From contig RDOA01000011.1 of assembly GCA_011364925.1 (NCBI GenBank), positions 1 to 64,000 of the forward strand: a DNA stretch of 64,000 nucleotides, in the 5' to 3' direction. Positions 1-64,000 of this stretch are shown here, piece after piece. Source of the DNA: Promethearchaeota archaeon. GTDB taxonomy: Archaea; Asgardarchaeota; Lokiarchaeia; Sigyniarchaeales; SOKP01. The notes beneath the pieces are model-generated. The model was not told where the DNA came from, searched no databases, and saw only the letters and a list, made by a program, of their open reading frames with translations. A program made the translations under genes and the position numbers. How positions within the stretch are numbered: position 1 is the first letter of the stretch; every line of letters begins with the position of its first letter.

Positions 1-1475
1 CGCAAATCTTATCTTATGCTACTGAGGAGGAATTACGAGTTATCAATCAAATTTTAAAAAGAAGAAAAACTAGGACTATTTCAGGCGTTTCCGTTATTGC
101 AATAATGACAAAACCACTTCCTTGTCCAGGAAATTGTGTTTACTGCCCAGGTCAAGATTCCCAACCCAATCAAAAAGTAGCTCAATCTTATACAGGTCGT
201 GAACCAGCTGCGATGCGATCAATTCACAATAACTACGATCCCTATGCTCAAGTGCGAAGTAGAATCAATGATCTAGAAGCGATTGGCCATATTGTAGATA
301 AAATCGAGCTTGTGTGCATGGGTGGCACATTCCTTTCTGCCCCCACTGAATATCAAGAAAAATTCATTAAAGGTGCTTATGAAGGTATTGTAGAAACAAG
401 GGTAACCAATTTAGAGGAAATAAAAAGACTTGCAGAAAAATCAAAAAGAAGGTTAATAGGATTAACAATTGAAACTCGTCCAGATTATTGCACGGAGCCA
501 TATGTAGACATGATGTTAAACTATGGGGCAACACGAGTAGAAATAGGAATTCAAACTGTATTTGATGAAATTTATAAAAAAGTAAATCGAGGTCATACTA
601 CTCAAGATAGTATCGATGCCATAAGGATTGCGAGAGATGCGGGTTTAAAAGTCAATGCTCACATCATGCCTAATTTGCCTGGTTCCGACTACGCTAAAGA
701 CCTAGAAATGTTTGATCATCTTTTCAATTCTCCTGATTATCGACCAGATATGTTAAAGATTTACCCTTGCTTAGTAATTAAAGGAACACTATTGTATGAT
801 TGGTGGAAAGCAGGTGAATACAAACCATATTCCTTAGATGAATTGATAACCTTAATAGCGACTGTAAAACAAAAAATTCCTTTGTATATGAGGATTCAAA
901 GAATTATGAGAGATATACCTGCGTTTCTTATTGAAGCTGGTTGCAAAAAGAGTAATTTAAGACAATTGGTACACGAGAGATTAGAAAATCTTAATGCTAA
1001 ATGTAATTGTATAAGGTGCCGAGAATATGGAATTGCTAAAAAAACTTCAAACATAGATCATAACACTTTTAAAGATATTAAGTTGTACCGCTACGATTAT
1101 GAAGCTTCAAAAGGACATGAAATATTTCTCTCATATGAGAATCAAAAAGAAAATTATCTTGTAGCGTACTTGAGATTGAGAAGACCATCAGAATTTGCTC
1201 ATCGACAGGAATTGAATGATGGAAAAACAATGATAGTAAGGGAAGTGAAGGTTGTTGGTGAATTAGTTCCCAAAGACAAAAAACCATATAGAAACTTACA
1301 GCTTCAACACCGAGGTTTTGGAAAATTACTTATGGAAAATGCTGAAAGGATAGCATCTGAGGAATTTGACTCTAAAAAATTAGCTGTAATAAGTGGTATA
1401 GGTGTAAGGGACTGGTTTTACGAGATTGGCTATAGCCTCGATGGACATTATGTCTCAAAACCTCTAAAAAATTGA
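1..1475 (+). CDS. elp3: Elongator-like tRNA uridine C5-modifying enzyme Elp3 (5' partial)
   Basis: Elp3 forms the cm5U-type modification at the wobble uridine of tRNA, using a radical SAM domain and a C-terminal GNAT acetyltransferase domain. The frame is open from base 3, with no stop before the ATG at 105, and the upstream part reads through the family's RTISG-V-VIAIMTKP segment. ATG 105 is therefore internal and the true start lies left of the window. The radical SAM cysteines are encoded at 123, 135 and 144. The GNAT part shows HRGFGKLLM and a VRDWFYEIGY ending at about 1300-1475, as in Elp3. The cysteine spacing is CX3CX2C, one residue shorter than the CX4CX2C I recall for most archaeal Elp3. 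A different glycyl radical enzyme gene follows 123 bases downstream. Confidence 0.95.
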   Translation, partial: QILSYATEEELRVINQILKRRKTRTISGVSVIAIMTKPLPCPGNCVYCPGQDSQPNQKVAQSYTGREPAAMRSIHNNYDPYAQVRSRINDLEAIGHIVDKIELVCMGGTFLSAPTEYQEKFIKGAYEGIVETRVTNLEEIKRLAEKSKRRLIGLTIETRPDYCTEPYVDMMLNYGATRVEIGIQTVFDEIYKKVNRGHTTQDSIDAIRIARDAGLKVNAHIMPNLPGSDYAKDLEMFDHLFNSPDYRPDMLKIYPCLVIKGTLLYDWWKAGEYKPYSLDELITLIATVKQKIPLYMRIQRIMRDIPAFLIEAGCKKSNLRQLVHERLENLNAKCNCIRCREYGIAKKTSNIDHNTFKDIKLYRYDYEASKGHEIFLSYENQKENYLVAYLRLRRPSEFAHRQELNDGKTMIVREVKVVGELVPKDKKPYRNLQLQHRGFGKLLMENAERIASEEFDSKKLAVISGIGVRDWFYEIGYSLDGHYVSKPLKN

Positions 1476-1598
1476 TTTTTTCGTGTTTCAAATTGCAAAT
1501 ACGGACCAATTGGATTTAATAAGCGTTAAAGATTTAAACAAAAAAAATTAAATCTTCTTTAATTTATCATGATAACAGATCAACATCTGTGATTTGCG

Positions 1599-3926
1599 TT
1601 GGAAAGTAGACCCTTAGAAGAGCTTGTTCGAGAAATTCCTCATCTTTCTTTAAACGTGTCATTGTCATACACGCGAGCTTTAATTGAATCTCCCGAAAAA
1701 CCAATGATTATTAGACAAGCATTAGGTTTAGAAAAAACGTTAGTAAATCTTCCTACAATTATACGACCCGATGAGATAATCGTTGGAACTTTTGATAATA
1801 AAATTCCTGTTGCTATTCCTAGAATGGAAGGAAGTGGATTTAGAATTTTAAAAGAATTAACCACGCTTCCAAATAGAGAAGTAAACCCTATCAACGTAAA
1901 AGATGAAGATAGAATAAGATTAGAGAGAGAAATTGCTCCATTTTATGAAAAATTTAAAGTTGACACATACGCGAGAGAAATCGCTGATGAAAGCGTATTT
2001 GAAACTTCCTTTAGTGGATGTGCTTATGTTGCAACTGAAATTGGAGGTATAGCTCATGTTGTGGTTGATTATCCAAGACTAATTACCATAGGTTTAAAAG
2101 AATACATTACCATTTCTCAAGAAAAAGTGACTATCTACAAACGCTTAGAAACTAAGGAAAAGCTTGTCGATGAGAAAATAGCATTTTACGAAGCAATGAT
2201 AATTATCTGCAAATCGTTAATAAATTATTCTCATAAATTTTCAAAATACGCTACTTTTCTTGCTGAAAAAACAGAGAATGAGGAAAGAAAGAACGAATTA
2301 TTAAAGATTGCCGAAGTATGTAAAGCAGTACCCGAAAATCCACCAAGAGATCTCCATGAAGCGATTCAGTTTATTTGGTTCGTTCATATGGCGCTTCATT
2401 TGGAAAACTTTGAACACGGAATTTCGTTTGGTAGAATTGATCAATATTTATGGAAATTCTATGATGGGAATAAAGAAACTGCTGTAAAATTAATTAAAAA
2501 CTTGTTACTTAAAACTAATGAAATCATAGCTTTATATGATACTGTCGCAACTCAGTATTTTGGTGGTATGGCAACTACTCAAAACATCCTAATAGGTGGG
2601 ATTGATAAAAATGGTGTTGACGCTACAAATGATCTTACATATATTTTTCTGGACGCAACAGATCAAGCAGCAGTTCCAAGTCCAAATTTGGTAGTGAGAT
2701 TAAATAAAAATACTCCTACTAAACTTATTAAAAAAATTGCAGAAATCTTAGCAAAAGGTAAAAATGTTATAGGGATATATAACGACGAATTAATCGTTCA
2801 AACCCTACAAAATTGTGGATTACTTTTAGAAGAAGCACGCGATTATGGAGTAGTTGGATGTGTCGGATTATCCACATCTGGAACGTCTTACGACAATACT
2901 GGAGCTATATTTTTAAATATGCCGAAAGCTTTGGAGCTTGCCTTAGGGACAGATAAATCTTTTGTCAGCAGATACATCGAGAATTATCGTGAACCTGGTA
3001 ATTTCAAATCAATAGAGAATGTATTAGAAATTTTTAGCGTAAAACTTAAAGCCTTGATGAGAATGGCAGTTACAGCAGCGAACGCTTACCAACAAGCACA
3101 CAAAGTAGTAAAGCCAACCCCTTTAATGTCACTGTGTATTCGAGGAAGTTTTGAGAAAGGAATTGATGTAAATGAAGGCTCCGCTAAGTATAATTTTTCA
3201 GGTATTCATGTGACTGGTTTTTCAGATGTCGTAGATTCACTAGCCGCTATAGATTGGGCTGTTTTTAAAGAAACGAAAATAAAAATGGAAGATTTAATCA
3301 ACTCTTTGAAGCAAAATTTTAGAGGTAGTAAGGACATTCAAAGTTACCTGATGTATAAATGCCCAAAATACGGAAATGATGATGAAAATGCAGATATTTA
3401 CGCTCAAAAAGCCATAAAGATTCTTGCGGAATCTGTAAATGGACTAAAAAGCGCTCGAGGAGGTGATTACAGAGTGGGGATTCACGCAATGACGACTCAT
3501 GTTGGTTTTGGAATCTTTACTGGAGCACTTCCTTCTGGTAGAAGAAAAGGAAGGCCATTAAATAGGGATATAGCTCCAGGATTTACTGGTGAAAAAGGAA
3601 TAACGGCCGCTCTTAACAGTGTAACCAAAATTGACCACTCACTACTTACTAATGGTGTTGCTTGTACGCTCAATATCGATCCTAACATAGTTTTATTGGA
3701 TGATGGGAGGATATTCGAATCAATCCTAAGAACTTATGTGAAATTAAATGGTTCTCATCTACAATTTAACGCTATATCTCTAGAAACGCTTGTAGAAGCT
3801 CAAAAATATCCCGATATTTACAAAGATTTAATGGTAAGGGTGTCAGGTTATAGTGCGAGGTATACTGAATTACCTATAGCTGTCCAAGATGACATCAAGG
3901 AACGATATTGTTATTCTAAATTATAG
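1599..3926 (+). CDS. Glycyl radical enzyme of the pyruvate formate-lyase/dehydratase superfamily, substrate unknown
   Basis: Glycyl radical enzymes pass a radical from a C-terminal glycine to an active-site cysteine to cleave or eliminate substrates anaerobically. The glycyl motif RVSGYSARY near the C-terminus places the radical glycine at G750 of 775, and the active-site loop GVVGCVGLS places the thiyl cysteine at C421. The length fits the diol-dehydratase/PFL2-like branch. Characterised dehydratases carry GCVE and PFL carries CCVSP; here the Glu is replaced by Gly (G423), so no known substrate class is matched. The start is TTG at 1599, preceded by GTGAT six bases upstream and an in-frame stop at 1590. 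No radical SAM activating enzyme lies within this window, although the family requires one. Confidence 0.92.
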   Translation: MESRPLEELVREIPHLSLNVSLSYTRALIESPEKPMIIRQALGLEKTLVNLPTIIRPDEIIVGTFDNKIPVAIPRMEGSGFRILKELTTLPNREVNPINVKDEDRIRLEREIAPFYEKFKVDTYAREIADESVFETSFSGCAYVATEIGGIAHVVVDYPRLITIGLKEYITISQEKVTIYKRLETKEKLVDEKIAFYEAMIIICKSLINYSHKFSKYATFLAEKTENEERKNELLKIAEVCKAVPENPPRDLHEAIQFIWFVHMALHLENFEHGISFGRIDQYLWKFYDGNKETAVKLIKNLLLKTNEIIALYDTVATQYFGGMATTQNILIGGIDKNGVDATNDLTYIFLDATDQAAVPSPNLVVRLNKNTPTKLIKKIAEILAKGKNVIGIYNDELIVQTLQNCGLLLEEARDYGVVGCVGLSTSGTSYDNTGAIFLNMPKALELALGTDKSFVSRYIENYREPGNFKSIENVLEIFSVKLKALMRMAVTAANAYQQAHKVVKPTPLMSLCIRGSFEKGIDVNEGSAKYNFSGIHVTGFSDVVDSLAAIDWAVFKETKIKMEDLINSLKQNFRGSKDIQSYLMYKCPKYGNDDENADIYAQKAIKILAESVNGLKSARGGDYRVGIHAMTTHVGFGIFTGALPSGRRKGRPLNRDIAPGFTGEKGITAALNSVTKIDHSLLTNGVACTLNIDPNIVLLDDGRIFESILRTYVKLNGSHLQFNAISLETLVEAQKYPDIYKDLMVRVSGYSARYTELPIAVQDDIKERYCYSKL

Positions 3927-4044
3927 GCAGGTAACTGTATTTAATTCGAAGTATTAGTTTTTAGATTTTACATACAATATATTCAAATTGTAAAATGAAT
4001 TAAACAGTTCATAGTAGTAGTATTTTATTCTTAAATGATGTAAT

Positions 4045-5964
4045 ATGGACAATTTCGATTATGAAGAATTAGGATTAAAATGTGGTTTAGAAATCCATCA
4101 ACAACTTGACACTGAAACGAAACTATTTTGTAGATGTCCTAGTACACTTCAAGGAACTAGAACGCCAGATTTTACTACAAAGAGATATATGAGACCCGTT
4201 TTAGGAGAGATGGGTACATTTGATAAAGCGATGTTAACTGAATATAAAAAAGGGAAAACAATCATTTATGAAGGATACAACGATGTTATTTGTACTTACG
4301 AATTAGACGATACTCCTCCGTTTTCCTGCAACGATGAAGCTAGAAATATAGCATTACAAATTGCGTTACTTCTTAACGCAAATATAATCGAGGAGATGCA
4401 TGTAAGTAGAAAAAATTATCTTGATGGAAGCGTCCCTTGTGGATTTCAACGCACGATGATTTTAGGCACTGATGGATACATACAACTAAACAACGATAAA
4501 AAAGTCAGAATCGATATTTTGAGTTTAGAAGAAGAAGCTGCTAGGAGAATTAAAACTGAAAATAAAACCAATTATTATAGGTTAGATAGACTCGGTATTC
4601 CACTAGTAGAAGTAACAACTAAACCAGATATAAATACACCAGAAGAATGTAGAGAATGTGCTGAAAGAATAGGATTACTGTTGTGGATAACTAATGTAAA
4701 AAAAGTTCTTGGCTCAATCAGGCAAGATATAAATGTAAGCATTAAATCAGGAACTAGGATTGAAATTAAAGGCGTTCAAAAATTGAGTTGGATTCCTTTA
4801 CTAATTAATCAAGAAATTTCACGCCAGCTTCACCTAGTAGAAATTAGGGAGGAGTTAAAAAAAAGAAAAATAAATGAAGATAACTTACCTCAAGAACCCG
4901 TAGATTTGACAAATATCTTGGCAAAAAGTAAATCTAAGTTCATTTCTAATGGAATTAAATCAGGAAAGAAAGTTTATGGCTTCAATTTTAAAGGATTTAA
5001 AGATATTTTTGGGAAGGAACTAATGGAAAATTACAGATTTGGAACCGAGGTAAGTAGTAAAGTCAAGGTCATCTCAGGTTTAAAAGGGATAATTCATTCA
5101 GACGAAAAATTAGAAAATTATAATTTTTCTAAAGATGATGTTAAAAATGTTAAAGATAAATTGGATTCGAAAGAAGGGGACTGTTTTGTGCTAATTCTTG
5201 GATCTGTCAAAGAACTTAATAAAGCATCTGATATAATAATTGATCGTATTGAATTGGCTTTTAAGGGCGTTCCTCCAGAGACGAGAAAAGCGCTTGAAAA
5301 TGGAACAACTGAATTCTTGAGAGAACTTCATGGTGGTGCTCGTCTCTATCCAGACACAGACTCACAAGCAATAATGAATACCGATGAAGAAATAAAGAAG
5401 ATACAAAATAATTTACCCAATTACCCATGGGAAATAATTGAAAATTACGCTATAAAGTACAATATTGAAGAGAGCTCTGTTAAAGAATTAATTTTTGAAG
5501 GGAAGCTAACTCTATTTGAAAGCTTAATAGAAATTTACCCAAAGAAACCCTCAATTGTTATAAACACCTTATTAAACAAAGCAAAAGCAATTAAAAGGGA
5601 AGGAAAAGAAATAGAAAACGTAACGGATGAAGATTACAAAAAAATCTTCTTAGAATTGAAAAATAAAAAGATTGGTAAGGAAGCAATAGATGATATAATG
5701 AGATTAAAAGCAGATTCTCCAAATCTCACTATCGAACAATCTATAGAGAAACTTAACCTCGAAAGTCTTTCGCTTGAAGATTTAAAATCATTAATCGGGG
5801 AAGTCATAAATAAAAATCTTAATCTCGTTATAGAAAGAGAAATGAAATCCATGAGCCCACTAATGGGAGAAGTAATGAAAGAAGTAAGAGGTAAAATTGA
5901 TGGTCAAATTGTGTCTAATGAATTGAAAAAACAACTAACTAACAAATTAAAGGAGATGAAATAA
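4045..5964 (+). CDS. gatE: Glu-tRNA(Gln) amidotransferase subunit E
   Basis: GatE is the tRNA-binding kinase-like subunit of the archaea-specific GatDE complex, which converts Glu-tRNA(Gln) to Gln-tRNA(Gln). The protein has 639 residues. It begins with the GatB/GatE signature (GLKCGLEIHQQLDT), continues with the cradle domain (DGSVPCGFQRT, RLDRLGIPLVEV), and carries the inserted AspRS-like GAD region typical of GatE at about residues 280-410 (PETRKALENG). A YqeY-type helical tail ends the protein. The ATG at 4045 gives the expected N-terminus. The stop codon abuts the GTG of gatD with no gap, so the two are co-translated. Confidence 0.97.
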   Translation: MDNFDYEELGLKCGLEIHQQLDTETKLFCRCPSTLQGTRTPDFTTKRYMRPVLGEMGTFDKAMLTEYKKGKTIIYEGYNDVICTYELDDTPPFSCNDEARNIALQIALLLNANIIEEMHVSRKNYLDGSVPCGFQRTMILGTDGYIQLNNDKKVRIDILSLEEEAARRIKTENKTNYYRLDRLGIPLVEVTTKPDINTPEECRECAERIGLLLWITNVKKVLGSIRQDINVSIKSGTRIEIKGVQKLSWIPLLINQEISRQLHLVEIREELKKRKINEDNLPQEPVDLTNILAKSKSKFISNGIKSGKKVYGFNFKGFKDIFGKELMENYRFGTEVSSKVKVISGLKGIIHSDEKLENYNFSKDDVKNVKDKLDSKEGDCFVLILGSVKELNKASDIIIDRIELAFKGVPPETRKALENGTTEFLRELHGGARLYPDTDSQAIMNTDEEIKKIQNNLPNYPWEIIENYAIKYNIEESSVKELIFEGKLTLFESLIEIYPKKPSIVINTLLNKAKAIKREGKEIENVTDEDYKKIFLELKNKKIGKEAIDDIMRLKADSPNLTIEQSIEKLNLESLSLEDLKSLIGEVINKNLNLVIEREMKSMSPLMGEVMKEVRGKIDGQIVSNELKKQLTNKLKEMK

Positions 5965-7323
5965 GTGGAAAATAAATTAAAAGGATATAAGGGGAAATCT
6001 ATAAATTTTTTAAAAAAAAAATCGATAGAAATTTGGGACATCGTTCAAATAACAACAGATAGAACCCTCTTAGAAGGAATTCTAATGCCTAGAAGTGAAT
6101 ATTCCGCACCCGATTTTATAGAAATTAAGTTAGAAAACAACTATAATGTTGGAATCAATGTTTCTGAAATAAAAAATATAAAAAAAATAGGAAAAAGAGA
6201 AGCACATTACAAGTTTCCGGAAAAAGAATTTCCATACAATAAAAATGTACCTAAAGTTCAAATGTTAGGGACAGGAGGAACGGTCGCTTCAAGATTAGAT
6301 TATACAACGGGCGCTGTTATCCCTTCTTTTACTCCCAGCGAATTGTATAGCTCTGTTCCTGAATTAGCAGAAATTTGTAACCTAGATTGTGAAATTGTTT
6401 TCGAGATTCTATCAGAAAATATGAAATCTGAATATTGGCAAAAATTAGCTGAAAAAATATTACAAGCTATAGAATCTGGTTTTAACGGAGTAATTATAGG
6501 ACATGGAACTGATACTATGTCATTTACTAGTGCAGCCTTGTCTTTCATGTTAAAAGACCTTTCTATTCCAGTTGTCCTAACAGGAAGTCAAAGAAGTTCT
6601 GATCGTCCTTCTTCTGATGCTGCTCTAAACTTAATAAATGCTGCGGTCGTAGCAACTTCCGATATAGCAGAGGTAGTAGTAACTATGTTAGGTTCTCCCT
6701 CGCACGATTATGGATTAATTCATAGGGGAACATTAGTAAGAAAAATGCATTCTTCTGTTAGAAATACGTTTCGAACAATAGATGATATTCCAATTGGAAT
6801 GGTAAAAGACCGTAAGATTAAAACTTTTTATGACAACTATAGAAAGCGAAGTACAACTGAAACTACTATCAATACGAACTTTGAGAAAAAAGTAGCTCTT
6901 GTTTATTTCTATCCGGGAATGGAAAAAGATATAGTTGATTTTTATATTGATAAAGGATACAAAGGTATTGTATTTGCTGGTACAGGTTTAGGTCATGTGA
7001 GTACAGACATCTACGATTCGATAGAAAGAGCAATTCAAGATAATATAACTCTTTTGATGACCACTCAAACGATTCATGGTTTTGTTGGGATGAATGTCTA
7101 TTCAACTGGAAGAGAACTCCAAGATTTAGGAGTCATCCCTGGAAGAAATTTATTACCTGAAGTTGGATACATTAAATTAGGATGGGTTTTAGGACAAACT
7201 AAAGATCCAAAAGAAATAAAAAATTTGCTAATGTCCAATATTGCAGGTGAATTTATAGAAAGAGAAATTCCAATTGCGTTTAATTACAATATTGACGAAT
7301 TATTAAGAAATAATAAACTGTAA
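5965..7323 (+). CDS. gatD: Glu-tRNA(Gln) amidotransferase subunit D (asparaginase-type)
   Basis: GatD liberates ammonia from glutamine or asparagine for GatE. The 452-residue protein has the GatD-specific N-terminal domain (about 1-90), then the L-asparaginase fold. The first catalytic threonine lies in MLGTGGTVAS and the second in GHGTDTMSFT. A downstream lysine lies in the family VLTGSQR region. The GTG start at 5965 follows gatE's TAA directly, and the ribosome-binding motif (AAGGAGATG) lies inside the gatE 3' end. The presence of GatDE implies that this organism lacks a direct glutaminyl-tRNA synthetase route, which is the archaeal norm. Confidence 0.97.
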   Translation: MENKLKGYKGKSINFLKKKSIEIWDIVQITTDRTLLEGILMPRSEYSAPDFIEIKLENNYNVGINVSEIKNIKKIGKREAHYKFPEKEFPYNKNVPKVQMLGTGGTVASRLDYTTGAVIPSFTPSELYSSVPELAEICNLDCEIVFEILSENMKSEYWQKLAEKILQAIESGFNGVIIGHGTDTMSFTSAALSFMLKDLSIPVVLTGSQRSSDRPSSDAALNLINAAVVATSDIAEVVVTMLGSPSHDYGLIHRGTLVRKMHSSVRNTFRTIDDIPIGMVKDRKIKTFYDNYRKRSTTETTINTNFEKKVALVYFYPGMEKDIVDFYIDKGYKGIVFAGTGLGHVSTDIYDSIERAIQDNITLLMTTQTIHGFVGMNVYSTGRELQDLGVIPGRNLLPEVGYIKLGWVLGQTKDPKEIKNLLMSNIAGEFIEREIPIAFNYNIDELLRNNKL

Positions 7324-7432
7324 TTTATCCACTCAGCATTTCTCTAGAAATCAATAAATTCTTTCCAAAATAATAAAAAATTTAAACTTTTAATAATTAG
7401 ATCTTACTAATTCGATATAACAAGTGAACCTT

Positions 7433-8161
7433 ATGGGAAAGCGAATATTAGCTCGAAGGAAGGGATATGGGAATCTATGGGCCCGATCTCCTAGTCATCG
7501 ACATGTGGGAGAAGTAAAATATCGTCCCTTCAAAAAGAATGAGAAAACATTAAAATTTAAAGTAATTGAATTAGTTCACGCTCCTGGAAGAGGTACTCCA
7601 ATAGCAAAGATAAAGTACGAAGACGGTCAAAAAGACTTGTGGCTCCCTCCTGAAGGTATCTATGAAGGACAAGAATTTATTCAATCTAAAACGGGATACG
7701 GTCAAGAAGTGAAAGTAGGAAATATCTTACCTTTGAGGAAAGTTCCTATTGGAACATTAGTCTTTAATATTGAAGGAACTCCCCTGGATGGAGGTAAATT
7801 TGCAAGAGCCTCTGGAGTTGCTGCCATTGTACGAAATAGGTCAGGTAAAAATATCGAATTACTATTCCGTTCAAAAAAGACTAAATGGTTTGATCAAAAT
7901 TGCCTTTGTACCGTTGGTGTAGTTGCAGGAGGCGGGAGGACTGATAAACCATTCCTAAAAGCAGGAAATGCCTACCACGCATATAGCTCTAAAGCTAAAA
8001 AATGGCCAGTAGTTCGTGGAGTAACTATGAATGCGACAAGCCACCCTTATGGCGGAGGGGCAAAGCAGAGTCCTCATAAACCAACAACCACATCCCGCAA
8101 CGCTCCTCCTGGCAGAAAAGTTGGACAAATAGCTGCTAGAAGAACGGGACATCAGAATTAG
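7433..8161 (+). CDS. rpl2: Large ribosomal subunit protein uL2
   Basis: uL2 binds 23S rRNA at the subunit interface and near the peptidyl-transferase centre. The protein starts MGKRILARRKGYG, as archaeal L2 does, and contains the diagnostic C-terminal region (GVTMNATSHPYGGG, followed by a His- and Arg-rich tail). I chose ATG 7433 rather than GTG 7424, because the family begins at MGKR and AGTGA lies about 6 bases upstream of this ATG. It is flanked by gatD and purB, not by the L23-L2-S19 neighbours of the archaeal S10 operon. The gene therefore appears to stand alone here, with about 100-150 AT-rich bases on each side. Confidence 0.97.
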   Translation: MGKRILARRKGYGNLWARSPSHRHVGEVKYRPFKKNEKTLKFKVIELVHAPGRGTPIAKIKYEDGQKDLWLPPEGIYEGQEFIQSKTGYGQEVKVGNILPLRKVPIGTLVFNIEGTPLDGGKFARASGVAAIVRNRSGKNIELLFRSKKTKWFDQNCLCTVGVVAGGGRTDKPFLKAGNAYHAYSSKAKKWPVVRGVTMNATSHPYGGGAKQSPHKPTTTSRNAPPGRKVGQIAARRTGHQN

Positions 8162-8271
8162 AATCATATTTATATTCTTCTCAAAGTGTTTTAAACGAAA
8201 AAACTATCTTCTTCTTGATAATCACTTTTTAATAAAATTTTGAAATAAGAATATTAACTGATCTAAGATTA

Positions 8272-8282
8272 TTTTAAATATA
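8272..8282 (+). promoter_or_regulatory. Candidate TATA box for purB
   Basis: TTTTAAATATA lies 26-36 bases before the purB ATG at 8308, the spacing expected for an archaeal TATA box serving a leaderless or nearly leaderless transcript. The sequence between 8162 and 8307 holds no other recognisable element. In DNA this AT-rich the motif is only suggestive. Confidence 0.35.
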
Positions 8283-8307
8283 GAAATTATAAATCTATAA
8301 ATTTGAC

Positions 8308-9666
8308 ATGGAACATAAATTTATTAATCCTGTTGAAACTCGTTATCGAACGGAATTAGCTGAACTTTTTACTGAAGATAAAAAATTGGAATATTGGCTA
8401 AAAATTGAGGCCGAGTTAGCTAAAGCACACGCAAAATTAGAAAATATTCCTCAAGATGCTGCCGTAGAAATCAATAAAAAAGCTAATTTGAATTATGTTA
8501 AACTGAATCGAGTAAAAGAGATCGATAAAGAAATACATCACGATTTAATGGCTATGGTTAAGGCGTTGTCTGAACAATGCGAAGGTTCTGCTGGTAAATA
8601 TGTTCACTTGGGAGCAACCAGTTATGATATTGAAGACACAGCAACTGCCCTTCAGTTAAAGGATGCATTGCTCTATATCAGAGGTTCTTTAAAAAATCTT
8701 CTAATAACTTTAATTAAACTTGTTGAAGAAAAGAAGGAACTCATATGTATTGGAAGAACTCATGGACAACATGCAATTCCGACCACCTATGGAATGAGAT
8801 TTGGTGTTTGGGCATATGAAGTGGATAGGCATTTAGACAGATTAAAAGAAGTTCTCGATCGTATCTCTTATGGTAAAATGTCTGGTGCTGTGGGTACAAT
8901 GGCTAGTTTTGGGGAAAAAGGCATTGAAATTCAGAAGATTGTAATGAAAGAACTTAATTTAAATCCAGCTTTGTTAACAAACCAAGTTATTCAGAGAGAT
9001 CGGCACGCTGAGGTTATTTTTTTGACATCATTAATAGGACAATCATTAGCCAAGATCTCAAGGCAATTCCGAGTACTCCAAAGAAACGAGATTGCGGAAA
9101 TGTTCGAACCCTTTGAAACGAACCAAGTTGGGAGCTCTACTATGCCTCATAAGAGGAATCCTCATAAATCTGAACGGATATGTAGTCTAGCACGTGTTCT
9201 AAAATCCAATGTAATTCCCGCCTTAGATAATATAATATTGGAGGATGAAAGAGATTTAACGAACTCTGCAAACGAGAGAATAATTATTGCTGAAAACTTC
9301 ATTCTATTAGATTTCATGATAAAACAACTAACTAATATCATCGATGGGGCTGAATTCGACGAAAGTAACATAGAAAAGAATTTAAACCTTACTAAAGGAG
9401 CCATCTTATCCGAAAAAATTATGGTTAACCTTGTTGATAAGGGTATAGGGAGACAGGAGGGCCACGAAATTTTAAGGAATGCAGTAATAAAATCAAAAAA
9501 CGAAAATCGTTCACTTAAAGAAATTTTACTTGAGAATCCGAAGATTATGGAGATTTTCACAAACACCGAAATCGATGAATTATTAAACCCACATAATTAC
9601 TTAGGAAAAGCTTTTGAACAAGTTGATAATGTGTTGCAATTTTTGAAAAATAAATATCAAATATAA
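8308..9666 (+). CDS. purB: Adenylosuccinate lyase
   Basis: PurB cleaves SAICAR to AICAR and adenylosuccinate to AMP in purine synthesis. The 452-residue protein belongs to the fumarase/aspartase superfamily. It shows the superfamily signature GSSTMPHKRNP with the catalytic serine loop, the N-terminal YVHLGATSYDIEDT motif and the GRTHGQHA histidine motif. The N-terminus FINPVETRY is typical of the archaeal/Bacillus-like PurB subgroup. Only two bases separate its stop from the purM-like ATG, so it heads a purB-purM-pfkB operon. Confidence 0.96.
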   Translation: MEHKFINPVETRYRTELAELFTEDKKLEYWLKIEAELAKAHAKLENIPQDAAVEINKKANLNYVKLNRVKEIDKEIHHDLMAMVKALSEQCEGSAGKYVHLGATSYDIEDTATALQLKDALLYIRGSLKNLLITLIKLVEEKKELICIGRTHGQHAIPTTYGMRFGVWAYEVDRHLDRLKEVLDRISYGKMSGAVGTMASFGEKGIEIQKIVMKELNLNPALLTNQVIQRDRHAEVIFLTSLIGQSLAKISRQFRVLQRNEIAEMFEPFETNQVGSSTMPHKRNPHKSERICSLARVLKSNVIPALDNIILEDERDLTNSANERIIIAENFILLDFMIKQLTNIIDGAEFDESNIEKNLNLTKGAILSEKIMVNLVDKGIGRQEGHEILRNAVIKSKNENRSLKEILLENPKIMEIFTNTEIDELLNPHNYLGKAFEQVDNVLQFLKNKYQI

Positions 9667-9668
9667 AA

Positions 9669-10865
9669 ATGTCTGAAGATAAAGATATATACTCTCAATT
9701 AGGAGTCTCTTCAAAAAAGGAAGAAGTCCATAAAGCAATAAAGTTCACTGATCCTGGCTTATTTCCCGGATCATTCTGTAAAATTGCGCCAGATGTAAGT
9801 AGAAGAGATAATTATTGCTCTGTTTTCCATTCTGATGGGGCAGGTACAAAATCTAGCTTAGCGTATATGTATTATAAAGAAACAGAGGATATTTCTGTGT
9901 TCAGAGGGATAGTAAGAGATGCTTTAGTTATGAATATAGACGATATTATATGCGTAGGGGCTACGGGTAATTTCTTTGTTTCCAACAATATTGGCAGAAA
10001 TAGCCGGTATATCTCTGGAGAAATTATTAATACAATTATCAACGAATACTACAGTTATAGCGAAAAGCTCTCTGAATACGGTTTAAATATAATTGTGTGT
10101 GGGGGCGAAACAGCCGATGTTGGGGACATTGTCAAAACGATACTCGTCGATGCGTCGGTCTTTTCTACGATGAAGAGGAACGAGGTAATTAATGCATCCG
10201 ACATTCAAAACGGTGATATAATAATTGGATTAGCAAGCGATGGCAAGGCTTCTTATGAAGACGATTTTAATAGCGGAATAGGGAGTAACGGATTAACTTT
10301 AGCTAGACATGGACTTCTCTCCCACACATACTACACGAAATATCCTGAATGTTATGATAAGAACCTCAATGAGCATTTAACCTTCTTTGGAAATTATCAA
10401 CTTACAGATAAGGTAAAAGATTTAAGTATGAACATTGGAAATGCACTTTTATCTCCTACAAGAACTTATAGTCCTATATTACTTGAGATATTAAAACACT
10501 ATCGTAATGATATTCACGGTATTATCCATAATACTGGTGGTGGTCAGACGAAAGTCCTTAATTATGGTCAAGGAATTAAGTATTTGAAAAATAATCTCTT
10601 CAAACCTCCAATAATTTTTGAATTGATACAAAAATCTTCAGAGACTCATTGGAAGGAGATGTATCAAGTATTTAACATGGGCCATCGAATGGAACTCTAT
10701 TGTAATGAATCGATAGCTAAGGATGTTATGAGAATCGCAAAGAAGTATAATGTTGATTCAAAAATTATCGGTCAATGTGAAGAATCGCATCTGAAAAAAA
10801 AGAATACACTTGAAATTAAATCAGAATTTGGATCATTTGAGTATAAGCAAGATAGTAAAAGTTAA
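9669..10865 (+). CDS. purM: Phosphoribosylformylglycinamidine cyclo-ligase (AIR synthase)
   Basis: PurM converts FGAM to AIR with ATP. The protein has 398 residues, longer than E. coli PurM (345) and similar to the longer form seen in Bacteroidetes. Visible motifs include the glycine- and aspartate-rich FHSDGAGTKSS near residue 55, GGETADVGD near residue 150, and HNTGGGQTKVL in the C-terminal ATP-binding half. It follows purB after two bases and precedes a PfkB-family kinase by seven. The residues of the Mg-ATP site look intact, so I call it functional. Confidence 0.9.
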   Translation: MSEDKDIYSQLGVSSKKEEVHKAIKFTDPGLFPGSFCKIAPDVSRRDNYCSVFHSDGAGTKSSLAYMYYKETEDISVFRGIVRDALVMNIDDIICVGATGNFFVSNNIGRNSRYISGEIINTIINEYYSYSEKLSEYGLNIIVCGGETADVGDIVKTILVDASVFSTMKRNEVINASDIQNGDIIIGLASDGKASYEDDFNSGIGSNGLTLARHGLLSHTYYTKYPECYDKNLNEHLTFFGNYQLTDKVKDLSMNIGNALLSPTRTYSPILLEILKHYRNDIHGIIHNTGGGQTKVLNYGQGIKYLKNNLFKPPIIFELIQKSSETHWKEMYQVFNMGHRMELYCNESIAKDVMRIAKKYNVDSKIIGQCEESHLKKKNTLEIKSEFGSFEYKQDSKS

Positions 10866-10872
10866 TATCGAA

Positions 10873-11847
10873 GTGATAAACATTTTTGATGTAATTTGTA
10901 TCGGGGCAGCACTCATTGATATCGTTGCTCAAGTAGACAGGCACCCACACGATGATGATGAGGTATTTGTATCACAATTGAATTTATTTTCGGGAGGCGC
11001 TGCTGCTAACACTGCTTACGCCTGTGGAAAAATGGGCTTATCAGTAGCTTTTATTGGAAAATTAGGAGAAGCAGATGTCTTCAATAATAAAATAGTTAAC
11101 GATTTCAAAGAAGGCTCTGTTGAGACTAAGTTAATTAAATACTCAACTTTTTATAAGACAGGATCTACATATATTGTTTTAAATAGTAAGGGAGAAAGGA
11201 GGATATATGCCTATAGTGGTGCCGCTAATTATCTATCTGAAAATGATATTTTGGAAGAAGAGATATCTGGAACTAAACTTATCTATCTAAGTAGCCTCAG
11301 AAACATAGAACCATTTATATATGCTTCAAATCTTAGCAGAAATTATAAAATTCCTGTCGTTCTAAATCCTGGTATGTTGATCGTAGAACAAGGCTTTGAT
11401 AATATCAAAGAATTATTAGAAAAAGTTGATATCTTAATACTTTCTAAAAATGAATTTAAAACATTGTTTAATTTCAGAGAGAATAATCTAAGTAAAAATC
11501 TAATTAAAGAAAATTCCACGACTCTATTCTCTTTAGGAATAAAAGTTATAATTGTCACACTTGGTAAAAAAGGATCATTTTTATTAACTCCCAAACACCG
11601 CGAGATAATACAACCTCTAAAAGTAGAAAAGGTACTAGATACCACAGGAGCTGGTGATGCTTTTTCTGCAGGTTTTATATTTGGCTTACTTCAGAATTTC
11701 AGACTAACATTTGAACACTTGAAAAGTTATACAAAAATTGGTAATTTCGTAGCTGGACATTGTATACAAAAGTTAGGTGCGAGAAATGGAATTCCAGAAA
11801 GAAAAGATTTAGATTTTTTTTTGGACAGCGAGAATAAAAAAATTTAA
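10873..11847 (+). CDS. PfkB-family carbohydrate or nucleoside kinase
   Basis: PfkB kinases phosphorylate sugars or nucleosides. Two family signatures are present: the N-terminal glycine-rich motif (NLFSGGAAANTAYACGKMG) and the C-terminal catalytic motif DTTGAGDAFSAGF with its general-base Asp. I start the gene at GTG 10873, which gives INIFDVICIGAALID, the usual first beta strand. An in-frame TTG at 10810 would overlap purM by 56 bases and add 21 residues without family precedent. Position directly after purM hints at a nucleoside or ribose substrate, but substrate cannot be read from sequence. Confidence 0.88.
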   Translation: MINIFDVICIGAALIDIVAQVDRHPHDDDEVFVSQLNLFSGGAAANTAYACGKMGLSVAFIGKLGEADVFNNKIVNDFKEGSVETKLIKYSTFYKTGSTYIVLNSKGERRIYAYSGAANYLSENDILEEEISGTKLIYLSSLRNIEPFIYASNLSRNYKIPVVLNPGMLIVEQGFDNIKELLEKVDILILSKNEFKTLFNFRENNLSKNLIKENSTTLFSLGIKVIIVTLGKKGSFLLTPKHREIIQPLKVEKVLDTTGAGDAFSAGFIFGLLQNFRLTFEHLKSYTKIGNFVAGHCIQKLGARNGIPERKDLDFFLDSENKKI

Positions 11848-11898
11848 AATATTTCGATATAATTATCTTTTAATCATACTTGTTTGCCGATGTAAATT

Positions 11899-12957
11899 AT
11901 GAGAAGAACCGATAATCCTTTAAAAATGATATTAAGGCAACGATTTTATTATCTTTTAGAAGTTTTAATCGTTTTTCTTGGTATTTTTATTTTCATGCTC
12001 ATCCCAGCTTTTCTATTGCCATTATTTATTGGTCATAATTCTGTTGCCTTTGAACCTCTTTATTATTGTTTAAGAATGATTATAATTGTTTGTGCGATTC
12101 CCTTATTTTTGTATTTAGCTAATTTTATAATGGAAAAACAGCGTAAAAGATTAATATTAAAAGAGGATATTAGTCCCTCTAAAAACTTCTTAAATTTATT
12201 TAAAATAACTAAAAAAAATTTTAAATTTCAGCTTTTATACGGTATATTGTTGCTTTTTCTAATCTTTATACCATTAGATTTTTTTACATATTTGTTAATA
12301 CCTGAAATGCTCTCTTACACATCGACTGTACTGGTTACCGGATATAATTCTTATTTTTTTGGAGATTATTCTATTTTCGTCTTGTCGATTGTATTCATTC
12401 CTCTCTTTGTTGCAATTTATGAGGAATCTTTAACAAGAGGCTTTTTAACGAATAGAGGTTGCGATTATTTTAATAAAATGTCAGCTGTGATAATAAGTTC
12501 CTTTTTTTTTGGATTAGGACATTTTGGTTACGCCTTAGTAAAACCCTCGATTGATTTACCTATCATCTATCCAACAATTTGGTTTCTACAAACATTTCTA
12601 GTGGGAATTGTTCTTTCGATGGTAGTATTAAGACGCCATTGGCTCTTTCCGGTAATTTTTGCACATACTTTTAATAATGTGATTTCGTCTTTTGCGATTT
12701 GGAATCATATAAATGGTCAAGATTTTTCATTCATGGCGATCTATGTCTATATACCATTACTTATTATTGGTATAATACTATTCATTTGGCAATTTTCTAG
12801 AATTAAAGAGAGTTTATCGATAGGTTTTAACGAATTCAAGACCTATTTCACACGTGATAAAAGTATAAAGGAAAAGTCATTGGATGTAATTATTAGGATA
12901 ATAATGGACTTATTATTTGGAATAATTATCTTCTTGGTTGGTGTAATTTTATTATAG
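11899..12957 (+). CDS. CPBP-family intramembrane metalloprotease
   Basis: CPBP (CAAX/Rce1-like) proteases cut substrates within the membrane. All three motifs are present: EExxxR at E175-E176 and R180, FxxxH ending at H208 (FFFGLGH), and HxxxN at H256-N260 (FAHTFNN). About eight hydrophobic segments surround them over 352 residues. In eukaryotes the family processes prenylated CAAX proteins; in prokaryotes it is linked to peptide maturation or immunity. No obvious substrate peptide lies nearby. The phosphodiesterase gene follows after 15 bases, so the two are probably co-transcribed. Confidence 0.9.
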   Translation: MRRTDNPLKMILRQRFYYLLEVLIVFLGIFIFMLIPAFLLPLFIGHNSVAFEPLYYCLRMIIIVCAIPLFLYLANFIMEKQRKRLILKEDISPSKNFLNLFKITKKNFKFQLLYGILLLFLIFIPLDFFTYLLIPEMLSYTSTVLVTGYNSYFFGDYSIFVLSIVFIPLFVAIYEESLTRGFLTNRGCDYFNKMSAVIISSFFFGLGHFGYALVKPSIDLPIIYPTIWFLQTFLVGIVLSMVVLRRHWLFPVIFAHTFNNVISSFAIWNHINGQDFSFMAIYVYIPLLIIGIILFIWQFSRIKESLSIGFNEFKTYFTRDKSIKEKSLDVIIRIIMDLLFGIIIFLVGVILL

Positions 12958-12972
12958 TGAGAATTGGTAGCA

Positions 12973-13497
12973 ATGGTCAAATTTGGAATACTTTCTGATA
13001 CCCATTTATCAATTAATCATGATCTTAACTTATCCAAATCTTTGATACATCAATTAAAAGAGATTTTCCTAGATGTTGACGAAATTATCCATGTAGGAGA
13101 TATTAAAGAACTCTTTTTTTTAGACCTGTTAAGAGAAATAGCTCCAGTACAGAGTGTAAAAGGTGAAGCAGATAAAATTTCGGGTTTAAAAGAATTCATA
13201 AAGTTTTCTGCAAACAATTACAATATTGGCGTTATACATAAGCAACCTGAAAATGTACAAGATTTTTTTAAGAAAGAAAATATTCATATCCTTATTTTTG
13301 GGCACACTCATCAACCACTCATAAAGGGTACACCTTATAACACACTATTAATTAATCCCGGAAGCCCCACACTCCCCAAAGCCCCTCCACCCAAGCGAGG
13401 ATTTGATGAACCAATACCAAGACCTACTGTAATCACTCTAAAAATTGATGAAGATAATATCTTATCTACTTTTATAATAAATCTCAAAATTATGTAA
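12973..13497 (+). CDS. YfcE/MJ0936-family metallophosphoesterase
   Basis: This small family hydrolyses phosphodiesters with two metal ions. The calcineurin-like metal motifs are all present: DTH at residues 9-11, HVGD in the middle and GHTHQP towards the end, followed by LINPGS, the usual family C-terminal motif. I start at ATG 12973 (MVKFGILSD) rather than TTG 12964, because the first beta strand begins there. The 174-residue length is typical. It follows the CPBP protease gene closely, but no functional link is known to me. Confidence 0.9.
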   Translation: MVKFGILSDTHLSINHDLNLSKSLIHQLKEIFLDVDEIIHVGDIKELFFLDLLREIAPVQSVKGEADKISGLKEFIKFSANNYNIGVIHKQPENVQDFFKKENIHILIFGHTHQPLIKGTPYNTLLINPGSPTLPKAPPPKRGFDEPIPRPTVITLKIDEDNILSTFIINLKIM

Positions 13498-13593
13498 AAA
13501 TAAAGTTAAATATAATATAGTTCATATTAATTATACATAAATTATAGAAAACCTATAGTATATGATAAATAAAACTGCTAAGTGTTTATCCGT

Positions 13594-13992
13594 ATGGTAT
13601 CAAGGCTAGAACTTGTATTAAAAGAACTAAACGAGAATGGAAATTTTAGAGCGTCTTTGTTTTCAACATCAACGGGTTTGGTTTTAGCTTCCCAAAAATC
13701 TAGTGATGTTGATGATAGAGTAGTTGCTGCTATGAGTTCATTATTAAGCGATGCAGCTTATAAAGCTTCTGAAGAAATGAATTTGTCCATGCTTTCAAGT
13801 ATAAAAATAAAATATTTTGAAGACTATATTGTATGCAGAAATATACTAATGCCTGATCAAAAAACGCAATTCATTCTAGCTGTTTTATCTAAGAAACCCG
13901 AATCCTATGAAATTGAATCTTATTATGATCAGCTTCTTGATTGGGCTGTAGATAACGCAACACCTGATTTAGAAAAACTTTCTTCTATTTAA
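13594..13992 (+). CDS. Roadblock/LC7-domain protein
   Basis: The protein is about 132 residues and has the beta-alpha-beta layout of Roadblock/LC7 proteins: an N-terminal amphipathic helix (RLELVLKELNENG), a strand with the TSTGLVLAS turn, a long central helix (VVAAMSSLLSDAAYKASEEM) and paired strands ending ILAVL. In bacteria such proteins are GTPase-activating partners of MglA, and in eukaryotes they serve Rag GTPases and dynein. Asgard genomes carry many, together with small GTPases. No GTPase gene is adjacent here. GTG 13582 is an alternative start adding four residues. Confidence 0.82.
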   Translation: MVSRLELVLKELNENGNFRASLFSTSTGLVLASQKSSDVDDRVVAAMSSLLSDAAYKASEEMNLSMLSSIKIKYFEDYIVCRNILMPDQKTQFILAVLSKKPESYEIESYYDQLLDWAVDNATPDLEKLSSI

Positions 13993-14104
13993 TAAACATT
14001 ATTCTTCCGTAGTAATCATATTCTTTTCTTTAAAAGTCAGGATTATAACTATTTTTATAACTTAGAACTGTTAAATTTAATAGTTATTGTTTTATTTTGA
14101 GTTT

Positions 14105-15142
14105 ATGAAAGCAGCATTCATAAAAAACCATGGTAGCTCAGATCAACTACTAGTTGGAGATCTCGAGGTTCCAAAAATAAAGACAACCGAAGTATTAGTT
14201 AAGGCAAAATATGGAGCTTTAAACCATATTGATGTTTTTTTGATAAAAGGCTGGCCAGGATTAAAATTAAGTATGCCTCATGTACTAGGAAGCGATGGAA
14301 GTGGAATTGTAAAGGAAGTTGGAGCTGCGGTAACAACTATTCGTGAAGGAGATAAAGTAGCAATAAATCCTGGATTAAGTTGTGGTAAATGCGAATATTG
14401 TTTATCTGGCAATCAGAATTTCTGTAAAATTTTTTCTATCTTGGGAGAACATAAATGGGGGACTTATTGCGAATATTTTAAAATTCCTGAAGAAAATGCT
14501 ATACAATTACCTACCAATTTCTCTTATGAGCTCGCTGCAGCTGCACCACTTGCTTATTTAACAGCTTGGAGGCTTTTAAAAACTCAAGCAAAGATAAAAA
14601 AAGACGAACTAGTATTGATCCATGGAGCTGGAGGAGGAGTATCTACAGCAGCTATTCAAATTGCGAAATATTTTGGAGCAAAAGTTATAACGACGACCAG
14701 CGATCAAGAAAAAATGAAAAAAGCTAAGGCTATTGGTGCAGATCATGTTATCAATTATAAAGCAAATCCTAATTACAGTAAAACGATATATTCTGAGTTA
14801 ACTCAAAAGCGAGGAATTGATGTTATAGTTGATAGCGTAGGAAAATTAACATTACCGATTAGCCTTCGACTTTTAAAACCTGGAGGTCGGCTCGTTATTC
14901 CGGGCGCGACCACAGGACCTACAACTGAGATTGATATTAGACAAATTTTCTGGAAACAACTCAAAATCATTGGTTCAACTATGAGCAATCAAAAAGAGTT
15001 TAGAGAGGTAATGAATTTAGTTTTCAATGGAGTATTGAGACCTGTTATAGATAAAAAATTCCAGTTGGAGGAAATAATTGACGCCGAGAACTATTTAAAT
15101 GAAAGTAAACAGTTTGGTAAAGTAATAGTAGAGATTTCCTAA
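14105..15142 (+). CDS. MDR-family zinc-binding oxidoreductase without catalytic zinc ligands
   Basis: This 345-residue medium-chain dehydrogenase/reductase has a GroES-like N-terminal domain and a Rossmann domain (VLIHGAGGGVSTAAIQ). The four structural-zinc cysteines are present at C93, C96, C99 and C107. The usual catalytic zinc ligands are not: the Cys position is N40 (ALNHID) and the His position is S63 (LGSDGSG). That pattern fits enoyl-, acrylyl-CoA or quinone-reductase-type members better than alcohol dehydrogenases. ATG 14105 gives the standard MKAAFIK N-terminus; TTG 14087 is less likely. It converges with the hydrolase gene, three bases apart. Confidence 0.88.
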   Translation: MKAAFIKNHGSSDQLLVGDLEVPKIKTTEVLVKAKYGALNHIDVFLIKGWPGLKLSMPHVLGSDGSGIVKEVGAAVTTIREGDKVAINPGLSCGKCEYCLSGNQNFCKIFSILGEHKWGTYCEYFKIPEENAIQLPTNFSYELAAAAPLAYLTAWRLLKTQAKIKKDELVLIHGAGGGVSTAAIQIAKYFGAKVITTTSDQEKMKKAKAIGADHVINYKANPNYSKTIYSELTQKRGIDVIVDSVGKLTLPISLRLLKPGGRLVIPGATTGPTTEIDIRQIFWKQLKIIGSTMSNQKEFREVMNLVFNGVLRPVIDKKFQLEEIIDAENYLNESKQFGKVIVEIS

Positions 15143-15145
15143 ATC

Positions 15146-15787
15146 CTATTCTGATAATATCAAAAAGAACTCGTATGATTCATCTGCAACTTTAGTTTCA
15201 AATCCCAAATAGAAATGATCCGCTCCATTAATAATTCGGTATCTCTTCGGCTCTAAATAATAATCATAATGTTTTTTAAAATTTTTATAGGGCGCGATGT
15301 TATCCCGATTTCCTTGAATAAATAATTTGTGTTTTTCACTCTGCGAAAGGTTTTTATATTCCGATCCCATAAAATCCCATGGAAAAGAAATAGCACAATA
15401 ACCAATTATCTGCTTACAATAATTTATTGCAGAACAACCTATTGCAGCACCATAAGAATAACCATAAATTATTACTTTTTCGAAGTTATGCTCATTCAGA
15501 AGAAAATCGATACAAGCTTTAACATCACGGAGTTCTCCTTGTCCATTAGTATGATATCCCGTCGAACATCCAACTCCTCTAAAATTAAATCGTAAACAAG
15601 AAACATTCTTTTGAATAAAATTATCAAAAATACAAGAAACTACATTATTATACATATTACCTCCATATTGAGGATGTGGGTGACAGACTAAAGTAGCTAT
15701 AGGTACTTCTAGTTTACTTGATGTATACAACTCAGCTTCAAGCTTTCTATCATTATCGCTTATGAATATTTTTTCAACACTACACAT
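15146..15787 (-). CDS. Alpha/beta-hydrolase of the COG2945 type
   Basis: A 213-residue single-domain alpha/beta hydrolase. The N-terminal HPHPQYGGNM and the NFRGVG-S-G motif identify the small COG2945-like group. The nucleophile elbow is GYSYG (Ser near residue 112) and the catalytic His is in GADHFY near the C-terminus. The acid is probably the Asp in QGNRDNIAP. No signal peptide is seen, so it is cytosolic. The substrate is unknown; esters or acylated peptides are the usual guess for the fold. It lies between converging and diverging neighbours and is likely monocistronic. Confidence 0.85.
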   Translation of the reverse strand: MCSVEKIFISDNDRKLEAELYTSSKLEVPIATLVCHPHPQYGGNMYNNVVSCIFDNFIQKNVSCLRFNFRGVGCSTGYHTNGQGELRDVKACIDFLLNEHNFEKVIIYGYSYGAAIGCSAINYCKQIIGYCAISFPWDFMGSEYKNLSQSEKHKLFIQGNRDNIAPYKNFKKHYDYYLEPKRYRIINGADHFYLGFETKVADESYEFFLILSE

Positions 15788-15843
15788 AATTTTAATTAAT
15801 CATTAATCTATAATAATAATACTGTATATAAGATCTGGTGAAA

Positions 15844-16698
15844 ATGAGTTATAATCGTATCTTAATGGAGAAAAAGTTAAAGGAATATTTAATCGAAGAT
15901 AACGCTTTTATCGACATTAGCTCAAAATCGATTCCTAAAGACTCAACCACAAATGCAAAGATTATTGCCAAAAGCGACGGGTTTTTGGCGGGATTAGAAG
16001 AACTCGAAACCTTATTTCATCTTTTAGATGTGAATATCACTCCTAAAAAAAAAGATGGCGATGAAATCTTCACCGGAGATATCATAGCAGAATTGACCGG
16101 AAGAACCATAGATATCTTGTTAGGCGAACGGGTAGGGTTAAATCTTCTATCTCATATGAGCGCGATATCAACAACAACTCGGAGATTTGTTAAAATAATT
16201 GAAGAGTCTGGTAAAAACGTAAAAATAGCTTGCACGAGAAAAACATTACCTGGTTTAAGAATTTTTGAAAAAAAAGCTGTAGACATTGGAAAAGGAGATA
16301 CTCATCGCTTTAATTTAGATGACATGATTCTTTTAAAATCCACCCATTTGAAATATTATAACGGAAATGTAGCTGAACTACTCAAGTATACGAAACGTAA
16401 CGCTAGTTTTACGAAAAAAATAGAAATTGAGCTAGAAAAAGTTAACGATGTCATTTCAGCAGCAGAAAACGGTGCAGATATAATAATGCTGGACAACATG
16501 AACCCTGATAATGTTCAAGACGCAATTAATTTATTGAAGCAACACAATTTACGTGATCAAGTTATAATTGAAGTGTCCGGAAATATTACACAAGAAAATA
16601 TAGTAGATTACTTAATTTCAGGACCTGATATAATTAGTACGAGTATTTTAACTCAAAAACCCACTGAATTTGTAGATATATCCCTTCAATTCGAATGA
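15844..16698 (+). CDS. nadC: Nicotinate-nucleotide pyrophosphorylase
   Basis: NadC makes nicotinate mononucleotide from quinolinate and PRPP in NAD synthesis. Diagnostic motifs are CTRKTLPGLR-FEKKAV, then GDTHRFNLDDMILLK and IEIELEKV, and the phosphate-binding DIIMLDNM. Start ATG 15844 is preceded by GGTGA two bases upstream, and that GGTGA includes the alternative GTG at 15838. ModD-type molybdenum-associated relatives exist, but the HRFNLDDMILLKSTH stretch favours NadC. No nadA or nadB gene is seen in this window. Confidence 0.93.
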   Translation: MSYNRILMEKKLKEYLIEDNAFIDISSKSIPKDSTTNAKIIAKSDGFLAGLEELETLFHLLDVNITPKKKDGDEIFTGDIIAELTGRTIDILLGERVGLNLLSHMSAISTTTRRFVKIIEESGKNVKIACTRKTLPGLRIFEKKAVDIGKGDTHRFNLDDMILLKSTHLKYYNGNVAELLKYTKRNASFTKKIEIELEKVNDVISAAENGADIIMLDNMNPDNVQDAINLLKQHNLRDQVIIEVSGNITQENIVDYLISGPDIISTSILTQKPTEFVDISLQFE

Positions 16699-16710
16699 AT
16701 CTTATCAAAG

Positions 16711-17103
16711 TTAATCGATTATCACTTCGTGAATAGAACTTATTACATCTTTAATTTTAACTAATGCTTGATAAAGATCCTTTATAATTCCGAACTCACC
16801 TACTACTAGTACAATCTCAATCTTTTTATCAGCAATTCTCCAATCAGTAATAGCTTTAATAATTAAATGAAAATTATGATAAAGTTCAGAAATTTCATCT
16901 GTAATTGGTTCTTTAAAAGGATATACAAGATTTATATTCATAATCCTATATCCATCTAAATTTTCGAATTTTTCATGACTCTCAATAAATTTTAATATAG
17001 AATCTCTCAAGGCTTCACTTTTTGAACTGAACCCACTTTGATTTCGAACTTTCTCGAATCTATCTAACAAATCATCGCTAATTTGAAGAGAAATGATTTT
17101 CAT
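16711..17103 (-). CDS. NikR-like ribbon-helix-helix regulator lacking nickel ligands
   Basis: The N-terminal 45 residues form a CopG/Arc ribbon-helix-helix DNA-binding domain (ISLQISDDLLDRFEKV, then SKSEALRDSI), and the rest is an ACT-like ligand domain as in NikR (VLVVGEFGIIKDL). Aligned by eye to E. coli NikR, the nickel ligands H87, H89 and C95 fall on T86, W88 and K94. It probably does not sense nickel in the NikR manner. It ends 12 bases from the nadC stop (convergent) and is transcribed away from the surface-protein gene's 3' end. Its regulon is unknown. Confidence 0.82.
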   Translation of the reverse strand: MKIISLQISDDLLDRFEKVRNQSGFSSKSEALRDSILKFIESHEKFENLDGYRIMNINLVYPFKEPITDEISELYHNFHLIIKAITDWRIADKKIEIVLVVGEFGIIKDLYQALVKIKDVISSIHEVIID

Positions 17104-17172
17104 TATATATTCTATAAGATAGAAACATAAATAAGTGTATGAAAAATCAATTAAAAAAAAAGTAAGGAAGAA

Positions 17173-18774
17173 CTATGCCCTTCTTTTCTTTAGGATTATC
17201 ATAGTAATTCCAACGGCGGAGAGAATACCTCCTGGAATGGTCATACCATATAACAAACCAAGGGAGAGTACTGATGGATTAAAAGGCAAATTCATATCGT
17301 ATTGAGCCAAAATCGGGACAACCTCATCTCTAAATATTGGTAACCATTTAAGTATTGCATCTACATGGCTGTTCTCCAAATTTAAAGATGTCATAATTTC
17401 TATACGAGTTGGTTGATTTCGGTTATTCAATAAACTATACCAAGATTGAATTCCATCTGGGTTGACTAACGCAAGGTCATTTGAGGCATCAAACAAGCGT
17501 TCTGCCGATTCTAATAAAATTTCCGATGGTGTAGGTACACCAACCTCCCATCCTGAAATCCCATTACCAACTGGAAGGATTAATCCATTTGGATATAATG
17601 TTCCATTAGTCCATTGAGCATAGAATAGAATCTCAGAGTATCTTGTTACAGTCATCCCCCTGTCGTATAAAAACAAACCTGGTACCACATTTTCTTTAAA
17701 CGAATGGTTATGACCCCAAAGCCAATTAATTATAGCATCAAATTGAAAATCTTCAAGATTTAAAACTGTTTTTAAAGTTTCTTTTGTTGTATTAGCTATT
17801 TCATCAGTACCATTAGCTGCAAGCCATTTTGCTAAACCATCAGTCTCCTGTAATGATGGTAATTCACCACGATAAGTGATATTCATAAAAGCATAATCAT
17901 TTTCGGGGTTAAACAGTTCAAGGGTAGTAGCCAGAGAAAGATTAGTTGCTTGTGGAAAACCTGCTTCAAATCCAGTAACGCTATAAGGTAATCCAAGTAA
18001 ATCACCAAGATCGAGTTGACCCATTGAAGCATTTGCCCATTGGTCATAATACATAAGATTCGCAATATCTACAGTCGACAATCCTACATACTCAGGAGGA
18101 CACATTGAACTATTAAGAATTAGATTTATAGCTTCAACCATATAATAATCGATAATATAGCTAGTTAGATTAGTTAATTGACCCCATGTGGAGTTATAAT
18201 TTGTTGTGATAAAATCTCGTTTTGAATTATTCTCCATTGCTTCTTCATAGACATTCAAGTAATCTAATACACCCCAACCTACCTCTACATCTTCCATTAA
18301 ACCGGGTAATCCGATTGTCTCATTACCAAAGGTTAACTTTTCGAGAGCGGTGGCAGTATAGTTTAAGGACATTGTAGCGTTAGTTATATATTCAGATATA
18401 CCTTTAATTGGAGGATAACCCAAACTTGTTAGAAGAGTACTCAGTGTTTGGTAATTAAAAATTAAATTAATTCCAGCCATTGCAAGAAGATTGTAGAACT
18501 CGCTTAAACTGCCAGCTACAAATGTACAGTTGACTAAGAAATGGATTAAAGGAAATCCTTCTGTATACACGCCTGATAACACATCTGGTATCGCCATGAT
18601 TTTAAGAGTATTATTAATTTCAGGGACCATTTCTTGTTGAATACCTAGAAGCGCTTCTGGAACTCCTTCAGCCATTTCATTATTTATCATCATGCTCATT
18701 CCTACTCCAGTAGGTATTAATCCAACTCCAATAATAATTGCAAGAATACTTAAAACCTCACCTTTCTTAGACAT
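17173..18774 (-). CDS. Unrecognised surface protein with N- and C-terminal membrane anchors and an internal duplication
   Basis: I do not recognise a family. Hydrophobic segments at about residues 8-30 and 503-527 bracket a large ectodomain of some 470 residues, and the protein ends with KKRRA, a cytoplasmic-type basic tail. Sixteen N-x-S/T sequons lie between residues 54 and 390, consistent with a glycosylated exterior domain. Residues about 237-375 and 380-494 are a tandem duplication: each copy has QW-N-S/T, G-E-G-P, LF-x3-ND-A, a leucine-rich middle and DAI-x-WL-x6-8-EVVP. The two-anchor layout resembles eukaryotic CD36/LIMP-2 topology only in outline. The gene has its own 206-base upstream gap. 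Base composition matches its neighbours. Confidence 0.7.
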   Translation of the reverse strand: MSKKGEVLSILAIIIGVGLIPTGVGMSMMINNEMAEGVPEALLGIQQEMVPEINNTLKIMAIPDVLSGVYTEGFPLIHFLVNCTFVAGSLSEFYNLLAMAGINLIFNYQTLSTLLTSLGYPPIKGISEYITNATMSLNYTATALEKLTFGNETIGLPGLMEDVEVGWGVLDYLNVYEEAMENNSKRDFITTNYNSTWGQLTNLTSYIIDYYMVEAINLILNSSMCPPEYVGLSTVDIANLMYYDQWANASMGQLDLGDLLGLPYSVTGFEAGFPQATNLSLATTLELFNPENDYAFMNITYRGELPSLQETDGLAKWLAANGTDEIANTTKETLKTVLNLEDFQFDAIINWLWGHNHSFKENVVPGLFLYDRGMTVTRYSEILFYAQWTNGTLYPNGLILPVGNGISGWEVGVPTPSEILLESAERLFDASNDLALVNPDGIQSWYSLLNNRNQPTRIEIMTSLNLENSHVDAILKWLPIFRDEVVPILAQYDMNLPFNPSVLSLGLLYGMTIPGGILSAVGITMIILKKRRA

Positions 18775-18980
18775 GACACATCAAATCTTTATATTACACT
18801 TTTTTAATTTATAAAATCTACAATTTCTATCATAAGATAAAATACTATTTAAAGATTTATCAATTATTGATCACGATCAATGCTCACTATTAATTAATAA
18901 TATGTCCAATCATTTTTGATAATAATCAAAAATAAGCTTAATAAGAAATTTGAAATAGTAAAAAATAAAGTATAAAAATT

Positions 18981-19823
18981 TTATAATAATTTATTGATGA
19001 AATCAATACTCGTCTTAATTTCCTCATTTGATGAGAGTTCAATAATTAACGCGTCTTTATAATGATGACTTCGGATGGTATCTAGAATTGCTTTGAAATT
19101 AATTTTCCCTGAACCTAGCGAAGGATGGGTATCCGACTCAACAGTATAGTTTTCAACGAGATGCACATTTTTTATGATTTTATGAAATCGTTCCCATAAC
19201 ATATCTACATTTCCATTATTAGTGTAAAAATGACTGGTATCATATGTTAGGAACAAGTCTGGTCTCCCAATTGATTCTAAGATTTGTGCTATGTTATCTT
19301 GATCCAACATAATATGCGTGTTCTTAGTCATATTTTCTAAACAAATTGTTAAATTAAGGTTTTTTGTATAATCCAGTAATTCATTAAGCGCTCGAGACAA
19401 TTGAATCGTATTGAAAACTCTTAATGACTCTAATAAAAAATTAGCTAATCCCGGATGGATTGTTATTAAATCTACATTAATCCTCTTGCACAATTTTGCA
19501 GTTGTTTTATAAGCTTCAACTGAAGCTTGAGAAATAAGATTATTGTGAGAGCACAAGTTAACATCAATAAAAGGACCGTGAACCTGCTTTTTTAATGAAT
19601 ATGAGTTTACTAGCTCAATAAATTCTTCTCTCTTAACTTCTGAATATAAATCCTGAGGATCCACAACAATCTCAACAATTTTAATCTCATTTTCTTCAGC
19701 GAACTTAAGGCATTCCTCTGTTGCGAGGTATAACATATTAGGAATATCATCATACTTACTGCTGAGACCATAATCAATAATATTACCCAAAGAACTTATT
19801 CCTAACTCCACAATTATTCTCAC
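18981..19823 (-). CDS. Sugar phosphate isomerase/epimerase (xylose isomerase-like TIM barrel)
   Basis: The 280-residue protein has the AP-endonuclease-2/xylose-isomerase barrel pattern: an early ELGISSLG strand, LITIHPG, TICLENM with its metal-binding Glu, FLTYDTSHF, NVHLVEN and a final ALIIELSS. These supply the Glu, His and Asp ligands of a divalent metal centre. Members isomerise or epimerise sugars, hydroxypyruvate or tetronates. The GTG start lies six bases after the aldolase stop, so the two genes are co-transcribed. The neighbouring class II aldolases and FGGY kinase suggest a sugar or sugar-acid route. The exact substrate is not readable. Confidence 0.8.
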   Translation of the reverse strand: MRIIVELGISSLGNIIDYGLSSKYDDIPNMLYLATEECLKFAEENEIKIVEIVVDPQDLYSEVKREEFIELVNSYSLKKQVHGPFIDVNLCSHNNLISQASVEAYKTTAKLCKRINVDLITIHPGLANFLLESLRVFNTIQLSRALNELLDYTKNLNLTICLENMTKNTHIMLDQDNIAQILESIGRPDLFLTYDTSHFYTNNGNVDMLWERFHKIIKNVHLVENYTVESDTHPSLGSGKINFKAILDTIRSHHYKDALIIELSSNEEIKTSIDFINKLL

Positions 19824-19829
19824 ACCATT

Positions 19830-20504
19830 TTATGAAGATCTTAGTCTTCTAGGATAAGAAGCAAACAAGCTGGTAAACATTTTCTCGTGTTCTTCAAGAT
19901 TTTCTTCAGGGATAGCTAACGGTTCTCCGATTTGCAATGCACCCCAATATACTTTTGCCAGCTTTTCCAGGATTACAGCAAAACGTACCACATGATCCAA
20001 AGATTTACCACATACAATAGCGCCATGATTTGCTAGAATCGCTGCATTATTTCTACCTAAGGCGTTCAGTGCGCTCACTCCCATCTCTTCCGTGTGAGCT
20101 TCAGTAATTTCAGTACATCGAATTTCACCACCAAGAAAAATCAACTGTTGTTCCATTATAATTGGAATGTTTTTTCTTAGAATTGAAAGCATAGACACAT
20201 AAGGAGAATGATTATGGATAACGCATTTAACTTTAGGTCTATCCTTATATACTGCAAGATGCATTTTAACTTCAGTAGATGGAATTTTACCCGTACCTAT
20301 TACATTCCCGCTTAAATCCATGTGTACAATCAAATCAGGAGTCAATAGATCATACTTAGTTGAAGTGGGAGTCACAAGTATTTCGTTGCTATTTACCCGA
20401 ACACTGACATTACCTTCTCCATCCTCAACCAATCCTTTAGCGTAAATTTCTTGAGCTCCTCTTACAACTATTTTTCGCAATTGTTCTAATTTATCCGTTT
20501 CCAT
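19830..20504 (-). CDS. Class II aldolase (fuculose-phosphate aldolase family)
   Basis: The 224-residue protein has the FucA/AraD fold and an intact zinc site: the catalytic Glu is E78 (PSTEV), and the zinc histidines are H97, H99 (IHNHSPY) and H160 (LANHGA). The family performs retro-aldol cleavage of sugar 1-phosphates to dihydroxyacetone phosphate plus an aldehyde, epimerises ribulose 5-phosphate, or decarboxylates 3-oxo-tetronate phosphates. It heads a two-gene unit with the TIM-barrel isomerase. A second aldolase domain occurs in the fusion protein 2.2 kb upstream, so the cluster encodes two distinct copies. Confidence 0.9.
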   Translation of the reverse strand: METDKLEQLRKIVVRGAQEIYAKGLVEDGEGNVSVRVNSNEILVTPTSTKYDLLTPDLIVHMDLSGNVIGTGKIPSTEVKMHLAVYKDRPKVKCVIHNHSPYVSMLSILRKNIPIIMEQQLIFLGGEIRCTEITEAHTEEMGVSALNALGRNNAAILANHGAIVCGKSLDHVVRFAVILEKLAKVYWGALQIGEPLAIPEENLEEHEKMFTSLFASYPRRLRSS

Positions 20505-20646
20505 ATGAATTTAAATTAAGGATTGATTAAAAACATATTTTCATTGATTTATTACGAGTAACTAAATTAAAAATTCATTTTACTCCGATTTTTTATATTC
20601 TTTTTAGAAATTATAATAATGTCATAGTTCTTAGAAACGATTTAAT

Positions 20647-21735
20647 ATGAACCGGTTTATCTTACATTGCGATTTAGATTGCTTTTTTGCAGCAGTTGAG
20701 GAACGAGATAATCCAGAATATGTAGGTAAACCTATTATTATAGGAGCAGACCCAAAGGATGGTAAAGGAAGAGGAGTGGTTAGTACTTGTAATTATGAGG
20801 CTCGAAAGTTCGGACTCCACTCAGCGATGCCTATATCCCAGGCGTATAGAAAATGTCCTCATGGTATTTACCTTCATCCTAATTTTGAAAAATATCAAAA
20901 AGCATCGAAGGAAGTAATGGAGATTGTTAATTCTTATTCAGATAAATTTCAACAGGTAAGTATCGATGAAGCATATCTTGATGTATCTGATATATGCCAA
21001 GATTTTAAAGAGGTAAGAGAATTAGCTGAAAAATTAAAAAGTGAAATACAAAACAAAATAGGTATTACGATCTCAATAGGATGTGCCCCAACTAAATCTA
21101 TTGCAAAAATCGCTTCTGATTATAATAAACCGAATGGATTTACCATCGTTGAACCAAATCAAATAAATAGTTTTTTAAGTAATTTAGATATTACCCGAAT
21201 TCCTGGAATTGGAAAAAAATCTAAACAGTACTATAACAATAAAGGAATCAAAACTATTGGTGATATTACTAATCTAACGCGCTCTCAGATGGAACATTTA
21301 TTTGGGAAAAACGGGGAATGGGTATGGAATGTTGCACATGGCTTTGATACTCGGGAAGTAAAGGAATTTAGTGGCGATAGGAAATCTATAAGTAAGGAAA
21401 GAACTTTTTATGAGGATACTGATGATCTCAATGTGATTATATCAAAGCTTGAAGATATTAATAATAGATTGCATGATATTATAGTTAAAAATAAGATATA
21501 TTATAAAACGGTAACTCTCAAGATAAGATTTAAGGGATTTTTAACGTATACTCGTTCAAAATCCTTTCCTCATCATGTTCAAGATAAAAGCCAAGCGTTA
21601 AAAGTAATTATTGAACTATTGAATCAATTTTCAAATGAAAATAAGAAAGTCAGGCTTGTTGGAATAAAGTTATCAAATTTAGAAAAAGCTCTGAATTTCT
21701 CCCAAACTACTATAATAAGTTATTTAGAAGTTTAA
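20647..21735 (+). CDS. dinB: DNA polymerase IV (Y-family, DinB)
   Basis: A translesion polymerase for damaged templates. The palm carboxylates lie in HCDLDCFFA (D9, D11) and VSIDEAYLD. Y-family motifs STCNYEARKFG and ISIGCAPTKSIAKIAS are intact, followed by the helix-hairpin-helix (IPGIGKKS) and the little-finger domain. The C-terminus holds QTTIISYL, matching a PCNA-interacting PIP box. It is the only plus-strand gene inside the minus-strand carbohydrate-type cluster, with short gaps on both sides, which looks like an insertion into the cluster. Confidence 0.95.
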   Translation: MNRFILHCDLDCFFAAVEERDNPEYVGKPIIIGADPKDGKGRGVVSTCNYEARKFGLHSAMPISQAYRKCPHGIYLHPNFEKYQKASKEVMEIVNSYSDKFQQVSIDEAYLDVSDICQDFKEVRELAEKLKSEIQNKIGITISIGCAPTKSIAKIASDYNKPNGFTIVEPNQINSFLSNLDITRIPGIGKKSKQYYNNKGIKTIGDITNLTRSQMEHLFGKNGEWVWNVAHGFDTREVKEFSGDRKSISKERTFYEDTDDLNVIISKLEDINNRLHDIIVKNKIYYKTVTLKIRFKGFLTYTRSKSFPHHVQDKSQALKVIIELLNQFSNENKKVRLVGIKLSNLEKALNFSQTTIISYLEV

Positions 21736-21745
21736 ATTAAAGTAA

Positions 21746-22678
21746 TTAGCTATTCTCAAGAACGTTACTAGATTGTAATGCTTGTATTAAATCATTGTGC
21801 ATAAGTCCATTCGAGGCAATAAGACCGGGGGCAGAAACAATGCATTTTTCATCTATGTATTTAATAGATTCACCTTTTAAATCAGTTATCATGCCACCAG
21901 CTTCTCTAACCAATAAATCTCCCGGCAGAAAGTCCCAAGTATATGAATGTTGAATGTTTAAAGGTTTAACATAAATTTCAGCTGAACCATCTGCTATCAT
22001 ACACAATTTAGCCATACTATCCATCCGAATGTAACTTGAAATACCAATCGAATTAGCAAATTCCAACACCCATGGTTTATTGTAATGTAGAGAATAACAC
22101 ATGCGAAACTTCTTTATATCTTCATTACTACTTACTTTTAATTTAGTAAAGGCAAGGTCACCAAACGATACCCTCGCTCCTTGATTTTTTTCAGCTGCAA
22201 ATATAGCTAATTTCATATCTTTATAATTAGGAACACCAATAGCACATATTTTTGGTTCAAAACCAATCATAAATCCAATTCCTATAGCATATGCTAAATC
22301 TTCCTGAAAACCCTTGGTACCATCAATAGGATCGACTGTCCACTGGCGATTAGAGCTTGGACCGCGGTAATTTAGCATTTCTTCTAAATCTCCTTCAAAC
22401 TGGACCTGATTTGATTTATAACATCTCTTTATTAATTCTTCAATTTTTGGATTAAAAAAGTCGCCACTTTCCTCTTCAGCGATAATTTGGTCGTTAGGAA
22501 AATTTTTCCTAATTTCAGATATTATTAAAATCTGAGACGCAAAATCTGCTAATGTGACGGGGGAATCATCTTTCTTTATATACGATGAAGAATGTTTGAT
22601 TTTAAACCATTCTGTAATTTTGGCAGCAATTTCTACTAAATTAATGGCTAAAGAGGATTCTCTGCTATAGTCAACCAT
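21746..22678 (-). CDS. Inositol monophosphatase-family phosphatase (Hal2/CysQ-like)
   Basis: Metal motifs of the lithium-sensitive phosphatase superfamily are present: EEESGDF, DPIDGTKGF and WDFLPGDLLVREAGG. DPIDGTKGF rather than DPLDGT, together with SPVTLADFASQ, resembles 3'(2'),5'-bisphosphate nucleotidases such as Hal2, which remove PAP. Archaeal IMPase/FBPase members are about 260 residues; this protein is 310, closer to the Hal2 length. I start at ATG 22678, not the in-frame TTG at 22687. It lies 51 bases downstream of the dehydrogenase-aldolase fusion gene and may share its transcript, so a sugar phosphate substrate is also possible. Confidence 0.85.
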   Translation of the reverse strand: MVDYSRESSLAINLVEIAAKITEWFKIKHSSSYIKKDDSPVTLADFASQILIISEIRKNFPNDQIIAEEESGDFFNPKIEELIKRCYKSNQVQFEGDLEEMLNYRGPSSNRQWTVDPIDGTKGFQEDLAYAIGIGFMIGFEPKICAIGVPNYKDMKLAIFAAEKNQGARVSFGDLAFTKLKVSSNEDIKKFRMCYSLHYNKPWVLEFANSIGISSYIRMDSMAKLCMIADGSAEIYVKPLNIQHSYTWDFLPGDLLVREAGGMITDLKGESIKYIDEKCIVSAPGLIASNGLMHNDLIQALQSSNVLENS

Positions 22679-22729
22679 AGATATCAACTTTTTTTTATAA
22701 AGAAACTTGGATTTATGATCATGTCAAAG

Positions 22730-24412
22730 TTAGATTTTTTTAGAATCTTTAAAAAGATCAAAAACATCCATTTCATAATCAATTGTGTCTTCAGGGAGGA
22801 GAGAAGGCTCTTTAATTAATTTCGCTAAATAATAAATTTTAGATCCCCTTTCTAAATATCGTAACACAGTGTAGGCACCTTCTAAATGACTCCCACAGCA
22901 TAAACTTCCATGGTTTGCGAGAATTACAGCATTTCTCTCTTCTAAACTTGCAAGCACATTCTCAGCTAAATCTAGACTCCCCGCTTCTCCATATTTTGCA
23001 CATTTTACTTCTCCTCCTAAGTAAGGAACAAGTTCTTCCATTACGGGAGGTAAAGTTAAATTGAGAGTGCTAAGTATTGTTGAAAATACACCATGAGAGT
23101 GGATTATCGCATTGACATCTTCACGTTCTTTATAAATGCCTAGATGGAGATTCTTTTCTACTGATGGATTTCTTTCCCCTTCAATAACTTTACCATCTAG
23201 ATTTATAATTAAAATGTCACTCGATACCATTTCTTCATAATTTACATTACTAGGCGTAATCAATACCATTTCTTCGTTCTCTCTTCTTATTCTCATGCTC
23301 ACATTTCCCGCCGATCCAATAACATGACTATCATCTAGTAATCTTTTACAAATCCTTACAATTTCTTCTTTGCATTTTTTGATTGACTCATCCAATGGCT
23401 CCTTTTTTTCTTTATATTCTTCAAAAACTTCAGGATTTAACACATGTGAAGGAATTCCTTTATTTAACCAAGTTTCAATATCAGCAAGGAGCATTTTTGA
23501 TTGTCTCTGTATAACCTCGTTTGTATTTCCACAAACATGAGGCAATACTATGACATTATCTAATTTTAAAAACTCATTATCTTCATCAATAGGTTCTAAG
23601 GGAAAGACATCTAATGCCGCTCCAGCAATATCTCTATTTTTTAGAGCTTGGAATAAGTAATCGTAGTCTACTAAGCTTGCTTTCGCAGTGTTTATTAAAA
23701 ATGCTGTTTGCTTCATCATATTTATATATTCTTCATTAATTAAATTATCATTCTCGTCAGTTGCAACAGCATGAATAGTGATAAAATCGGACTCTTTCAT
23801 TAACATATCCAAGTCTGTTTTCTCACCGTATTTTTCAACAATTTCATCTGAAACTAACGGATCGTAAATGAGTAGCTTAACTCCAAATGGCTTTAAGCGT
23901 TCAGCAACTCGATGTCCTATTTGACCAAAACCAATAATTCCAATTGTCTTATCCATTAGTTCACTCCCCATAAACCTATTATAACATTTAATCCAATCTT
24001 CGAATTCAATTATTTCAAAATCATCAGAATGCAAAAACTTATCAACTTGAGTCAAATTTCTCGCTAAAGATATTATTAATCCTATTGTTAACTCAGCAAC
24101 CGCAACAACATTCCTAAGAGGAGTATAAATAACAGGGATTTTTTTGTGTGTGGCAGCCTCTAAATTAATATTAAATGGATCGCCTCTGCAAGATCCAATC
24201 AATTTTAAATTAGTGCTTTCAAATAATTCAGCCTTTTTTAAATCATCTGCAACCGTAATAAAAATATCATAGTCTTTTAACTTTTCAATCATTTCATTAA
24301 CATCAAAATAAATAATACCAGTTTCTCTCCAGCTCTCATATGTAATATCTAATTTCGTTTCCAATTTTTCTAAAACATCATCAGATATACTTGCAGTAAT
24401 AAATGCTCTCAT
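22730..24412 (-). CDS. Fusion of D-2-hydroxyacid dehydrogenase and class II aldolase
   Basis: Residues 1-330 are a D-2-hydroxyacid dehydrogenase of the phosphoglycerate-dehydrogenase type: CRGDPFNINLEAAT, RNVVAVAELT, the NAD motif GFGQIG at 161-166, the Glu at E273 (LEP) and the His at H292 (PHVCGN). The catalytic Arg position in NTAK is Lys (K244). After a charged linker, residues 340-560 are a class II aldolase with E419, H438, H440 and H501 all in place. The joined reactions suggest channelling of an oxidised or reduced sugar acid into cleavage. Start ATG 24412 follows AGGTGA by six bases. The reading frame is continuous with no sign of assembly error. Confidence 0.9.
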   Translation of the reverse strand: MRAFITASISDDVLEKLETKLDITYESWRETGIIYFDVNEMIEKLKDYDIFITVADDLKKAELFESTNLKLIGSCRGDPFNINLEAATHKKIPVIYTPLRNVVAVAELTIGLIISLARNLTQVDKFLHSDDFEIIEFEDWIKCYNRFMGSELMDKTIGIIGFGQIGHRVAERLKPFGVKLLIYDPLVSDEIVEKYGEKTDLDMLMKESDFITIHAVATDENDNLINEEYINMMKQTAFLINTAKASLVDYDYLFQALKNRDIAGAALDVFPLEPIDEDNEFLKLDNVIVLPHVCGNTNEVIQRQSKMLLADIETWLNKGIPSHVLNPEVFEEYKEKKEPLDESIKKCKEEIVRICKRLLDDSHVIGSAGNVSMRIRRENEEMVLITPSNVNYEEMVSSDILIINLDGKVIEGERNPSVEKNLHLGIYKEREDVNAIIHSHGVFSTILSTLNLTLPPVMEELVPYLGGEVKCAKYGEAGSLDLAENVLASLEERNAVILANHGSLCCGSHLEGAYTVLRYLERGSKIYYLAKLIKEPSLLPEDTIDYEMDVFDLFKDSKKI

Positions 24413-24418
24413 CACTTC

Positions 24419-24424
24419 TCACCT
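24419..24424 (-). promoter_or_regulatory. Ribosome-binding site deciding the fusion-gene start
   Basis: On the minus strand this reads AGGTGA, a full match to the archaeal anti-Shine-Dalgarno, six bases before ATG 24412. It is too close to the in-frame GTG at 24415 to serve it equally well, so ATG 24412 is preferred. Confidence 0.6.
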
Positions 24425-24512
24425 CATTAAATAATATAAAGCAAATTTAGATAAAGATTAATAAAAATCAAATAATGAAATTGTGAATCAATAAAAAAAT
24501 AATTGAATTTTC

Positions 24513-24863
24513 TTAGAACATCAAGCTTTTTAACTTCATTAAATTCCGAATTTGACCTTCAACAACCTTAATTTTTCCAGAAGAATAGGCTTTTACTGCT
24601 CCAAGCTTTTTATTAAATAGTTCTAACATAATCTTTTCTGAAGAAAATTCAATTTTTACGGGAGCTTTTTCATCACTAGTATTATCCTTTACCTCAATTC
24701 CTTGATCGTTATGTACTAGAATCATTACATTTCGATTAGTATCTAAGAATGTTACCTGTATCGGTTCCTCGTAATTGGCTAATTTTTTTCTAATTTTTTC
24801 AGTATTATTATAACGGTTCTCAATTTCTTTTAAGCAAGCTTCTATACTATTAAACTCCGACAT
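24513..24863 (-). CDS. SCP2-like sterol/lipid-carrier domain protein
   Basis: The 116-residue protein consists of a single SCP-2 domain. The late segment GKIKVVEGQIRNLMKLKSL matches the characteristic ending of the family, and the middle PVKIEFSSEKIMLELF matches its strand-helix pattern. SCP2 domains bind fatty acyl-CoA or other hydrophobic ligands. A helical N-terminus (about 1-30) precedes it. It lies between the FGGY kinase and the dehydrogenase-aldolase fusion, 88 and 100 bases away, with its own GGGGTGTGATG leader. A lipid-binding role beside sugar genes is unexplained. Confidence 0.8.
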   Translation of the reverse strand: MSEFNSIEACLKEIENRYNNTEKIRKKLANYEEPIQVTFLDTNRNVMILVHNDQGIEVKDNTSDEKAPVKIEFSSEKIMLELFNKKLGAVKAYSSGKIKVVEGQIRNLMKLKSLMF

Positions 24864-24951
24864 TACATCACACCCCTATAATACTAATTTAACTTTTAAA
24901 TGAATTAATTATCTTTCGTTTTTAAAATTAAATAAATTAAATAATTTAAAG

Positions 24952-26466
24952 TTATAATGTATCAACTTTATTTTTAAGGTTCTTCCATTCAATATAAACA
25001 GATTTATAAATCTCCGAAATGCTATGGTCATTTTTTATTTTCTCATAAGTAATTAGATCCTTAACCATAGGCTTGTAATCTGAATAAACATTTAACGCCT
25101 TCAAAACATTCATAGCAACACCAATAAAAGCCGATTCTTTTATTAATGGAACTAGTAATTCCGAATCTAATATATTCGCTAACAATTGGTTAAATTCTTT
25201 TGATTTAGACATTCCTCCTGCACAAAATGGTTTTGTATCGAAATCAACAAAGCTATTAAGTGCTTCATAATTTTCATATAATCCAAAAGCGATATTTTCA
25301 AGAATACTTCTCGCAAAATCCTCAATGTTCGGTAGCTCATCAGAAACCATCATTGGAGGTTGAAATGCGAATATACCTCTCTTTATTGAAGTCTGATTTT
25401 TAATATTCATATTTTCAGGTCCCAAATAAGCGTAAGTGGATAAAGCTCCTGGTGAAGATTTCTTCAAATATGTGTCCATCAGTAAATCGGGATTGTCATT
25501 TGAATTGGAGAGAAAACATTGCTTAAACCAATTATATGAAGCTCCTGTGTTTCCAGCGTGCCCTTCCAATAACCATTTTCCTTTTAGTGAATGACAAGAT
25601 GTCCAATAATTGCACGAGGCATCAATTATTGGCTCATTTAGTACAAGATCAATAGGGGCTGTTGTACCTAAACTGAATCCAATATCTCCTTGTTCAATTG
25701 CCCCCATACCTAACAATGTTGCTTGTGTATCTCCACCTGATTTTACTACGGGAATAGTACCTTGATTAAGATTAAATTTTTTAGCCATCTCAAGTTTTAA
25801 TTGACCAACTACAGTTCCAGATTCGACTATATCTGGGAAGAAATCTGGATTGAAATCAAAAGCTTGTATAATTTCACTACTCCATTCTCTCTTTTTTATA
25901 TCTAATAATTGAGATTCTGCTGCAGCAGAAAAATCACTAACATAGATTCCAGTAAGTTTGTATACCAACCAATCATCTAACGCTAGGACTTTTCCTATTT
26001 TATCATAGGTTTCTTCCTCCTCTTCTCTAAACCATAACAACCTTGCTAGGCAAAATAAAAAAGAAGGACAATGACCAGTTATATCAAACAGATCTCGCTC
26101 TATAAATTCGTTCTCTATTAAATACGCGGAATCTATTCCACGAATATCTATATTTGGGCCCCCGTAAAGTACTTTTCCCTTCTTGTCTAAAAATACTGAC
26201 GCCATCCTTTGAGCGCAAGTTGATATTCCTATAACTTTGGAATTTTGATTCGTAATTTTAGAAATTGCTTGGTTTACTCCTAAAATTAATTTGTTCCAAA
26301 GATCCTCAATGTCAAATCTTTTAGCAAAACCATCTAGATCTTCGTTAAAGATTTTAATAGTTTGACTGTTGGTATGAATTAATTTTAAATCTTCTGAAAC
26401 TAAACCAACTTTCACGGAATTAGATGAAACATCGATTACGATGATAAAATTTCCATTATTTTCCAT
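24952..26466 (-). CDS. FGGY-family carbohydrate kinase (xylulokinase-like)
   Basis: FGGY kinases phosphorylate pentoses, hexoses, glycerol or tetritols. The N-terminal phosphate loop is VIDVSSNSVKVGL, where most members have DxGTxS. The second actin-like half has the phosphate-2 motif SLGTTAP and the adenosine motif AGGMSKSKEFNQL. An LALDDWLVYKLTG segment with the catalytic-region Asp is present. Start ATG 26466 follows AGTGA by five bases; GTG 26475 is the alternative. It begins 26 bases after the AMMECR1 gene. Together with the aldolases and dehydrogenase it would supply the phosphorylated substrate for cleavage. Confidence 0.9.
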   Translation of the reverse strand: MENNGNFIIVIDVSSNSVKVGLVSEDLKLIHTNSQTIKIFNEDLDGFAKRFDIEDLWNKLILGVNQAISKITNQNSKVIGISTCAQRMASVFLDKKGKVLYGGPNIDIRGIDSAYLIENEFIERDLFDITGHCPSFLFCLARLLWFREEEEETYDKIGKVLALDDWLVYKLTGIYVSDFSAAAESQLLDIKKREWSSEIIQAFDFNPDFFPDIVESGTVVGQLKLEMAKKFNLNQGTIPVVKSGGDTQATLLGMGAIEQGDIGFSLGTTAPIDLVLNEPIIDASCNYWTSCHSLKGKWLLEGHAGNTGASYNWFKQCFLSNSNDNPDLLMDTYLKKSSPGALSTYAYLGPENMNIKNQTSIKRGIFAFQPPMMVSDELPNIEDFARSILENIAFGLYENYEALNSFVDFDTKPFCAGGMSKSKEFNQLLANILDSELLVPLIKESAFIGVAMNVLKALNVYSDYKPMVKDLITYEKIKNDHSISEIYKSVYIEWKNLKNKVDTL

Positions 26467-26492
26467 AGTTTTCACTAGTTACAACTTCAAAA

Positions 26493-27134
26493 TTAGGATG
26501 AAGTTAGGTATTTCCGGACAACTTTTCCTCTTGGAGATTCCTCTTCAAACAATATTGCTTGAAAAGAATAAATTTTTGTACTTTTTATATCTCTCCACGC
26601 ATCGGGTGAAAGCCATGCTTTAGAACAAGTATGTTGCAAGAAAGTTTCCACATCCCAATTCCTATCATAGTCAACAGGCACCTGTGGAAGTAATAATCCT
26701 CTACGCATACCTCTCTCTGCTATCAATCCATCTCGACCTATTACGATTTTTTCAATATACTCGCTCGGATCACTTACTTCTATTAATTTAGGAGGAGTTA
26801 ATATCGAAATTTCAATAATAATGTTATTCATTTCTTCAAGAGTAACTGGTGAAAAGCGTGAATCTTCTATAGCTGAGCTAACTGAAACCTTATGAACAAC
26901 ATCATATAAGGGGAAATTAGGCTCGATATACCCTATGCAACCTCTTAAAGGATTTCCTTTAATATTATGAACATTTAAAGTTACAAATGCACCATAGTTG
27001 TCTTTAAACTTATTCTTTAAATCGTCAGGGATTGTTATTCTTTTACTATTCTTAAGGAAAAATTCGATGTTATCTCTTGCAAATTTAATTAGAGTTCTAC
27101 CATCCTCTAATGAAAATAAATCATTTTCTATCAT
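26493..27134 (-). CDS. AMMECR1-domain protein
   Basis: AMMECR1 domains occur in archaea, bacteria and eukaryotes. The conserved core LRGCIGY is present, preceded by VTLNVHN and followed by ILTPP, GRDGLI and LLLPQVP. Archaeal structures show two subdomains, but the biochemical role is unsettled; in some genomes the domain is linked to radical SAM or MEMO proteins. I start at ATG 27134, since GGTGA lies eight bases upstream; GTG 27146 is possible. It is 26 bases upstream of the FGGY kinase and likely the first gene of that transcript. Confidence 0.9.
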   Translation of the reverse strand: MIENDLFSLEDGRTLIKFARDNIEFFLKNSKRITIPDDLKNKFKDNYGAFVTLNVHNIKGNPLRGCIGYIEPNFPLYDVVHKVSVSSAIEDSRFSPVTLEEMNNIIIEISILTPPKLIEVSDPSEYIEKIVIGRDGLIAERGMRRGLLLPQVPVDYDRNWDVETFLQHTCSKAWLSPDAWRDIKSTKIYSFQAILFEEESPRGKVVRKYLTSS

Positions 27135-27142
27135 ACTTCCAT

Positions 27143-27147
27143 TCACC
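27143..27147 (-). promoter_or_regulatory. Ribosome-binding site deciding the AMMECR1 start
   Basis: GGTGA on the minus strand lies eight bases before ATG 27134 and overlaps the competing in-frame GTG at 27146, which favours the ATG. Confidence 0.5.
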
Positions 27148-27195
27148 GAAAACAGTTTCAGTATATAATAGTAGATGGTTAACTTTAATATTAAC

Positions 27196-28590
27196 TTAAT
27201 GAGATTGCTTTAATATTTTACCATGAAATTCAGTATTATCATTATTTATTTCTAATCCACTTAGAAACACTTTCCATATATGAACCATGGTTTTATAATC
27301 CTCAAATGGAGTAAATTTTGCTTTTGTTTTGAAAACTTCCGAGTTAATAGGAGATTCTGGAATTTTTTCAACTACGATTAAATCCGCGTCATAACCTTCC
27401 TTGATAAAACCTTTATTTCTTAGGTTAAATATTTCAGCAGGATTTTCTGAGGCAACATTTACAAATACATTCAAGGACAATTCATTTCTAAAAACTTTAT
27501 CCAATATAGTTAGGGGGTAGGTTTCAAAACCCGGAAATCCTGAAGGTGCGTTAATATATTTCTGTGCTTTCTCTTTTTGTGTGTGAGGGGCGTGATCTGT
27601 CCCAATTAAATTTATTCTTCCCCTTTTTAGTTCTTTAAATAAAAATAATGAGTGTTCTTTATCTCTTAATGGAGGTAGAACTTTCCCATAATTAGGATTG
27701 CTTAATTGTAAAGTATTATCTAATAATATATGGTGTGGAGTTGATTCGAATGTAATTTTTAAGTTTGGCTTCATATCTAATGCTTTTTGTATTAAAGAAA
27801 AACTATCAATGCAACTAATGTGACAAAAATGAATAATTGGATAATTCGCTGCGCTTAAATCTAAATCTGTTATTATTTTATAATAATTGTCTAAAATAAA
27901 GTTCACATATTTAGCCTCTAAAGAGACAGGATACATCATATTGTGTACTTCTAGAATTGGTAAGTTATTCAACTTACCATTATTAAATATTTCATTCTTC
28001 CCTTCAGGAGATATAGGCCAATCTGGATGTATAAAAATAGGAATTTGCATATTAGAGGAGATATTTAGGAGTTTTTGAACATTTAAATAATTTGTCCAAT
28101 CTATTCCGTTTAAAGAATCTAATGGATAAATCTTGAAACCAAAAACGCCTAATTGAATAATCGAAATAATTTCTTCTAGATTTATTTCATTAGGAACTCC
28201 TGCTATAAAACCTACATTAATTTTTATTTTATTTTCTGCTTCTTTCATCCATTTTTTAACTTGTTTTGCGTTTATAGCTGGTGGAACTGTATTGGGCATG
28301 TTAAAAACTGTTGTAATACCAGAAAACGCTGCTGCTAAGGTTCCAGATGAAAATGTCTCTTTTTCACTCTGTCCTAAATCTCTTAAATGTGAATGAATAT
28401 CAATTATGCCGGGTAAAATTATTCTTTTTTCGCAATCTGTTACAATCCCATCTTTATTCTTGCTGAGAATTGATTCCATGGCGTTTTCGATCTTATCATT
28501 TATTATAGATATGATTTTACCATCAATGATAAGTAAAGCTCCATCTTGGAGTGAACCATTTACATATATAATTGCGTTTTTTAATATCAT
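27196..28590 (-). CDS. pyrC: Dihydroorotase-like cyclic amidohydrolase
   Basis: The 464-residue amidohydrolase has the metal-binding HSHLRD motif near residue 66, VFNMPNT, a bridging-lysine candidate in FKIYPLD, the later histidines in FCHIS and IGTDHAPH, and the GFPGFET loop. This order is that of type I dihydroorotase and allantoinase. Dihydroorotase is the usual archaeal role, closing carbamoyl-aspartate in pyrimidine synthesis. No other pyr gene is nearby, so hydantoinase or allantoinase activity cannot be excluded. Its ATG overlaps the TrmY stop as ATGA, giving translational coupling. Confidence 0.85.
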   Translation of the reverse strand: MILKNAIIYVNGSLQDGALLIIDGKIISIINDKIENAMESILSKNKDGIVTDCEKRIILPGIIDIHSHLRDLGQSEKETFSSGTLAAAFSGITTVFNMPNTVPPAINAKQVKKWMKEAENKIKINVGFIAGVPNEINLEEIISIIQLGVFGFKIYPLDSLNGIDWTNYLNVQKLLNISSNMQIPIFIHPDWPISPEGKNEIFNNGKLNNLPILEVHNMMYPVSLEAKYVNFILDNYYKIITDLDLSAANYPIIHFCHISCIDSFSLIQKALDMKPNLKITFESTPHHILLDNTLQLSNPNYGKVLPPLRDKEHSLFLFKELKRGRINLIGTDHAPHTQKEKAQKYINAPSGFPGFETYPLTILDKVFRNELSLNVFVNVASENPAEIFNLRNKGFIKEGYDADLIVVEKIPESPINSEVFKTKAKFTPFEDYKTMVHIWKVFLSGLEINNDNTEFHGKILKQSH

Positions 28591-29252
28591 CGATTAATTA
28601 ATTTTTCAGAATTCTCTCTTTGATCAATTAAAAAATTAATGTATAATATTTTATTTTCAATCCCTTTTATATCAAAAAGGTTAGTATACTTAAATCTGTA
28701 TTTATTATCGACAATTCTAAATAAATTAAATGAAATCTGTGAGTTTTGGGGGAAAGAAAAAATAAAACAGTAATCCCCTAAATAGTTAAATTCATCTAAG
28801 TTTTTAATAAAAAATAACGAATTTTCCTCAGGAAATCCGTTAATAATTATTACTTTATCATAATTTAGATTAGAAACATTTTTTAAAATTGATTCATCCT
28901 TAACTACTCTTTTAACAAAGATTCCCGGAGTAGAGATATGGAAATTTTTAGATTTCGTATTCTCACTGGAATATATTTTAGCCAATGCTCTCTGTAACAG
29001 TAATGCTTGAGATCTCTCATCTGAGCCTAAGTATCTTAGAGAGATCCCTTCAAATTTAATTAAAATCTGAAACGAATCAATATAGATGTATAAATTATTA
29101 TTTTTTCTTATTGAATAGGAACAACAGAATGACTCTCGTATAATTGAGCAAATATTATAAATATCAAGAGGAGTTCTTCCTAAATCGATTGTGCGTTTGG
29201 AAAATTCAGAAATTTTATCAATTAATATTAAAAAGTTAACCAAACTTATCAA
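28587..29252 (-). CDS. trmY: TrmY-like tRNA pseudouridine(54) N1-methyltransferase
   Basis: TrmY (DUF358, SPOUT fold) methylates pseudouridine 54 in archaeal tRNA. Residues 20-110 align well by eye: GRTPLDIYNICSIIRES corresponds to the family's first helix, then KFEGISLRYLGSDERSQALLLQRAL is the hallmark region, and STPGIFV follows. The C-terminal SPOUT-knot segment, normally LGDHxG near the SAM site, is less clear here (LGDYCFIFSFP). Start TTG 29252 is uncertain; TTG 29243 gives a closer N-terminus. It sits 15 bases from SRP54 and overlaps the dihydroorotase start. Confidence 0.72.
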   Translation of the reverse strand: MISLVNFLILIDKISEFSKRTIDLGRTPLDIYNICSIIRESFCCSYSIRKNNNLYIYIDSFQILIKFEGISLRYLGSDERSQALLLQRALAKIYSSENTKSKNFHISTPGIFVKRVVKDESILKNVSNLNYDKVIIINGFPEENSLFFIKNLDEFNYLGDYCFIFSFPQNSQISFNLFRIVDNKYRFKYTNLFDIKGIENKILYINFLIDQRENSEKLINR

Positions 29253-29266
29253 TATGAATATTTAAT

Positions 29267-30643
29267 TTAAAAATTAAAATCTTTACCTAATTTGTCCATG
29301 AATTGAGCTCCAGCTTTTCCCATCCCAGGGAGACCCGGCATTCCCTTCCCTTTTTTTTGCATTTGAAGAGCCCTTTTCATAAATTTCTTCATTTGATTAT
29401 ATTGATCAAGCATTCTATTTATTGTGGTGTAGTCTGTGCCGCTTCCTATGGCAATTCTCCTTTTTCTGGTCTTTTTAATGATTTTTGGATCATCCTTTTC
29501 TTCTTGAGTCAGTGAATTTAAAACTACTTCCCATTTCTCTAGGTTTTTTTCAGCGTCATCGGTTAAAGCCTCGGGGATATTACCTCCTCCCATCATAGCT
29601 AAAATTTGTTTCATTTTACCAACCTTTTTTATGCTTTTTAGTTGAATATAAAGATCGTCCAATGTGAATTTACCTTTCATCATCCTTTTGACCAGATCTG
29701 GGTCTACATCTATTTCAGCTTCTTGTACTCGCTTAACTAGACCATCAAGATCAGGAACACCTAATAGCGTGCCCACAAAAGTAGTAGGATTAAATTCTTC
29801 GAAATCTTCTAACTTTTCACCTACTCCTATAAATCTTATCGATTGGTTAGTGGCAGCACAGGCTGAAAGAGCTCCTCCTCCTTTAGCTGTTCCATCCAAT
29901 TTAGTGACAATAATACTTCCAATATTTGTAGCCCTCGCAAACTCCTCTGCTTGTGGATATGCTTGTTGTCCAAGACTTCCATCGATTACTAAGATTACTT
30001 CGTTAGGCTTTAAGCTAGCTTCAATATTTTCCATTTCCTTCATTAATTCCTTTTCTTCCTTGTGTCGTCCTGCTGTATCAACTATGATAATGTCATACCC
30101 GTCATTCATCGCTTTTTTAGTTTCTCTAACAGCGAGTTTAATAGCATTTTTCTCATTTGGATTACCATAGCATGCAACACCAATTTGATTGGTCAATTGA
30201 ACAAGCTGTTCATACGCTCCCGGTCTCCATGTATCTGTTGTAACTGCTGCTACTTTGTATCCCTTACTTTTATAAAATCGCGATAGCTTTCCAACAGTTG
30301 TAGTTTTACCTGAACCTTGAATTCCGACAAGTAATATTATATTGCTCTTTCCAGGCTTTATTCTAATGGGAGCGGGTTTTCCCCCAATTGTTCTAACTAA
30401 TTCATCATGGACAAGTTTAATAACAAAATCCTTACGCCTTGCTCTTTTTAAATCAGTATTCATGGCATCCTTTTTAATATTTTCAGTCATCTGAAAAACA
30501 AGTTCAACTTTCACATCAGCGCTCAGTAAAGCTCTTTGTAAATCTTGAATAATTGCATTAATTACCTCCTTATCTATATTAGGCAACCCTCGCAACTTAC
30601 GCATTATTGTCTCTAAATCTTTCCCTAGTTTTTTGAAGACCAT
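29267..30643 (-). CDS. srp54: Signal recognition particle GTPase SRP54
   Basis: SRP54 binds signal peptides and 7S RNA and targets ribosomes to the membrane through FtsY. The 458-residue protein shows N, G and M domains: GIQGSGKTTTVGKL (G1), DTWRPGAYEQL (G2), DTAGRHKEE (G3), TKLDGTAKGGG (G4), then a methionine- and lysine-rich M domain with IGSGTDYTTINRML and a C-terminal glycine-rich tail. ATG 30643 faces aIF5A across a 138-base divergent promoter region. TrmY and dihydroorotase follow it and are likely co-transcribed. Confidence 0.97.
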   Translation of the reverse strand: MVFKKLGKDLETIMRKLRGLPNIDKEVINAIIQDLQRALLSADVKVELVFQMTENIKKDAMNTDLKRARRKDFVIKLVHDELVRTIGGKPAPIRIKPGKSNIILLVGIQGSGKTTTVGKLSRFYKSKGYKVAAVTTDTWRPGAYEQLVQLTNQIGVACYGNPNEKNAIKLAVRETKKAMNDGYDIIIVDTAGRHKEEKELMKEMENIEASLKPNEVILVIDGSLGQQAYPQAEEFARATNIGSIIVTKLDGTAKGGGALSACAATNQSIRFIGVGEKLEDFEEFNPTTFVGTLLGVPDLDGLVKRVQEAEIDVDPDLVKRMMKGKFTLDDLYIQLKSIKKVGKMKQILAMMGGGNIPEALTDDAEKNLEKWEVVLNSLTQEEKDDPKIIKKTRKRRIAIGSGTDYTTINRMLDQYNQMKKFMKRALQMQKKGKGMPGLPGMGKAGAQFMDKLGKDFNF

Positions 30644-30781
30644 AATTAACCGACTTTTTCATTAATGTTGTAATAATTAAAATAAACAAAAACTAATATT
30701 TTTTTTTAAATGATTATAATATTATATAAAAAAGAAATATGAAAATAAAAAATATTACTGATTAAATGGAGAAAATATAAT

Positions 30782-31210
30782 ATGTCAATTCGTAGAACTG
30801 AAATTCAAAAACTTAAAACGGGTCAATTTATAATGGTGGAAGATGAACCATGTGTCATTAAATCCACTGAACGATCTAAGAGTGGTAAGCATGGACATGC
30901 GAAAGTCAGAGTCGTATGTGTAGGTGTGTTCGACAATAACAAGCGATCTCTCACAATACCCTCTGGTCACATGTGCGAAATTCCTGAGATAATCAAAGGT
31001 ACAGCTCAAATTAATTTTATCGAAGATAATTCTATTAACATAATGGATTTAGAATCCTATGAGTCTGTAGATGTCAACTGGCCAGTAGAAGAAGAATTGA
31101 AAACTAAATTGAAGGAATTACAAGTAAATCCAAAAAAGATGTCTTTAGCTCAAGTGGAATATTGGCAACTTGCTGGGAAAACTTTGATTAATAGAGTTAT
31201 CGTAAATTAA
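30782..31210 (+). CDS. aif5A: Translation initiation/elongation factor aIF5A
   Basis: aIF5A relieves ribosome stalling and carries hypusine or deoxyhypusine on one lysine. The loop RSKSGKHGHAKVR places that lysine at K36. The N-terminal SH3-like and C-terminal OB domains span 142 residues, typical length. GGAG lies about ten bases upstream of ATG 30782, and AT-rich TATA-like sequence at about 30720-30730 lies further up. Deoxyhypusine synthase is not in this window. The gene is divergent from SRP54 and followed by NAD kinase after 102 bases. Confidence 0.97.
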   Translation: MSIRRTEIQKLKTGQFIMVEDEPCVIKSTERSKSGKHGHAKVRVVCVGVFDNNKRSLTIPSGHMCEIPEIIKGTAQINFIEDNSINIMDLESYESVDVNWPVEEELKTKLKELQVNPKKMSLAQVEYWQLAGKTLINRVIVN

Positions 31211-31312
31211 AAAAAAGCAAAAATTCTAGTCAAAAAAAAATCTTTTCTTAAATTTCTAAATTTTTAAAATGTAATATTCTTGAGAAAGATCTAAAGAAGC
31301 AGACTGAGACTT

Positions 31313-32239
31313 ATGGACAAAAAACCAGTTTCATTAGCTTGTAGAATGGATTCCGAAAAAGCTATTAAATTAACTAAAGAAATATTTGAATTTTTAGTGA
31401 AAAATGGCGAAGTTGTTCAAATGGAAACCCGAATAGCCCCTAAAATCTTTCCTCATAATGCTGTAGACTTAAAAGAAATGACAACTGATAATACTAAGTT
31501 TCTAATTTCCGTTGGTGGAGACGGAACCATCCTAAGAGTGGCAGGAAGTCTGCCAAATCGTAATGCACCGCCTATATTAGGGGTAAATATTGGATCAATC
31601 GGTTTTTTAGACGAATCAAATGAAAGAACTGTATTTAATGATATAATTCGTGTTTTAAAAGGGGAATATCTTATTGAAAAATGTTCCAAATTGGCCTCAT
31701 TTATTGTTAAAGATTCTGAAGAAATACGATTGGGTAATGCGTTAAATGAAATTTTAATTGTGTCATCAAAAAGCTCAAAAGTTCTTCTAGCCTCAGTTAA
31801 AGTTGATGGATGTTTTCTCAATCGCAGTTATCTAGATGGGATTATCATATCTACTTCTGTAGGCTCTACAGCTTACAATCTGAGTGCAGGAGGTGCGATC
31901 GTTAAGTCCACGATGGACTCTATGCAATTAACCCCCTTAAATAGCTTCGCTCGATCAGGTTTGAAACCATTAATACTTCCAATTGAGAGTGAACTTGAGA
32001 TCCAACTTCTTAGGCAGCGATTAAGCGCAAAAATTATCATAGATGGCCAAAGAACCTTAAAAGAAATCCATCCAAAGACTATTATTAGGATACGTAAAGC
32101 TAACTCTCACACAAGTTTTATACGTTTATCTAAAAGTATAAGCGATAATTATATTAGACGATTAAGAAAAAAAATATTAGGAACCCTTCGTGTTCCTCTT
32201 GATGATGCAGCTGAAGAAGAATTCAATTCTGGTTATTGA
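31313..32239 (+). CDS. nadK: NAD kinase
   Basis: NAD kinase makes NADP from NAD. The GGDGTILR motif with its catalytic Asp lies near residue 68, and the second signature TSVGSTAYNLSAGGAIV is present with the conserved PLNSFARS-L-PLI. The length is 308 residues. The C-terminal 35 bases overlap the Nob1 gene in another frame, an arrangement implying coupled translation. Confidence 0.95.
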   Translation: MDKKPVSLACRMDSEKAIKLTKEIFEFLVKNGEVVQMETRIAPKIFPHNAVDLKEMTTDNTKFLISVGGDGTILRVAGSLPNRNAPPILGVNIGSIGFLDESNERTVFNDIIRVLKGEYLIEKCSKLASFIVKDSEEIRLGNALNEILIVSSKSSKVLLASVKVDGCFLNRSYLDGIIISTSVGSTAYNLSAGGAIVKSTMDSMQLTPLNSFARSGLKPLILPIESELEIQLLRQRLSAKIIIDGQRTLKEIHPKTIIRIRKANSHTSFIRLSKSISDNYIRRLRKKILGTLRVPLDDAAEEEFNSGY

Positions 32240-32756
32240 TACAAATATTTTTCTAACTGGAATAAATTTTAATTATTTTCAAGAAATACTATTTACCACG
32301 CCAGCGATAATCAACGAGACTCAAGTCGAAAAGTATAAAGAACAAAATAGAAATCTATTACAAAGAATTGAATTAGCCAAAGAACTAGGAAAACTAATTA
32401 TACAAAAACCTAAAGAATATTACATTCAATTAGTTGAAGAAAAATCTAAAATTACTGGAGATTGTAATGCGTTATCAAATAACGATCTCGAACTAATTGC
32501 ATTAGCTTTAGAGTTGAAAGAAAATAATAGTCAAGAAGTCATTCTTTATACAAACGACTACTCCATAGAAAATTTATGTAGTGAATTAAATATCAAATTC
32601 AAAACTTTATTTAAAAATGGGATAAAAAATAAGATATATTTTGAGGTATATTGCCCTTACTGCAATATAGTATATAGATCTGAAGATTTAAATAAAAATT
32701 GCGAAAGATGTGGGTTAAAACTCAAAAGGCGTTTTTCGAAAAAAGAAAAATTATAG
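32202..32756 (+). CDS. nob1: rRNA maturation endonuclease Nob1 (PIN plus zinc ribbon)
   Basis: Nob1 cuts the 3' end of pre-16S/18S rRNA. A PIN domain fills residues 1-130: the first acidic residue in LVIDTNIFL, an ETQVEKY helix, then SNNDLELIALAL and LYTNDYSIENL supplying further aspartates. A rubredoxin-like zinc ribbon follows (CPYC near 147 and CERC near 164), and a basic tail ends the 184-residue protein. Start is ATG 32202 or 32205, inside the NAD kinase gene; GTG 32190 is possible. The overlap with nadK makes regulation jointly likely. Confidence 0.92.
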   Translation: MMQLKKNSILVIDTNIFLTGINFNYFQEILFTTPAIINETQVEKYKEQNRNLLQRIELAKELGKLIIQKPKEYYIQLVEEKSKITGDCNALSNNDLELIALALELKENNSQEVILYTNDYSIENLCSELNIKFKTLFKNGIKNKIYFEVYCPYCNIVYRSEDLNKNCERCGLKLKRRFSKKEKL

Positions 32757-32816
32757 TGCAAAATATATAGGAAAAAAACCAAATTTATATTGAATTAAAA
32801 CATAAAAAGATAAACT

Positions 32817-33872
32817 ATGGGCATTAAAATTAACGAGTTAGTCAAAGATGTTAAGAGAACTATTACCTTTGAAAATCTTCTAAATAAATACATAGCAATC
32901 GATGCTTTTAATACCATTTATCAGTTTTTAGCAATCATTAGGCAAAGAGACGGCACTCCTTTAAAAGATTATAATGGAAATGTAACTTCTCATTTATCAG
33001 GATTATTCTACAGAACAATCAATTTTTTAGAGCATAATATTAAACCTATTTATGTATTTGACGGAATTCCTTCTGAATTAAAATTAGATACTATAAAGGA
33101 GCGGAGGAAAATCAAGGAAATTGCTAAGGAAAAAATGGTTATTGCTCAAGAGAACGAGGACTTTGGAGAAGCAAAAAAATTTGCTCAGATGACTTCAAAA
33201 TTAGATACTGAAATGATAGAAGAGAGTAAAAAGTTATTAAGTTATCTTGGGATACCAATTATTGAAGCTAGTTCTGAAGGTGAAGCTCAATCTGCTTTTC
33301 TTGTTGAAAAAGGGGATGCTTGGGCATGTGCATCCCAAGACTATGACACATTACTATTTGGAGGGGAAAGATTACTCCGGAATTTTGCTGTGAGCAGAAG
33401 TAAAAAAGTCAAAAACACTACGGTAACTCTCGATATAGAATATATCTCTTTGTCAAAATTTCTTGATAATCTAAAAATCACTCGAGAACAGTTAATAGAA
33501 ATGGGTTTATTAATTGGAACAGACTTTTTTCCCGGAATTAAAGGTATTGGGCAACACAAAGCTCTCGATCTAATTAAAAAGTATGGTTCTATAGAAAATA
33601 TTGTAAAAAACCATGTAAACATTGGAAATATTGAAATTGACATTGAAAAAGATATAATTGAACAAGTAAAAGATATCTTTTTAAACCCAGATATCAAAAA
33701 AGATTATCCAAAAATAATCTGGGAAAAAATAAATTACGATAAAGTTGAGGAATTACTGATTGAACAGCACAATTTCGCAAAACCGAGAGTCCAAAACGCA
33801 ATTGAACGGCTAAAGAAGCAAAACTCATCTAAAACCCAAGTTTCTATTGATAGTTTCTTCAAAAAAAATTAG
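32817..33872 (+). CDS. fen1: Flap endonuclease 1
   Basis: FEN1 removes 5' flaps during Okazaki-fragment maturation and repair. MGIKINELV begins the protein as the family demands. The active-site acids lie in YIAIDAFNT, VFDGIP, EGEAQSAF, ASQDYDTLLFG and IGTDFFPGIKGIG, and a helix-hairpin-helix follows. The C-terminus TQVSIDSFFKKN is a classic PCNA-binding PIP box. At 351 residues it is typical. The gene is preceded by nob1 and followed by cdc48 on the same strand. Confidence 0.97.
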   Translation: MGIKINELVKDVKRTITFENLLNKYIAIDAFNTIYQFLAIIRQRDGTPLKDYNGNVTSHLSGLFYRTINFLEHNIKPIYVFDGIPSELKLDTIKERRKIKEIAKEKMVIAQENEDFGEAKKFAQMTSKLDTEMIEESKKLLSYLGIPIIEASSEGEAQSAFLVEKGDAWACASQDYDTLLFGGERLLRNFAVSRSKKVKNTTVTLDIEYISLSKFLDNLKITREQLIEMGLLIGTDFFPGIKGIGQHKALDLIKKYGSIENIVKNHVNIGNIEIDIEKDIIEQVKDIFLNPDIKKDYPKIIWEKINYDKVEELLIEQHNFAKPRVQNAIERLKKQNSSKTQVSIDSFFKKN

Positions 33873-33920
33873 TTATTATTTTAAAAAAAGGAAAAATTTT
33901 TACAAACTTATTATTTCATA

Positions 33921-33930
33921 TTTATATATA
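33921..33930 (+). promoter_or_regulatory. Candidate TATA box for cdc48
   Basis: TTTATATATA lies 27-36 bases upstream of ATG 33957, the spacing for a nearly leaderless archaeal transcript. No Shine-Dalgarno motif stands before the ATG, which agrees with leaderless initiation. Confidence 0.45.
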
Positions 33931-33956
33931 ATTATATTTTATGTACTCGATCGAAA

Positions 33957-36179
33957 ATGTCCGCTAAAGAAAACGAAAAAAGGGATACGAACAGTAAAGT
34001 TATAGCTCTACGCGTACAAGAAGCTAAAAAGAGAGATATAGGGCGAAATATCGCTCGGATTGATCAAGAAGCTATGGAGGAATTAGACATTAAAACGGGT
34101 GACGTCATAGCCTTGATTGGAAAGAAGGAGAGCGCAGGGATTGCTTGGCCAAGTTATCCTCAAGATAGTGGCTTAGGGATAATTCGTATTGATTCTCGAT
34201 TAAAAAAAAATACAGGTACAAGCATAGATGAAACAATCCAAATTAGAAAAGTAACCGCATTAACTGCTCAAAACATTGTCTTAGCGCCTATTAGCGTAAA
34301 AATCAAATCAAACCCTCGATTTGAAACATTCGTGAAAAGGAAGCTACATAATTATCCAGTTACAATTGATGATTTTATTTATATTTCAATTGGTATTAGC
34401 AGAGAGATCACATTCAAAGTTAATAACATCAGACCTGGTGGAGTGTGTATAATTAAACCAGAAACAGCTCTGCACATTAGCGAACATATCACAGAAGATG
34501 AAGAAAGAGGTGCGGATTATGTTACCTACGAGGATGTTGGTGGTTTAGATCGAGAAATTCAAAGGGTAAGAGAAATGGTCGAGCTCCCCCTTAGACATCC
34601 CTCTTTATTTAAACGATTAGGAATTGATCCACCTAAAGGAGTATTGCTAAGAGGTCCACCTGGGTGCGGAAAAACATTATTAGCAAGAGCCGTTGCTAAT
34701 GAGAGCGAAGCATTTTTCATTTCAATTAATGGACCAGAAATTATGAGCAAATTCTATGGCGAATCTGAGAAAAAGCTTAGAAATATTTTTATAGACGCAG
34801 AAGAAAAAAGCCCTTCTATTATCTTCATAGATGAAATCGATGCAATTGCTCCGAAAAGAGAAACTGTTACTGGTGAAGTGGAACGAAGAGTTGTTGCCCA
34901 GCTATTAGCTCTAATGGATGGACTGCACAGTAGAGGGAGAGTAATTGTTATTGGGGCAACAAATAGACCTAATAGTTTAGATCCCGCATTAAGACGTCCA
35001 GGTAGATTCGATCGAGAAATAGAAATAAAAGTACCAAACGAAAAAGGGAGAAGGGAAATATTTCAAATTCATACTAGGAACATGCCTCTTGAGAAAATCT
35101 CTCTAAAAGAATTTGCTAACATCACTCACGGATTTGTGGGAGCTGATATTTCTGCAGTTTGTCGGGAAGCAGCAATGTCTGCACTTAGAAGATATCTACC
35201 CCAAATTGATTTGGAATCTGAAATAATTGATCCAGAATTGCTTGAGCAAATAAAAGTTACTAAAGATGATTTTGAAGAAGCTTTAAAGGAAGTCATGCCC
35301 TCTGGAATAAGAGAAGTATTTGTAGAAGTGCCAAATGTTACTTGGGATCAAATAGGTGGATTGGAAGATTTAAAACAAAAATTAATAGAGTCTGTCGATT
35401 GGCCCTTATCCCATCCAAACATTTTCGAACGTATGGGAATAACTCCTCCGAGGGGAATATTACTTTATGGTCCACCGGGATGCGGAAAAACGCTATTAGC
35501 TAGGGCAGTCGCTCATGAAAGCAAAGCAAATTTTATTTCAATCAAAGGTCCTGAATTGTTATCCAAATATGTGGGAGAAAGCGAAAAAGCTATTCGTGAA
35601 GTATTTCGAAAAGCAAAAATGGCTGCTCCTTGTATCATATTTTTTGATGAATTTGATTCAATAGCTCCAAGTAGGGGTAGATATACTACTGATTCAGGCG
35701 TCTCTGAAAAAGTATTGTCGCAATTCTTAACTGAATTAGACGGATTAGAAGTAAAAAAAGACATTATCGTAATAGCAGCAACAAACAGACCTGATATTTT
35801 AGATCCCGCTTTAATAAGACCTGGGAGGATAGATCGAATTTTACTAGTTCCCGCTCCTGACGATGCAGGAAGAGAAAAGATTTTACAGATCTTTACTAAG
35901 GATATGCCTTTAACAAGTAGCGTAGATATACTATCCTTAAATAAGAAGTTAGACGGCTACTCTGGAGCTGATATTGAAACATTATGTCGTGAAGCAGGAA
36001 TGATTGCCCTAAGAGAAAACATGAAAGCAAGAAAAATCTCGCGAGATCATTTTAAATTAGCTATGGAATCGATTAATCCAAGCATCAATCAAAAGATGAT
36101 TAAATTTTATGAAAGTTTTGGAAAAAAATTAAAAAATGTAATCATAAGTCAAACAAAAGAAGATCGAATGGTCATTTAA
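33957..36179 (+). CDS. cdc48: Cdc48/VCP AAA+ ATPase
   Basis: This hexameric unfoldase feeds substrates to the proteasome and remodels complexes. The 740-residue protein has the double-psi barrel N domain (about 12-180), then two AAA modules. Walker A is [13 protein letters not shown] in both (near 230 and 505), Walker [11 protein letters not shown] in the first and [10 protein letters not shown] in the second. SRH arginines follow in RRPGRFD and IRPGRID. All ATPase residues are intact. No ubiquitin-like or adaptor gene is adjacent, but proteasome alpha lies in this same window. Confidence 0.98.
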
Positions 36180-36250
36180 TATTCATAAAATTAATTTGGG
36201 AGTAATTATTTCTGATCCTTGAATATATTTTTAATCTTTACTTAATTGAT

Positions 36251-36256
36251 AGGTGA
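36251..36256 (+). promoter_or_regulatory. Strong ribosome-binding site before a gene with no ATG/GTG/TTG
   Basis: AGGTGA stands three bases before ATT 36260 and six before ATC 36263, the first codons after an in-frame stop at 36254. It marks the true start of the winged-helix-like gene well upstream of its first TTG at 36353. Confidence 0.5.
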
Positions 36257-36259
36257 AAA

Positions 36260-36535
36260 ATTATCGAATCACAAAGATGGAATCAAAAACCTATAGTTAA
36301 TTCTTTAATCGATATATTAATCAAAAATAAAGGAGAAATATTAGATAAACGATTGGAAGAACTACTTAGAAAAGAATTTCCCTACATAAATCCATTGATG
36401 CTAGAGGAATTACTAATGAAGTTAGAAAGCAGAAGCATAATCAATGTTTTTCGAGTTTCTAAAACGAAAAAAATGATTGTACTTAACAAAAGAAATCAAG
36501 AGATTAAACCAGAAGTTATGGAAGAGCTAAACTAA
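36260..36535 (+). CDS. Small winged-helix-like protein with apparent non-canonical start
   Basis: From ATT 36260 to the stop the frame encodes 91 residues. The first in-frame conventional start (TTG 36353) would remove the first third, including WNQKPIVNSLIDILIKNKGE, which reads as the first helix of a winged-helix fold. The remaining EELLRKEFPYINPLMLEELL, RSIINVFRVSK and KMIVLNK supply the recognition helix and wing strands. AGGTGA lies just upstream. I do not recognise a named family; a DNA- or RNA-binding role is inference. Its 3' end overlaps the convergent HerA-like gene by nine bases. Confidence 0.6.
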   Translation: MIESQRWNQKPIVNSLIDILIKNKGEILDKRLEELLRKEFPYINPLMLEELLMKLESRSIINVFRVSKTKKMIVLNKRNQEIKPEVMEELN

Positions 36536-38053
36536 TTTAAGTTTCTTCCAATTTATACATTCTTGCGATAAACATATATTTTCAGACTTAGATTTGAATC
36601 TTCGTTCCCTGATGTCAACAAATATGGGATAATTTACTGCGTTTCCCATTACTAACATCTCTCCTACGCTTAGACTTGATATCATGTCAGCGTAATCTTT
36701 GGTAATAGTCTCCGAACTATCCATCAAATGTTTTAAATCGTAGGGATTTTTAATATTAAGAATTAATTTAGAATTTGTCTGAGAAAGAGCTGTAGTACTT
36801 AACTTTTTAGGCCTCTGGCTTATTAAGCATAAACAAGCCATGAATTTTCGTCCTTCTCTAGCAATAGTTTCAATAATGTATTTTGATAATGCTTTAGAAT
36901 GAGCTGCTTCTGGGCAGAACTGGTGTGCCTCTTCTACTATTAGTAAGAATGGCGGAATTTCGTTATTTCTTCTTAAATAAAATAACTGATTACAAATATA
37001 ATCAACAATTATCTGTTTTTTACGTATTGAAATTTCTTTTTGAAGATTAAAAATAGAGATTTCACCCTGGTTTACAATATTCTTAATGTTTGGGTTCTCT
37101 TGAGGTCCAAAAAGATTGAGTCGTTCTAAATCGGAGAGCCATCCAATTAATGCTTGGTTTGTACTTTTTCCTCCCTCTGGTTCTTTCTCAATTAATTCTA
37201 TAATGCTGCTTAAAGTAAAATTTCTCTTCGTTTCATCGCTTTTTCTCAATTTTTTAATATATTTAGACAATTCTCTTATCTGAACATTGGAAATCTGCTC
37301 TTGATATTTCTTGTATGCAACGGCATTCAAATGGGGTACGGAAATTTGAAAATATGATGTATCGATTAACTTTATTTTTTTCTTAAAGCTTGGTACAGAG
37401 TTTAAATACTGATATTCTCCATGAACATCAATTAATATAATCGCAGGAGTTCCTGAGTCTTCCTTCCTTGACAATAATTCTTCAATAATAACTGATGTAA
37501 GGTAACTTTTTCCGCCTCCCGAAATTGAAAGAATCGCAAAATGTTTATTTAGAAGGCGATCCATGTTAATACAAGCATCTAGATTTGATACCTTTACCTT
37601 ACCCAAATTTAACCCATACTTTTCATCAAGACCTACAAAATCCTTAAGAATATCATCTTCAACTAAATACACTTCTTTTCCTGGACTTGCAGGATACATC
37701 ATCCTTTTAATTGTCTTAATTTCAGATTCATCAGAATCTGTGAATTCTATAATCCCTAAGTTTCGAACAATTGCTACAGCGTATTCAAAATCCTCGCTCG
37801 GAAATAACCCTTTAAGAATATTTGGATTGTTTTCGTTGTTGTAAGCCTTGATTGTTAAAGCGTCTGAAAAATATTCGTTTAACAGCACGATTTTCTCGAC
37901 GATCCCAATCAAAAATCCTTCAATTGATTTTGTAAACACAAATAACCCTTTTCTGACAAGCAATCCATTTGTTCGCTTGTTTATTACAAAGGGATATTTC
38001 AAAACATCAGGTAATTGAAGAAAATTGAACACAATTCCAAGTTTTATTGACAT
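36527..38053 (-). CDS. HerA/DUF87-type ATPase
   Basis: HerA-type hexameric translocases work with NurA in DNA end resection, and related DUF87 ATPases have other DNA roles. The 508-residue protein has the N-terminal barrel, a Walker A in LSISGGGKSYLTS (Ser replaces the first Gly of the usual GxxxxGKS), an IDVHGEY motif, Walker B PFLLIVEEAHQF, and the HerA-type ISQRPKKLSTTALSQTNSKLIL segment with its arginine finger. No nurA, mre11 or rad50 is adjacent, so assignment to canonical HerA is uncertain. Start ATG 38053. Confidence 0.85.
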   Translation of the reverse strand: MSIKLGIVFNFLQLPDVLKYPFVINKRTNGLLVRKGLFVFTKSIEGFLIGIVEKIVLLNEYFSDALTIKAYNNENNPNILKGLFPSEDFEYAVAIVRNLGIIEFTDSDESEIKTIKRMMYPASPGKEVYLVEDDILKDFVGLDEKYGLNLGKVKVSNLDACINMDRLLNKHFAILSISGGGKSYLTSVIIEELLSRKEDSGTPAIILIDVHGEYQYLNSVPSFKKKIKLIDTSYFQISVPHLNAVAYKKYQEQISNVQIRELSKYIKKLRKSDETKRNFTLSSIIELIEKEPEGGKSTNQALIGWLSDLERLNLFGPQENPNIKNIVNQGEISIFNLQKEISIRKKQIIVDYICNQLFYLRRNNEIPPFLLIVEEAHQFCPEAAHSKALSKYIIETIAREGRKFMACLCLISQRPKKLSTTALSQTNSKLILNIKNPYDLKHLMDSSETITKDYADMISSLSVGEMLVMGNAVNYPIFVDIRERRFKSKSENICLSQECINWKKLKLV

Positions 38054-38154
38054 TGATTTAGATAAGAATGGAAATTAATAAAAATAAGATAAGTGATAGA
38101 AATTACTGATTTTAAAGGAAAGTAAAATGTAAAAATAATAGGGGAAAAAATATT

Positions 38155-38757
38155 CTATTTTTCTAATTTTCCCATTATCCTTAGAATTACATAATATCCA
38201 TTTTTCCAAAAGTAGATCATAAATAATGTAACTGCTAAAACTGCAAATAGCGAAACTCCAGCAAATAAAATCCAGTTTCCGGTCAAAAATGAAGCAAAAA
38301 ATATTGATAAAGGTGAATCTGGGTCAGGAGAAACTAAAATCTCTTGAATTATTGAAATTACAACACCGATTAGAATTGCCATAATACTTATTAACAATCC
38401 ACCAGCTGCGATTTTAACATCTATGCGATTTTTGTACTTTTCTTCGATTTCTCTCACATTAAAAATGAAATGTAGCACCCATTTTCTCCCTTTTTTAAAT
38501 AATCCAAAGAAGAATATCAAAAGAAAAAACAATACTGCCAGTATCCCTGCGATTATTGCGATCTGATAACCTAGGGTTAAAGTTAAGAATGCGTTTAGCT
38601 TCCCAGTAGGCATTAAGAAATCGAATATTGACCAGATTCCCCCTGTAATACATGTTAAGCAAGCAAGAACGATAAGAATGTAAAATATATTCCCTATTAC
38701 TTTTTGGTTTGAAGTATAAACTTTTTCAGAACTTGAATATGGTACTGTTTGTTCCAT
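38155..38757 (-). CDS. Four-helix integral membrane protein, unknown
   Basis: I do not recognise a family. The roughly 200-residue protein has four clear membrane segments at about residues 23-47, 60-85, 117-140 and 158-185, with a charged cytoplasmic-type loop in the middle (FKKGRKWVLHFIF, then EEKYKNRID). No catalytic motif is visible. ATG 38757 follows AGTGA closely, so I prefer it to GTG 38766. It lies between the HerA-like ATPase and the glycerol-kinase-like gene, about 100 bases from each, so any operon link is weak. Confidence 0.6.
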   Translation of the reverse strand: MEQTVPYSSSEKVYTSNQKVIGNIFYILIVLACLTCITGGIWSIFDFLMPTGKLNAFLTLTLGYQIAIIAGILAVLFFLLIFFFGLFKKGRKWVLHFIFNVREIEEKYKNRIDVKIAAGGLLISIMAILIGVVISIIQEILVSPDPDSPLSIFFASFLTGNWILFAGVSLFAVLAVTLFMIYFWKNGYYVILRIMGKLEK

Positions 38758-38860
38758 TTTTTTCACTAATCTGTTTTATTTAAAAAATTTATAACATTTT
38801 AAATATATAAAATTGAGTATTATAGCTAAGATTTAAAAAAAACAAAAAAAAAAAAATTCT

Positions 38861-40399
38861 TTATTCAGAATCTTTACTTTGAAGCGTCTCAATAAAAGTT
38901 TTATGAAAATTCTTTTCATTTAGGATTGTATATAACTCATTCGATAAATTAAATACTTTATTATAAAAATTCTGCCGATTTGCGTCAGGAATCCATTTTT
39001 TATCTATCTTACATATGTTTTCAGCAGCAGAAACAACATCTGAAAACAAACCTGCACCAGCAGCGGCTAAAATTGCAGCACCTAAAGAAGTGGCTTCCTC
39101 AATCACATTTCTGACACATGTCATTCCTAAAACATCGGAATAGATTTGATTCCATAAATCTGATCGCGACCCTCCTCCAGTAAGTTTTAATTCTTTTGGA
39201 TCAAGTCCTAATTCTCTAAAAATTTCTATGTTTTTCTTCACTTCAAATGCGACACCCTCTAAAATCGATCGGATAATATCTCTTCTTTTATGACCCAAAG
39301 ATAATCCGTAGATCAAACCTCTCGCATATGGGTTCCAATATGGTGCTCCCGCTCCAACTAAATGAGGAATCGATAGTAGCATGTTAGCGCCCATAGGTGA
39401 CTTCTCAGCTTCCTCTGTCATTATTTCATAAGGATCTACATTTTGTTCAGTGGCAGATCTGCATTCTTCATTTCCTAATTCATCCCTAAACCATCTTAGA
39501 AAAGCACCAGTCGTGAAGATACTTGCCTCTTGAACCCAAGCACCAGGAATTGCGTGGCAACTGCATAAAACTCGTTTACTAGGGTCAAAATTCGGTTTTT
39601 CTAAATAAGCTAACATGAAACTTCCAGTTCCAGTAGTCAACTTTACATTTCCGGGTGAGACAACTCCTACTCCCAATGCCGCCGATTGCTGGTCTCCTGC
39701 TCCTGAAACAACCATAGTTTTTTTATCAAATAGAATTTCATCATTATTAATTTCCCCTATTTCTACTCCACTTTCAATCGCTTCTGGCATCTTATCAAGA
39801 TCTAGTTCTAATTCTGAAGCAATGTCTTCCGAATATTTGAAATTGTTAATGTCGAATAACATAGTTCTTGAGGCATTAGAATGGTCGGTGTAATATTTCC
39901 CAGTTAGCTTATAAATAATAAAATCTGCTACCAAAAGGAATTTATATGCTTTTTGATAAATTTCTGGTTTTTTGTCTTTAAACCAAAGAATTTTTGTTGC
40001 CGAAAAATACGGATCTATCGTTAACCCTGTAGTTCGATATATTTTGTCAATGCCAACTTTTTTTTTTATAAATTCGACTTGATCGGTTGTACGTCGGTCC
40101 TGCCAAACTATTGCGTTATGCAATGGATTACCGTCCTTATCTACGGGTACAATAGTTTCTCTTTGGTTAGTTACAGATAAACTTACTATTTGTGATTTAT
40201 CAATTCCACTCTTTTTTAGCGCACCCTCAGTGGTTTTTTTAATGGACTCCCACCAAGAATTCGCATTCTGCTCTACAAAAGAAGGAGATGGATAATAACT
40301 TTCCCACTCTTGATAATCACTTGATATAATCGAGCCAGCTAAATCAAAAATATAAGTCCTACAACCAGTAGTTCCAAGGTCAAGTGCGGCTATAAACAT
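38861..40399 (-). CDS. FGGY-family kinase, glycerol kinase-like
   Basis: The 512-residue protein has the DLGTTGCRTYIFD phosphate loop, then SVTNQRETIVPVD and NAIVWQDRRT, which closely resemble glycerol kinase's NQRE and WQDRRT segments. GAGDQQSAALG, TTGTGSFML and LTGGGSRSDLWNQI complete both actin-like halves. GAGAPYWNPYARG also matches glycerol kinase. Xylulokinase and other tetritol/pentitol kinases share parts of this, so glycerol is likely but not certain. No glycerol-3-phosphate dehydrogenase is adjacent. It is distinct in sequence from the other FGGY kinase at 24952-26466. Confidence 0.88.
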   Translation of the reverse strand: MFIAALDLGTTGCRTYIFDLAGSIISSDYQEWESYYPSPSFVEQNANSWWESIKKTTEGALKKSGIDKSQIVSLSVTNQRETIVPVDKDGNPLHNAIVWQDRRTTDQVEFIKKKVGIDKIYRTTGLTIDPYFSATKILWFKDKKPEIYQKAYKFLLVADFIIYKLTGKYYTDHSNASRTMLFDINNFKYSEDIASELELDLDKMPEAIESGVEIGEINNDEILFDKKTMVVSGAGDQQSAALGVGVVSPGNVKLTTGTGSFMLAYLEKPNFDPSKRVLCSCHAIPGAWVQEASIFTTGAFLRWFRDELGNEECRSATEQNVDPYEIMTEEAEKSPMGANMLLSIPHLVGAGAPYWNPYARGLIYGLSLGHKRRDIIRSILEGVAFEVKKNIEIFRELGLDPKELKLTGGGSRSDLWNQIYSDVLGMTCVRNVIEEATSLGAAILAAAGAGLFSDVVSAAENICKIDKKWIPDANRQNFYNKVFNLSNELYTILNEKNFHKTFIETLQSKDSE

Positions 40400-40512
40400 A
40401 ACTAGTTTTCCTCATTAGATTTTTAATTTGAGTGATAAGATATAGATCAGACCATATATATAAAAATAATAGTACTTCTTTATGAAGAATTTTATTTCAT
40501 AGAATTTAGCTT

Positions 40513-41202
40513 TTAGTGTAATTTCTTCTTGTATCCACAGTATGGACATATAAAACTGGCTAATCCCACATTGAAGCCTTTAATCTCTGTAATCAGCTTA
40601 TTACAGTTTGGACACCTAGGTGAATAATCAGGAAACCATTGTCCTTTGATATTTGGCATCTCTTTAAGCATATTATAGAATTTTAGTTTATCTAGATTCT
40701 TTTTATTAAATTTTAATATGTGTTCTTCGTCAGCAATTGATTTTCCTTTAGGGGTTAATACCATCAAAAATTTCATTTTTTTAGGGTTGTTTAACAAGGA
40801 AAGTGTCCGTAATATTGCTCCTTCTTTATATTGCTCAAACAATTTAGCTAATTCTGGAGGGGCTAATGCTACTAATATTGCATGAGTGTCTTTTGCTTCA
40901 AGTTTGACCTTTTGTATAAGGAATTGGAAAATTCTTCTTTCCTGATCCATTCCCCAGATAAAATTCCATGGTTTAATATCATAATCTTCCTCATTAGGCC
41001 CAACAACTCTTTTAATACACTCAACTCGTGAATAATGTTTAAATTTATACATATTAGAGAGTAAATCATCAAAAAAACTAGGTTCAATCACAGGATAAGA
41101 TTTAATTATATCTTTGAGCGATAGCAACTTAACTTCGGTTAATACTTGTGTGTTAAGAGTATCCCACGGGGTAAAAGTGAAAATAGAAAAAAAATTACTC
41201 AC
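40513..41202 (-). CDS. Unknown protein with C-terminal zinc ribbon
   Basis: I do not recognise this 229-residue protein. A C-terminal zinc ribbon is plain: CPNC and CPYC pairs separated by about 19 residues, ending in a KKKLH tail. The upstream part is helical and charged, with LVALAPPELAKLFEQYKEGAILRTLSLL reading like a winged-helix segment followed by a KFLMVLTPKGKSI hairpin. That order resembles archaeal regulators, but the match is not strong enough to name. GTG 41202 is the only in-frame start before an upstream stop at 41206. Confidence 0.65.
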   Translation of the reverse strand: MSNFFSIFTFTPWDTLNTQVLTEVKLLSLKDIIKSYPVIEPSFFDDLLSNMYKFKHYSRVECIKRVVGPNEEDYDIKPWNFIWGMDQERRIFQFLIQKVKLEAKDTHAILVALAPPELAKLFEQYKEGAILRTLSLLNNPKKMKFLMVLTPKGKSIADEEHILKFNKKNLDKLKFYNMLKEMPNIKGQWFPDYSPRCPNCNKLITEIKGFNVGLASFICPYCGYKKKLH

Positions 41203-41315
41203 GATTCATCATTTTTTTATTAGTATTTACGATAAGATAATGGTTTAAAATATAAAAATAAGATTTAAGAAATATTGCTCTTAATTTTTAATTAAAAACT
41301 AAAAGAGCCTGTTAG

Positions 41316-42467
41316 ATGAATGGAATTTGGGACATAAAAGCTGATGCTATAAAGAAAGGAGATAAACTCAGAGATGTATCATCTCTTACTGATAAGACCG
41401 TAACAGATGAAGACGGTTTTACACATTACTTCTTCAGTAAAACTAATTTTTATAATCGCTGGTACACTATACCGGAAGAGGATTTCAAACTTTTCGAAAA
41501 CTTTATTGAAGGGGGATCTAGGGCTTATCCTTCTGATGGTAGTATTCCATGCGATATCGTAGCGAGAGAAGCAAGAAAAGTCCTCGAGAAAATCGTACTC
41601 TGTTCAGAAAATCCCAATCACCATTACTGTGAGGATGCCCGTGAAGTATTGAAAAATGGTAAATTTTCGTCTGTCAGAGGAACTTTAAAACTATATTTGG
41701 GTAAATATACAACCCGAGATTGGAGAAGAAAAAGATTTACAGACGATATCGATTTTTGGATGTTTCAAACCAATCTTTTAGATTCTTCATTAAAAGAATG
41801 TAGTTTTATAAAAAACAAAGAAACAGGAGAATGGGAAAAAAATATAGAATGGAAGAAGTTCGAAACTAATGAAACTAAACATGAAACTCTATTTGCTGCT
41901 AATAACCTTAATCAGCTGTTGGATTTCGGAGCAGGTAGTTATCTTGAAGGCTCAAGTTTAAAGGAAATCTTTGATAAAAAAATAAAAAGAGGACACGATG
42001 TAGATTTAAGCGATATTATAAATGTTGCTATGGTAAACAATGGCATAGATGGAGTTCACAAAAATGAGTGGTTAGATGCATGGAATTCTTTTGAACAGGC
42101 AGCAAATACACGAAATACGCGGACTACTTCCAATCTAATAAGTATTTGCAGATTCTCTTTTGCTATTGCTGATCATCTCGAAAAGGTTGGAGAAACCATT
42201 AAAAAATATAAAAATCTAATTTTAGATTCATCAAAATATTCAGACGAGAAGATTAAATCACTTTGTAACGTTTCTATTCATTGGGAGGAATATTACAATA
42301 CTCATAGTGTAGATGATACAAGAAAAATGATATATGATTTTTACGAAGAACAAGTAAGAGAAAAGCCGATACACGCACAAAACCTGAGAATTTTCGCGAA
42401 TAAGATACTTAAATTATTGAATTCTAAATATAGTTATCTTAAAATAATGTTTGAGATTGAAAATTAA
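41316..42467 (+). CDS. Unknown protein with nucleotidyltransferase-like motif
   Basis: The 383-residue protein is not one I can name. Residues 121-147 run RGT, then KLYLGKY, then RFTDDIDFWMF, which resembles the G[GT]-(x)n-D-x-D core of MNT/AbiEii-type nucleotidyltransferases (typically GGTAL followed by RFSEDIDF). The second half is helical (ANNLNQLLDFGAGSYLEG and long charged helices). A cysteine and histidine group (CSENPNHHYC) precedes the motif near residue 96. No antitoxin-like partner is adjacent, so a toxin role is not supported. A glutaredoxin-like gene follows after 52 bases. Confidence 0.6.
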   Translation: MNGIWDIKADAIKKGDKLRDVSSLTDKTVTDEDGFTHYFFSKTNFYNRWYTIPEEDFKLFENFIEGGSRAYPSDGSIPCDIVAREARKVLEKIVLCSENPNHHYCEDAREVLKNGKFSSVRGTLKLYLGKYTTRDWRRKRFTDDIDFWMFQTNLLDSSLKECSFIKNKETGEWEKNIEWKKFETNETKHETLFAANNLNQLLDFGAGSYLEGSSLKEIFDKKIKRGHDVDLSDIINVAMVNNGIDGVHKNEWLDAWNSFEQAANTRNTRTTSNLISICRFSFAIADHLEKVGETIKKYKNLILDSSKYSDEKIKSLCNVSIHWEEYYNTHSVDDTRKMIYDFYEEQVREKPIHAQNLRIFANKILKLLNSKYSYLKIMFEIEN

Positions 42468-42519
42468 TTTTAGATTTATAAAATAAAAATTTAATAATTC
42501 GTGTTCTAATCTTTCAAAC

Positions 42520-42816
42520 ATGACTCAATTTAAGATTGTTGTTAAAAAAAGGTGCTTTTTTTGTGATAAGCTGTTGTCTTGGCTCCAAGATAAAGATGTC
42601 GATTATATTGTATTAGATTACCAAGACCCTAAAGATTTCAATGATCCTTTAATGAAAAATCCAACATTTAATAGCCTATACTGCGATATGAGTGCATGTG
42701 TAGAAAGTTTACCCCTCGTAGTAAAAAATGATAATGAGTTCTTTTACAGCGAAATCTGGGATTTAGTAAATAATACGATTATAGAAGAAAAAGCTAAGGA
42801 AATATTTGAGATTTAA
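42520..42816 (+). CDS. Glutaredoxin-like thiol-redox protein
   Basis: The 98-residue protein has a thioredoxin-fold redox motif C12-F-F-C15 (KKRCFFCDKLLSWL), the strand YIVLDYQ, and a later LPLVVKNDNEFF that matches the cis-Pro/V-x-F segment of glutaredoxins. An unusual Cys-rich insert (YCDMSACV) holds two more cysteines. It likely reduces disulfides or binds an iron-sulfur cluster. It follows the nucleotidyltransferase-like unknown on the same strand, so they may be co-expressed. Confidence 0.8.
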   Translation: MTQFKIVVKKRCFFCDKLLSWLQDKDVDYIVLDYQDPKDFNDPLMKNPTFNSLYCDMSACVESLPLVVKNDNEFFYSEIWDLVNNTIIEEKAKEIFEI

Positions 42817-42890
42817 AATCTTCGTGAAACTGAACTTTCACGATCATTATAGAATACAATAGTAAGATTTTGAGAAGGAAGCTAATAATA

Positions 42891-44111
42891 TTAATCAGTA
42901 GATTTTTGATTACTTACAAATCTATCTTTCGTGATTCTGTGCAGTAAAAGAAAGCCAATTACAGCAATAAGAGAAAGAATACCCGCAAAATACCAAATCC
43001 ACCGTCCGCCAAGAGTATCACCAATTAATCCTGCAATCAATACTGCAAAAAGATTGGGAATCGCCCAATGAAAGCCAAAAACAGCCATATAGCGGCCTCT
43101 TTTATCTTCTGGAGCAAAAGTTCCTGCTACAGACATTGCTAATGGCATTTCAATCATTTCTCCTATAGTTATTATTATCATAGCGATGAAGAACAGATAG
43201 ACTTCGGAAATAAAGCCATACATTCCAAAACCGACTATATAAAAAAATACACCAAGAGCTATAACCTTCATTGGGGCATATTTTGACATTTTTTTTGTAA
43301 TCCAAAATTGAAATACTACTACCATTAAAGCGTTCGTGCTCAATAAATAACCGAACATGTCTAATGGAAATCCATGATATTTAAAAAGAAATAGAGACAA
43401 GGTACTATTCAATTGCATATAAACAATAACTGTTATTGCAGATATAGCTAGAAATAAAATATATTGCCAATCTTTTAATACTTCTTTATATCCTTTAATA
43501 GTTTTAATGAGAGAATCATTATGGCCTCCTATTTCTAATTCTGGCTTTGTCTCAGGGATTATTGTATAAACAATAACAGCTGTGATGAGACTGCCAATAG
43601 CGTCAATAATAAATAAAAGTAAAAAGGATCGGGTAGCAATTATACCACCCAGTATTGGACCTGCAACTGCAGAAAGATTAACAGCTACTCGAAGTATACC
43701 AAAACCTTCAGCTTGTTTTTCTTTTCCTAATAAATCTGTTACCATTGCCTGTCTTGCAGGTCCCCCAACATCACCCAACATACCTAAAATGGCTCCAACT
43801 ATATAAAACAAGATAATATTATCTAAAAATCCTAAAATAATACTCCCCATTGCACTGGAAATCAATCCAAATAAGAGCATCAAACGACGACCATACTTAT
43901 CAGCAAAGGCTCCTCCCATCGCTGAACCAACTAAGGAACCAGCAGAAAACATTGTAAACATCAAACCGACTTCAGTCCATGTTATCCCAAAACGATGATA
44001 AACATATATAGAAAAATAGGGGAAGAGGATAAATCCACCCAACCTATCAATAAATGTGGCAAGTACCAAAATTTTAAATGGTTTGGGATATTGGAAGTAT
44101 TTTTTAAACAT
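42891..44111 (-). CDS. Major facilitator superfamily transporter
   Basis: The 406-residue protein shows 12 hydrophobic segments and the MFS loop motif GGAFADKYGRRLMLLFG between helices 2 and 3, with a further charged IPETKPE loop at the midpoint. GRYMAVFGFHWAIPNL near the second half is also MFS-like. The pattern fits drug or metabolite exporters of the DHA1 type. Substrate is unknown. It is transcribed away from the acyl-CoA dehydrogenase gene, with a 194-base gap between their starts that holds the promoters of both. Confidence 0.9.
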   Translation of the reverse strand: MFKKYFQYPKPFKILVLATFIDRLGGFILFPYFSIYVYHRFGITWTEVGLMFTMFSAGSLVGSAMGGAFADKYGRRLMLLFGLISSAMGSIILGFLDNIILFYIVGAILGMLGDVGGPARQAMVTDLLGKEKQAEGFGILRVAVNLSAVAGPILGGIIATRSFLLLFIIDAIGSLITAVIVYTIIPETKPELEIGGHNDSLIKTIKGYKEVLKDWQYILFLAISAITVIVYMQLNSTLSLFLFKYHGFPLDMFGYLLSTNALMVVVFQFWITKKMSKYAPMKVIALGVFFYIVGFGMYGFISEVYLFFIAMIIITIGEMIEMPLAMSVAGTFAPEDKRGRYMAVFGFHWAIPNLFAVLIAGLIGDTLGGRWIWYFAGILSLIAVIGFLLLHRITKDRFVSNQKSTD

Positions 44112-44216
44112 TATCCGATCAGATTTGGAAGGGTTTGATTTGCTAGTATAAAGAATTATGATTAATATACATTCTTATAATGAAATTTTTTTGAATTAAG
44201 TGAAACAAAAAAATTA

Positions 44217-44239
44217 AGAATTCTTTTATAGTGAATTCT
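44217..44239. repeat. Short inverted repeat upstream of acyl-CoA dehydrogenase
   Basis: AGAATTC and GAATTCT form a perfect seven-base inverted repeat with a nine-base spacer, in the divergent promoter region between an MFS gene and the acyl-CoA dehydrogenase gene. A TATA-like stretch follows at about 44265-44275. It could be a regulator site, but chance is possible at this base composition. Confidence 0.3.
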
Positions 44240-44305
44240 AATTATATTTTTTAATGGAAATATGATTATACTTATACAGTTTAAGTAGTATAAAGAGGAT
44301 TGAAA

Positions 44306-45550
44306 ATGTTTGATTATATAATCTCTGATGAAGCTAAAAAAATAAAAGAAGAAGTACGAGCGTTTGTAAGAGACGAAGTACCTCACTCTTTAATTAAAAA
44401 GATGGATAAAGAAGAAATTAATTACCCAACAGAGTATTTACAGAAACTTGGAGAAAATAATCTTATAGGTTTAAGGTTCCCTAAAGAATATGGTGGTCGA
44501 GGTTTAAATTGGGAATGTGAAGTTGTCGCTCTTGAAGAAGTAGGAGTATTAGGAAGTTCGTTACCGTGCTTATATTCACTTCCTATAATTACAGGAGAAG
44601 CTATGAATATGTTTGGGTCTCAGGAACAAAAATTAAAGTACTTAAAACCGATGTGTGAAGGTAAAAAATATACTGCAGAAGCATTAACAGAACCAAGAGG
44701 AGGATCAGACTTTTTTGGTGCAACTTGTACGGCAATCAAAGATGGTGACTATTACATTTTAAACGGAGAGAAGCGCTTTGTGGTCGGTGCTGAGGGTGCG
44801 GATTTCTTCTTAGTTTATGCTAAAACTGATTTAAATCCAAAAGCGGATCCGCGTTCCTCGCTTAGTTTATTTATTGTTGATCGAAATAAAGGCGTCGAGA
44901 CAGAATATATATACGGACTTTTAGGGACTAGAGGTGGTGGTGCAGGCAGATTAAAATTTAAGGAGGTCCAAGTCCCTAAAGAAAATATTATACTAGGAGA
45001 AGGAAAAGGAGGTTTAATTTTTTATCAAATGATGGTTCCTGAACGCCTTACGACTGCATCTGGTTCATTAGGATCAGCTAGGACATGTTTACATATTGCT
45101 ACCAAATATTCAACTAAAAGGAAAGCTTTTGGACAAACGATTAATAACTTCGAAGCTGTGAATTTTAAAATAGCTGACAGTATAACGCTTTTAGATGCTG
45201 CTAGATCGATTGTTCTAAACACAGCAAGGACTATTGATGCTGGGGCGCCAGCGGCTTTACAAAGAAGATTAGTCTCTGAATCAAAGAAATTTTCCACTAA
45301 AGCTTGTTGGAAAATAATTAATTATGCCATGCAAGTAATGGGGGGAATTGGATATACAACAGTTTACCCCATTGAAAGAATACTTCGTGATTCAAGAATT
45401 GGGGAAATTTGGACTGGAACTTCCGAAATAATGAATTTAATTATTCAACACGAGTATTATAAGGAAATATTAAGTGAAAAATGGTTGGATCGGGACGTAG
45501 AGCAGGACGCTCTCGAAAGCGATGCAGAAGAAGAGAAACATTATGGTTAA
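44306..45550 (+). CDS. Acyl-CoA dehydrogenase
   Basis: The 414-residue FAD enzyme shows family signatures [14 protein letters not shown] and the C-terminal [21 protein letters not shown] plus TGTSEIM. The residue at the MCAD catalytic Glu position is Thr (T370), while E246 (VPERL) occupies the alternative base position used by isovaleryl-CoA dehydrogenase, so that glutamate may be the base. GAGGATTG precedes ATG 44306. No electron-transfer flavoprotein gene is in this window. An acidic tail ([14 protein letters not shown]) closes the protein. Its downstream neighbour is an MFS transporter. Confidence 0.93.
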
Positions 45551-45701
45551 TTAATAAATTAGATATTAGTGCATTTAATTTCTTTATATTTTTTTTAACA
45601 GTATCGTTAGAGACTATTTTTCTGTATTTCTCTCTTATGATAATTTTATTTTGCTCTATTGGTTAAATATGTAATTACGAAAGCTTTTTTTCATTGAACC
45701 A

Positions 45702-45710
45702 TTTTATAAG
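45702..45710 (+). promoter_or_regulatory. Candidate TATA box for the second MFS gene
   Basis: TTTTATAAG lies 30-38 bases upstream of the proposed ATA start at 45740. It places transcription start near 45730, close to the Shine-Dalgarno-like GGGAG at 45728-45732. Confidence 0.35.
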
Positions 45711-45739
45711 GACATAATATATATGAAGGGAGATATTGC

Positions 45740-46960
45740 ATAGAAAAAGATCTAATAACCACATTAAATCTTTCAGCTGTAACTTTTCTGGTATTACTTG
45801 GATTAAGCATTGTAGCCCCAATTTTGCCATATTATGCTGAAACTTTTAATGTAAATTATACACTAGTTGGACTTGTGGTTTCTGCATTTGGGATAGCCCG
45901 TATGTTCATCGATTTGCCCGCAGGTTTAATGGGTCAAAAATATAACAAAAAAATCCTAATGCTCTTGGGACTAACACTTGTATCTATATCCTCAATCTTA
46001 GCAGGAATAGCTCAAAATTACTGGATTTTGTTAGTAGCTCGAGTCATAGAAGGCTTCGGTTCTGCAATTTATGTAACTATTGCTACTATTTTTATTGCGT
46101 TGGTTGCAAAACCAGAACGAAGAGGTTTTCTTATGGGTATTTACTCTGGCTTTTTATTATTAGGTAGCATTTTTGGACCAAGTTTTGGTGGTATTATTGC
46201 TAATATTTATGGAATCAATGCCCCTTTTTTTGCTTATGCCATAGTATCCGCTATAGGGATAATTCCCACTCTTACTCTGCCGAGTATAAAGAATTCGGAA
46301 AACGAAAACACCGTTAGGCTAAGAAAACTTTATAGTGAAGCTTGGTCGATTTTGAAAAAGCCAAATTTCCTTTTCGTACTCCCTTCAATCTTTTGCTTTT
46401 TTTTTATACGAACAGGAGTACGAAACACTCTTGTACCACTTTTTTCACTAAATGATCTTAGCTTAAACGAAATTGATATTGGAATATTATTGACATTAGC
46501 AGCTATAGCAACTACTATTACAATGCTACCTGTAGGCATTATTTCGGACAAAATAGGACGTAGAACTCCTCTATTGATATCTCTTATCTGTTCTGCTTTT
46601 GTAACTCTATGGATACCTTTTACATTAAATTTGGTTTATATATCATCCGTAATGTTTGCTTATGGAGCGATGATCGGATTATCTGGTCCGATTTCAGCAT
46701 ATATGACAGATATTGCACCTAAAAACAAGCTTGAGATTTATATGGGTATGTATCGTACGATAGGAGATATAGGTTTTGTACTTGGTCCGTTATTAATGGG
46801 ATCCGTTGCAGATCTTACAAATATTACTGTATTAAGAGGAGGTTCTCTGATCACATTGATAGGCTGGCCCCCTTTTGCTGTAGCGGCTTCTATAATGGTA
46901 TTATCGGGACTAATTCTCTTTAAAGCCCCTGATCCGAGACCTAATGGTATTATATCATAG
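45740..46960 (+). CDS. Major facilitator superfamily transporter with apparent non-canonical start
   Basis: The first conventional in-frame start is TTG 45824, yet codons from 45740 encode IEKDLITTLNL and then a complete first membrane helix (SAVTFLVLLGLSIVAPILPYY), so the protein must begin earlier. ATA 45740 has GGGAG seven bases upstream. An ATG at 45723 is out of frame and meets a TAG after six codons. From ATA the protein has 406 residues and 12 helices, with the GLMGQKYNKKILML loop of the MFS. ISDKIGRRTPLLISL repeats this motif between helices 8 and 9. Confidence 0.85.
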   Translation: MEKDLITTLNLSAVTFLVLLGLSIVAPILPYYAETFNVNYTLVGLVVSAFGIARMFIDLPAGLMGQKYNKKILMLLGLTLVSISSILAGIAQNYWILLVARVIEGFGSAIYVTIATIFIALVAKPERRGFLMGIYSGFLLLGSIFGPSFGGIIANIYGINAPFFAYAIVSAIGIIPTLTLPSIKNSENENTVRLRKLYSEAWSILKKPNFLFVLPSIFCFFFIRTGVRNTLVPLFSLNDLSLNEIDIGILLTLAAIATTITMLPVGIISDKIGRRTPLLISLICSAFVTLWIPFTLNLVYISSVMFAYGAMIGLSGPISAYMTDIAPKNKLEIYMGMYRTIGDIGFVLGPLLMGSVADLTNITVLRGGSLITLIGWPPFAVAASIMVLSGLILFKAPDPRPNGIIS

Positions 46961-46970
46961 TCTTATGCTT

Positions 46971-48119
46971 TCATTTTTGTTTAGATAGATATCTTATTTT
47001 TACAAGTAAATCTCGTATTTCCATTTTGTCATTTTCAGATGTAATATATTTCTTTTTTATTCCCTCTAATAACGGGATAGCCTTAACTTTATTACCTTGT
47101 AGAGATACCATATGTCCAAATTTCTCTTCAAGAACTAATTTCATAGCAGCTAAACCAAAACGTAATCCAAGAATTCTGTCAAATGAATTTGGAGTTCCTG
47201 CTCGCATAGTATGCCCTAAAACAACACTTCTACACTCAAATTCTACATCATTCTTCTTAAACTCATTCATTAAATCGTCTCTTAAATTTAATTCGTCAAC
47301 AATAATCTGAGAGATATTTAATTTAGCTAATAATGGGTTTCCAAATGAATCTTTAGGTAATTTATCAATTACTTCTTTTGATATAGTTTTGAAGTCTCGT
47401 TCTAATGATTTTAAATTAGGATAAGCGCCCTCAGAGGTTGCAATGATATGATAAGTATATCCAGAATCAACTCTTTTCTTTAAAACATCTACAATGTCCA
47501 TTTCAAAATCAAAAGGAGTTTCAGGAATTAATATAATATCTGCACCAGCAGAAATTCCGCTATACATTGTTAAAAAACCCGCATCTCTTCCCATTATTTC
47601 TACTACAAACACTCTTTGGTGAGAACGTGCGGTTGTTGTTAAATTATCTAACGCATTGGAAGCTAATTGTACTGCGCTCCAAAAACCAAACGTATAATGA
47701 GTACCAGCTAAATCATTATCTATAGTCTTTGGACATCCAACAATTTTAGCTTTAGCATATTTAAACATAGAATTAGCGATTCCAAGTGTGTCATCCCCTC
47801 CGATCGCTATTAAAGCATCAATGCCCAAATTTTTAAAATTCATTGTCAATTCCTTAGCTTTCTCCTCAACTGAACTAACTCCTTTAAAAGGATTTGTCCG
47901 ACTAGTATATAATAAAGTGCCTCCTACAGTGTGAAGATCGTCATGCTCAGCAATGTTTAGAGGAATTGTTTTATTTTCAATAAACCCTTTCCATCCTTTT
48001 AATATTCCTACGCATTCTACCCCTGCATCAAATGCTTTCAACATTATTCCATATATTACAGAATTCAAACCTGGGCAATCTCCACCTCCTGTGAGGATTC
48101 CAACTTTTTTAACTGTCAA
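46971..48119 (-). CDS. pfp: Phosphofructokinase with pyrophosphate-type residues
   Basis: This PfkA-fold enzyme phosphorylates fructose 6-phosphate. In ATP enzymes the residues equal to E. coli Gly104 and Gly124 are glycine; here they are D110 (GGDDTLG) and K131 (PKTIDND), the combination of PPi-dependent enzymes. The catalytic TIDND and MGRDAGF motifs are intact, and GGGDCPGLN starts the fold. The start is TTG 48119, since an in-frame stop lies directly upstream. The adjacent convergent MFS gene ends 10 bases away. PPi use would save ATP in glycolysis and permit reversal. Confidence 0.92.
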   Translation of the reverse strand: MTVKKVGILTGGGDCPGLNSVIYGIMLKAFDAGVECVGILKGWKGFIENKTIPLNIAEHDDLHTVGGTLLYTSRTNPFKGVSSVEEKAKELTMNFKNLGIDALIAIGGDDTLGIANSMFKYAKAKIVGCPKTIDNDLAGTHYTFGFWSAVQLASNALDNLTTTARSHQRVFVVEIMGRDAGFLTMYSGISAGADIILIPETPFDFEMDIVDVLKKRVDSGYTYHIIATSEGAYPNLKSLERDFKTISKEVIDKLPKDSFGNPLLAKLNISQIIVDELNLRDDLMNEFKKNDVEFECRSVVLGHTMRAGTPNSFDRILGLRFGLAAMKLVLEEKFGHMVSLQGNKVKAIPLLEGIKKKYITSENDKMEIRDLLVKIRYLSKQK

Positions 48120-48195
48120 TTATTTCATACCTTCCTTAATTTTAATTTTAAAAAAAATATATAATTAGAAATTATGAATTATTCACTTATTATTT

Positions 48196-48765
48196 TTAAT
48201 TCACTTCATCATTTTCAAATTTTTGGAATGAATATTTTGATTTGTCTTCCGGTAAGATATAACTTCCTCCCCCTAAATCAGTTAATATTAGCGTGAATTC
48301 GAATTCTCCTTTTAAAGCTTTGCGCAGATTTCTTAAAATCTTATCAAGTTCATCTATTTCAGCGTCATCATTTTCGAGATTTTTGCGATAAATTGAAACT
48401 GCATTTTCAAATCTAAATAATACGCCTTCAATATTAGTATAATAAAAATCTGCGCTAGGACCTGGTTCCACACTTAATTCTAATTCTGGGATTTCCAACC
48501 TACCTATAGGAGATCGATAAATTTTTGATTTTAAATCTTTTTCATTCGATACTTTTAAAGTTATTTTTCCAGGAGCATTATTGGTTGTTAAAGGGATAAT
48601 ATCATTGTTAGAAAATTGACATTTATCACATTCAAACTTAATTAGTAACATTTTATCTCCATCAGAAACATCATAAATCGTTTTAGTCATTTTTATTTTT
48701 CCTATTTTGCATGAAGGACAGATGAAAGAAAAGTCTATTTTATCACTAGTACGTTTTTCTTTCAT
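48196..48765 (-). CDS. ZPR1-type zinc-finger protein
   Basis: The 189-residue protein has the ZPR1 domain layout: a C4 zinc finger (CPSCKIGKI, then FECDKCQFSNND), followed by the beta-rich part with KITLKVS, SPIGRLEIPELELSVEPG and YTNIEGVLFRF, all typical of archaeal single-domain ZPR1. In eukaryotes ZPR1 assists eEF1A folding; the archaeal role is likely comparable but untested as far as I know. ATG 48765 has AGTGA upstream. It is divergent from the porGDAB operon. Confidence 0.92.
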   Translation of the reverse strand: MKEKRTSDKIDFSFICPSCKIGKIKMTKTIYDVSDGDKMLLIKFECDKCQFSNNDIIPLTTNNAPGKITLKVSNEKDLKSKIYRSPIGRLEIPELELSVEPGPSADFYYTNIEGVLFRFENAVSIYRKNLENDDAEIDELDKILRNLRKALKGEFEFTLILTDLGGGSYILPEDKSKYSFQKFENDEVN

Positions 48766-48951
48766 TATTATTCACTCACTAAATTATGGATGCAAAGTTC
48801 AAGCTACTATGAAAAATCATTAATTTCAGTGGTCTACTTATAAATTTTATTCAGAAATTTTTAATTTATTGCTAGTTACTTTACCTTAGTAGTTCTATTT
48901 ACGATAATTTTATAAGTTTTCCAAAAAAAAATACTATATTATAATTTTCGG

Positions 48952-48958
48952 CTATAAA
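48952..48958 (+). promoter_or_regulatory. Candidate TATA box for porGDAB
   Basis: CTATAAA lies about 46-52 bases before the TTG start of porG, leaving a short leader that contains a Shine-Dalgarno-like AGGATGG. The motif is weak evidence alone. Confidence 0.3.
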
Positions 48959-49003
48959 TGTAATCATAATTATAAGATCGAATAAGTAAAAGGATGGAAA
49001 AAA

Positions 49004-49588
49004 TTGAAGGATAATGGAATAATAGAAATCACTTTTCATGGTCGAGGAGGTCAAACAGCTATAACCGCCAGTCAACTTCTAGCTCAATTGGCTTATGAAG
49101 AAAGTTTTAAAGACGCAATCGCAATTCCAATTATAGGTGCTGAAAGGAGAGGAGCACCAATTCAAGCATTTACAAAATTGTCTCGAAATAAAATAATAAA
49201 GACTTATGATAGTGTAACTAATCCTAATTATATGCTTATTTTTGATCCCACTCTGTTAGATATTCCTAGGATTCTCGAAACGATAAAAAGCGGAGTTACA
49301 TTATTGATTAACACTAAACATCCGATTGATACATGTGAATTTCCTGAAAACATCAAAATTTTTATTGTTGACGCAACTGGAATCTGTATTAACTTAGGTT
49401 TTATGCACTCAAGTGGTCCCATTTTGAACATTCCAATGTTGGGGGCATTTGGGCAGATAACCAAATTTTATAATCTTGATACTCTTAAAAAAGTAATCTA
49501 TAGCGAATTTGGAGAAGAAAGAGGTAAGAAAAATTTAGAAGTCGCTATAGAAGCATATAATAGTGTTAAGGAGGTTGAACTTATATGA
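49004..49588 (+). CDS. porG: Pyruvate:ferredoxin oxidoreductase gamma subunit
   Basis: The gamma subunit helps bind coenzyme A in 2-oxoacid:ferredoxin oxidoreductases. GRGGQTAITASQLLAQ and IPIIGAERRGAPIQAF are family hallmarks, and the 194-residue length is typical. The start is TTG 49004: an ATG at 48994 is in another frame and stops after six codons, while AGGATGG serves as ribosome-binding site. The gene overlaps the delta subunit start by four bases (ATGA). Confidence 0.95.
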   Translation: MKDNGIIEITFHGRGGQTAITASQLLAQLAYEESFKDAIAIPIIGAERRGAPIQAFTKLSRNKIIKTYDSVTNPNYMLIFDPTLLDIPRILETIKSGVTLLINTKHPIDTCEFPENIKIFIVDATGICINLGFMHSSGPILNIPMLGAFGQITKFYNLDTLKKVIYSEFGEERGKKNLEVAIEAYNSVKEVELI

Positions 49589-49923
49589 ACAAGGTGAAAT
49601 GGAAGAACATATGTGAAGATAAAGATAAACGCCCTGAAGTTCAAGAGTACAAAAACTGGCAAGAGTTACCTCCAATTCCAATTTCACTTCCAATTAAGGG
49701 AAGTATTGGAACAACTGGGGATTGGAGAACATTCAAACCCGTTGTTGACCGAGAAACTTGTACAAAATGTGGTATATGCTGGATGTATTGCCCTGAAGGT
49801 ACGATCCTCAGAAATGAACAAGGAGAATTTGAAGTTGATTATATATATTGTAAAGGATGTGGCATATGTGCCAAAGAATGCCCCACAAAAAGTATAGAAA
49901 TGATAAGAGAGAGTGAAGTATAG
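49585..49923 (+). CDS. porD: Pyruvate:ferredoxin oxidoreductase delta subunit (2x[4Fe-4S])
   Basis: The delta subunit is a two-cluster ferredoxin passing electrons to external ferredoxin. Two CxxCxxCxxxCP motifs are seen: CTKCGICWMYCPEG and CKGCGICAKECPTKS near residues 60-105. The N-terminal 55 residues include the TGDWRTFKPV segment typical of PorD. It overlaps porG at its start and is followed by porA one base after its stop. Confidence 0.96.
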   Translation: MNKVKWKNICEDKDKRPEVQEYKNWQELPPIPISLPIKGSIGTTGDWRTFKPVVDRETCTKCGICWMYCPEGTILRNEQGEFEVDYIYCKGCGICAKECPTKSIEMIRESEV

Positions 49924-49924
49924 T

Positions 49925-51181
49925 ATGGTAGAAGCACAACAAGATATTATTCAAAAAAAAGAAACAAAAATTATTAAAGGTAATATTGCAGCAGCTTACG
50001 CTGCGAAGTCAGCACGCGTACAAGTGATTAGTGCATACCCCATTACACCTCAAACAACTGTAGTAGAAAAACTATCTGAGTTTGCAGATAAAGGTGAGAT
50101 GCCCGGAACTCAATATCTTAAAATGGAATCAGAACATTCCGTAATGGCTTCTATTATAGGTGCAAGTACTGCTGGTACTCGCACTTTTACGGCAACTTCT
50201 GGTCAGGGTTTATTTTACATGTATGAGATGGTTCATTGGGCAGCGGGTGCTCGCTTACCTATTGTTACGACGATTTCATCGAGAGGTCCAGCCCCTCCAT
50301 GGAATATCTGGGCAGATTTTACTGATGTGATAAGTTGTAGGGATACAGGGTGGATGATTTCGTTTGCATCGGGGCACCAAGAGATATACGATGATATATT
50401 AATGTCATATAAAATATGCGAAGATCACGATATCCTATTACCTAAATTCGTGGCTTACGGTGGATTTACTCTATCCCATACATCAAAACCGGTAATTATC
50501 GAGGAACAAGAGGATGTGGACGAATTTTTGCCACCACTTCCTGATGAGAAAGGATGGCCTCACATTTTTCTTGATCCTGAGAGACCAATGATGCACGGGA
50601 ACCTCATTATGCCATCTGGTTTTTACAATGAATTTAGGTTAAAAATTCATTTTACTCATACCTTAGCTAAGCAAAAAATAAAGGATGTTTCTACCGAATT
50701 CGAGAAAAAATTTGGTCGATCTTATGGAAATGGTTTAGTTGAAGAATATAAAATGGAAGATGCGGAAATAGCTGTTCTTAATTATGGAGAACTCGCAATG
50801 CAGATGGAAGACGCAGTTGATGATCTTAGGAATGAAGGGTATAAAGTAGGGTGTGTAAAGCTAAGATACTTTCGACCATTTCCTACTGAAGAAATAAGAC
50901 AAATCGCTAAAAAAGTTAAGGTTTTGGGTGTAGCCGATAGGGCTACTGCCTTTGGTTCTCCAACTGGAGGACCTGTAAGCAGTGAAGTGTTAGCAGCTCT
51001 GTATGGTTCAGGAACGAGTACAATAATTTTACCAATCGTAATGGGTTTAGGCGGTAGAGAGGTAGGATTAGAACAGCAAAAAAATCAGTTAAAAGTATTG
51101 AATCATTTAAATGAAACTGGAGAGTTTCCTAAAGATATGATCGAAGGTACTTTCTGGGATGGATTATTGGAGGTTGATTAA
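49925..51181 (+). CDS. porA: Pyruvate:ferredoxin oxidoreductase alpha subunit
   Basis: The alpha subunit carries the pyrimidine-binding and central domains. SAYPITPQTTVVEKLSEF, MESEHSVMASIIGAS and TATSGQGLFYMYE are diagnostic, followed by the domain III features (DRATAFGSPTGGPV). I start at ATG 49925, one base after the porD stop; GTG 49913 would add four residues. Its own stop lies two bases before the porB TTG, completing the gamma-delta-alpha-beta order typical of archaea. Confidence 0.96.
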   Translation: MVEAQQDIIQKKETKIIKGNIAAAYAAKSARVQVISAYPITPQTTVVEKLSEFADKGEMPGTQYLKMESEHSVMASIIGASTAGTRTFTATSGQGLFYMYEMVHWAAGARLPIVTTISSRGPAPPWNIWADFTDVISCRDTGWMISFASGHQEIYDDILMSYKICEDHDILLPKFVAYGGFTLSHTSKPVIIEEQEDVDEFLPPLPDEKGWPHIFLDPERPMMHGNLIMPSGFYNEFRLKIHFTHTLAKQKIKDVSTEFEKKFGRSYGNGLVEEYKMEDAEIAVLNYGELAMQMEDAVDDLRNEGYKVGCVKLRYFRPFPTEEIRQIAKKVKVLGVADRATAFGSPTGGPVSSEVLAALYGSGTSTIILPIVMGLGGREVGLEQQKNQLKVLNHLNETGEFPKDMIEGTFWDGLLEVD

Positions 51182-51183
51182 AC

Positions 51184-52122
51184 TTGGTATCAATAAAAGA
51201 AGCATTAGAAATTGGACAAGAAGAATTTTTTTTAGCGGGAAACTCTACATGCGCAGGATGTGGGCTTGAAATCGCTTTAAGATGGGCTATGAAAGCTCTT
51301 GGACCAAATACAGCGTTAGTTACACCCGCGAGTTGTTTGAATGTTGTTGTAGGATTGTGGCCAAAGACAGCTCCAAATTTTCCTTTCATGAATATGGCGT
51401 TTGCAGCTGCTGCCGCCGCTGCCACAGGAGTTTCTGCTGCATTTGAAGTAAAAGCTCATAGATTTCCAGGGAAAGTCTGGGAGAAAATGACCACACTGGT
51501 TTTCGCTGGTGATGGTGGTACAACAGATATTGGAATTCAAGGTTTAAGCGGCGCAGCTGAGAGAAACTCTAATATTATATACTGCTGCTATGATAATGAA
51601 GCGTATATGAATACAGGGATTCAAAGATCATCAAGTACACCACATGGTGCGATTACAACAACAACCACTTTAGGAAAGGAGAGATATAAGAAAAATTTAC
51701 CTCGAATAATGGCCGCACATGATCTTCCTTATGTTGCAACTTGTTCTGTTAGTGAACCACTAGACATATACGAGAAGTTTAAAAAAGCGAAATCGATTGA
51801 GGGGTGTAAATATATACATATCTTAGCATCTTGTCCTCCTGGATGGGGTATTGCTTCTGAAGAATCTGTGGAAATCCCAAGATTAGCTGTTAAAACGGGT
51901 TCTTGGATTTTATATGAAATTGAAAATGGTGTTTTGAAATTATCAAAAAAGAGCAAGCCGTTATTAGACCCCTCAAAAAGAGCTCCTTTAATTGACTACT
52001 TGTCGAGACAAAAACGATTTTCAAAATTATCAGAAAAAACTCTGATTGAACTTCAGGAGAGACTCGATCTAGAATGGTCCAAACTTGCTGATGAGTTATC
52101 TTGCCAAGAACATAATCAGTAA
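51184..52122 (+). CDS. porB: Pyruvate:ferredoxin oxidoreductase beta subunit
   Basis: The beta subunit binds thiamine diphosphate and one [4Fe-4S] cluster. GNSTCAGCGLEIALRW supplies cluster cysteines, GDGGTTDIGIQGL is the TPP motif, and NEAYMNTGIQRSSSTPHGA closely follows the pyruvate enzyme's YMNTGIQRSGATP, which favours pyruvate over other 2-oxoacids. The protein has 312 residues and starts at TTG. All four subunits lie in one operon, providing reduced ferredoxin and acetyl-CoA. Confidence 0.96.
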   Translation: MVSIKEALEIGQEEFFLAGNSTCAGCGLEIALRWAMKALGPNTALVTPASCLNVVVGLWPKTAPNFPFMNMAFAAAAAAATGVSAAFEVKAHRFPGKVWEKMTTLVFAGDGGTTDIGIQGLSGAAERNSNIIYCCYDNEAYMNTGIQRSSSTPHGAITTTTTLGKERYKKNLPRIMAAHDLPYVATCSVSEPLDIYEKFKKAKSIEGCKYIHILASCPPGWGIASEESVEIPRLAVKTGSWILYEIENGVLKLSKKSKPLLDPSKRAPLIDYLSRQKRFSKLSEKTLIELQERLDLEWSKLADELSCQEHNQ

Positions 52123-52167
52123 AGAAACATTCATAATATTATTAAGCTATAATTTAAATGAATCCAT

Positions 52168-52836
52168 ATGGGTTTTTTAATAAAACTTAAAGGAAAAAGT
52201 ATTGGAGATTTGGATTTCATTTTTGAGATTGCAATCGAGAACATTATTGAAGGTAAATTAATTGCCTTTCCAACTGATTCAGTTTACGGTTTAGGGGGAG
52301 ATCCTCTTAATCTTGAATTGATAAATAGAATTTATGAAATTAAGTATCGAGATCGATCTAAAAGTTTATTATTATTAGTTGCAGATATTGAAGAAGCAGA
52401 AAAGATCGCTGTATTTAACAAAACAAGTTATAAGTTAGCAGAACACTTCTGGCCGGGGCAGTTAACGCTGATATTAAAAAAAAAAGAGCCTAATATGATT
52501 CCACCGGAGGTTACAGCTTTTAAGAATACAATCGGTATTCGAGTTCCAGAAAACGAGATCATTCAATCTTTATTAAGAAAGTTAAGGTCAAAAGGATATT
52601 TTGGTGGATTAATCGGAACATCAGCAAACTATTCTGGAGAACCTCCTTCAATAAGCGGGGATGAGGTTGCAAAGAAATTTTTATCACCAATTGATTTAAT
52701 ACTTGATGGGGGTAAAACAAAGTCACAAGTTTCGACAACAATCCTTGATTGTTCATCAGAAAAGTTAAAGATCTTAAGATTAGGAATTATAGGACAAGAT
52801 CAAATTGATGATATAATTAAATCATCGAATGAATAA
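52168..52836 (+). CDS. sua5: Threonylcarbamoyl-AMP synthase (Sua5/YrdC)
   Basis: This enzyme makes threonylcarbamoyl-AMP for t6A37 of ANN-decoding tRNAs. FPTDSVYGLGGDP and KYRDRSKSLLLLV mark the YrdC domain, along with GIRVPEN and IGTSANYSGEPP. At 222 residues it lacks the extra C-terminal Sua5 domain. It precedes a THUMP-domain gene, and KEOPS subunits Cgi121 and Pcc1 lie 1-6 kb away on the other strand, so t6A genes are concentrated here. Confidence 0.96.
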   Translation: MGFLIKLKGKSIGDLDFIFEIAIENIIEGKLIAFPTDSVYGLGGDPLNLELINRIYEIKYRDRSKSLLLLVADIEEAEKIAVFNKTSYKLAEHFWPGQLTLILKKKEPNMIPPEVTAFKNTIGIRVPENEIIQSLLRKLRSKGYFGGLIGTSANYSGEPPSISGDEVAKKFLSPIDLILDGGKTKSQVSTTILDCSSEKLKILRLGIIGQDQIDDIIKSSNE

Positions 52837-52852
52837 CTAAAAGGGGGTCATT

Positions 52853-53383
52853 TTGAATAATTTCAACTTGTTGGTTTCAACATCAAGATTCAATGAAGTA
52901 AATGCAAAAGCAGAGCTTTGGTTTATTTTGTTAATATGTGGTGATAATTATCCCGTAATCTCAGGAATTAAGTATCCAGGTTTAATAACCGCAGCAACTA
53001 ATATCGACAATAAAGAAGTTATAAAAAAGATCAAAAATCTACTTGTCAAGGATCCAAATTTCTTCCAATTCATTCTAAAGATCATTCCTATTGACTATGT
53101 TTGTGAGACTAAAATACAAATTATAAAAGAAATAGTAGAAAAATATTATCCTCTTTATTTAGAAAAGTCAAATTCTTTCAAAATCGAATTGAATCGTAGA
53201 AAAAACGAAAAAATTGAAAGAGATGTAATTATTGAATCAGTAGCAAAAAATATTGTTAATCGCGTTGATTTAGACAATCCTGACATTATTCTAAGGATTG
53301 AATTACTTGGAAATATTTGTGGGATCTCCTTTTTAAGACCAGATGAAATTATTAAAATTTCAAATAAAATGAGTCAGCTTTAA
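52853..53383 (+). CDS. THUMP-domain protein, Tan1-like
   Basis: The 176-residue protein carries a THUMP RNA-binding domain. FKIELNRRKNEKIERDVIIESVA, NRVDLDNPDIILRIELLGNICGISFL and an ending of PDEIIKISNK match the domain, which binds tRNA acceptor stems. The N-terminal NFNLLVSTSRFNEVNAKAEL matches the archaeal Tan1-like family, linked to ac4C12 of tRNA with TmcA-type acetyltransferases. The start is TTG 52853 with a strong AAGGGGGTCA upstream. Its 3' end overlaps that of Cgi121 on the opposite strand by four bases. Confidence 0.88.
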   Translation: MNNFNLLVSTSRFNEVNAKAELWFILLICGDNYPVISGIKYPGLITAATNIDNKEVIKKIKNLLVKDPNFFQFILKIIPIDYVCETKIQIIKEIVEKYYPLYLEKSNSFKIELNRRKNEKIERDVIIESVAKNIVNRVDLDNPDIILRIELLGNICGISFLRPDEIIKISNKMSQL

Positions 53384-54036
53384 TAAGAGCTCCTCTTATC
53401 TAAACTTAACAATACCATTTTTTCACATATCAAATCATTCAGTGCCTTAAATAAGCTCTGTAGATTGACTTGTTCTGCGTATATTTCGCTCTCATCTATA
53501 CCATATGACTTTAAGATAACTAATATTTGGTTATTAGAAAAACCGAAGTAATCTTTAATTATTTTATATTTTTCTTCAGAATTGTCTTCAAAATTTATAT
53601 CTAATTCCTTGAAATTCAAATGCTTATTGATTTCCATTTGAATTTGATCAATATTATTTTTTGGAGTAATGATACAATAACTAATTCTTCTATTTCGCAA
53701 ATTGTTTTCAATTACCCCAAAATCTTTAAGGCTTATTTTAATTTGTCTTTTAGCAGCTAAATATAAGAAAAATTCTAGATTCTTCTTATTTGAAATATTA
53801 GCATTTATATGGAAAGCTTTTTGGACAAAATAACAAGCATGTAATATATGCTCAATATTTAAAATATGCTTTTCATTAAAAAATTGTAATACTGTGTCTT
53901 TATGTAAATCTTGTACACTCTCGATTAATTTAACTAAATCATTTATTCGAACTTCATCAGGATTGATTTCAATCTGGTTAATTCCTACATAATAATCAGA
54001 CACACCATGAGTTCCCTTAATAGAATAAATCTTCAT
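53380..54036 (-). CDS. cgi121: KEOPS subunit Cgi121-like
   Basis: Cgi121 binds the tRNA 3' CCA end and Bud32 in the KEOPS t6A complex. The core EHILHACYFVQKAFHINANI followed by LEFFLYLAAKRQIKISLKDFGV reproduces the family's signature (usually LLY-SG-RQI-A--GI). The C-terminal part is longer than usual (218 residues versus about 150) and ends in a helical EIYAEQVNLQSLFKAL region. I start at ATG 54036, whose bases form an ATGA with the EcfT stop; ATG 54051 is possible. Other KEOPS members Kae1 and Bud32 are not seen in this window. Confidence 0.8.
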   Translation of the reverse strand: MKIYSIKGTHGVSDYYVGINQIEINPDEVRINDLVKLIESVQDLHKDTVLQFFNEKHILNIEHILHACYFVQKAFHINANISNKKNLEFFLYLAAKRQIKISLKDFGVIENNLRNRRISYCIITPKNNIDQIQMEINKHLNFKELDINFEDNSEEKYKIIKDYFGFSNNQILVILKSYGIDESEIYAEQVNLQSLFKALNDLICEKMVLLSLDKRSSY

Positions 54037-54809
54037 AAAGGTAAACTCCATTTAAACCATAGTGGCATTAACACATAGTTAATTCTAATATATATTAAAA
54101 AAATTGTTAATAGAATCAAACAAATCGAAAATATCCAATCTTTTAAAGAGAACTTGATCATATAATAAAAAGTGCGTTCTTTTTGATTACCGAAGGATCG
54201 AGATTCTAAAGCTTCAGCGACATTAAAAGCTCTTTTAATAGAACTTATAATTAATGGAACTAAAAGAGGAAAGAGATTTTTAATTTGATTAACAACCCCT
54301 TTTTTTTGCATTTCATACCCTCGACTCTGTTGCGCGTCGATGATATTTTGGGTTTCAATTGCAATAGTAGGGACAAATCTAAACGCTAGAGAGAAGGAAA
54401 ATGCATACTCATAAGGAATTTTCATAGTAATAAGAGACAAAGCTAAATCGTTAGGATCTACTGTTAAAAAAAACAAAGAAAACGCGGAAATCATTATCGA
54501 AATTCTAAGTATCATAGCAATCGCAAAGGAAAATCCGTATACATTTATAAATAGAGTGTTGAGAATAATTATAAAAATATAAAGAAAAGCCATACCTTTT
54601 ACGCTCTTCAGCCATTTTTTAAACAATTTTCCAACTATGATTATTGGAAGTAATGTAATTAATATGCATAATAAGGGAATTATTTCTTGAAACAAAAAAG
54701 CGTTAATTGTATAAGTTATCGCTAGTAATAATTTGGTTCTTGGATCTAATCTATGTAAAAAAGTATCCTTCTTTAAAAATTTAAAAGCACTCAAAAATTC
54801 TAAAGACAT
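54033..54809 (-). CDS. ecfT: ECF transporter transmembrane subunit EcfT
   Basis: EcfT couples the two ATPases to a substrate-binding S subunit in vitamin and metal uptake. The 258-residue protein has HRLDPRTKLLLAI at its N-terminus, about six hydrophobic segments, and two cytoplasmic coupling motifs, AQQSRGYEMQ and ALESRSFGNQ, corresponding to the Ala-Arg-Gly sites for ATPase contact. It begins directly after the EcfA stop and overlaps Cgi121. No S subunit is in the window, so this is a group II-type shared energising module. Confidence 0.93.
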   Translation of the reverse strand: MSLEFLSAFKFLKKDTFLHRLDPRTKLLLAITYTINAFLFQEIIPLLCILITLLPIIIVGKLFKKWLKSVKGMAFLYIFIIILNTLFINVYGFSFAIAMILRISIMISAFSLFFLTVDPNDLALSLITMKIPYEYAFSFSLAFRFVPTIAIETQNIIDAQQSRGYEMQKKGVVNQIKNLFPLLVPLIISSIKRAFNVAEALESRSFGNQKERTFYYMIKFSLKDWIFSICLILLTIFLIYIRINYVLMPLWFKWSLPL

Positions 54810-55685
54810 CTATGCATCTCCCTCTTTTAATTTTATTGATTCAATGTTTAGACGACTTGAAAGAAAGTCAACAATTTCGTGTTCTTTAATGAGTTCTTTA
54901 GGGATGATAATACCTATTTTTTCCAATTCTTTCTTGAGTAAATATAATTGTGGTAAAATTAACGATGATTTTGATATAATAAACTCATTAGTGAAGATTT
55001 TTTGCGTCGGACCATCAGCAATTATCCGTCCTGCTTCCATCAAGATTGTTCTTGGAACATATTCGACTGTGAATTCAATATTATGGGTTACCATTATTAT
55101 TGTTTTGCCCCGTTCTAACTCTTTCCTTACTAGTTCAAGGAAAAACTTAATTTCTTTAGCATCTTGACCTAATGTTGGTTCATCAAACACAATAATATCA
55201 GGATCGCGACAAAGAATTGATGCTATAGCCAATTTTTTTGATTCTCCTCCTGATAATGTTAATGGTGATCTCTTGCGAAATTTTTCAAGGTCAAATTCAT
55301 TCAGTATTTGGTTTATTTTAAATTGAATTTCGGCTTTATCTAAATTTAAATTTTTCAATGAAAATTTAATTTCATCTTCTATTGTGTTAGAAAATAATTG
55401 GTGCATTGGATTCTGGAAAACAATTCCAACCTTTTTAGATATCATTGCTATAGTTTTTAAGGCTATATTTTCTCCTTCTATAAAAACACTTCCTCTTGTA
55501 GGTCGAATTAAACCGTTGAGTGTACGAATTAATGTAGTTTTTCCTGCTCCATTTTGTCCCATAATTGCTACAAATTCGCCTTGTTTAATATTTAACGAAA
55601 CTTGCTTTAGAGCTACTGTCTCATTCGAATACATGAAATCGACGTTATGAACCATGATTATGGGTAATAATTTATTATACTTCAT
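54810..55685 (-). CDS. ecfA: ECF transporter ATPase subunit
   Basis: This is the second ATPase of the energising module. Walker A GQNGAGKTTLI, Q-loop FQNPMHQLF, signature LSGGESKKLAIA, Walker B IIVFDEPTLGQD and the switch His in MVTHN are all intact. FQNPMHQLFSNTIEDEIKF is characteristic of ECF ATPases. The 291 residues include a C-terminal tail. The ATG at 55685 may be early, with an in-frame ATG at 55655 giving the usual MVHNVDF start. It abuts EcfT and lies 11 bases after its paralogue. Confidence 0.93.
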   Translation of the reverse strand: MKYNKLLPIIMVHNVDFMYSNETVALKQVSLNIKQGEFVAIMGQNGAGKTTLIRTLNGLIRPTRGSVFIEGENIALKTIAMISKKVGIVFQNPMHQLFSNTIEDEIKFSLKNLNLDKAEIQFKINQILNEFDLEKFRKRSPLTLSGGESKKLAIASILCRDPDIIVFDEPTLGQDAKEIKFFLELVRKELERGKTIIMVTHNIEFTVEYVPRTILMEAGRIIADGPTQKIFTNEFIISKSSLILPQLYLLKKELEKIGIIIPKELIKEHEIVDFLSSRLNIESIKLKEGDA

Positions 55686-55696
55686 AGCTAGTTAAG

Positions 55697-56536
55697 TTAT
55701 ATCATTGATTTTATTATTTTTATTGCATCTGGGATCGAAACAGGAATATCATGCTTAAATTGGTTTCTTTTTCTTAATTCATTAAAGACTGAATAAATTT
55801 TCGGCTTATTAACATTCAAATTCTTAAAAGTGTCAGAATTAATAATTTTATCCTTAACGCCATAATCTAAAACCTCTCCACCTTTCATTAAAATAATATC
55901 ATCTACGATTGGCAAAATTAAATCCATCCTATGTTCGCTAATTATAATGGTTATGCCTTTTTCTACTTGAATCTTTTTTAAGAGAGCAAGTATTTTCTTA
56001 GCGAATAATGGGTCCAGATTAGCAGTTGGTTCATCTAATACTATGATGTTAGGTTCAATCACTAAGATTGATGCGATTGCAACGCGTTGTTGTTCTCCAC
56101 CACTTATTTCAAAAGGAGCTTTATCTAAAATATCCTCAATTTCAGTTAATTTTATAGTCTCGTCAATTTTTTGTCTTATCTGCTCTCTTGGAATTCCAAG
56201 GTTTTCCAAACCGAACGCTATCTCGTGTTCTACATTCATAGCTATTAGTTGATTCTCTGGATTTTGGAAAACTATTCCCACATCATTAGATAATTCAGAT
56301 ATAGTCGTTTCATTAGTATTTTTACCTGAGACTTCCACGAATCCTTTATAGTAACCTGCATAAAACTGGGGAATTAACCCATTTAAGCATCTAATCAATG
56401 TTGTTTTTCCAGATCCGGTTTCCCCAGCCAATAAAATAAATCTATTTTGCTTTATTTCTAAATTAATATTCTTAAGCGCATACTCATCGTTTCCTTTATA
56501 TCGAAAGTGAAAATTATTAAATTTGATCAAACTCAT
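55697..56536 (-). CDS. ecfA': ECF transporter ATPase subunit (paralogue)
   Basis: Walker A GETGSGKTTLI, Q-loop FQNPENQLIAM, signature ISGGEQQRVAIA, Walker B IIVLDEPTANLD and ISEH are complete. Two different ATPases, here about 280 and 290 residues, form the ECF heterodimer. It is first in the EcfA'-EcfA-EcfT-Cgi121 run, 40 bases after the DHH phosphoesterase gene. Confidence 0.93.
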   Translation of the reverse strand: MSLIKFNNFHFRYKGNDEYALKNINLEIKQNRFILLAGETGSGKTTLIRCLNGLIPQFYAGYYKGFVEVSGKNTNETTISELSNDVGIVFQNPENQLIAMNVEHEIAFGLENLGIPREQIRQKIDETIKLTEIEDILDKAPFEISGGEQQRVAIASILVIEPNIIVLDEPTANLDPLFAKKILALLKKIQVEKGITIIISEHRMDLILPIVDDIILMKGGEVLDYGVKDKIINSDTFKNLNVNKPKIYSVFNELRKRNQFKHDIPVSIPDAIKIIKSMI

Positions 56537-56576
56537 ATAATCAGATTTCCATACTTCTTTTAATTTATAAGGAAGA

Positions 56577-57572
56577 TTAATTAATTAAAGTTTTTTTTAT
56601 CTTGTCTATTAAATGGTTGAGGGTTTTTTCTGAATCATTTCTACCATTCAATGTTGCAGCACCTTCATGTCCACCACCACTCACATCATCTATTTCGCTA
56701 ACAATTTTACCTAGGTGTAAACCAGTTTTTAAACGGATTTGTTTTTTAGCTCTAGTTGTAATTCTAAAACCAGCTTTTTCTTCTGTTATTACAATTGCTA
56801 CGTCGAATCCAATCCTCGTTAGAAGTGCAGCCGCAGAAGCGGTAAAGCTGCTAAGGTGTGAAATTCCAACTAACCATTCGTTAATTCGAATTATTTTAAC
56901 TCTTTGGAGTGCTTTGATTTGTGCAATTTTCTCTGAAATGTCTCGATCTTTTTCTAATAACAGTAATATATCTTGAATCTCAACCTCATCATTTACAAGA
57001 TTTGATAGGTGTTTTATAGTTCTATTATTTCCATGTTTGAGGAATCCTGAATCTGCTAATATTGCCGATATAAGGAGATATCTATACGGAATTGGAATGT
57101 ATATTCTGTGATCTTCAAAAAACTCTACTACTATTTCTGATGTAGAAGAATAATTATCATGAATCAAATTGAGTGATAAAAGATTATTTGGATAATTTTT
57201 CTGTAGATTTAAATGATGGTCTAAGAAGACAAAAGGAATATCTAAATTTGATTTGTCAAAAAGCTTTACTTGATCTAAATTATTCGTGTCTAGAATTACT
57301 ATCACATCGATATCTAAGCTTTCTTTACCAATTTGAATGTCAAAATCAAAATCAGGAAATTTCCGACTGAAATTTTCTAAATAACTTTTAGTTTGTTTAG
57401 ATAATTCTGAAAAAGTTACATATATCTTTTGATTTGGATAAAAATTTTTAAAAAAGAGCCTTAAAGCTAAACTGGATATAAATCCGTCAAGATCAACTAA
57501 ATCATGAGATGTTATTAAAAAATTTTTTCCTTTTAAATACTTTAAAATTTCATCTCTCTTAGAAGTATTCAT
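56577..57572 (-). CDS. DHH-family phosphoesterase (NrnA-like)
   Basis: DHH proteins with a DHHA1 domain degrade short RNAs or pAp, or cyclic dinucleotides. The motifs are LITSHDLVDLDGFISSLAL (motif I), VILDTNNLDQV (II), FLDHHLNL (the DHH motif), and the DHHA1 signature GGGHEGAATLNG near residue 300. The 331-residue length suits NrnA-type nano-RNase. In archaea such genes recur beside the prefoldin beta gene, as here, in the exosome superoperon. RNA turnover is therefore a reasonable role. Confidence 0.9.
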   Translation of the reverse strand: MNTSKRDEILKYLKGKNFLITSHDLVDLDGFISSLALRLFFKNFYPNQKIYVTFSELSKQTKSYLENFSRKFPDFDFDIQIGKESLDIDVIVILDTNNLDQVKLFDKSNLDIPFVFLDHHLNLQKNYPNNLLSLNLIHDNYSSTSEIVVEFFEDHRIYIPIPYRYLLISAILADSGFLKHGNNRTIKHLSNLVNDEVEIQDILLLLEKDRDISEKIAQIKALQRVKIIRINEWLVGISHLSSFTASAAALLTRIGFDVAIVITEEKAGFRITTRAKKQIRLKTGLHLGKIVSEIDDVSGGGHEGAATLNGRNDSEKTLNHLIDKIKKTLIN

Positions 57573-57588
57573 AAATCTTCCAAATTAG

Positions 57589-57945
57589 TTATTTGGATTG
57601 AAGATCTGCTTGAAGAGATTTCTGCATATTCTCAAAAGTGCTTTTGGTTCTCTCAATTTTTTGAGCCAAAGTAGTAGAACGCATAGACAAAATTTCTTTA
57701 TCAGATTTTTTTTCGTCTAATAACTTATTTCTATCACTTTTAACCAAAATACCACCAATCTGCTTATATACAACTGTATCCGGACTAGCTTTCTCCAACT
57801 CTTCTAAGGCCAATTCCGTTTCTCTTATGGAACTATCAATTTGCAGCTTTTGTTGGGTAAGTAGTTCTAAGGATTGTCCTAACTGAGTTAAATTTTGAAA
57901 TTTCTTTTTAGTTTCTTCATCTAACTGGTCCAAATTTATTGTCAA
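57589..57945 (-). CDS. pfdB: Prefoldin beta subunit
   Basis: Prefoldin beta forms the hexameric chaperone with the alpha subunit and delivers unfolded proteins to the thermosome. Two coiled-coil helices flank a beta hairpin (TVVYKQIGGILVKSDRNKL) in 118 residues, typical of the beta class (QLQQ-type start, here LTQLGQSLELLTQQKLQI). The start is TTG 57945, with a GTGAT upstream and an in-frame stop just above. It belongs to the exosome superoperon between Pcc1 and the DHH phosphoesterase. Confidence 0.95.
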   Translation of the reverse strand: MTINLDQLDEETKKKFQNLTQLGQSLELLTQQKLQIDSSIRETELALEELEKASPDTVVYKQIGGILVKSDRNKLLDEKKSDKEILSMRSTTLAQKIERTKSTFENMQKSLQADLQSK

Positions 57946-57997
57946 TGAATATCACATATTAGTTTTATAACAAGAAATGTAGTTTGAAATATGAAAT

Positions 57998-58267
57998 TTA
58001 CGAATTCTTCACAATTTTCAGAACACCCTCAAGTATCCTACCAAAACTTATGATTTCATTGATACTTGCTCGGAAAGCAGTGATATCATTACTTTCAATC
58101 TGAAAAATTAAGGATTTTTCTTGTTTTTGCAAAGAAATTTTAGATCTTTTCGATTTTTGAATGTTGAATTCTGGTAAAAAAGAATTATACGAAATATTAC
58201 ATAAATCAGGATTTTTAAAAAGAATTTCAATTGTAGACTTGATTTTGAAAGAAGTATTTTTTTCCAT
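57998..58267 (-). CDS. pcc1: KEOPS subunit Pcc1
   Basis: Pcc1 dimerises KEOPS and binds Kae1 in t6A synthesis. The 89-residue protein contains the family end signature SNDITAFRASINEIISFGRILEGVL, matching the usual DITALRASLNS. The beta-rich N-terminal half is diverged. Its ATG overlaps the stop of the eL43 gene by one base. Pcc1 commonly sits next to prefoldin beta in archaeal exosome superoperons, which supports the call. Confidence 0.88.
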   Translation of the reverse strand: MEKNTSFKIKSTIEILFKNPDLCNISYNSFLPEFNIQKSKRSKISLQKQEKSLIFQIESNDITAFRASINEIISFGRILEGVLKIVKNS

Positions 58268-58557
58268 TATTCTTCTGTAGTCTCAAGTTCTCGCTGCTTC
58301 CGTTTTGCTATTCTAAAGGATTCTGCACCACGAGGTGTTTGAGTATTATAAGCACCTCCAGTAAACTTTGCATTGCATTTCTTGCAATACCATATACCCG
58401 TCGAAATTCTATTTATCGATCCTCTTGTTTCGCAACGAGGACATTTCAATTTTCCGCTTTTTTGATCTTCCATAACAAGGCGCCACTTTTTCCTTACATT
58501 GGCTCCGTAACGAGGTCCAAAAGTAGCAGAAATCCCAGTTTTTTTCGTTTTACCCAT
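58267..58557 (-). CDS. rpl37ae: Large ribosomal subunit protein eL43 (L37Ae)
   Basis: The 96-residue archaeal-eukaryotic ribosomal protein has a C4 zinc ribbon, CPRC near residue 39 and CKKC near residue 58, with the flanking GATFGPRYGANVRK-type start (SATFGPRYGANVRKKW) and GGAYNTQTPRG. I use ATG 58557 because the family begins MGKTKK; GTG 58566 is upstream. It lies between rrp42 and pcc1, its usual archaeal place. The small RNA polymerase gene rpoP that often follows is not seen. Confidence 0.96.
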   Translation of the reverse strand: MGKTKKTGISATFGPRYGANVRKKWRLVMEDQKSGKLKCPRCETRGSINRISTGIWYCKKCNAKFTGGAYNTQTPRGAESFRIAKRKQRELETTEE

Positions 58558-58615
58558 TGAGATCACTTAGTCTTTTTCTTATATTCTGTTTAAATAAAAA
58601 CTCAGATACACTTTA

Positions 58616-58638
58616 AATTTTTCTAATTAAGAAAAATT
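58616..58638. repeat. AT-rich inverted repeat between rrp42 and eL43
   Basis: AATTTTTCT and AGAAAAATT form a perfect nine-base inverted repeat with a five-base loop in the 158-base gap between the rrp42 stop and the eL43 start. On the minus strand it could form a weak hairpin after rrp42 and act as a processing or pause site. The AT richness makes chance plausible. Confidence 0.35.
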
Positions 58639-58715
58639 AGGTTTACTTAGAATTTAAATCAAGTTTAGATAAAAATTAAAATTTTAAAAAATATAATTTA
58701 TTAGGATTGTTAATA

Positions 58716-59534
58716 TTAACGCTTATACTGCCACAGATTTAATTCTTTTATGATCTTCTTGGCGAGTTCCATAGATTTTTTGACTAACATTTCAATTTCT
58801 TCCATAGAAAAGGTAGCAGTGCCACTTTTTTGTATTGATGCTAATTTATTTTCAGTTACTGAGATGGAGAGCATTCCATCGCAAACAAGTTCCTCTGGTA
58901 GACTAGGGTCTAAAAAGATCATATCACCTATTTTTCCATAGGTTACTACCATAGGCAATTCATTTACTATTGTTTCTCCGGTTAAATAATTACCTGTCCA
59001 TTCGACGTTTCCATCAACCCACTTTCCTTCTGGAATTTGACTTGATATTAAAGCGCTTAAGGCACTTATTCCTCCCGCATCAATTAAATTTCCAGAATAG
59101 TTAATTACATATATATCCACGAATAAAATATATACCATTTCATTCTCTTTAATACATAACTTTTTCGTCTGGACACAATCCGCATGGCGAATGCCTCGAT
59201 CAACAACGCGTGCAAGTTCTATTGATTGTTCGTCTGGAGGACCTCTTTCAAATAGAGGAGATGCTAAGGGTAGTAACTCTGCCATAAACGTACAAACACC
59301 TTCATTTGGTAGGTCAGGAAAAGGGGGGCCTACTTCGTATTTTAAACCAGTAATCACCTTTGTGTCCCCTAAAGTAACTTCAGAAGAACCTTCTGCTGAA
59401 GTAATAACGTCACATTTTACGGTCCAATCTCTGTAATCCCAAAGACCTCTTCCATCAATCCTTTCACCTTTTTTTAAATTGGAAAGAATATAATTCTTCT
59501 CAATTGTTGAAATCACTCGTTTTATATTCATCAT
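58716..59534 (-). CDS. rrp42: Exosome RNase PH-like subunit Rrp42
   Basis: Rrp42 alternates with Rrp41 in the hexameric ring of the archaeal exosome and is catalytically silent. ERIDGRGLWDYRDW and GSSEVTLGDTKVITGLKYEVGPPFPD begin the RNase PH fold, and VDRGIRHAD, INYSGNLIDAGG and MISVTENK-like segments follow. The 272-residue length is normal. Its ATG overlaps the Rrp41 stop (ATGA), so they are translated together. Confidence 0.97.
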   Translation of the reverse strand: MMNIKRVISTIEKNYILSNLKKGERIDGRGLWDYRDWTVKCDVITSAEGSSEVTLGDTKVITGLKYEVGPPFPDLPNEGVCTFMAELLPLASPLFERGPPDEQSIELARVVDRGIRHADCVQTKKLCIKENEMVYILFVDIYVINYSGNLIDAGGISALSALISSQIPEGKWVDGNVEWTGNYLTGETIVNELPMVVTYGKIGDMIFLDPSLPEELVCDGMLSISVTENKLASIQKSGTATFSMEEIEMLVKKSMELAKKIIKELNLWQYKR

Positions 59535-60298
59535 GCTCCTTTTTCTCCTCCTTTGTATTGTTCCTGTATATCTATATACTTCTTTTTAAGAGCTTCGAGT
59601 TGAATTTCATGAATTTTATTAAGAGCTTCTTTAGCTAAAACTAAACATTCACTAAACTCCTTGATATCCATAGTACCATCGAATTGAAGTAATGACAATT
59701 CCTCGTTGAACCATGTAATGGCACAGGGAAGATCTGCTTCACCAGCTTTATCCTCTATTCCGGATAAATCAGTGATGAGTTCTCCATCGATTTTTCCCAT
59801 AGCTACAGCACTTACTAAACTTCTCATAGGGATGCCTGCATCTGCAAGTGCTAAAGCTGCAACTGTAGTAGAAGCACATCTAGTTCCTCCATCTGCATCC
59901 ATCACATTAATAAACACTTCAAAGGATGTACCGGGGTAAAGTTCTAGGAATAAAACTGGATCTAAACAGTCAGTTACAACCATAGATATTTCTTTTTCCC
60001 TACGACCTGGAGCTGGACGTTTTCTTTCAAACACAGAAAAAGTCGCCATTCTATAAAAAACCCTTAGAATACCTTTATCAGGTTTTGCTAAGTGGTGTGG
60101 ATGAACTTCTCTAGGACCGTATACAGCAGCGTATATCTTATTATTACCCCATTCTAAATACGCTGAACCATCAGCGTTTTCTAATACTCCTACTTCCATT
60201 TTTATTGGTCTTAATTCGTGTTTATCTCGACCATCAAGTCTTTTCCCGTCTTCGCGAAATAACTTTTCTGGATACTCGTCTTTAATAATTAATGGCAT
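59531..60298 (-). CDS. rrp41: Exosome RNase PH-like catalytic subunit Rrp41
   Basis: Rrp41 carries the phosphorolytic active site that degrades and tails RNA. RLDGRDKHELRPIKMEVG and GSAYLEWGNNKIYAAVYGPRE begin it, and the active-site region NVMDADGGTRCASTTVAALALADAG with IEDKAGEADLPCA holds the catalytic Asp. The 255-residue protein ends in a Lys-rich tail. It lies immediately after Rrp4 and before Rrp42, the normal archaeal order. Confidence 0.97.
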   Translation of the reverse strand: MPLIIKDEYPEKLFREDGKRLDGRDKHELRPIKMEVGVLENADGSAYLEWGNNKIYAAVYGPREVHPHHLAKPDKGILRVFYRMATFSVFERKRPAPGRREKEISMVVTDCLDPVLFLELYPGTSFEVFINVMDADGGTRCASTTVAALALADAGIPMRSLVSAVAMGKIDGELITDLSGIEDKAGEADLPCAITWFNEELSLLQFDGTMDIKEFSECLVLAKEALNKIHEIQLEALKKKYIDIQEQYKGGEKGA

Positions 60299-61108
60299 TT
60301 AATTTATACCTCTTATCTTTTTTTCATTTTCAATATATACAGACATTCGGTCTGTTAAACCAACAGTATGAGCTTCTCGTTCAATTTTTTTAATAGCATC
60401 AATTAGCAATCTCTCGTGAGCAATATCGCCTCCTTTTAACCATATTCGACCATTCTGAGTCACAAAGATATTGCAATTAGTCAAATTCTTTAACATTTTA
60501 ATCATAGATCCACTACGTCCAATTACTCTTGGTATTTTGGGAGGATCAATTGAGATGACCAATCCATCTCGCCTTTTACCTAAATATTTGCCTACTGTAG
60601 TTAATTCTGGTGCGTTTAGCCTGTCTGCTGATAATACCTTAACGATTAATATATCTCCAACCTCATATTTCTCGGTTGAGTCATCTTGATGATTTGGTGC
60701 TCCACCTCTAAAACCTCTAGGTTTTCCTCTTTTAACGGTGTTCTTTGGTTTCAAAATTCCTTCCTCTTTCGCGTTTATATCACAAATATATTTGACTGGA
60801 TTTTTATCAAGAACTAATGCTATTATTTTATCTCCCGGTCTGGGTGTATAAAACCCCCTTAGCGGAATAACATTTATATAATTTTTTTTAACTTGTTTTA
60901 ATCCAATATTTAAAGAAATTATTTTTGTTCTCTCGCTATTAAAAATAGTCCCTCTTCCAGGGAGGAAATTTTCAGTATCTTCTGTTAAAATTTCACCGGG
61001 GACTACAAGATCCCGAGTTGTTTCATCATCGTCAAATTCATCGATTTCCTCATCTTCGTTATCTTCAGTAGTAGGTTCTTCAGTAGAATCATCTTGGTCA
61101 TTTTCCAT
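60299..61108 (-). CDS. rrp4: Exosome RNA-binding cap subunit Rrp4
   Basis: Rrp4 forms the RNA-binding cap on the exosome ring. The first 40 residues are strongly acidic (Asp/Glu/Thr-rich), a low-complexity extension absent from the shorter Rrp4 proteins I know. After it come an N-terminal domain (VVPGEILTEDTENFLPGRGT), an S1 domain (YEVGDILIVKVLSADRL) and a KH domain (IPRVIGRSGSMIKMLKNLT). LLIDAIKKIEREAHTVGLTDR ends it. Order and spacing match archaeal exosome operons. Confidence 0.96.
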   Translation of the reverse strand: MENDQDDSTEEPTTEDNEDEEIDEFDDDETTRDLVVPGEILTEDTENFLPGRGTIFNSERTKIISLNIGLKQVKKNYINVIPLRGFYTPRPGDKIIALVLDKNPVKYICDINAKEEGILKPKNTVKRGKPRGFRGGAPNHQDDSTEKYEVGDILIVKVLSADRLNAPELTTVGKYLGKRRDGLVISIDPPKIPRVIGRSGSMIKMLKNLTNCNIFVTQNGRIWLKGGDIAHERLLIDAIKKIEREAHTVGLTDRMSVYIENEKKIRGIN

Positions 61109-61199
61109 TTATTTTCACTCTCATATTGTAATTAATGTATACACTTAACCATATTTGTAAAAAAATATCATCAATAAAAACTAGCTAAATGTTTTCTGA

Positions 61200-61991
61200 T
61201 TAGGATTTCATAAGCTTTGTTTGAACTCTTCCATGAGTTAACTTATTCAATTTATCTATTAATTCCATTTGTAAACCAGCAGGTAAAGTTACAACTGATA
61301 CCCATGATCCGTCTGATTGCCACTCCTCTTTTTTAATCTGAGCTAATTGCGCTACAATATTGTATCCCTTTGCCGTAAAGTCCGAAGGAATTTTTAGCGC
61401 AAGTTCAATTTGTTCCATCCTAATAGGTATGATGGCACGTATTTGTTTAACAACATCCTCTACTTGTTCTTCTGCATTCCTCATTAAGTCAATTTTAACT
61501 TTTGCTTCTTCGATAGCTTTTTCTATTCTCTGATAGGGGTGTGGTTTATTGTTTTGAGGATTAATCGCATTTTTTGTAATAATTGTAATAATCTGCTTCA
61601 ACTTTTTCTCTTTTTCTTCTTCTCTTTGCGTTCGAGTCCATTGAATCTCTCCATCTAATAAAATATAACTTGCGATAATTCTTCCTTCATTCGTATTAAA
61701 AACAGCTTCCATATCACCGTCAGTAGCTTTCTTCCCTCTTCTCAAATCCTCAAAAACGATAAAGCTTTCAAAAATTAGTTCTAATGAGATTTGAGGAATT
61801 TTTAAAAGTTCATTAACAGAAATACGAGATTTTTCTTTTCCTTCTGCAAGACGTTTATTGATTTCTTCGCGAATGATCTTTTTAGCTTCCCATGCTTTAT
61901 CTGGCGCGAGTAACATCTCGAACGTTCGACCTTCTTTTTCTATCCGTCCAATGATGAAACCGCCCAAATCTATCCTTGCTCTGTCTATCAT
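61200..61991 (-). CDS. sbds: Ribosome maturation protein SBDS
   Basis: SBDS helps release aIF6 from the large subunit during ribosome maturation. The 263-residue protein shows an FYSH domain in the first 100 residues (FEMLLAPDKAWEAKK, EVFNTNEGRIIASYIL), the helical middle (INPQNNKPHPYQRIEKAIEEAKVKID) and the ferredoxin-like C-terminus (IIPIRMEQIELALKIP). It lies between the proteasome alpha gene and Rrp4, its usual place in archaea. Confidence 0.97.
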   Translation of the reverse strand: MIDRARIDLGGFIIGRIEKEGRTFEMLLAPDKAWEAKKIIREEINKRLAEGKEKSRISVNELLKIPQISLELIFESFIVFEDLRRGKKATDGDMEAVFNTNEGRIIASYILLDGEIQWTRTQREEEKEKKLKQIITIITKNAINPQNNKPHPYQRIEKAIEEAKVKIDLMRNAEEQVEDVVKQIRAIIPIRMEQIELALKIPSDFTAKGYNIVAQLAQIKKEEWQSDGSWVSVVTLPAGLQMELIDKLNKLTHGRVQTKLMKS

Positions 61992-62106
61992 CGTAATTCT
62001 CTCTAACTAGTGGATAAAATTATCGCGTTTCTCTTCGTATTTTGCCTTCTATTATAAGATAAACGTTAAAGGGGTTTAACCTTGATTTCTAAAAATGTCT
62101 GGATGA

Positions 62107-62823
62107 TTATATTTTAGCAAGTAATTCTTCTTTTTCTTGATCATTTAACAATTTAAATTTCGCATCGTCTTTCATAATGAATGCTACATCGCATGTATCT
62201 TTACTTAAATTCTCTCCCATTAGTTCCTTTAGAGTCCTTAACGGCAATAACTTTAATTCTTCATCACTAATATCTTCTTTATAATTTTCTTCAAGGAAGG
62301 TTCTTGCTTCAGTCGCTCCAGACCCAATAGCAAAAGCTTTATATCCCCACATAGCTCCACTTGGATCTGTTAGATACAAGGAAGCCTTTCCATTGGTATC
62401 GACTCCAGCTATAAGGAAGCTAACCCCAAAGGGACGCACCCCCGCATTCTGAGTAAAAAGTTGTAGATATTCACAAATATTAAGTGTGCTATCTTTAACA
62501 GATATTTTTTCATCATAATTCAAAATATTAACTTGTGCTTGGACGCGAGCTCTATCAACTAGGACTCTTGCGTCTGCTGTTAAACCGGCAATAGCCACAC
62601 CTATGTGATCGTCAACTTTAAAAATTTTCTCAGAACCAACCACTTCTTGGAGTTCTGAACTTTTTTTCTCTACAGTAAATACAACAGATTTATTATTTCT
62701 ACATACAATAGCCGTTGTTCCTCTCCTCACGGCTTCTATGGCATATTCAACCTGAAAAAGACGACCCTCAGGGGAAAACTGAGTTATCGCCATATCATAG
62801 CCTCTTCCTGCTTGCTGGAACAT
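62107..62823 (-). CDS. psmA: Proteasome alpha subunit
   Basis: The alpha subunit forms the outer gated rings of the 20S proteasome. GRGYDMAITQFSPEGRLFQVEYAIEAV is the universal alpha signature, with TADARVLVDRARVQAQ and PFGVSFLIAGVD following. The N-terminal gating segment is present. The beta subunit is not in this window. It heads the SBDS-exosome run, with a 178-base upstream gap holding its promoter. Cdc48 in this same window is its likely unfoldase partner. Confidence 0.97.
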   Translation of the reverse strand: MFQQAGRGYDMAITQFSPEGRLFQVEYAIEAVRRGTTAIVCRNNKSVVFTVEKKSSELQEVVGSEKIFKVDDHIGVAIAGLTADARVLVDRARVQAQVNILNYDEKISVKDSTLNICEYLQLFTQNAGVRPFGVSFLIAGVDTNGKASLYLTDPSGAMWGYKAFAIGSGATEARTFLEENYKEDISDEELKLLPLRTLKELMGENLSKDTCDVAFIMKDDAKFKLLNDQEKEELLAKI

Positions 62824-63001
62824 AATTCTCTCCTAATAGAATTTTTAATTTATTTTTATTACATATATTTTTTTACTTTTTTAATAAACAAATAATCAAT
62901 AAAATTTATATTTTGTCTAAATAAACTATAACCTTTCTTGTAAGTGTTAACGGATTAAAGTACAAAAATAATTGAGAGAAAATTGGGTTAAATCGATTAA
63001 T

Positions 63002-63385
63002 TTACGCCCACGCAACCTTATTAATAAAAATAGACCATTCGAGTACAATTAAACCTTCATCTCTAGTGTGAGCTATTAGATAAACTCCTTCTTTCGTAAT
63101 CGAACCAACAATATTTCCCTTACCACCAACTATATTCTTAGCAGCTAATTGTATTTCATCGTTTTTCAATATAGCATATCTAGAATTTTGAAACATCAAA
63201 GCAGATTCTTTTTCCTTCCATGCTTTTAGAATTGCTTTAGCTTCTTCGTTTGAGAACTCAAAATCTTCGGATTTAAAGAGTATGTTACCTTCAGAATCTA
63301 ATGCAAATATTTCTTCCATCCCTTCAAATTCATGTAATTCATTAACTAAATAATCAAAACGTCGTTGTTCCATGGCTTGTATCAT
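63002..63385 (-). CDS. Small roadblock-like protein, tentative
   Basis: The 127-residue protein starts with a helix and strand (RRFDYLVNELHEFEGMEEIFALDSEGNILF), a pattern close to Roadblock/LC7 beginnings, then a charged helix (AKAILKAWKEK) and a run of strands (RYAILKNDEIQLAAKNIVG, GSITKEGVYLIAHT, GLIVLEWSIF). The final strand-helix order fits Roadblock or the related longin-like fold, but I do not see a decisive motif. Such small proteins abound in Asgard genomes. It faces the DUF2110-type gene across 157 bases and precedes the proteasome alpha gene by 178 bases on the same strand. Confidence 0.5.
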   Translation of the reverse strand: MIQAMEQRRFDYLVNELHEFEGMEEIFALDSEGNILFKSEDFEFSNEEAKAILKAWKEKESALMFQNSRYAILKNDEIQLAAKNIVGGKGNIVGSITKEGVYLIAHTRDEGLIVLEWSIFINKVAWA

Positions 63386-63542
63386 AAACTTCTTATGGTT
63401 TTATTTAGAGGATTATAAAATTACAACAATTTAAATTTATTTAGAACGAAATAAGCGAAATATTTGATTTGATTTGAAAAACGAGAAATTTTAGATTAAA
63501 GAAATTATTATAAAAGTTATACATTAACTCCTATAATATTGA

Positions 63543-64000
63543 ATGTTCATGGTGAAAAGCTTAGTTCTCTCTGATAAAATCTACAATGGCTTTATAAAAA
63601 GAAATAAAGATGATATTTCGGTTAGATATCTCAAATACTTAAACGAAATGACCCAGAGTTTTTCTAATACAAAGATCAAAATAAAAAAATTACGCCAATT
63701 TGATAATCGTTTTGAGATTCTAATCTCTGGTCCAGAAGAAATCTTCATCTTTAATATGCTCAAGAAAAAAGTAGGAACTATTATTGATTTTGATGAAATT
63801 GAGATTGGAAAAGTATATAAAGGAGTTATGGGAGATGTAGGGAAGGTAGGGTTCGGAATCTTCGTAGATTGTGGTATTCTAAATCCAAAAGTCGATGTAT
63901 TACTCAATCTTTACGATTTACGCACCCAGTTATGTAAAGCCAGACCTATGTCAATAACGGAAGTAATAAATGCATACGATTTTATCGATCAATTTCCTGT
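63543..64000 (+). CDS. DUF2110-type archaeal protein (3' partial)
   Basis: An open frame from ATG 63543 runs off the window, giving about 152 residues with no stop. FEILISGPEEIFIFNML and EIGKVYKGVMGDVGKVGFGIFVDCG match an S1/OB-like core, followed by PKVDVLLNLYDLRTQL and ITEVINAYDFIDQFP, the pattern I associate with the archaeal DUF2110 family (function unknown). The gene begins divergently from the roadblock-like gene. The G-x-VGKVGFGIFVD turn implies nucleic acid binding, which is inference. Confidence 0.75.
   Translation, partial: MFMVKSLVLSDKIYNGFIKRNKDDISVRYLKYLNEMTQSFSNTKIKIKKLRQFDNRFEILISGPEEIFIFNMLKKKVGTIIDFDEIEIGKVYKGVMGDVGKVGFGIFVDCGILNPKVDVLLNLYDLRTQLCKARPMSITEVINAYDFIDQFP

What the first reader, a model, noticed from the sequence alone, without database searches (positions are those of the whole stretch)
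17173..18774. Two-anchor, sequon-rich surface protein with a tandem duplicated module
Seen: membrane segments at both ends, 16 N-glycosylation sequons, and two homologous halves at about 237-375 and 380-494 sharing QW-N-S/T, G-E-G-P, LF-x3-ND-A and DAI-x-WL...EVVP. I know no family with this repeat. The topology recalls CD36/LIMP-2 receptors but no sequence link is claimed. It could be a cell-surface receptor or adhesin.
Basis: partly seen in the sequence, partly recalled or inferred. Interest (0 to 1): 0.68.

Follow-up and report, generated by a model that had tools for sequence, protein, structure and literature searches.

The report
Barrel-less relative of CD36 scavenger receptors
This Asgard archaeal cell-surface protein is built from the same repeated helical modules and the same N-terminal membrane anchor as CD36-type scavenger receptors that Asgard archaea also encode, but it lacks their lipid-carrying barrel, which ties it to a receptor family so far described only in eukaryotes.

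Summary
Window 17173-18774(-) encodes 533 aa with two end anchors, 16 sequons (5.5 expected) and a real internal repeat (z = 21). No Pfam, NCBIfam or PDB match exists, and the confident AlphaFold2 model (pLDDT 88.9), essentially all helical, resembles no solved fold.

The repeat is a ~120-residue 'QW-N-G-T' module of a large family (41 of 83 genomes of the class, 1-6 modules each). Outside that class, the family profile hits only four Asgard genomes, each inside a genuine CD36/SR-B protein (Pfam CD36, E = 5e-98 for one; Foldseek to LIMP-2/CD36, TM 0.75-0.78). There the modules form the ligand-sensing 'apex' between the two halves of the beta-barrel. The window protein aligns with that apex (z = 36.5) and its N-anchor with an Asgard CD36 N-anchor (z = 12.8), but has no barrel. 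In seven Lokiarchaeal genomes the same chromosomal slot holds either a CD36 gene or a two-anchor gene, next to the same HTH regulator.

Best reading: a barrel-less, apex-only derivative of Asgard SR-B, acting as a glycosylated surface receptor or adhesin. Homology is well supported; function is inferred.

The parts
17173..18774 (-). CDS, 533 aa, two-anchor apex-only SR-B relative
   Evidence: the ORF listing; single copy in the genome; family in 41 of 83 genomes of the class
18667..18768 (-). N-terminal membrane anchor, residues 3-36
   Evidence: helix 3-36 in the AF2 model, hydrophobic peak 7-25; family HMM of this segment hits the N-anchor of Asgard CD36 ORFs at 2e-13 to 6e-5 (one more at 0.15), and no other ORF of 814 below 0.27; pairwise z = 12.8 with L067
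18454..18663 (-). helical stem, residues 38-107
   Evidence: helices 38-60 and 62-107; matches the start of the CD36 apex in L062/L073/L061 at 4e-6 to 1.5e-4
18115..18444 (-). module A (KGISEY...LNYT...PGL...YNSTW-QL), residues 111-220
   Evidence: family HMM hits the Asgard CD36 apex L061/L062/L065 at 1e-16 to 1e-22
17653..18063 (-). QW module 1 (repeat B), residues 238-374
   Evidence: repeat z = 21; module HMM; 'first/mid' type in the module tree
17284..17634 (-). QW module 2 (repeat C), residues 381-497
   Evidence: module HMM; 'last' type, membrane-proximal, in the module tree
18031..18033 (-). conserved module sequon N248 (QWANAS)
   Evidence: 95 of 96 modules with QWxN keep N-x-S/T here
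17605..17607 (-). conserved module sequon N390 (QWTNGT)
   Evidence: as above
17179..17277 (-). C-terminal membrane anchor, residues 500-532
   Evidence: helix 500-532, hydrophobic 510-528; similarity to the CD36 C-anchor only weak (z = 3.5)

Best explanation
[quoted passage not shown] Two anchors hold the ectodomain outside the cell; a helical stem carries one A module and two QW modules that correspond to the membrane-distal ligand-sensing apex of Asgard CD36, while both halves of the lipid-tunnel beta-barrel are absent. It most likely works as a glycosylated surface receptor or adhesin: the helical modules bind an external protein, glycan or lipid-bearing ligand without passing lipid through a tunnel, and the variable number of modules (1-6) tunes reach or avidity. 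Shown by computation: anatomy, homology of apex and N-anchor, absence of a detectable barrel, conserved sequon, shared chromosomal slot and regulator. Inferred: surface exposure, glycosylation, ligand binding, and the direction of change (CD36 with a modular apex first, barrel lost within the class).
For: Asgard genomes encode true CD36: Pfam PF01130 over cut-off in 12 of 228 genomes, L061 E = 4.9e-98, phmmer to LIMP-2/CD36 structures E about 1e-51 to 1e-47, Foldseek top 13 hits all SR-B with target TM up to 0.78. The window's modules lie between the barrel halves of those proteins: phmmer E = 1.4e-21 over L061 149-511; an HMM of two-anchor modules only, so non-circular, hits the apex of ten Asgard CD36 ORFs at 8e-26 to 7e-9 with no hit in reversed sequences; pairwise z = 36.5 for the apex against -0.3 and -0.8 for the two barrel halves. 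N-anchor homology is specific. A profile of two-anchor proteins run on 224 Asgard genomes hits, outside the class, only four genomes, all inside CD36 ORFs. Seven genomes share one slot c3-c2-c4-[X]-c1-c6-c5-c7 where X is CD36 in three and two-anchor in four; the HTH gene c1 also lies beside both gene types elsewhere. AF2 model pLDDT 88.9, pTM 0.76, essentially all helical. Conserved module sequon 95/96, and STT3 oligosaccharyltransferase present in the genome. Apex helices are the ligand-recognition site of SR-B and tolerate lineage-specific expansions at exactly this position in eukaryotes (PMC10715195).
Against: No member of the two-anchor family scores against Pfam CD36 or any SR-B structure directly; the link runs only through Asgard CD36. 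C-anchor homology is weak (z = 3.5). In the shared slot the two-anchor gene lies on the strand opposite to CD36, so it is not a simple in-place deletion. The window gene itself is not in that slot; the matching slot in its genome runs off a contig end. AF2 of the Asgard CD36 has low confidence in its apex. There is no experiment on function, ligand or location.
Confidence: 0.68

Rival explanations
1. Domain shuffling: A and QW modules are a free surface-binding domain that was separately placed into CD36 apices and into unrelated two-anchor proteins; the window protein is then not derived from SR-B.
For: Module number is very plastic; weak C-anchor match; opposite strand in the shared slot.
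Against: The N-anchor is also homologous (E 2e-13 to 6e-5, no competitor below 0.27), the order N-anchor/stem/A/QW is colinear, both gene types occupy one slot beside the same regulator, and outside the class modules were seen only in CD36 ORFs.
Confidence: 0.2
2. Structural coat protein: the family is part of the cell envelope (S-layer-like or glycocalyx scaffold) rather than a receptor.
For: Sequon-rich, repeat number variable, several paralogues in some genomes.
Against: Not found in many good genomes of the class and single-copy here, unlike an essential coat; the homologous part in SR-B is the ligand-sensing apex (PMC10715195).
Confidence: 0.25
3. Reverse direction: two-anchor proteins are ancestral and CD36 arose when barrel halves were added on both sides of their apex.
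For: Two-anchor proteins are far commoner in this class than CD36.
Against: Two-anchor genes were seen only in this class, CD36 in five Asgard families plus eukaryotes (eukaryote distribution from PMC10715195); eukaryotic SR-B always has the barrel and often a small apex.
Confidence: 0.08
4. Eukaryotic contamination or chance motif sharing explains the CD36 link.
For: The data are from metagenome-assembled genomes.
Against: CD36 lies on long intron-less ORFs in several MAG series, next to prokaryotic genes (chorismate mutase, QueE-like, thiolase, ThiF) and in conserved Lokiarchaeal synteny; reversed-sequence control empty.
Confidence: 0.02

Closest known systems
Class B scavenger receptors (CD36, LIMP-2/SCARB2, SR-B1; Pfam PF01130)
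   Same: Two anchors with an ectodomain between them; N-anchor and helical apex modules homologous to those of Asgard members
   Different: No beta-barrel, no lipid tunnel, no PF01130 match; the A and QW modules are not detected in the solved mammalian apices
Asgard CD36 proteins with expanded apex (e.g. L061, L062, L065; G112, G136, G120)
   Same: N-anchor, stem, module A then QW module in the same order; enriched sequons
   Different: They keep both barrel halves (about 110 + 280 residues) and hold one recognised QW module plus a further module type
Apex-expanded SR-B of protists (Dictyostelium LmpA, Phytophthora; PMC10715195)
   Same: Helical expansions at the same point of the CD36 fold
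   Different: Reported as lineage-specific without homology to known domains; sequences could not be compared here

Membership tests
CD36/SR-B (PF01130) | two transmembrane helices flanking an ectodomain | tested here: met
   hydrophobic 7-25 and 510-528, terminal Lys/Arg; AF2 helices 3-36 and 500-532
CD36/SR-B (PF01130) | CD36 domain profile match | tested here: not met
   no Pfam family at E <= 10 for the window protein; PF01130 not among families matched by 24 relatives; none in own genome
CD36/SR-B (PF01130) | asymmetric beta-barrel with internal tunnel | tested here: not met
   model helical with only two 3-residue strands; no fold match in PDB; barrel halves of L061 show no similarity
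CD36/SR-B (PF01130) | helical apex between motifs M4 and M6 | tested here: met
   homologous to the apex of Asgard CD36; not to mammalian apices directly
CD36/SR-B (PF01130) | homologous N-terminal anchor | tested here: met
CD36/SR-B (PF01130) | ectodomain disulphides | tested here: inconclusive
   2 Cys in the window protein, 0 in Asgard CD36 L061; PMC10715195 treats disulphide conservation as a metazoan matter
CD36/SR-B (PF01130) | N-glycosylated, ligand-binding surface receptor | not testable with these tools
   sequons enriched, STT3 present; no experiment

The most novel reading that the evidence does not exclude
Class B scavenger receptors predate eukaryotes: the Asgard ancestor had a CD36 receptor with a modular apex, and Lokiarchaeia spun off a large family of barrel-less apex-only receptors, so that surface recognition linked to eukaryotic phagosomes and lipid uptake has an archaeal origin.
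Probability: 0.5. Interest if true: 0.92.

Novelty: new variant of a known kind. Interest (0 to 1): 0.8.

Why it matters
[quoted passage not shown] Finding genuine CD36 in Heimdall- and Lokiarchaeal genomes, plus a barrel-less family built on the same apex and anchor, makes the origin of this receptor family testable, offers a candidate surface-receptor system shared by Asgards and eukaryotes, and separates in nature the two functions of SR-B (apex recognition, barrel transport). No relevant paper was found in the held open-access library; subscription papers and preprints were not searchable.

Tried and rejected
Direct database identification: Pfam, NCBIfam, PDB sequence and PDB fold all empty or at chance for the window protein (the phmmer PDB hits to kinetochore proteins at E 0.007-0.25 are not supported by the profile search and are taken as helical-composition matches). 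Single-protein scan of genome contigs gave nothing and alignment A1 was too divergent for a pattern. Viral, phage and plasmid collections: no relative. Module A as a third copy of the QW module: only suggestive. Direct C-anchor homology to CD36: weak. Finding the window genome's own copy of the shared slot: flank c2 is at a contig end and c7 was not found; the c1-like gene found elsewhere has none of the slot's other neighbours. Profile comparison A2 versus A3 failed in the tool, so segment HMMs and pairwise tests were used instead.

Full report
The observation. The minus-strand ORF 17173-18774 encodes 533 residues with hydrophobic segments at 7-25 and 510-528. It has 16 sequons against 5.5 expected from 1000 shuffles, none of which reached 16. 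Repeats 237-376 and 377-500 align with z = 21 over shuffles. All points of the finding are therefore confirmed. The protein is single-copy in its genome and has no Pfam match at E up to 10, no NCBIfam match above chance and no credible PDB match by sequence.

The family. A search of 83 genomes of the class found relatives in 41; complete ORFs run from about 480 to 1150 aa. An HMM grown from the two window repeats finds 1 to 6 copies per protein. In the module tree the last, membrane-proximal copies form almost one group (2 label changes for 30 modules, shuffled mean 25.9) while first and middle copies intermix (few columns, many forks unresolved), so the distinction between the window's two modules looks old and longer forms come from later local duplication. 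The module consensus starts with F-Y-E-Q-W-A-N-G-T; of 106 modules with the QW motif 96 have N at the fixed position and 95 of those are N-x-S/T. The genome has an STT3 oligosaccharyltransferase. Glycosylation is thus plausible, but not shown.

The structure. AlphaFold2 with 24 family sequences gives mean pLDDT 88.9 and pTM 0.76, helical except for two three-residue strands. Foldseek against the PDB gives nothing (best E 0.19, probability 0.08).

The CD36 link. In four genomes (G112, G113, G120, G136) the relatives of the window protein found earlier lie in the same ORFs, in the gap between the two CD36 half-matches or next to the one half that the contig holds. One example, L061:3573-6326 (917 aa), matches Pfam CD36 at 4.9e-98 and LIMP-2/CD36 structures at about 1e-51; its AF2 model, though of modest confidence (pLDDT 61.6), has 13 Foldseek hits below 0.001, all SR-B, with target TM up to 0.78. 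In the alignment to LIMP-2, residues 138-157 of the human chain, the apex, are replaced by residues 150-621 of L061, which hold an A module, a QW module and a further module type.

Is the link real and specific? First, phmmer with the window protein alone gives E = 1.4e-21 to L061 and 6e-27 to L062. Second, HMMs made only from two-anchor proteins, so without circularity, hit the apex of ten Asgard CD36 ORFs at 8e-26 to 7e-9 and give no hit in reversed sequences. Third, the N-anchor HMM hits the N-anchors of the Asgard CD36 ORFs at 2e-13 to 6e-5 (one more at 0.15), and no other ORF of 814 below 0.27. Fourth, window residues 38-390 align with the L061 apex with z = 36.5, while L061 barrel halves give z = -0.3 and -0.8 against the whole window protein. 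Fifth, a two-anchor profile run over 224 Asgard genomes hits, outside this class, only four genomes, all inside CD36 ORFs. Sixth, in G055, G067, G057 and G040 the two-anchor gene, and in G036, G033 and G056 the CD36 gene, sits in the same slot between c4 and the HTH gene c1, flanked by c3-c2 and by c6-c5-c7 in nearly all; the two-anchor gene lies on the opposite strand. c1 is a winged-helix regulator whose homologues also lie near both gene types elsewhere, for example L039, L069 and L071.

Contamination. The CD36 contigs come from several MAG series titled Heimdallarchaeota, Lokiarchaeota or archaeon, and a pattern scan of 84,980 species returned only these (the scan is limited to its peptide patterns). 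Recognisable neighbouring genes are prokaryotic, and three Lokiarchaeal CD36 loci share synteny.

Direction. Two-anchor genes were seen only in this class, CD36 in Asgard families f1, f11, f13, f14 and f16 and, per PMC10715195, across eukaryotes. Parsimony favours CD36 with a modular apex first and barrel loss within the class; this is inference, since two deletions or a recombination are needed and the gene strand differs.

Mechanism. In eukaryotes the apex helices recognise ligands and the barrel tunnel carries lipids (PMC10715195 and works cited there). A protein keeping apex and anchors but no barrel should recognise without transporting. I therefore favour a glycosylated surface receptor or adhesin whose module number tunes reach or avidity. 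This step is inferred; a coat-protein role is the main functional rival.

Membership and novelty. It is not filed as a CD36 member: the profile and barrel criteria were tested and not met. It is a homologous, barrel-less relative, graded as a new variant of a known kind. My confidence in the homology statement alone is about 0.9; the lower overall figure reflects the functional step.

Noticed in passing
L061:3573-6326, L062:4423-7929, L063:4964-7489, L064:4701-7028, L067:4295-6706, L068-L072: Bona fide CD36/SR-B genes in Heimdall- and Lokiarchaeal MAGs; by itself perhaps the larger finding.
   Followed up: partly
L049:5338-6045(-) and its homologues (c1): Winged-helix regulator adjacent to both CD36 and two-anchor genes in many Lokiarchaeal loci; candidate shared regulator.
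   Followed up: partly
L061 residues 698-907: The Asgard CD36 barrel shows weak Pfam PorA (1.5e-4, below cut-off) and Foldseek similarity to mycobacterial LmcA (probability 0.96-0.99), hinting at a wider barrel superfamily.
   Followed up: no
L061 about residues 500-600; L062 about residues 630-860: A third apex module type (YLQWG...DLDP...GYPE-WAW...LLNG) in this CD36 group, seemingly a diverged QW module (sequences).
   Followed up: no
window:22730-24415(-): Fusion of D-2-hydroxyacid dehydrogenase and class II aldolase domains in one ORF, close to a stand-alone class II aldolase at 19830-20504.
   Followed up: no
window:16711-17103(-): NikR-like ribbon-helix-helix regulator directly downstream of the two-anchor gene, same strand.
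   Followed up: no
L032:6103-9456(+): Tandem pair of two-anchor genes in the shared slot of G067, a sign of recent gene duplication.
   Followed up: no

Follow-up and report, generated by a model that had tools for sequence, protein, structure and literature searches.

An Asgard-wide gene set of FGGY kinase, SCP2 protein and 2-hydroxyacid dehydrogenase-aldolase, a candidate for cleavage of a sugar-like compound

The window analyzed was a 64,000-nucleotide stretch of contig RDOA01000011.1 from a Promethearchaeota archaeon, and the genes of its 18,981-26,466 region are listed in Table 1. A preliminary description had placed six of these genes on one strand over 7.5 kb. A Pfam search returned the families named there for all six proteins, close to the positions given there and all on the minus strand. 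The run is nevertheless interrupted by a gene that had been omitted, the plus-strand DNA polymerase IV gene between the phosphatase and ALD2, which leaves a 1,241-bp gap in the minus-strand run. The kinase, SCP2, fusion and phosphatase genes are separated by 88, 97 and 42 bp, and the ALD2 and TIM-barrel genes, beyond the polymerase gene, by 6 bp. Promoter-like hits lay ∼1 standard deviation above shuffled sequence and terminator-like hits at the level of shuffles, both scans using a bacterial consensus that is unsuited to archaea.

Table 1. Genes and domains encoded in the 18,981-26,466 region, in window coordinates
Feature	Coordinates	Strand	Assignment
FGGY carbohydrate kinase (KIN), 507 aa	24952..26475	-	Pfam FGGY_N/FGGY_C; AI-2 kinase (LsrK)-like subfamily
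SCP2-domain protein, 116 aa	24513..24863	-	Pfam SCP2; sterol-carrier/lipid-binding fold
2-hydroxyacid dehydrogenase + Aldolase_II fusion, whole gene	22730..24415	-	
Fusion N-terminal domain, SerA/glyoxylate-reductase-like 2-hydroxyacid dehydrogenase	23405..24415	-	residues about 1-337; Pfam 2-Hacid_dh_C; PDB 1wwk, 5aov
Fusion C-terminal domain, FucA/DrdA-like class II aldolase	22730..23389	-	residues 343-561 + stop codon; Pfam Aldolase_II; PDB 6btd
HAL2/CysQ-like IMPase-fold phosphatase, outside module	21746..22687	-	Pfam Inositol_P; NCBIfam best HAL2, below cut-off; PDB 4hxv
DNA polymerase IV (Dpo4/DinB), outside module	20647..21735	+	IMS Pfam domains; NCBIfam DNA polymerase IV 369.7 bits, above cut-off
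Second class II aldolase (ALD2), FucA-like, separate conserved block	19830..20504	-	Pfam Aldolase_II; PDB 7x78/1fua
AP_endonuc_2 TIM-barrel protein, separate conserved block, adjoins ALD2	18981..19823	-	Pfam AP_endonuc_2; best PDB MJ1311, 3wqo

The kinase, SCP2 and fusion genes (the module) are a real unit, the Lokiarchaeota form of an Asgard-wide set, and cluster far beyond chance. A core of dehydrogenase, kinase and aldolase within 3.1-5.5 kb was found at 62 Asgard loci, which belong to 13 GTDB families, and is encoded by three separate genes in most lineages. SCP2 lay at most 2 genes from the core at 53 of the 62 loci (7 families) and was missing from 6 of the 13 families. An aldehyde:ferredoxin oxidoreductase (AOR) lay at most 4 genes from the core at 18 of the 62 loci (6 families), but not at the locus in the window; family f18 contributes the gene order AOR-SCP2-ALD-KIN-DH. 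These associations recur although the genome of the window has, in all, only 9 SCP2 and 16 AOR genes. The AOR link is invisible from the window alone and emerged from the other genomes. No conserved isomerase or dedicated importer was seen with the module across these loci, and MFS genes lay beside it only at L182 and L189.

The remaining three minus-strand genes behave differently. The phosphatase, ALD2 and TIM barrel were in place where the module was absent (L048, L044), and ALD2 and TIM were also kept without it at L050 and L049. The module was found elsewhere without all three (L065, L066, L196 and the type B loci). In genome G004 one deletion has left its scar: it starts at kinase codon ∼51, ends at fusion codon ∼452 and spares the HAL2-like, ALD2 and TIM genes. 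At the position that the module has in the window, G005 and G011, both of the window's genus, carry a divergent module (type B) that points the other way. The HAL2-like phosphatase, ALD2 and TIM barrel are a separate syntenic block outside the module, and their clustering with it is not functional linkage. A single six-gene operon was rejected because of the strand break, the synteny and the G004 deletion scar. The expectation that the neighborhood would be conserved in relatives held Asgard-wide for kinase, SCP2 and fusion (or separate dehydrogenase and aldolase), but not for the other three genes, which are independent of them.

The fusion was present in about 54 of 228 Asgard genomes and was a single open frame in nearly all of them, so it is no assembly error. 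In the tree, the fused sequences formed one clade (SH-aLRT 98) with one case of re-splitting; the fusion arose once, in the lineage common to the Loki order and family f15. An AlphaFold model of the fusion had a mean pLDDT of 80 and a pTM of 0.52, at which the arrangement of the domains is not interpretable. All type A dehydrogenases, including that of the window, carry Lys for the catalytic Arg and keep the Glu and His, and the type B and separate dehydrogenases have the Arg-Glu-His triad, except for Asp in place of Glu at L039. Matches of the dehydrogenase to an E. coli 2-hydroxyacid dehydrogenase turned out to be to SerA.

The best PDB match of the aldolase domain was DrdA (6btd, E 1.1e-43). 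The metal ligands His439, His441 and His502 and the acid-base Glu420 were invariant in 17 fusions and align with those of DrdA. At about the position of the catalytic Tyr of FucA (Y113 in E. coli) the family appears to have Glu or Asp throughout, in a loop whose alignment is uncertain; the reaction may therefore be other than classical retro-aldol cleavage. The domain scored 184 bits against the FucA-type model PRK06833 (cut-off 264), 105 bits against the OtnC (3-oxo-tetronate-4-phosphate decarboxylase) model NF043034 (cut-off 250) and 101 bits against the FucA model TIGR01086 (cut-off 400).

The kinase was conserved at all module loci, with its catalytic Asp (D249) invariant. The closest solved relative of the KIN family profile A3 was by far LsrK (PDB 5ya0), which scored 320 bits where the runner-up had 216, and LsrK genes were the top annotated plasmid matches. 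KIN scored 193 bits against the LsrK model NF008187 (cut-off 528) and 124 bits against the FucK model TIGR02628 (cut-off 470.9). Neither KIN nor the fusion, HAL2-like, ALD2 or TIM proteins reached any NCBIfam equivalog cut-off. The earlier statement that the genes match no known set was borne out for kinase-SCP2-fusion, which reached no characterized set at curated cut-offs. Literature searches on the enzyme combination, on fuculose in Lokiarchaeota and on AOR, glycolaldehyde and SCP2 in Asgard archaea returned no description of the set in open-access papers.

The SCP2 protein, mentioned only in passing in the preliminary description, is an unusual conserved partner. It scored 30.1 bits against Pfam PF02036 (cut-off 21.3), and its AlphaFold model (pLDDT 87) matched many SCP2 structures in Foldseek with a probability of 1.00, SCP2 domains of alkylsulfatases among them. 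Type B SCP2 proteins are longer (about 260-300 aa) and have a hydrophobic N-terminal stretch that is probably membrane-spanning. Its presumed role is to bind a hydrophobic ligand or to present one. A small polar substrate leaves it unexplained.

On balance we favor, with some reserve, a module that phosphorylates a sugar-like compound and splits the product into dihydroxyacetone phosphate (DHAP) and an aldehyde. The kinase, dehydrogenase and class II aldolase cleavage pathway proposed earlier is thus retained as the best reading of kinase-SCP2-fusion, and given up for the six genes together. We infer the order of reactions, the products and the catabolic direction. Phosphorylation by the kinase would fall on a primary hydroxyl, either in a ketose-like compound or in one that the dehydrogenase converts into a ketone or keto acid. 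Retro-aldol cleavage by the metal-dependent aldolase domain would then give DHAP, which would enter glycolysis, and an aldehyde, which in many lineages the co-encoded AOR would oxidize. The dehydrogenase would prepare the substrate or handle the aldehyde or acid product, and the fusion of the two enzymes would hold the intermediate close by. In favor of this reading are the recurrent clustering of the core, the invariant metal, acid-base and kinase Asp residues, DrdA and LsrK as nearest solved structures and the sugar transporters beside related sets in bacteria and haloarchaea. Against it stand the Glu or Asp at about the FucA Tyr position, the Lys of the type A dehydrogenases, the lack of a conserved isomerase or importer, an SCP2 partner that does not suit a small polar substrate and the absence of AOR from the locus in the window.

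A near parallel in enzymatic logic is L-fucose and L-rhamnose catabolism (FucK/RhaB, FucA/RhaD), in which an FGGY kinase is likewise followed by a metal-dependent FucA-fold aldolase that releases DHAP and an aldehyde. The module differs in that its kinase and aldolase fall far below the FucK and FucA cut-offs, it has no isomerase, its dehydrogenase is fused to its aldolase and it is partnered by SCP2 and AOR. Related sets occur in bacteria and haloarchaea, a distribution known here as a sample, since relatives were found through patterns in the dehydrogenase half of the fusion. Dorea sp. D27 has a KIN-DH-ALD-DH-KIN set (L217), this locus and L219, also of Dorea, lie beside sugar transporters, and Halomarina has a sugar-ABC/DH/ALD locus (L227). 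These operons share with the module all three enzyme classes, or dehydrogenase and aldolase, but they include sugar importers and more distant kinases (KIN profile scores of 193-194 bits against >400 bits in Asgard archaea), and neither SCP2, AOR nor a fusion was seen in them. YoaD and YoaC of B. subtilis, a 2-hydroxyacid dehydrogenase and an FGGY kinase, are by description a possible parallel. The role guessed for them in the one paper found is cysteine degradation.

A tetronate-type route is unlikely. It would begin with oxidation of a sugar acid by the dehydrogenase and phosphorylation of the keto acid by the kinase, after which the aldolase domain, acting as a decarboxylase like OtnC, would give DHAP and CO2. 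The L-threonate and D-erythronate pathways (OtnK, OtnI, OtnC, DenD/LtnD) show the same logic of dehydrogenase, kinase and class II aldolase fold, the enzyme classes named in the preliminary description, and sugar-acid sets built from them are known; the dehydrogenase family works on 2-hydroxy acids, and the aldolase domain does match the OtnC model. That match stays far below its cut-off, however, and the domain is far better matched by the FucA-type model and by DrdA. The kinase is FGGY and not of the four-carbon acid sugar kinase (DUF1537) family, and the dehydrogenase is SerA-type. A 2-oxo-tetronate isomerase is not conserved with the module, the TIM barrel lying outside the conserved set, and the AOR partner implies an aldehyde product.

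Degradation of a lipid head group is a still more doubtful reading. Here SCP2 would present a hydrophobic, polyol-ended molecule such as a bacteriohopanepolyol to the kinase, dehydrogenase, aldolase and AOR; the terminal CH2OH would be phosphorylated, the adjacent ketone made, DHAP and a lipid aldehyde released and the aldehyde oxidized by AOR to an acid, a chemistry that would close with exactly these enzymes. SCP2 is the most constant partner of the core, among the matches to its fold are lipid and alkylsulfatase SCP2 domains, and the type B form has the hydrophobic N-terminus described above. Against this, SCP2 is lacking in almost half of the families, the nearest non-Asgard sets adjoin sugar ABC or PTS systems and MFS genes occur at two module loci; such transporters point to small soluble substrates. 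As a specific and rather remote case, the lipid could come from membranes or sediments and its polyol head could be, for instance, the tetrol side chain that bacteriohopanetetrol carries; the operon would then degrade this head, releasing DHAP and a C32 lipid aldehyde, which AOR would convert to C32 hopanoic acid. C32 hopanoic acid is known from sediments.

Salvage of AI-2 (DPD) or of a 5-deoxypentulose is improbable. KIN would phosphorylate DPD or a deoxyketose, the dehydrogenase would reduce the dicarbonyl, the DrdA-like domain would yield DHAP and acetaldehyde and AOR would form acetate. The module shares with the lsr pathway its closest solved and closest annotated kinase, LsrK, and with 5-deoxyribose disposal by the DHAP shunt (DrdK-DrdI-DrdA) its closest solved aldolase and the release of DHAP and an aldehyde, which AOR would suit. 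The DHAP-forming reaction of DrdA, with acetaldehyde as second product, has been shown (PMC6079011). KIN remains far under the LsrK cut-off, however, and a FucA-type aldolase takes the place of LsrG/LsrF. LuxS lends the route no support: it was found in 0 of 39 genomes, the window's own included, though AI-2 might be taken up from outside. DrdK belongs to another kinase family, resembling methylthioribose kinase and not FGGY (PMC6079011); the conserved set of the module has no methylthioribose-kinase-like kinase or phosphorylase and no MtnA-like isomerase, and the drd set has no 2-hydroxyacid dehydrogenase and no SCP2. The SCP2 protein would also be left unaccounted for.

The six-gene pathway first proposed, in which both aldolases would work together with an isomerase and a phosphatase, is highly improbable: the genes do lie on one strand within 7.5 kb in the window and several same-genus genomes (L053, L055, L058), but the polymerase gene breaks the run, module and extra genes occur without each other and the one-event deletion in G004 took out the module only.

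Asgard archaea are the archaeal phylum closest to eukaryotes. To our knowledge, their catabolism has been little tested biochemically. The cleavage module favored here is conserved in at least 13 families and undescribed in the open-access literature, and it offers a defined target for substrate hunting: one kinase, one fused dehydrogenase-aldolase and one small SCP2 protein. So constant an SCP2 partner is unusual in a sugar pathway and may hint at substrates linked to lipids. Should the substrate prove to be an ordinary sugar, its identification would still fill a gap in what is known of carbon metabolism in Asgard archaea and may partly explain the many AOR copies in these genomes. If the lipid-polyol reading were true, a geochemical product would gain an enzymatic source, and Asgard archaea would have a new means of feeding on bacterial lipids.

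The window's host is an Asgard archaeal genome (Lokiarchaeota) of 3.9 Mb with a G+C content of about 32%. A preliminary description tentatively assigned six genes on one strand to a single sugar or sugar-acid cleavage pathway with two aldolases. All six proteins were found with the domains named, but the one-strand statement leaves out a plus-strand DNA polymerase IV gene, which splits kinase, SCP2, fusion and phosphatase from aldolase 2 and the TIM-barrel protein. Minus-strand gaps within the first group are 88, 97 and 42 bp; the gap over the polymerase gene is 1,241 bp and that from aldolase 2 to the TIM barrel 6 bp. Across the genus these last two genes (18981-20504) form a tight pair of their own, with a NikR-like gene on one side and DNA polymerase IV on the other, and aldolase 2 can persist without the TIM gene (loci L060 and L069).

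Positions of the module, its neighbors and the substituted dehydrogenase residue in the window
Feature	Position	Strand	Remark
FGGY kinase (KIN)	24952-26475	-	
SCP2	24513-24863	-	
Fusion, dehydrogenase domain (DH)	23405-24415	-	
Lys for catalytic Arg	23681-23683	-	Lys245 of fusion, motif INTAKAS
Fusion, aldolase domain (ALD)	22730-23389	-	
HAL2-like phosphatase	21746-22687	-	
DNA polymerase IV	20647-21735	+	
Aldolase 2	19830-20504	-	
TIM barrel	18981-19823	-	

Among 24 genomes of the window's genus, the window-type fusion (type A) was found in 14 and a divergent form (type B) in 2; the full-length fusion was absent from 8, including two 100%-complete genomes (G008 and G009). The G009 slot (L048) is without kinase, SCP2 and fusion, with the HAL2-like phosphatase, DNA polymerase IV, aldolase 2 and TIM barrel all kept. 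In G004 (L044) kinase residues 3-51 run straight into fusion residues 452-560, a junction which indicates that a single deletion took out the remaining kinase, SCP2 and the greater part of the fusion; HAL2 (63%), aldolase 2 (84%) and the TIM barrel (65%) are still present. Genera and families other than the window's have the module at different sites, without aldolase 2 or the TIM barrel (L065, L066, L196, L031-L037). The genes described earlier are real and a cleavage pathway is retained as the best reading, but the set was too large: three genes (kinase, SCP2 and fusion), not six. Two genomes of the genus (G005 and G011; L069 and L033) carry the type B module in the chromosomal slot of type A, in opposite orientation, and this shared slot suggests that type A and type B stand in for each other functionally.

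Relatives often have, in the slot from AMMECR1 to DNA polymerase IV, a 693-aa protein with a DHDPS/NAL-type aldolase domain and an APH/fructosamine-kinase-like domain (Pfam), a second aldolase-kinase fusion for the same site that the window does not have. It was located at L048:3309-5390, with the same cluster in L044, L050, L056, L057, L059, L060, L063, L193-L195, L199 and L211.

A profile search across 228 Asgard genomes recovered the fusion, complete or nearly so, from about 54. Many further genomes had dehydrogenase and aldolase matches spaced about 1.5 kb apart, and in the 80 neighborhoods read this space was usually occupied by a kinase gene (DH-KIN-ALD). All three lie inside 3.1-5.5 kb at 62 loci from 13 GTDB families. 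SCP2 is no more than 2 genes from the module in 53 of these (7 families) and aldehyde:ferredoxin oxidoreductase (AOR), confirmed by Pfam, no more than 4 genes away in 18 (6 families). With 9 SCP2 and 16 AOR genes in the window's genome, the naive chance per locus is about 1% and 4%, respectively; these values ignore kinship of loci, and counts by family are a safer guide. Family f18 (AOR-SCP2-ALD-KIN-DH) is an eighth SCP2 family, left out of the count because its aldolase scores under the cut used.

Other redox genes also accompany the module: a GltD/NfnB-like flavoprotein after AOR (family f21), a NiFe-hydrogenase large subunit ahead of SCP2 (L181 and L207), a GlcD-type FAD oxidase and/or cysteine-rich CCG subunit close by (five loci), an aldo/keto reductase adjoining the kinase (family f15) and an iron-type alcohol dehydrogenase with a second SCP2 (L031/L032). 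All of these partners are consistent with a product that is an aldehyde or a hydroxy acid. None of the sixteen AOR genes of the window's own genome adjoins its module. In G053 a DH-KIN pair (L042:7813-13004) has as neighbors a NeuB-type synthase and an epimerase fused with CBS domains, a nucleotide-sugar or nonulosonate setting.

In the dehydrogenase tree 34 fused rows and one re-split row (L064, cut close to the domain border) form one clade (SH-aLRT 98), with separate genes elsewhere; these type A and type B groups are recovered in the kinase tree as well. The single fused clade indicates that the fusion arose once, in a lineage whose present members belong to the Loki order and to family f15.

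The nearest solved relative of the aldolase domain is DrdA (6btd), an enzyme that splits 5-deoxyribulose 1-phosphate into DHAP and acetaldehyde (PMC6079011). Metal ligands His439, His441 and His502 and the acid-base Glu420 are invariant in the 17 fusions compared; where FucA has its catalytic Tyr, the residue is apparently Glu or Asp, so that cleavage by this domain is inferred. The best solved match of the kinase family is LsrK (320 bits), followed by a glycerol kinase (216 bits), and among annotated plasmid genes almost all of the best matches to a relative's kinase are LsrK; the window kinase scores far under the LsrK, FucK and xylulokinase model cut-offs. The dehydrogenase is SerA/glyoxylate-reductase-like. 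Its catalytic Arg, present in solved enzymes, in the separate forms and in type B, is Lys in all type A enzymes, with Glu and His kept. The predicted SCP2 model (pLDDT 87) matched SCP2 lipid carriers and SCP2 domains of alkylsulfatases; the type B SCP2, judged by its sequence, has a hydrophobic N-terminal stretch that is probably membrane-spanning.

Most likely, the kinase would phosphorylate a keto acid or a ketose-like compound, after which the aldolase domain would free DHAP and an aldehyde, and AOR or another oxidoreductase would dispose of the aldehyde, with the dehydrogenase working directly before or after cleavage. Cleavage of a lipid polyol head group is a rival reading, kept mainly because SCP2 is unexplained within a sugar pathway. 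Decarboxylation in the style of the tetronate pathways is another. A third rival, salvage of AI-2 or deoxypentulose, is weakened by the absence of LuxS from all 39 genomes searched.

Outside the Asgard archaea a non-exhaustive sample was compared. Two loci of Dorea sp. D27 show the gene orders ABC transporter-alcohol dehydrogenase-DhaKL-regulator-KIN-DH-ALD-DH-KIN (L217) and, in the second, DH-sugar ABC transporter-ALD-alcohol dehydrogenase-KIN (L219). Halomarina (L227) has sugar ABC genes with a dehydrogenase and a tandem aldolase; an aldolase-kinase pair occurs in Halorhabdus, and Ruegeria carries an ABC-isomerase-kinase-aldolase operon. The Halomarina plasmid gene (L227:9371-10708, 445 aa) apparently encodes two FucA-type aldolase domains in tandem and adjoins the sugar ABC transporter and dehydrogenase. 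Neither SCP2 nor AOR was seen in these sampled sets. The enzyme classes of the Asgard set occur elsewhere, hence the set is not unique in them. The module is one of kinase-dehydrogenase-class II aldolase catabolism, and its novelty lies in the Asgard-specific fusion, the constant SCP2 partner and the frequent AOR partner.
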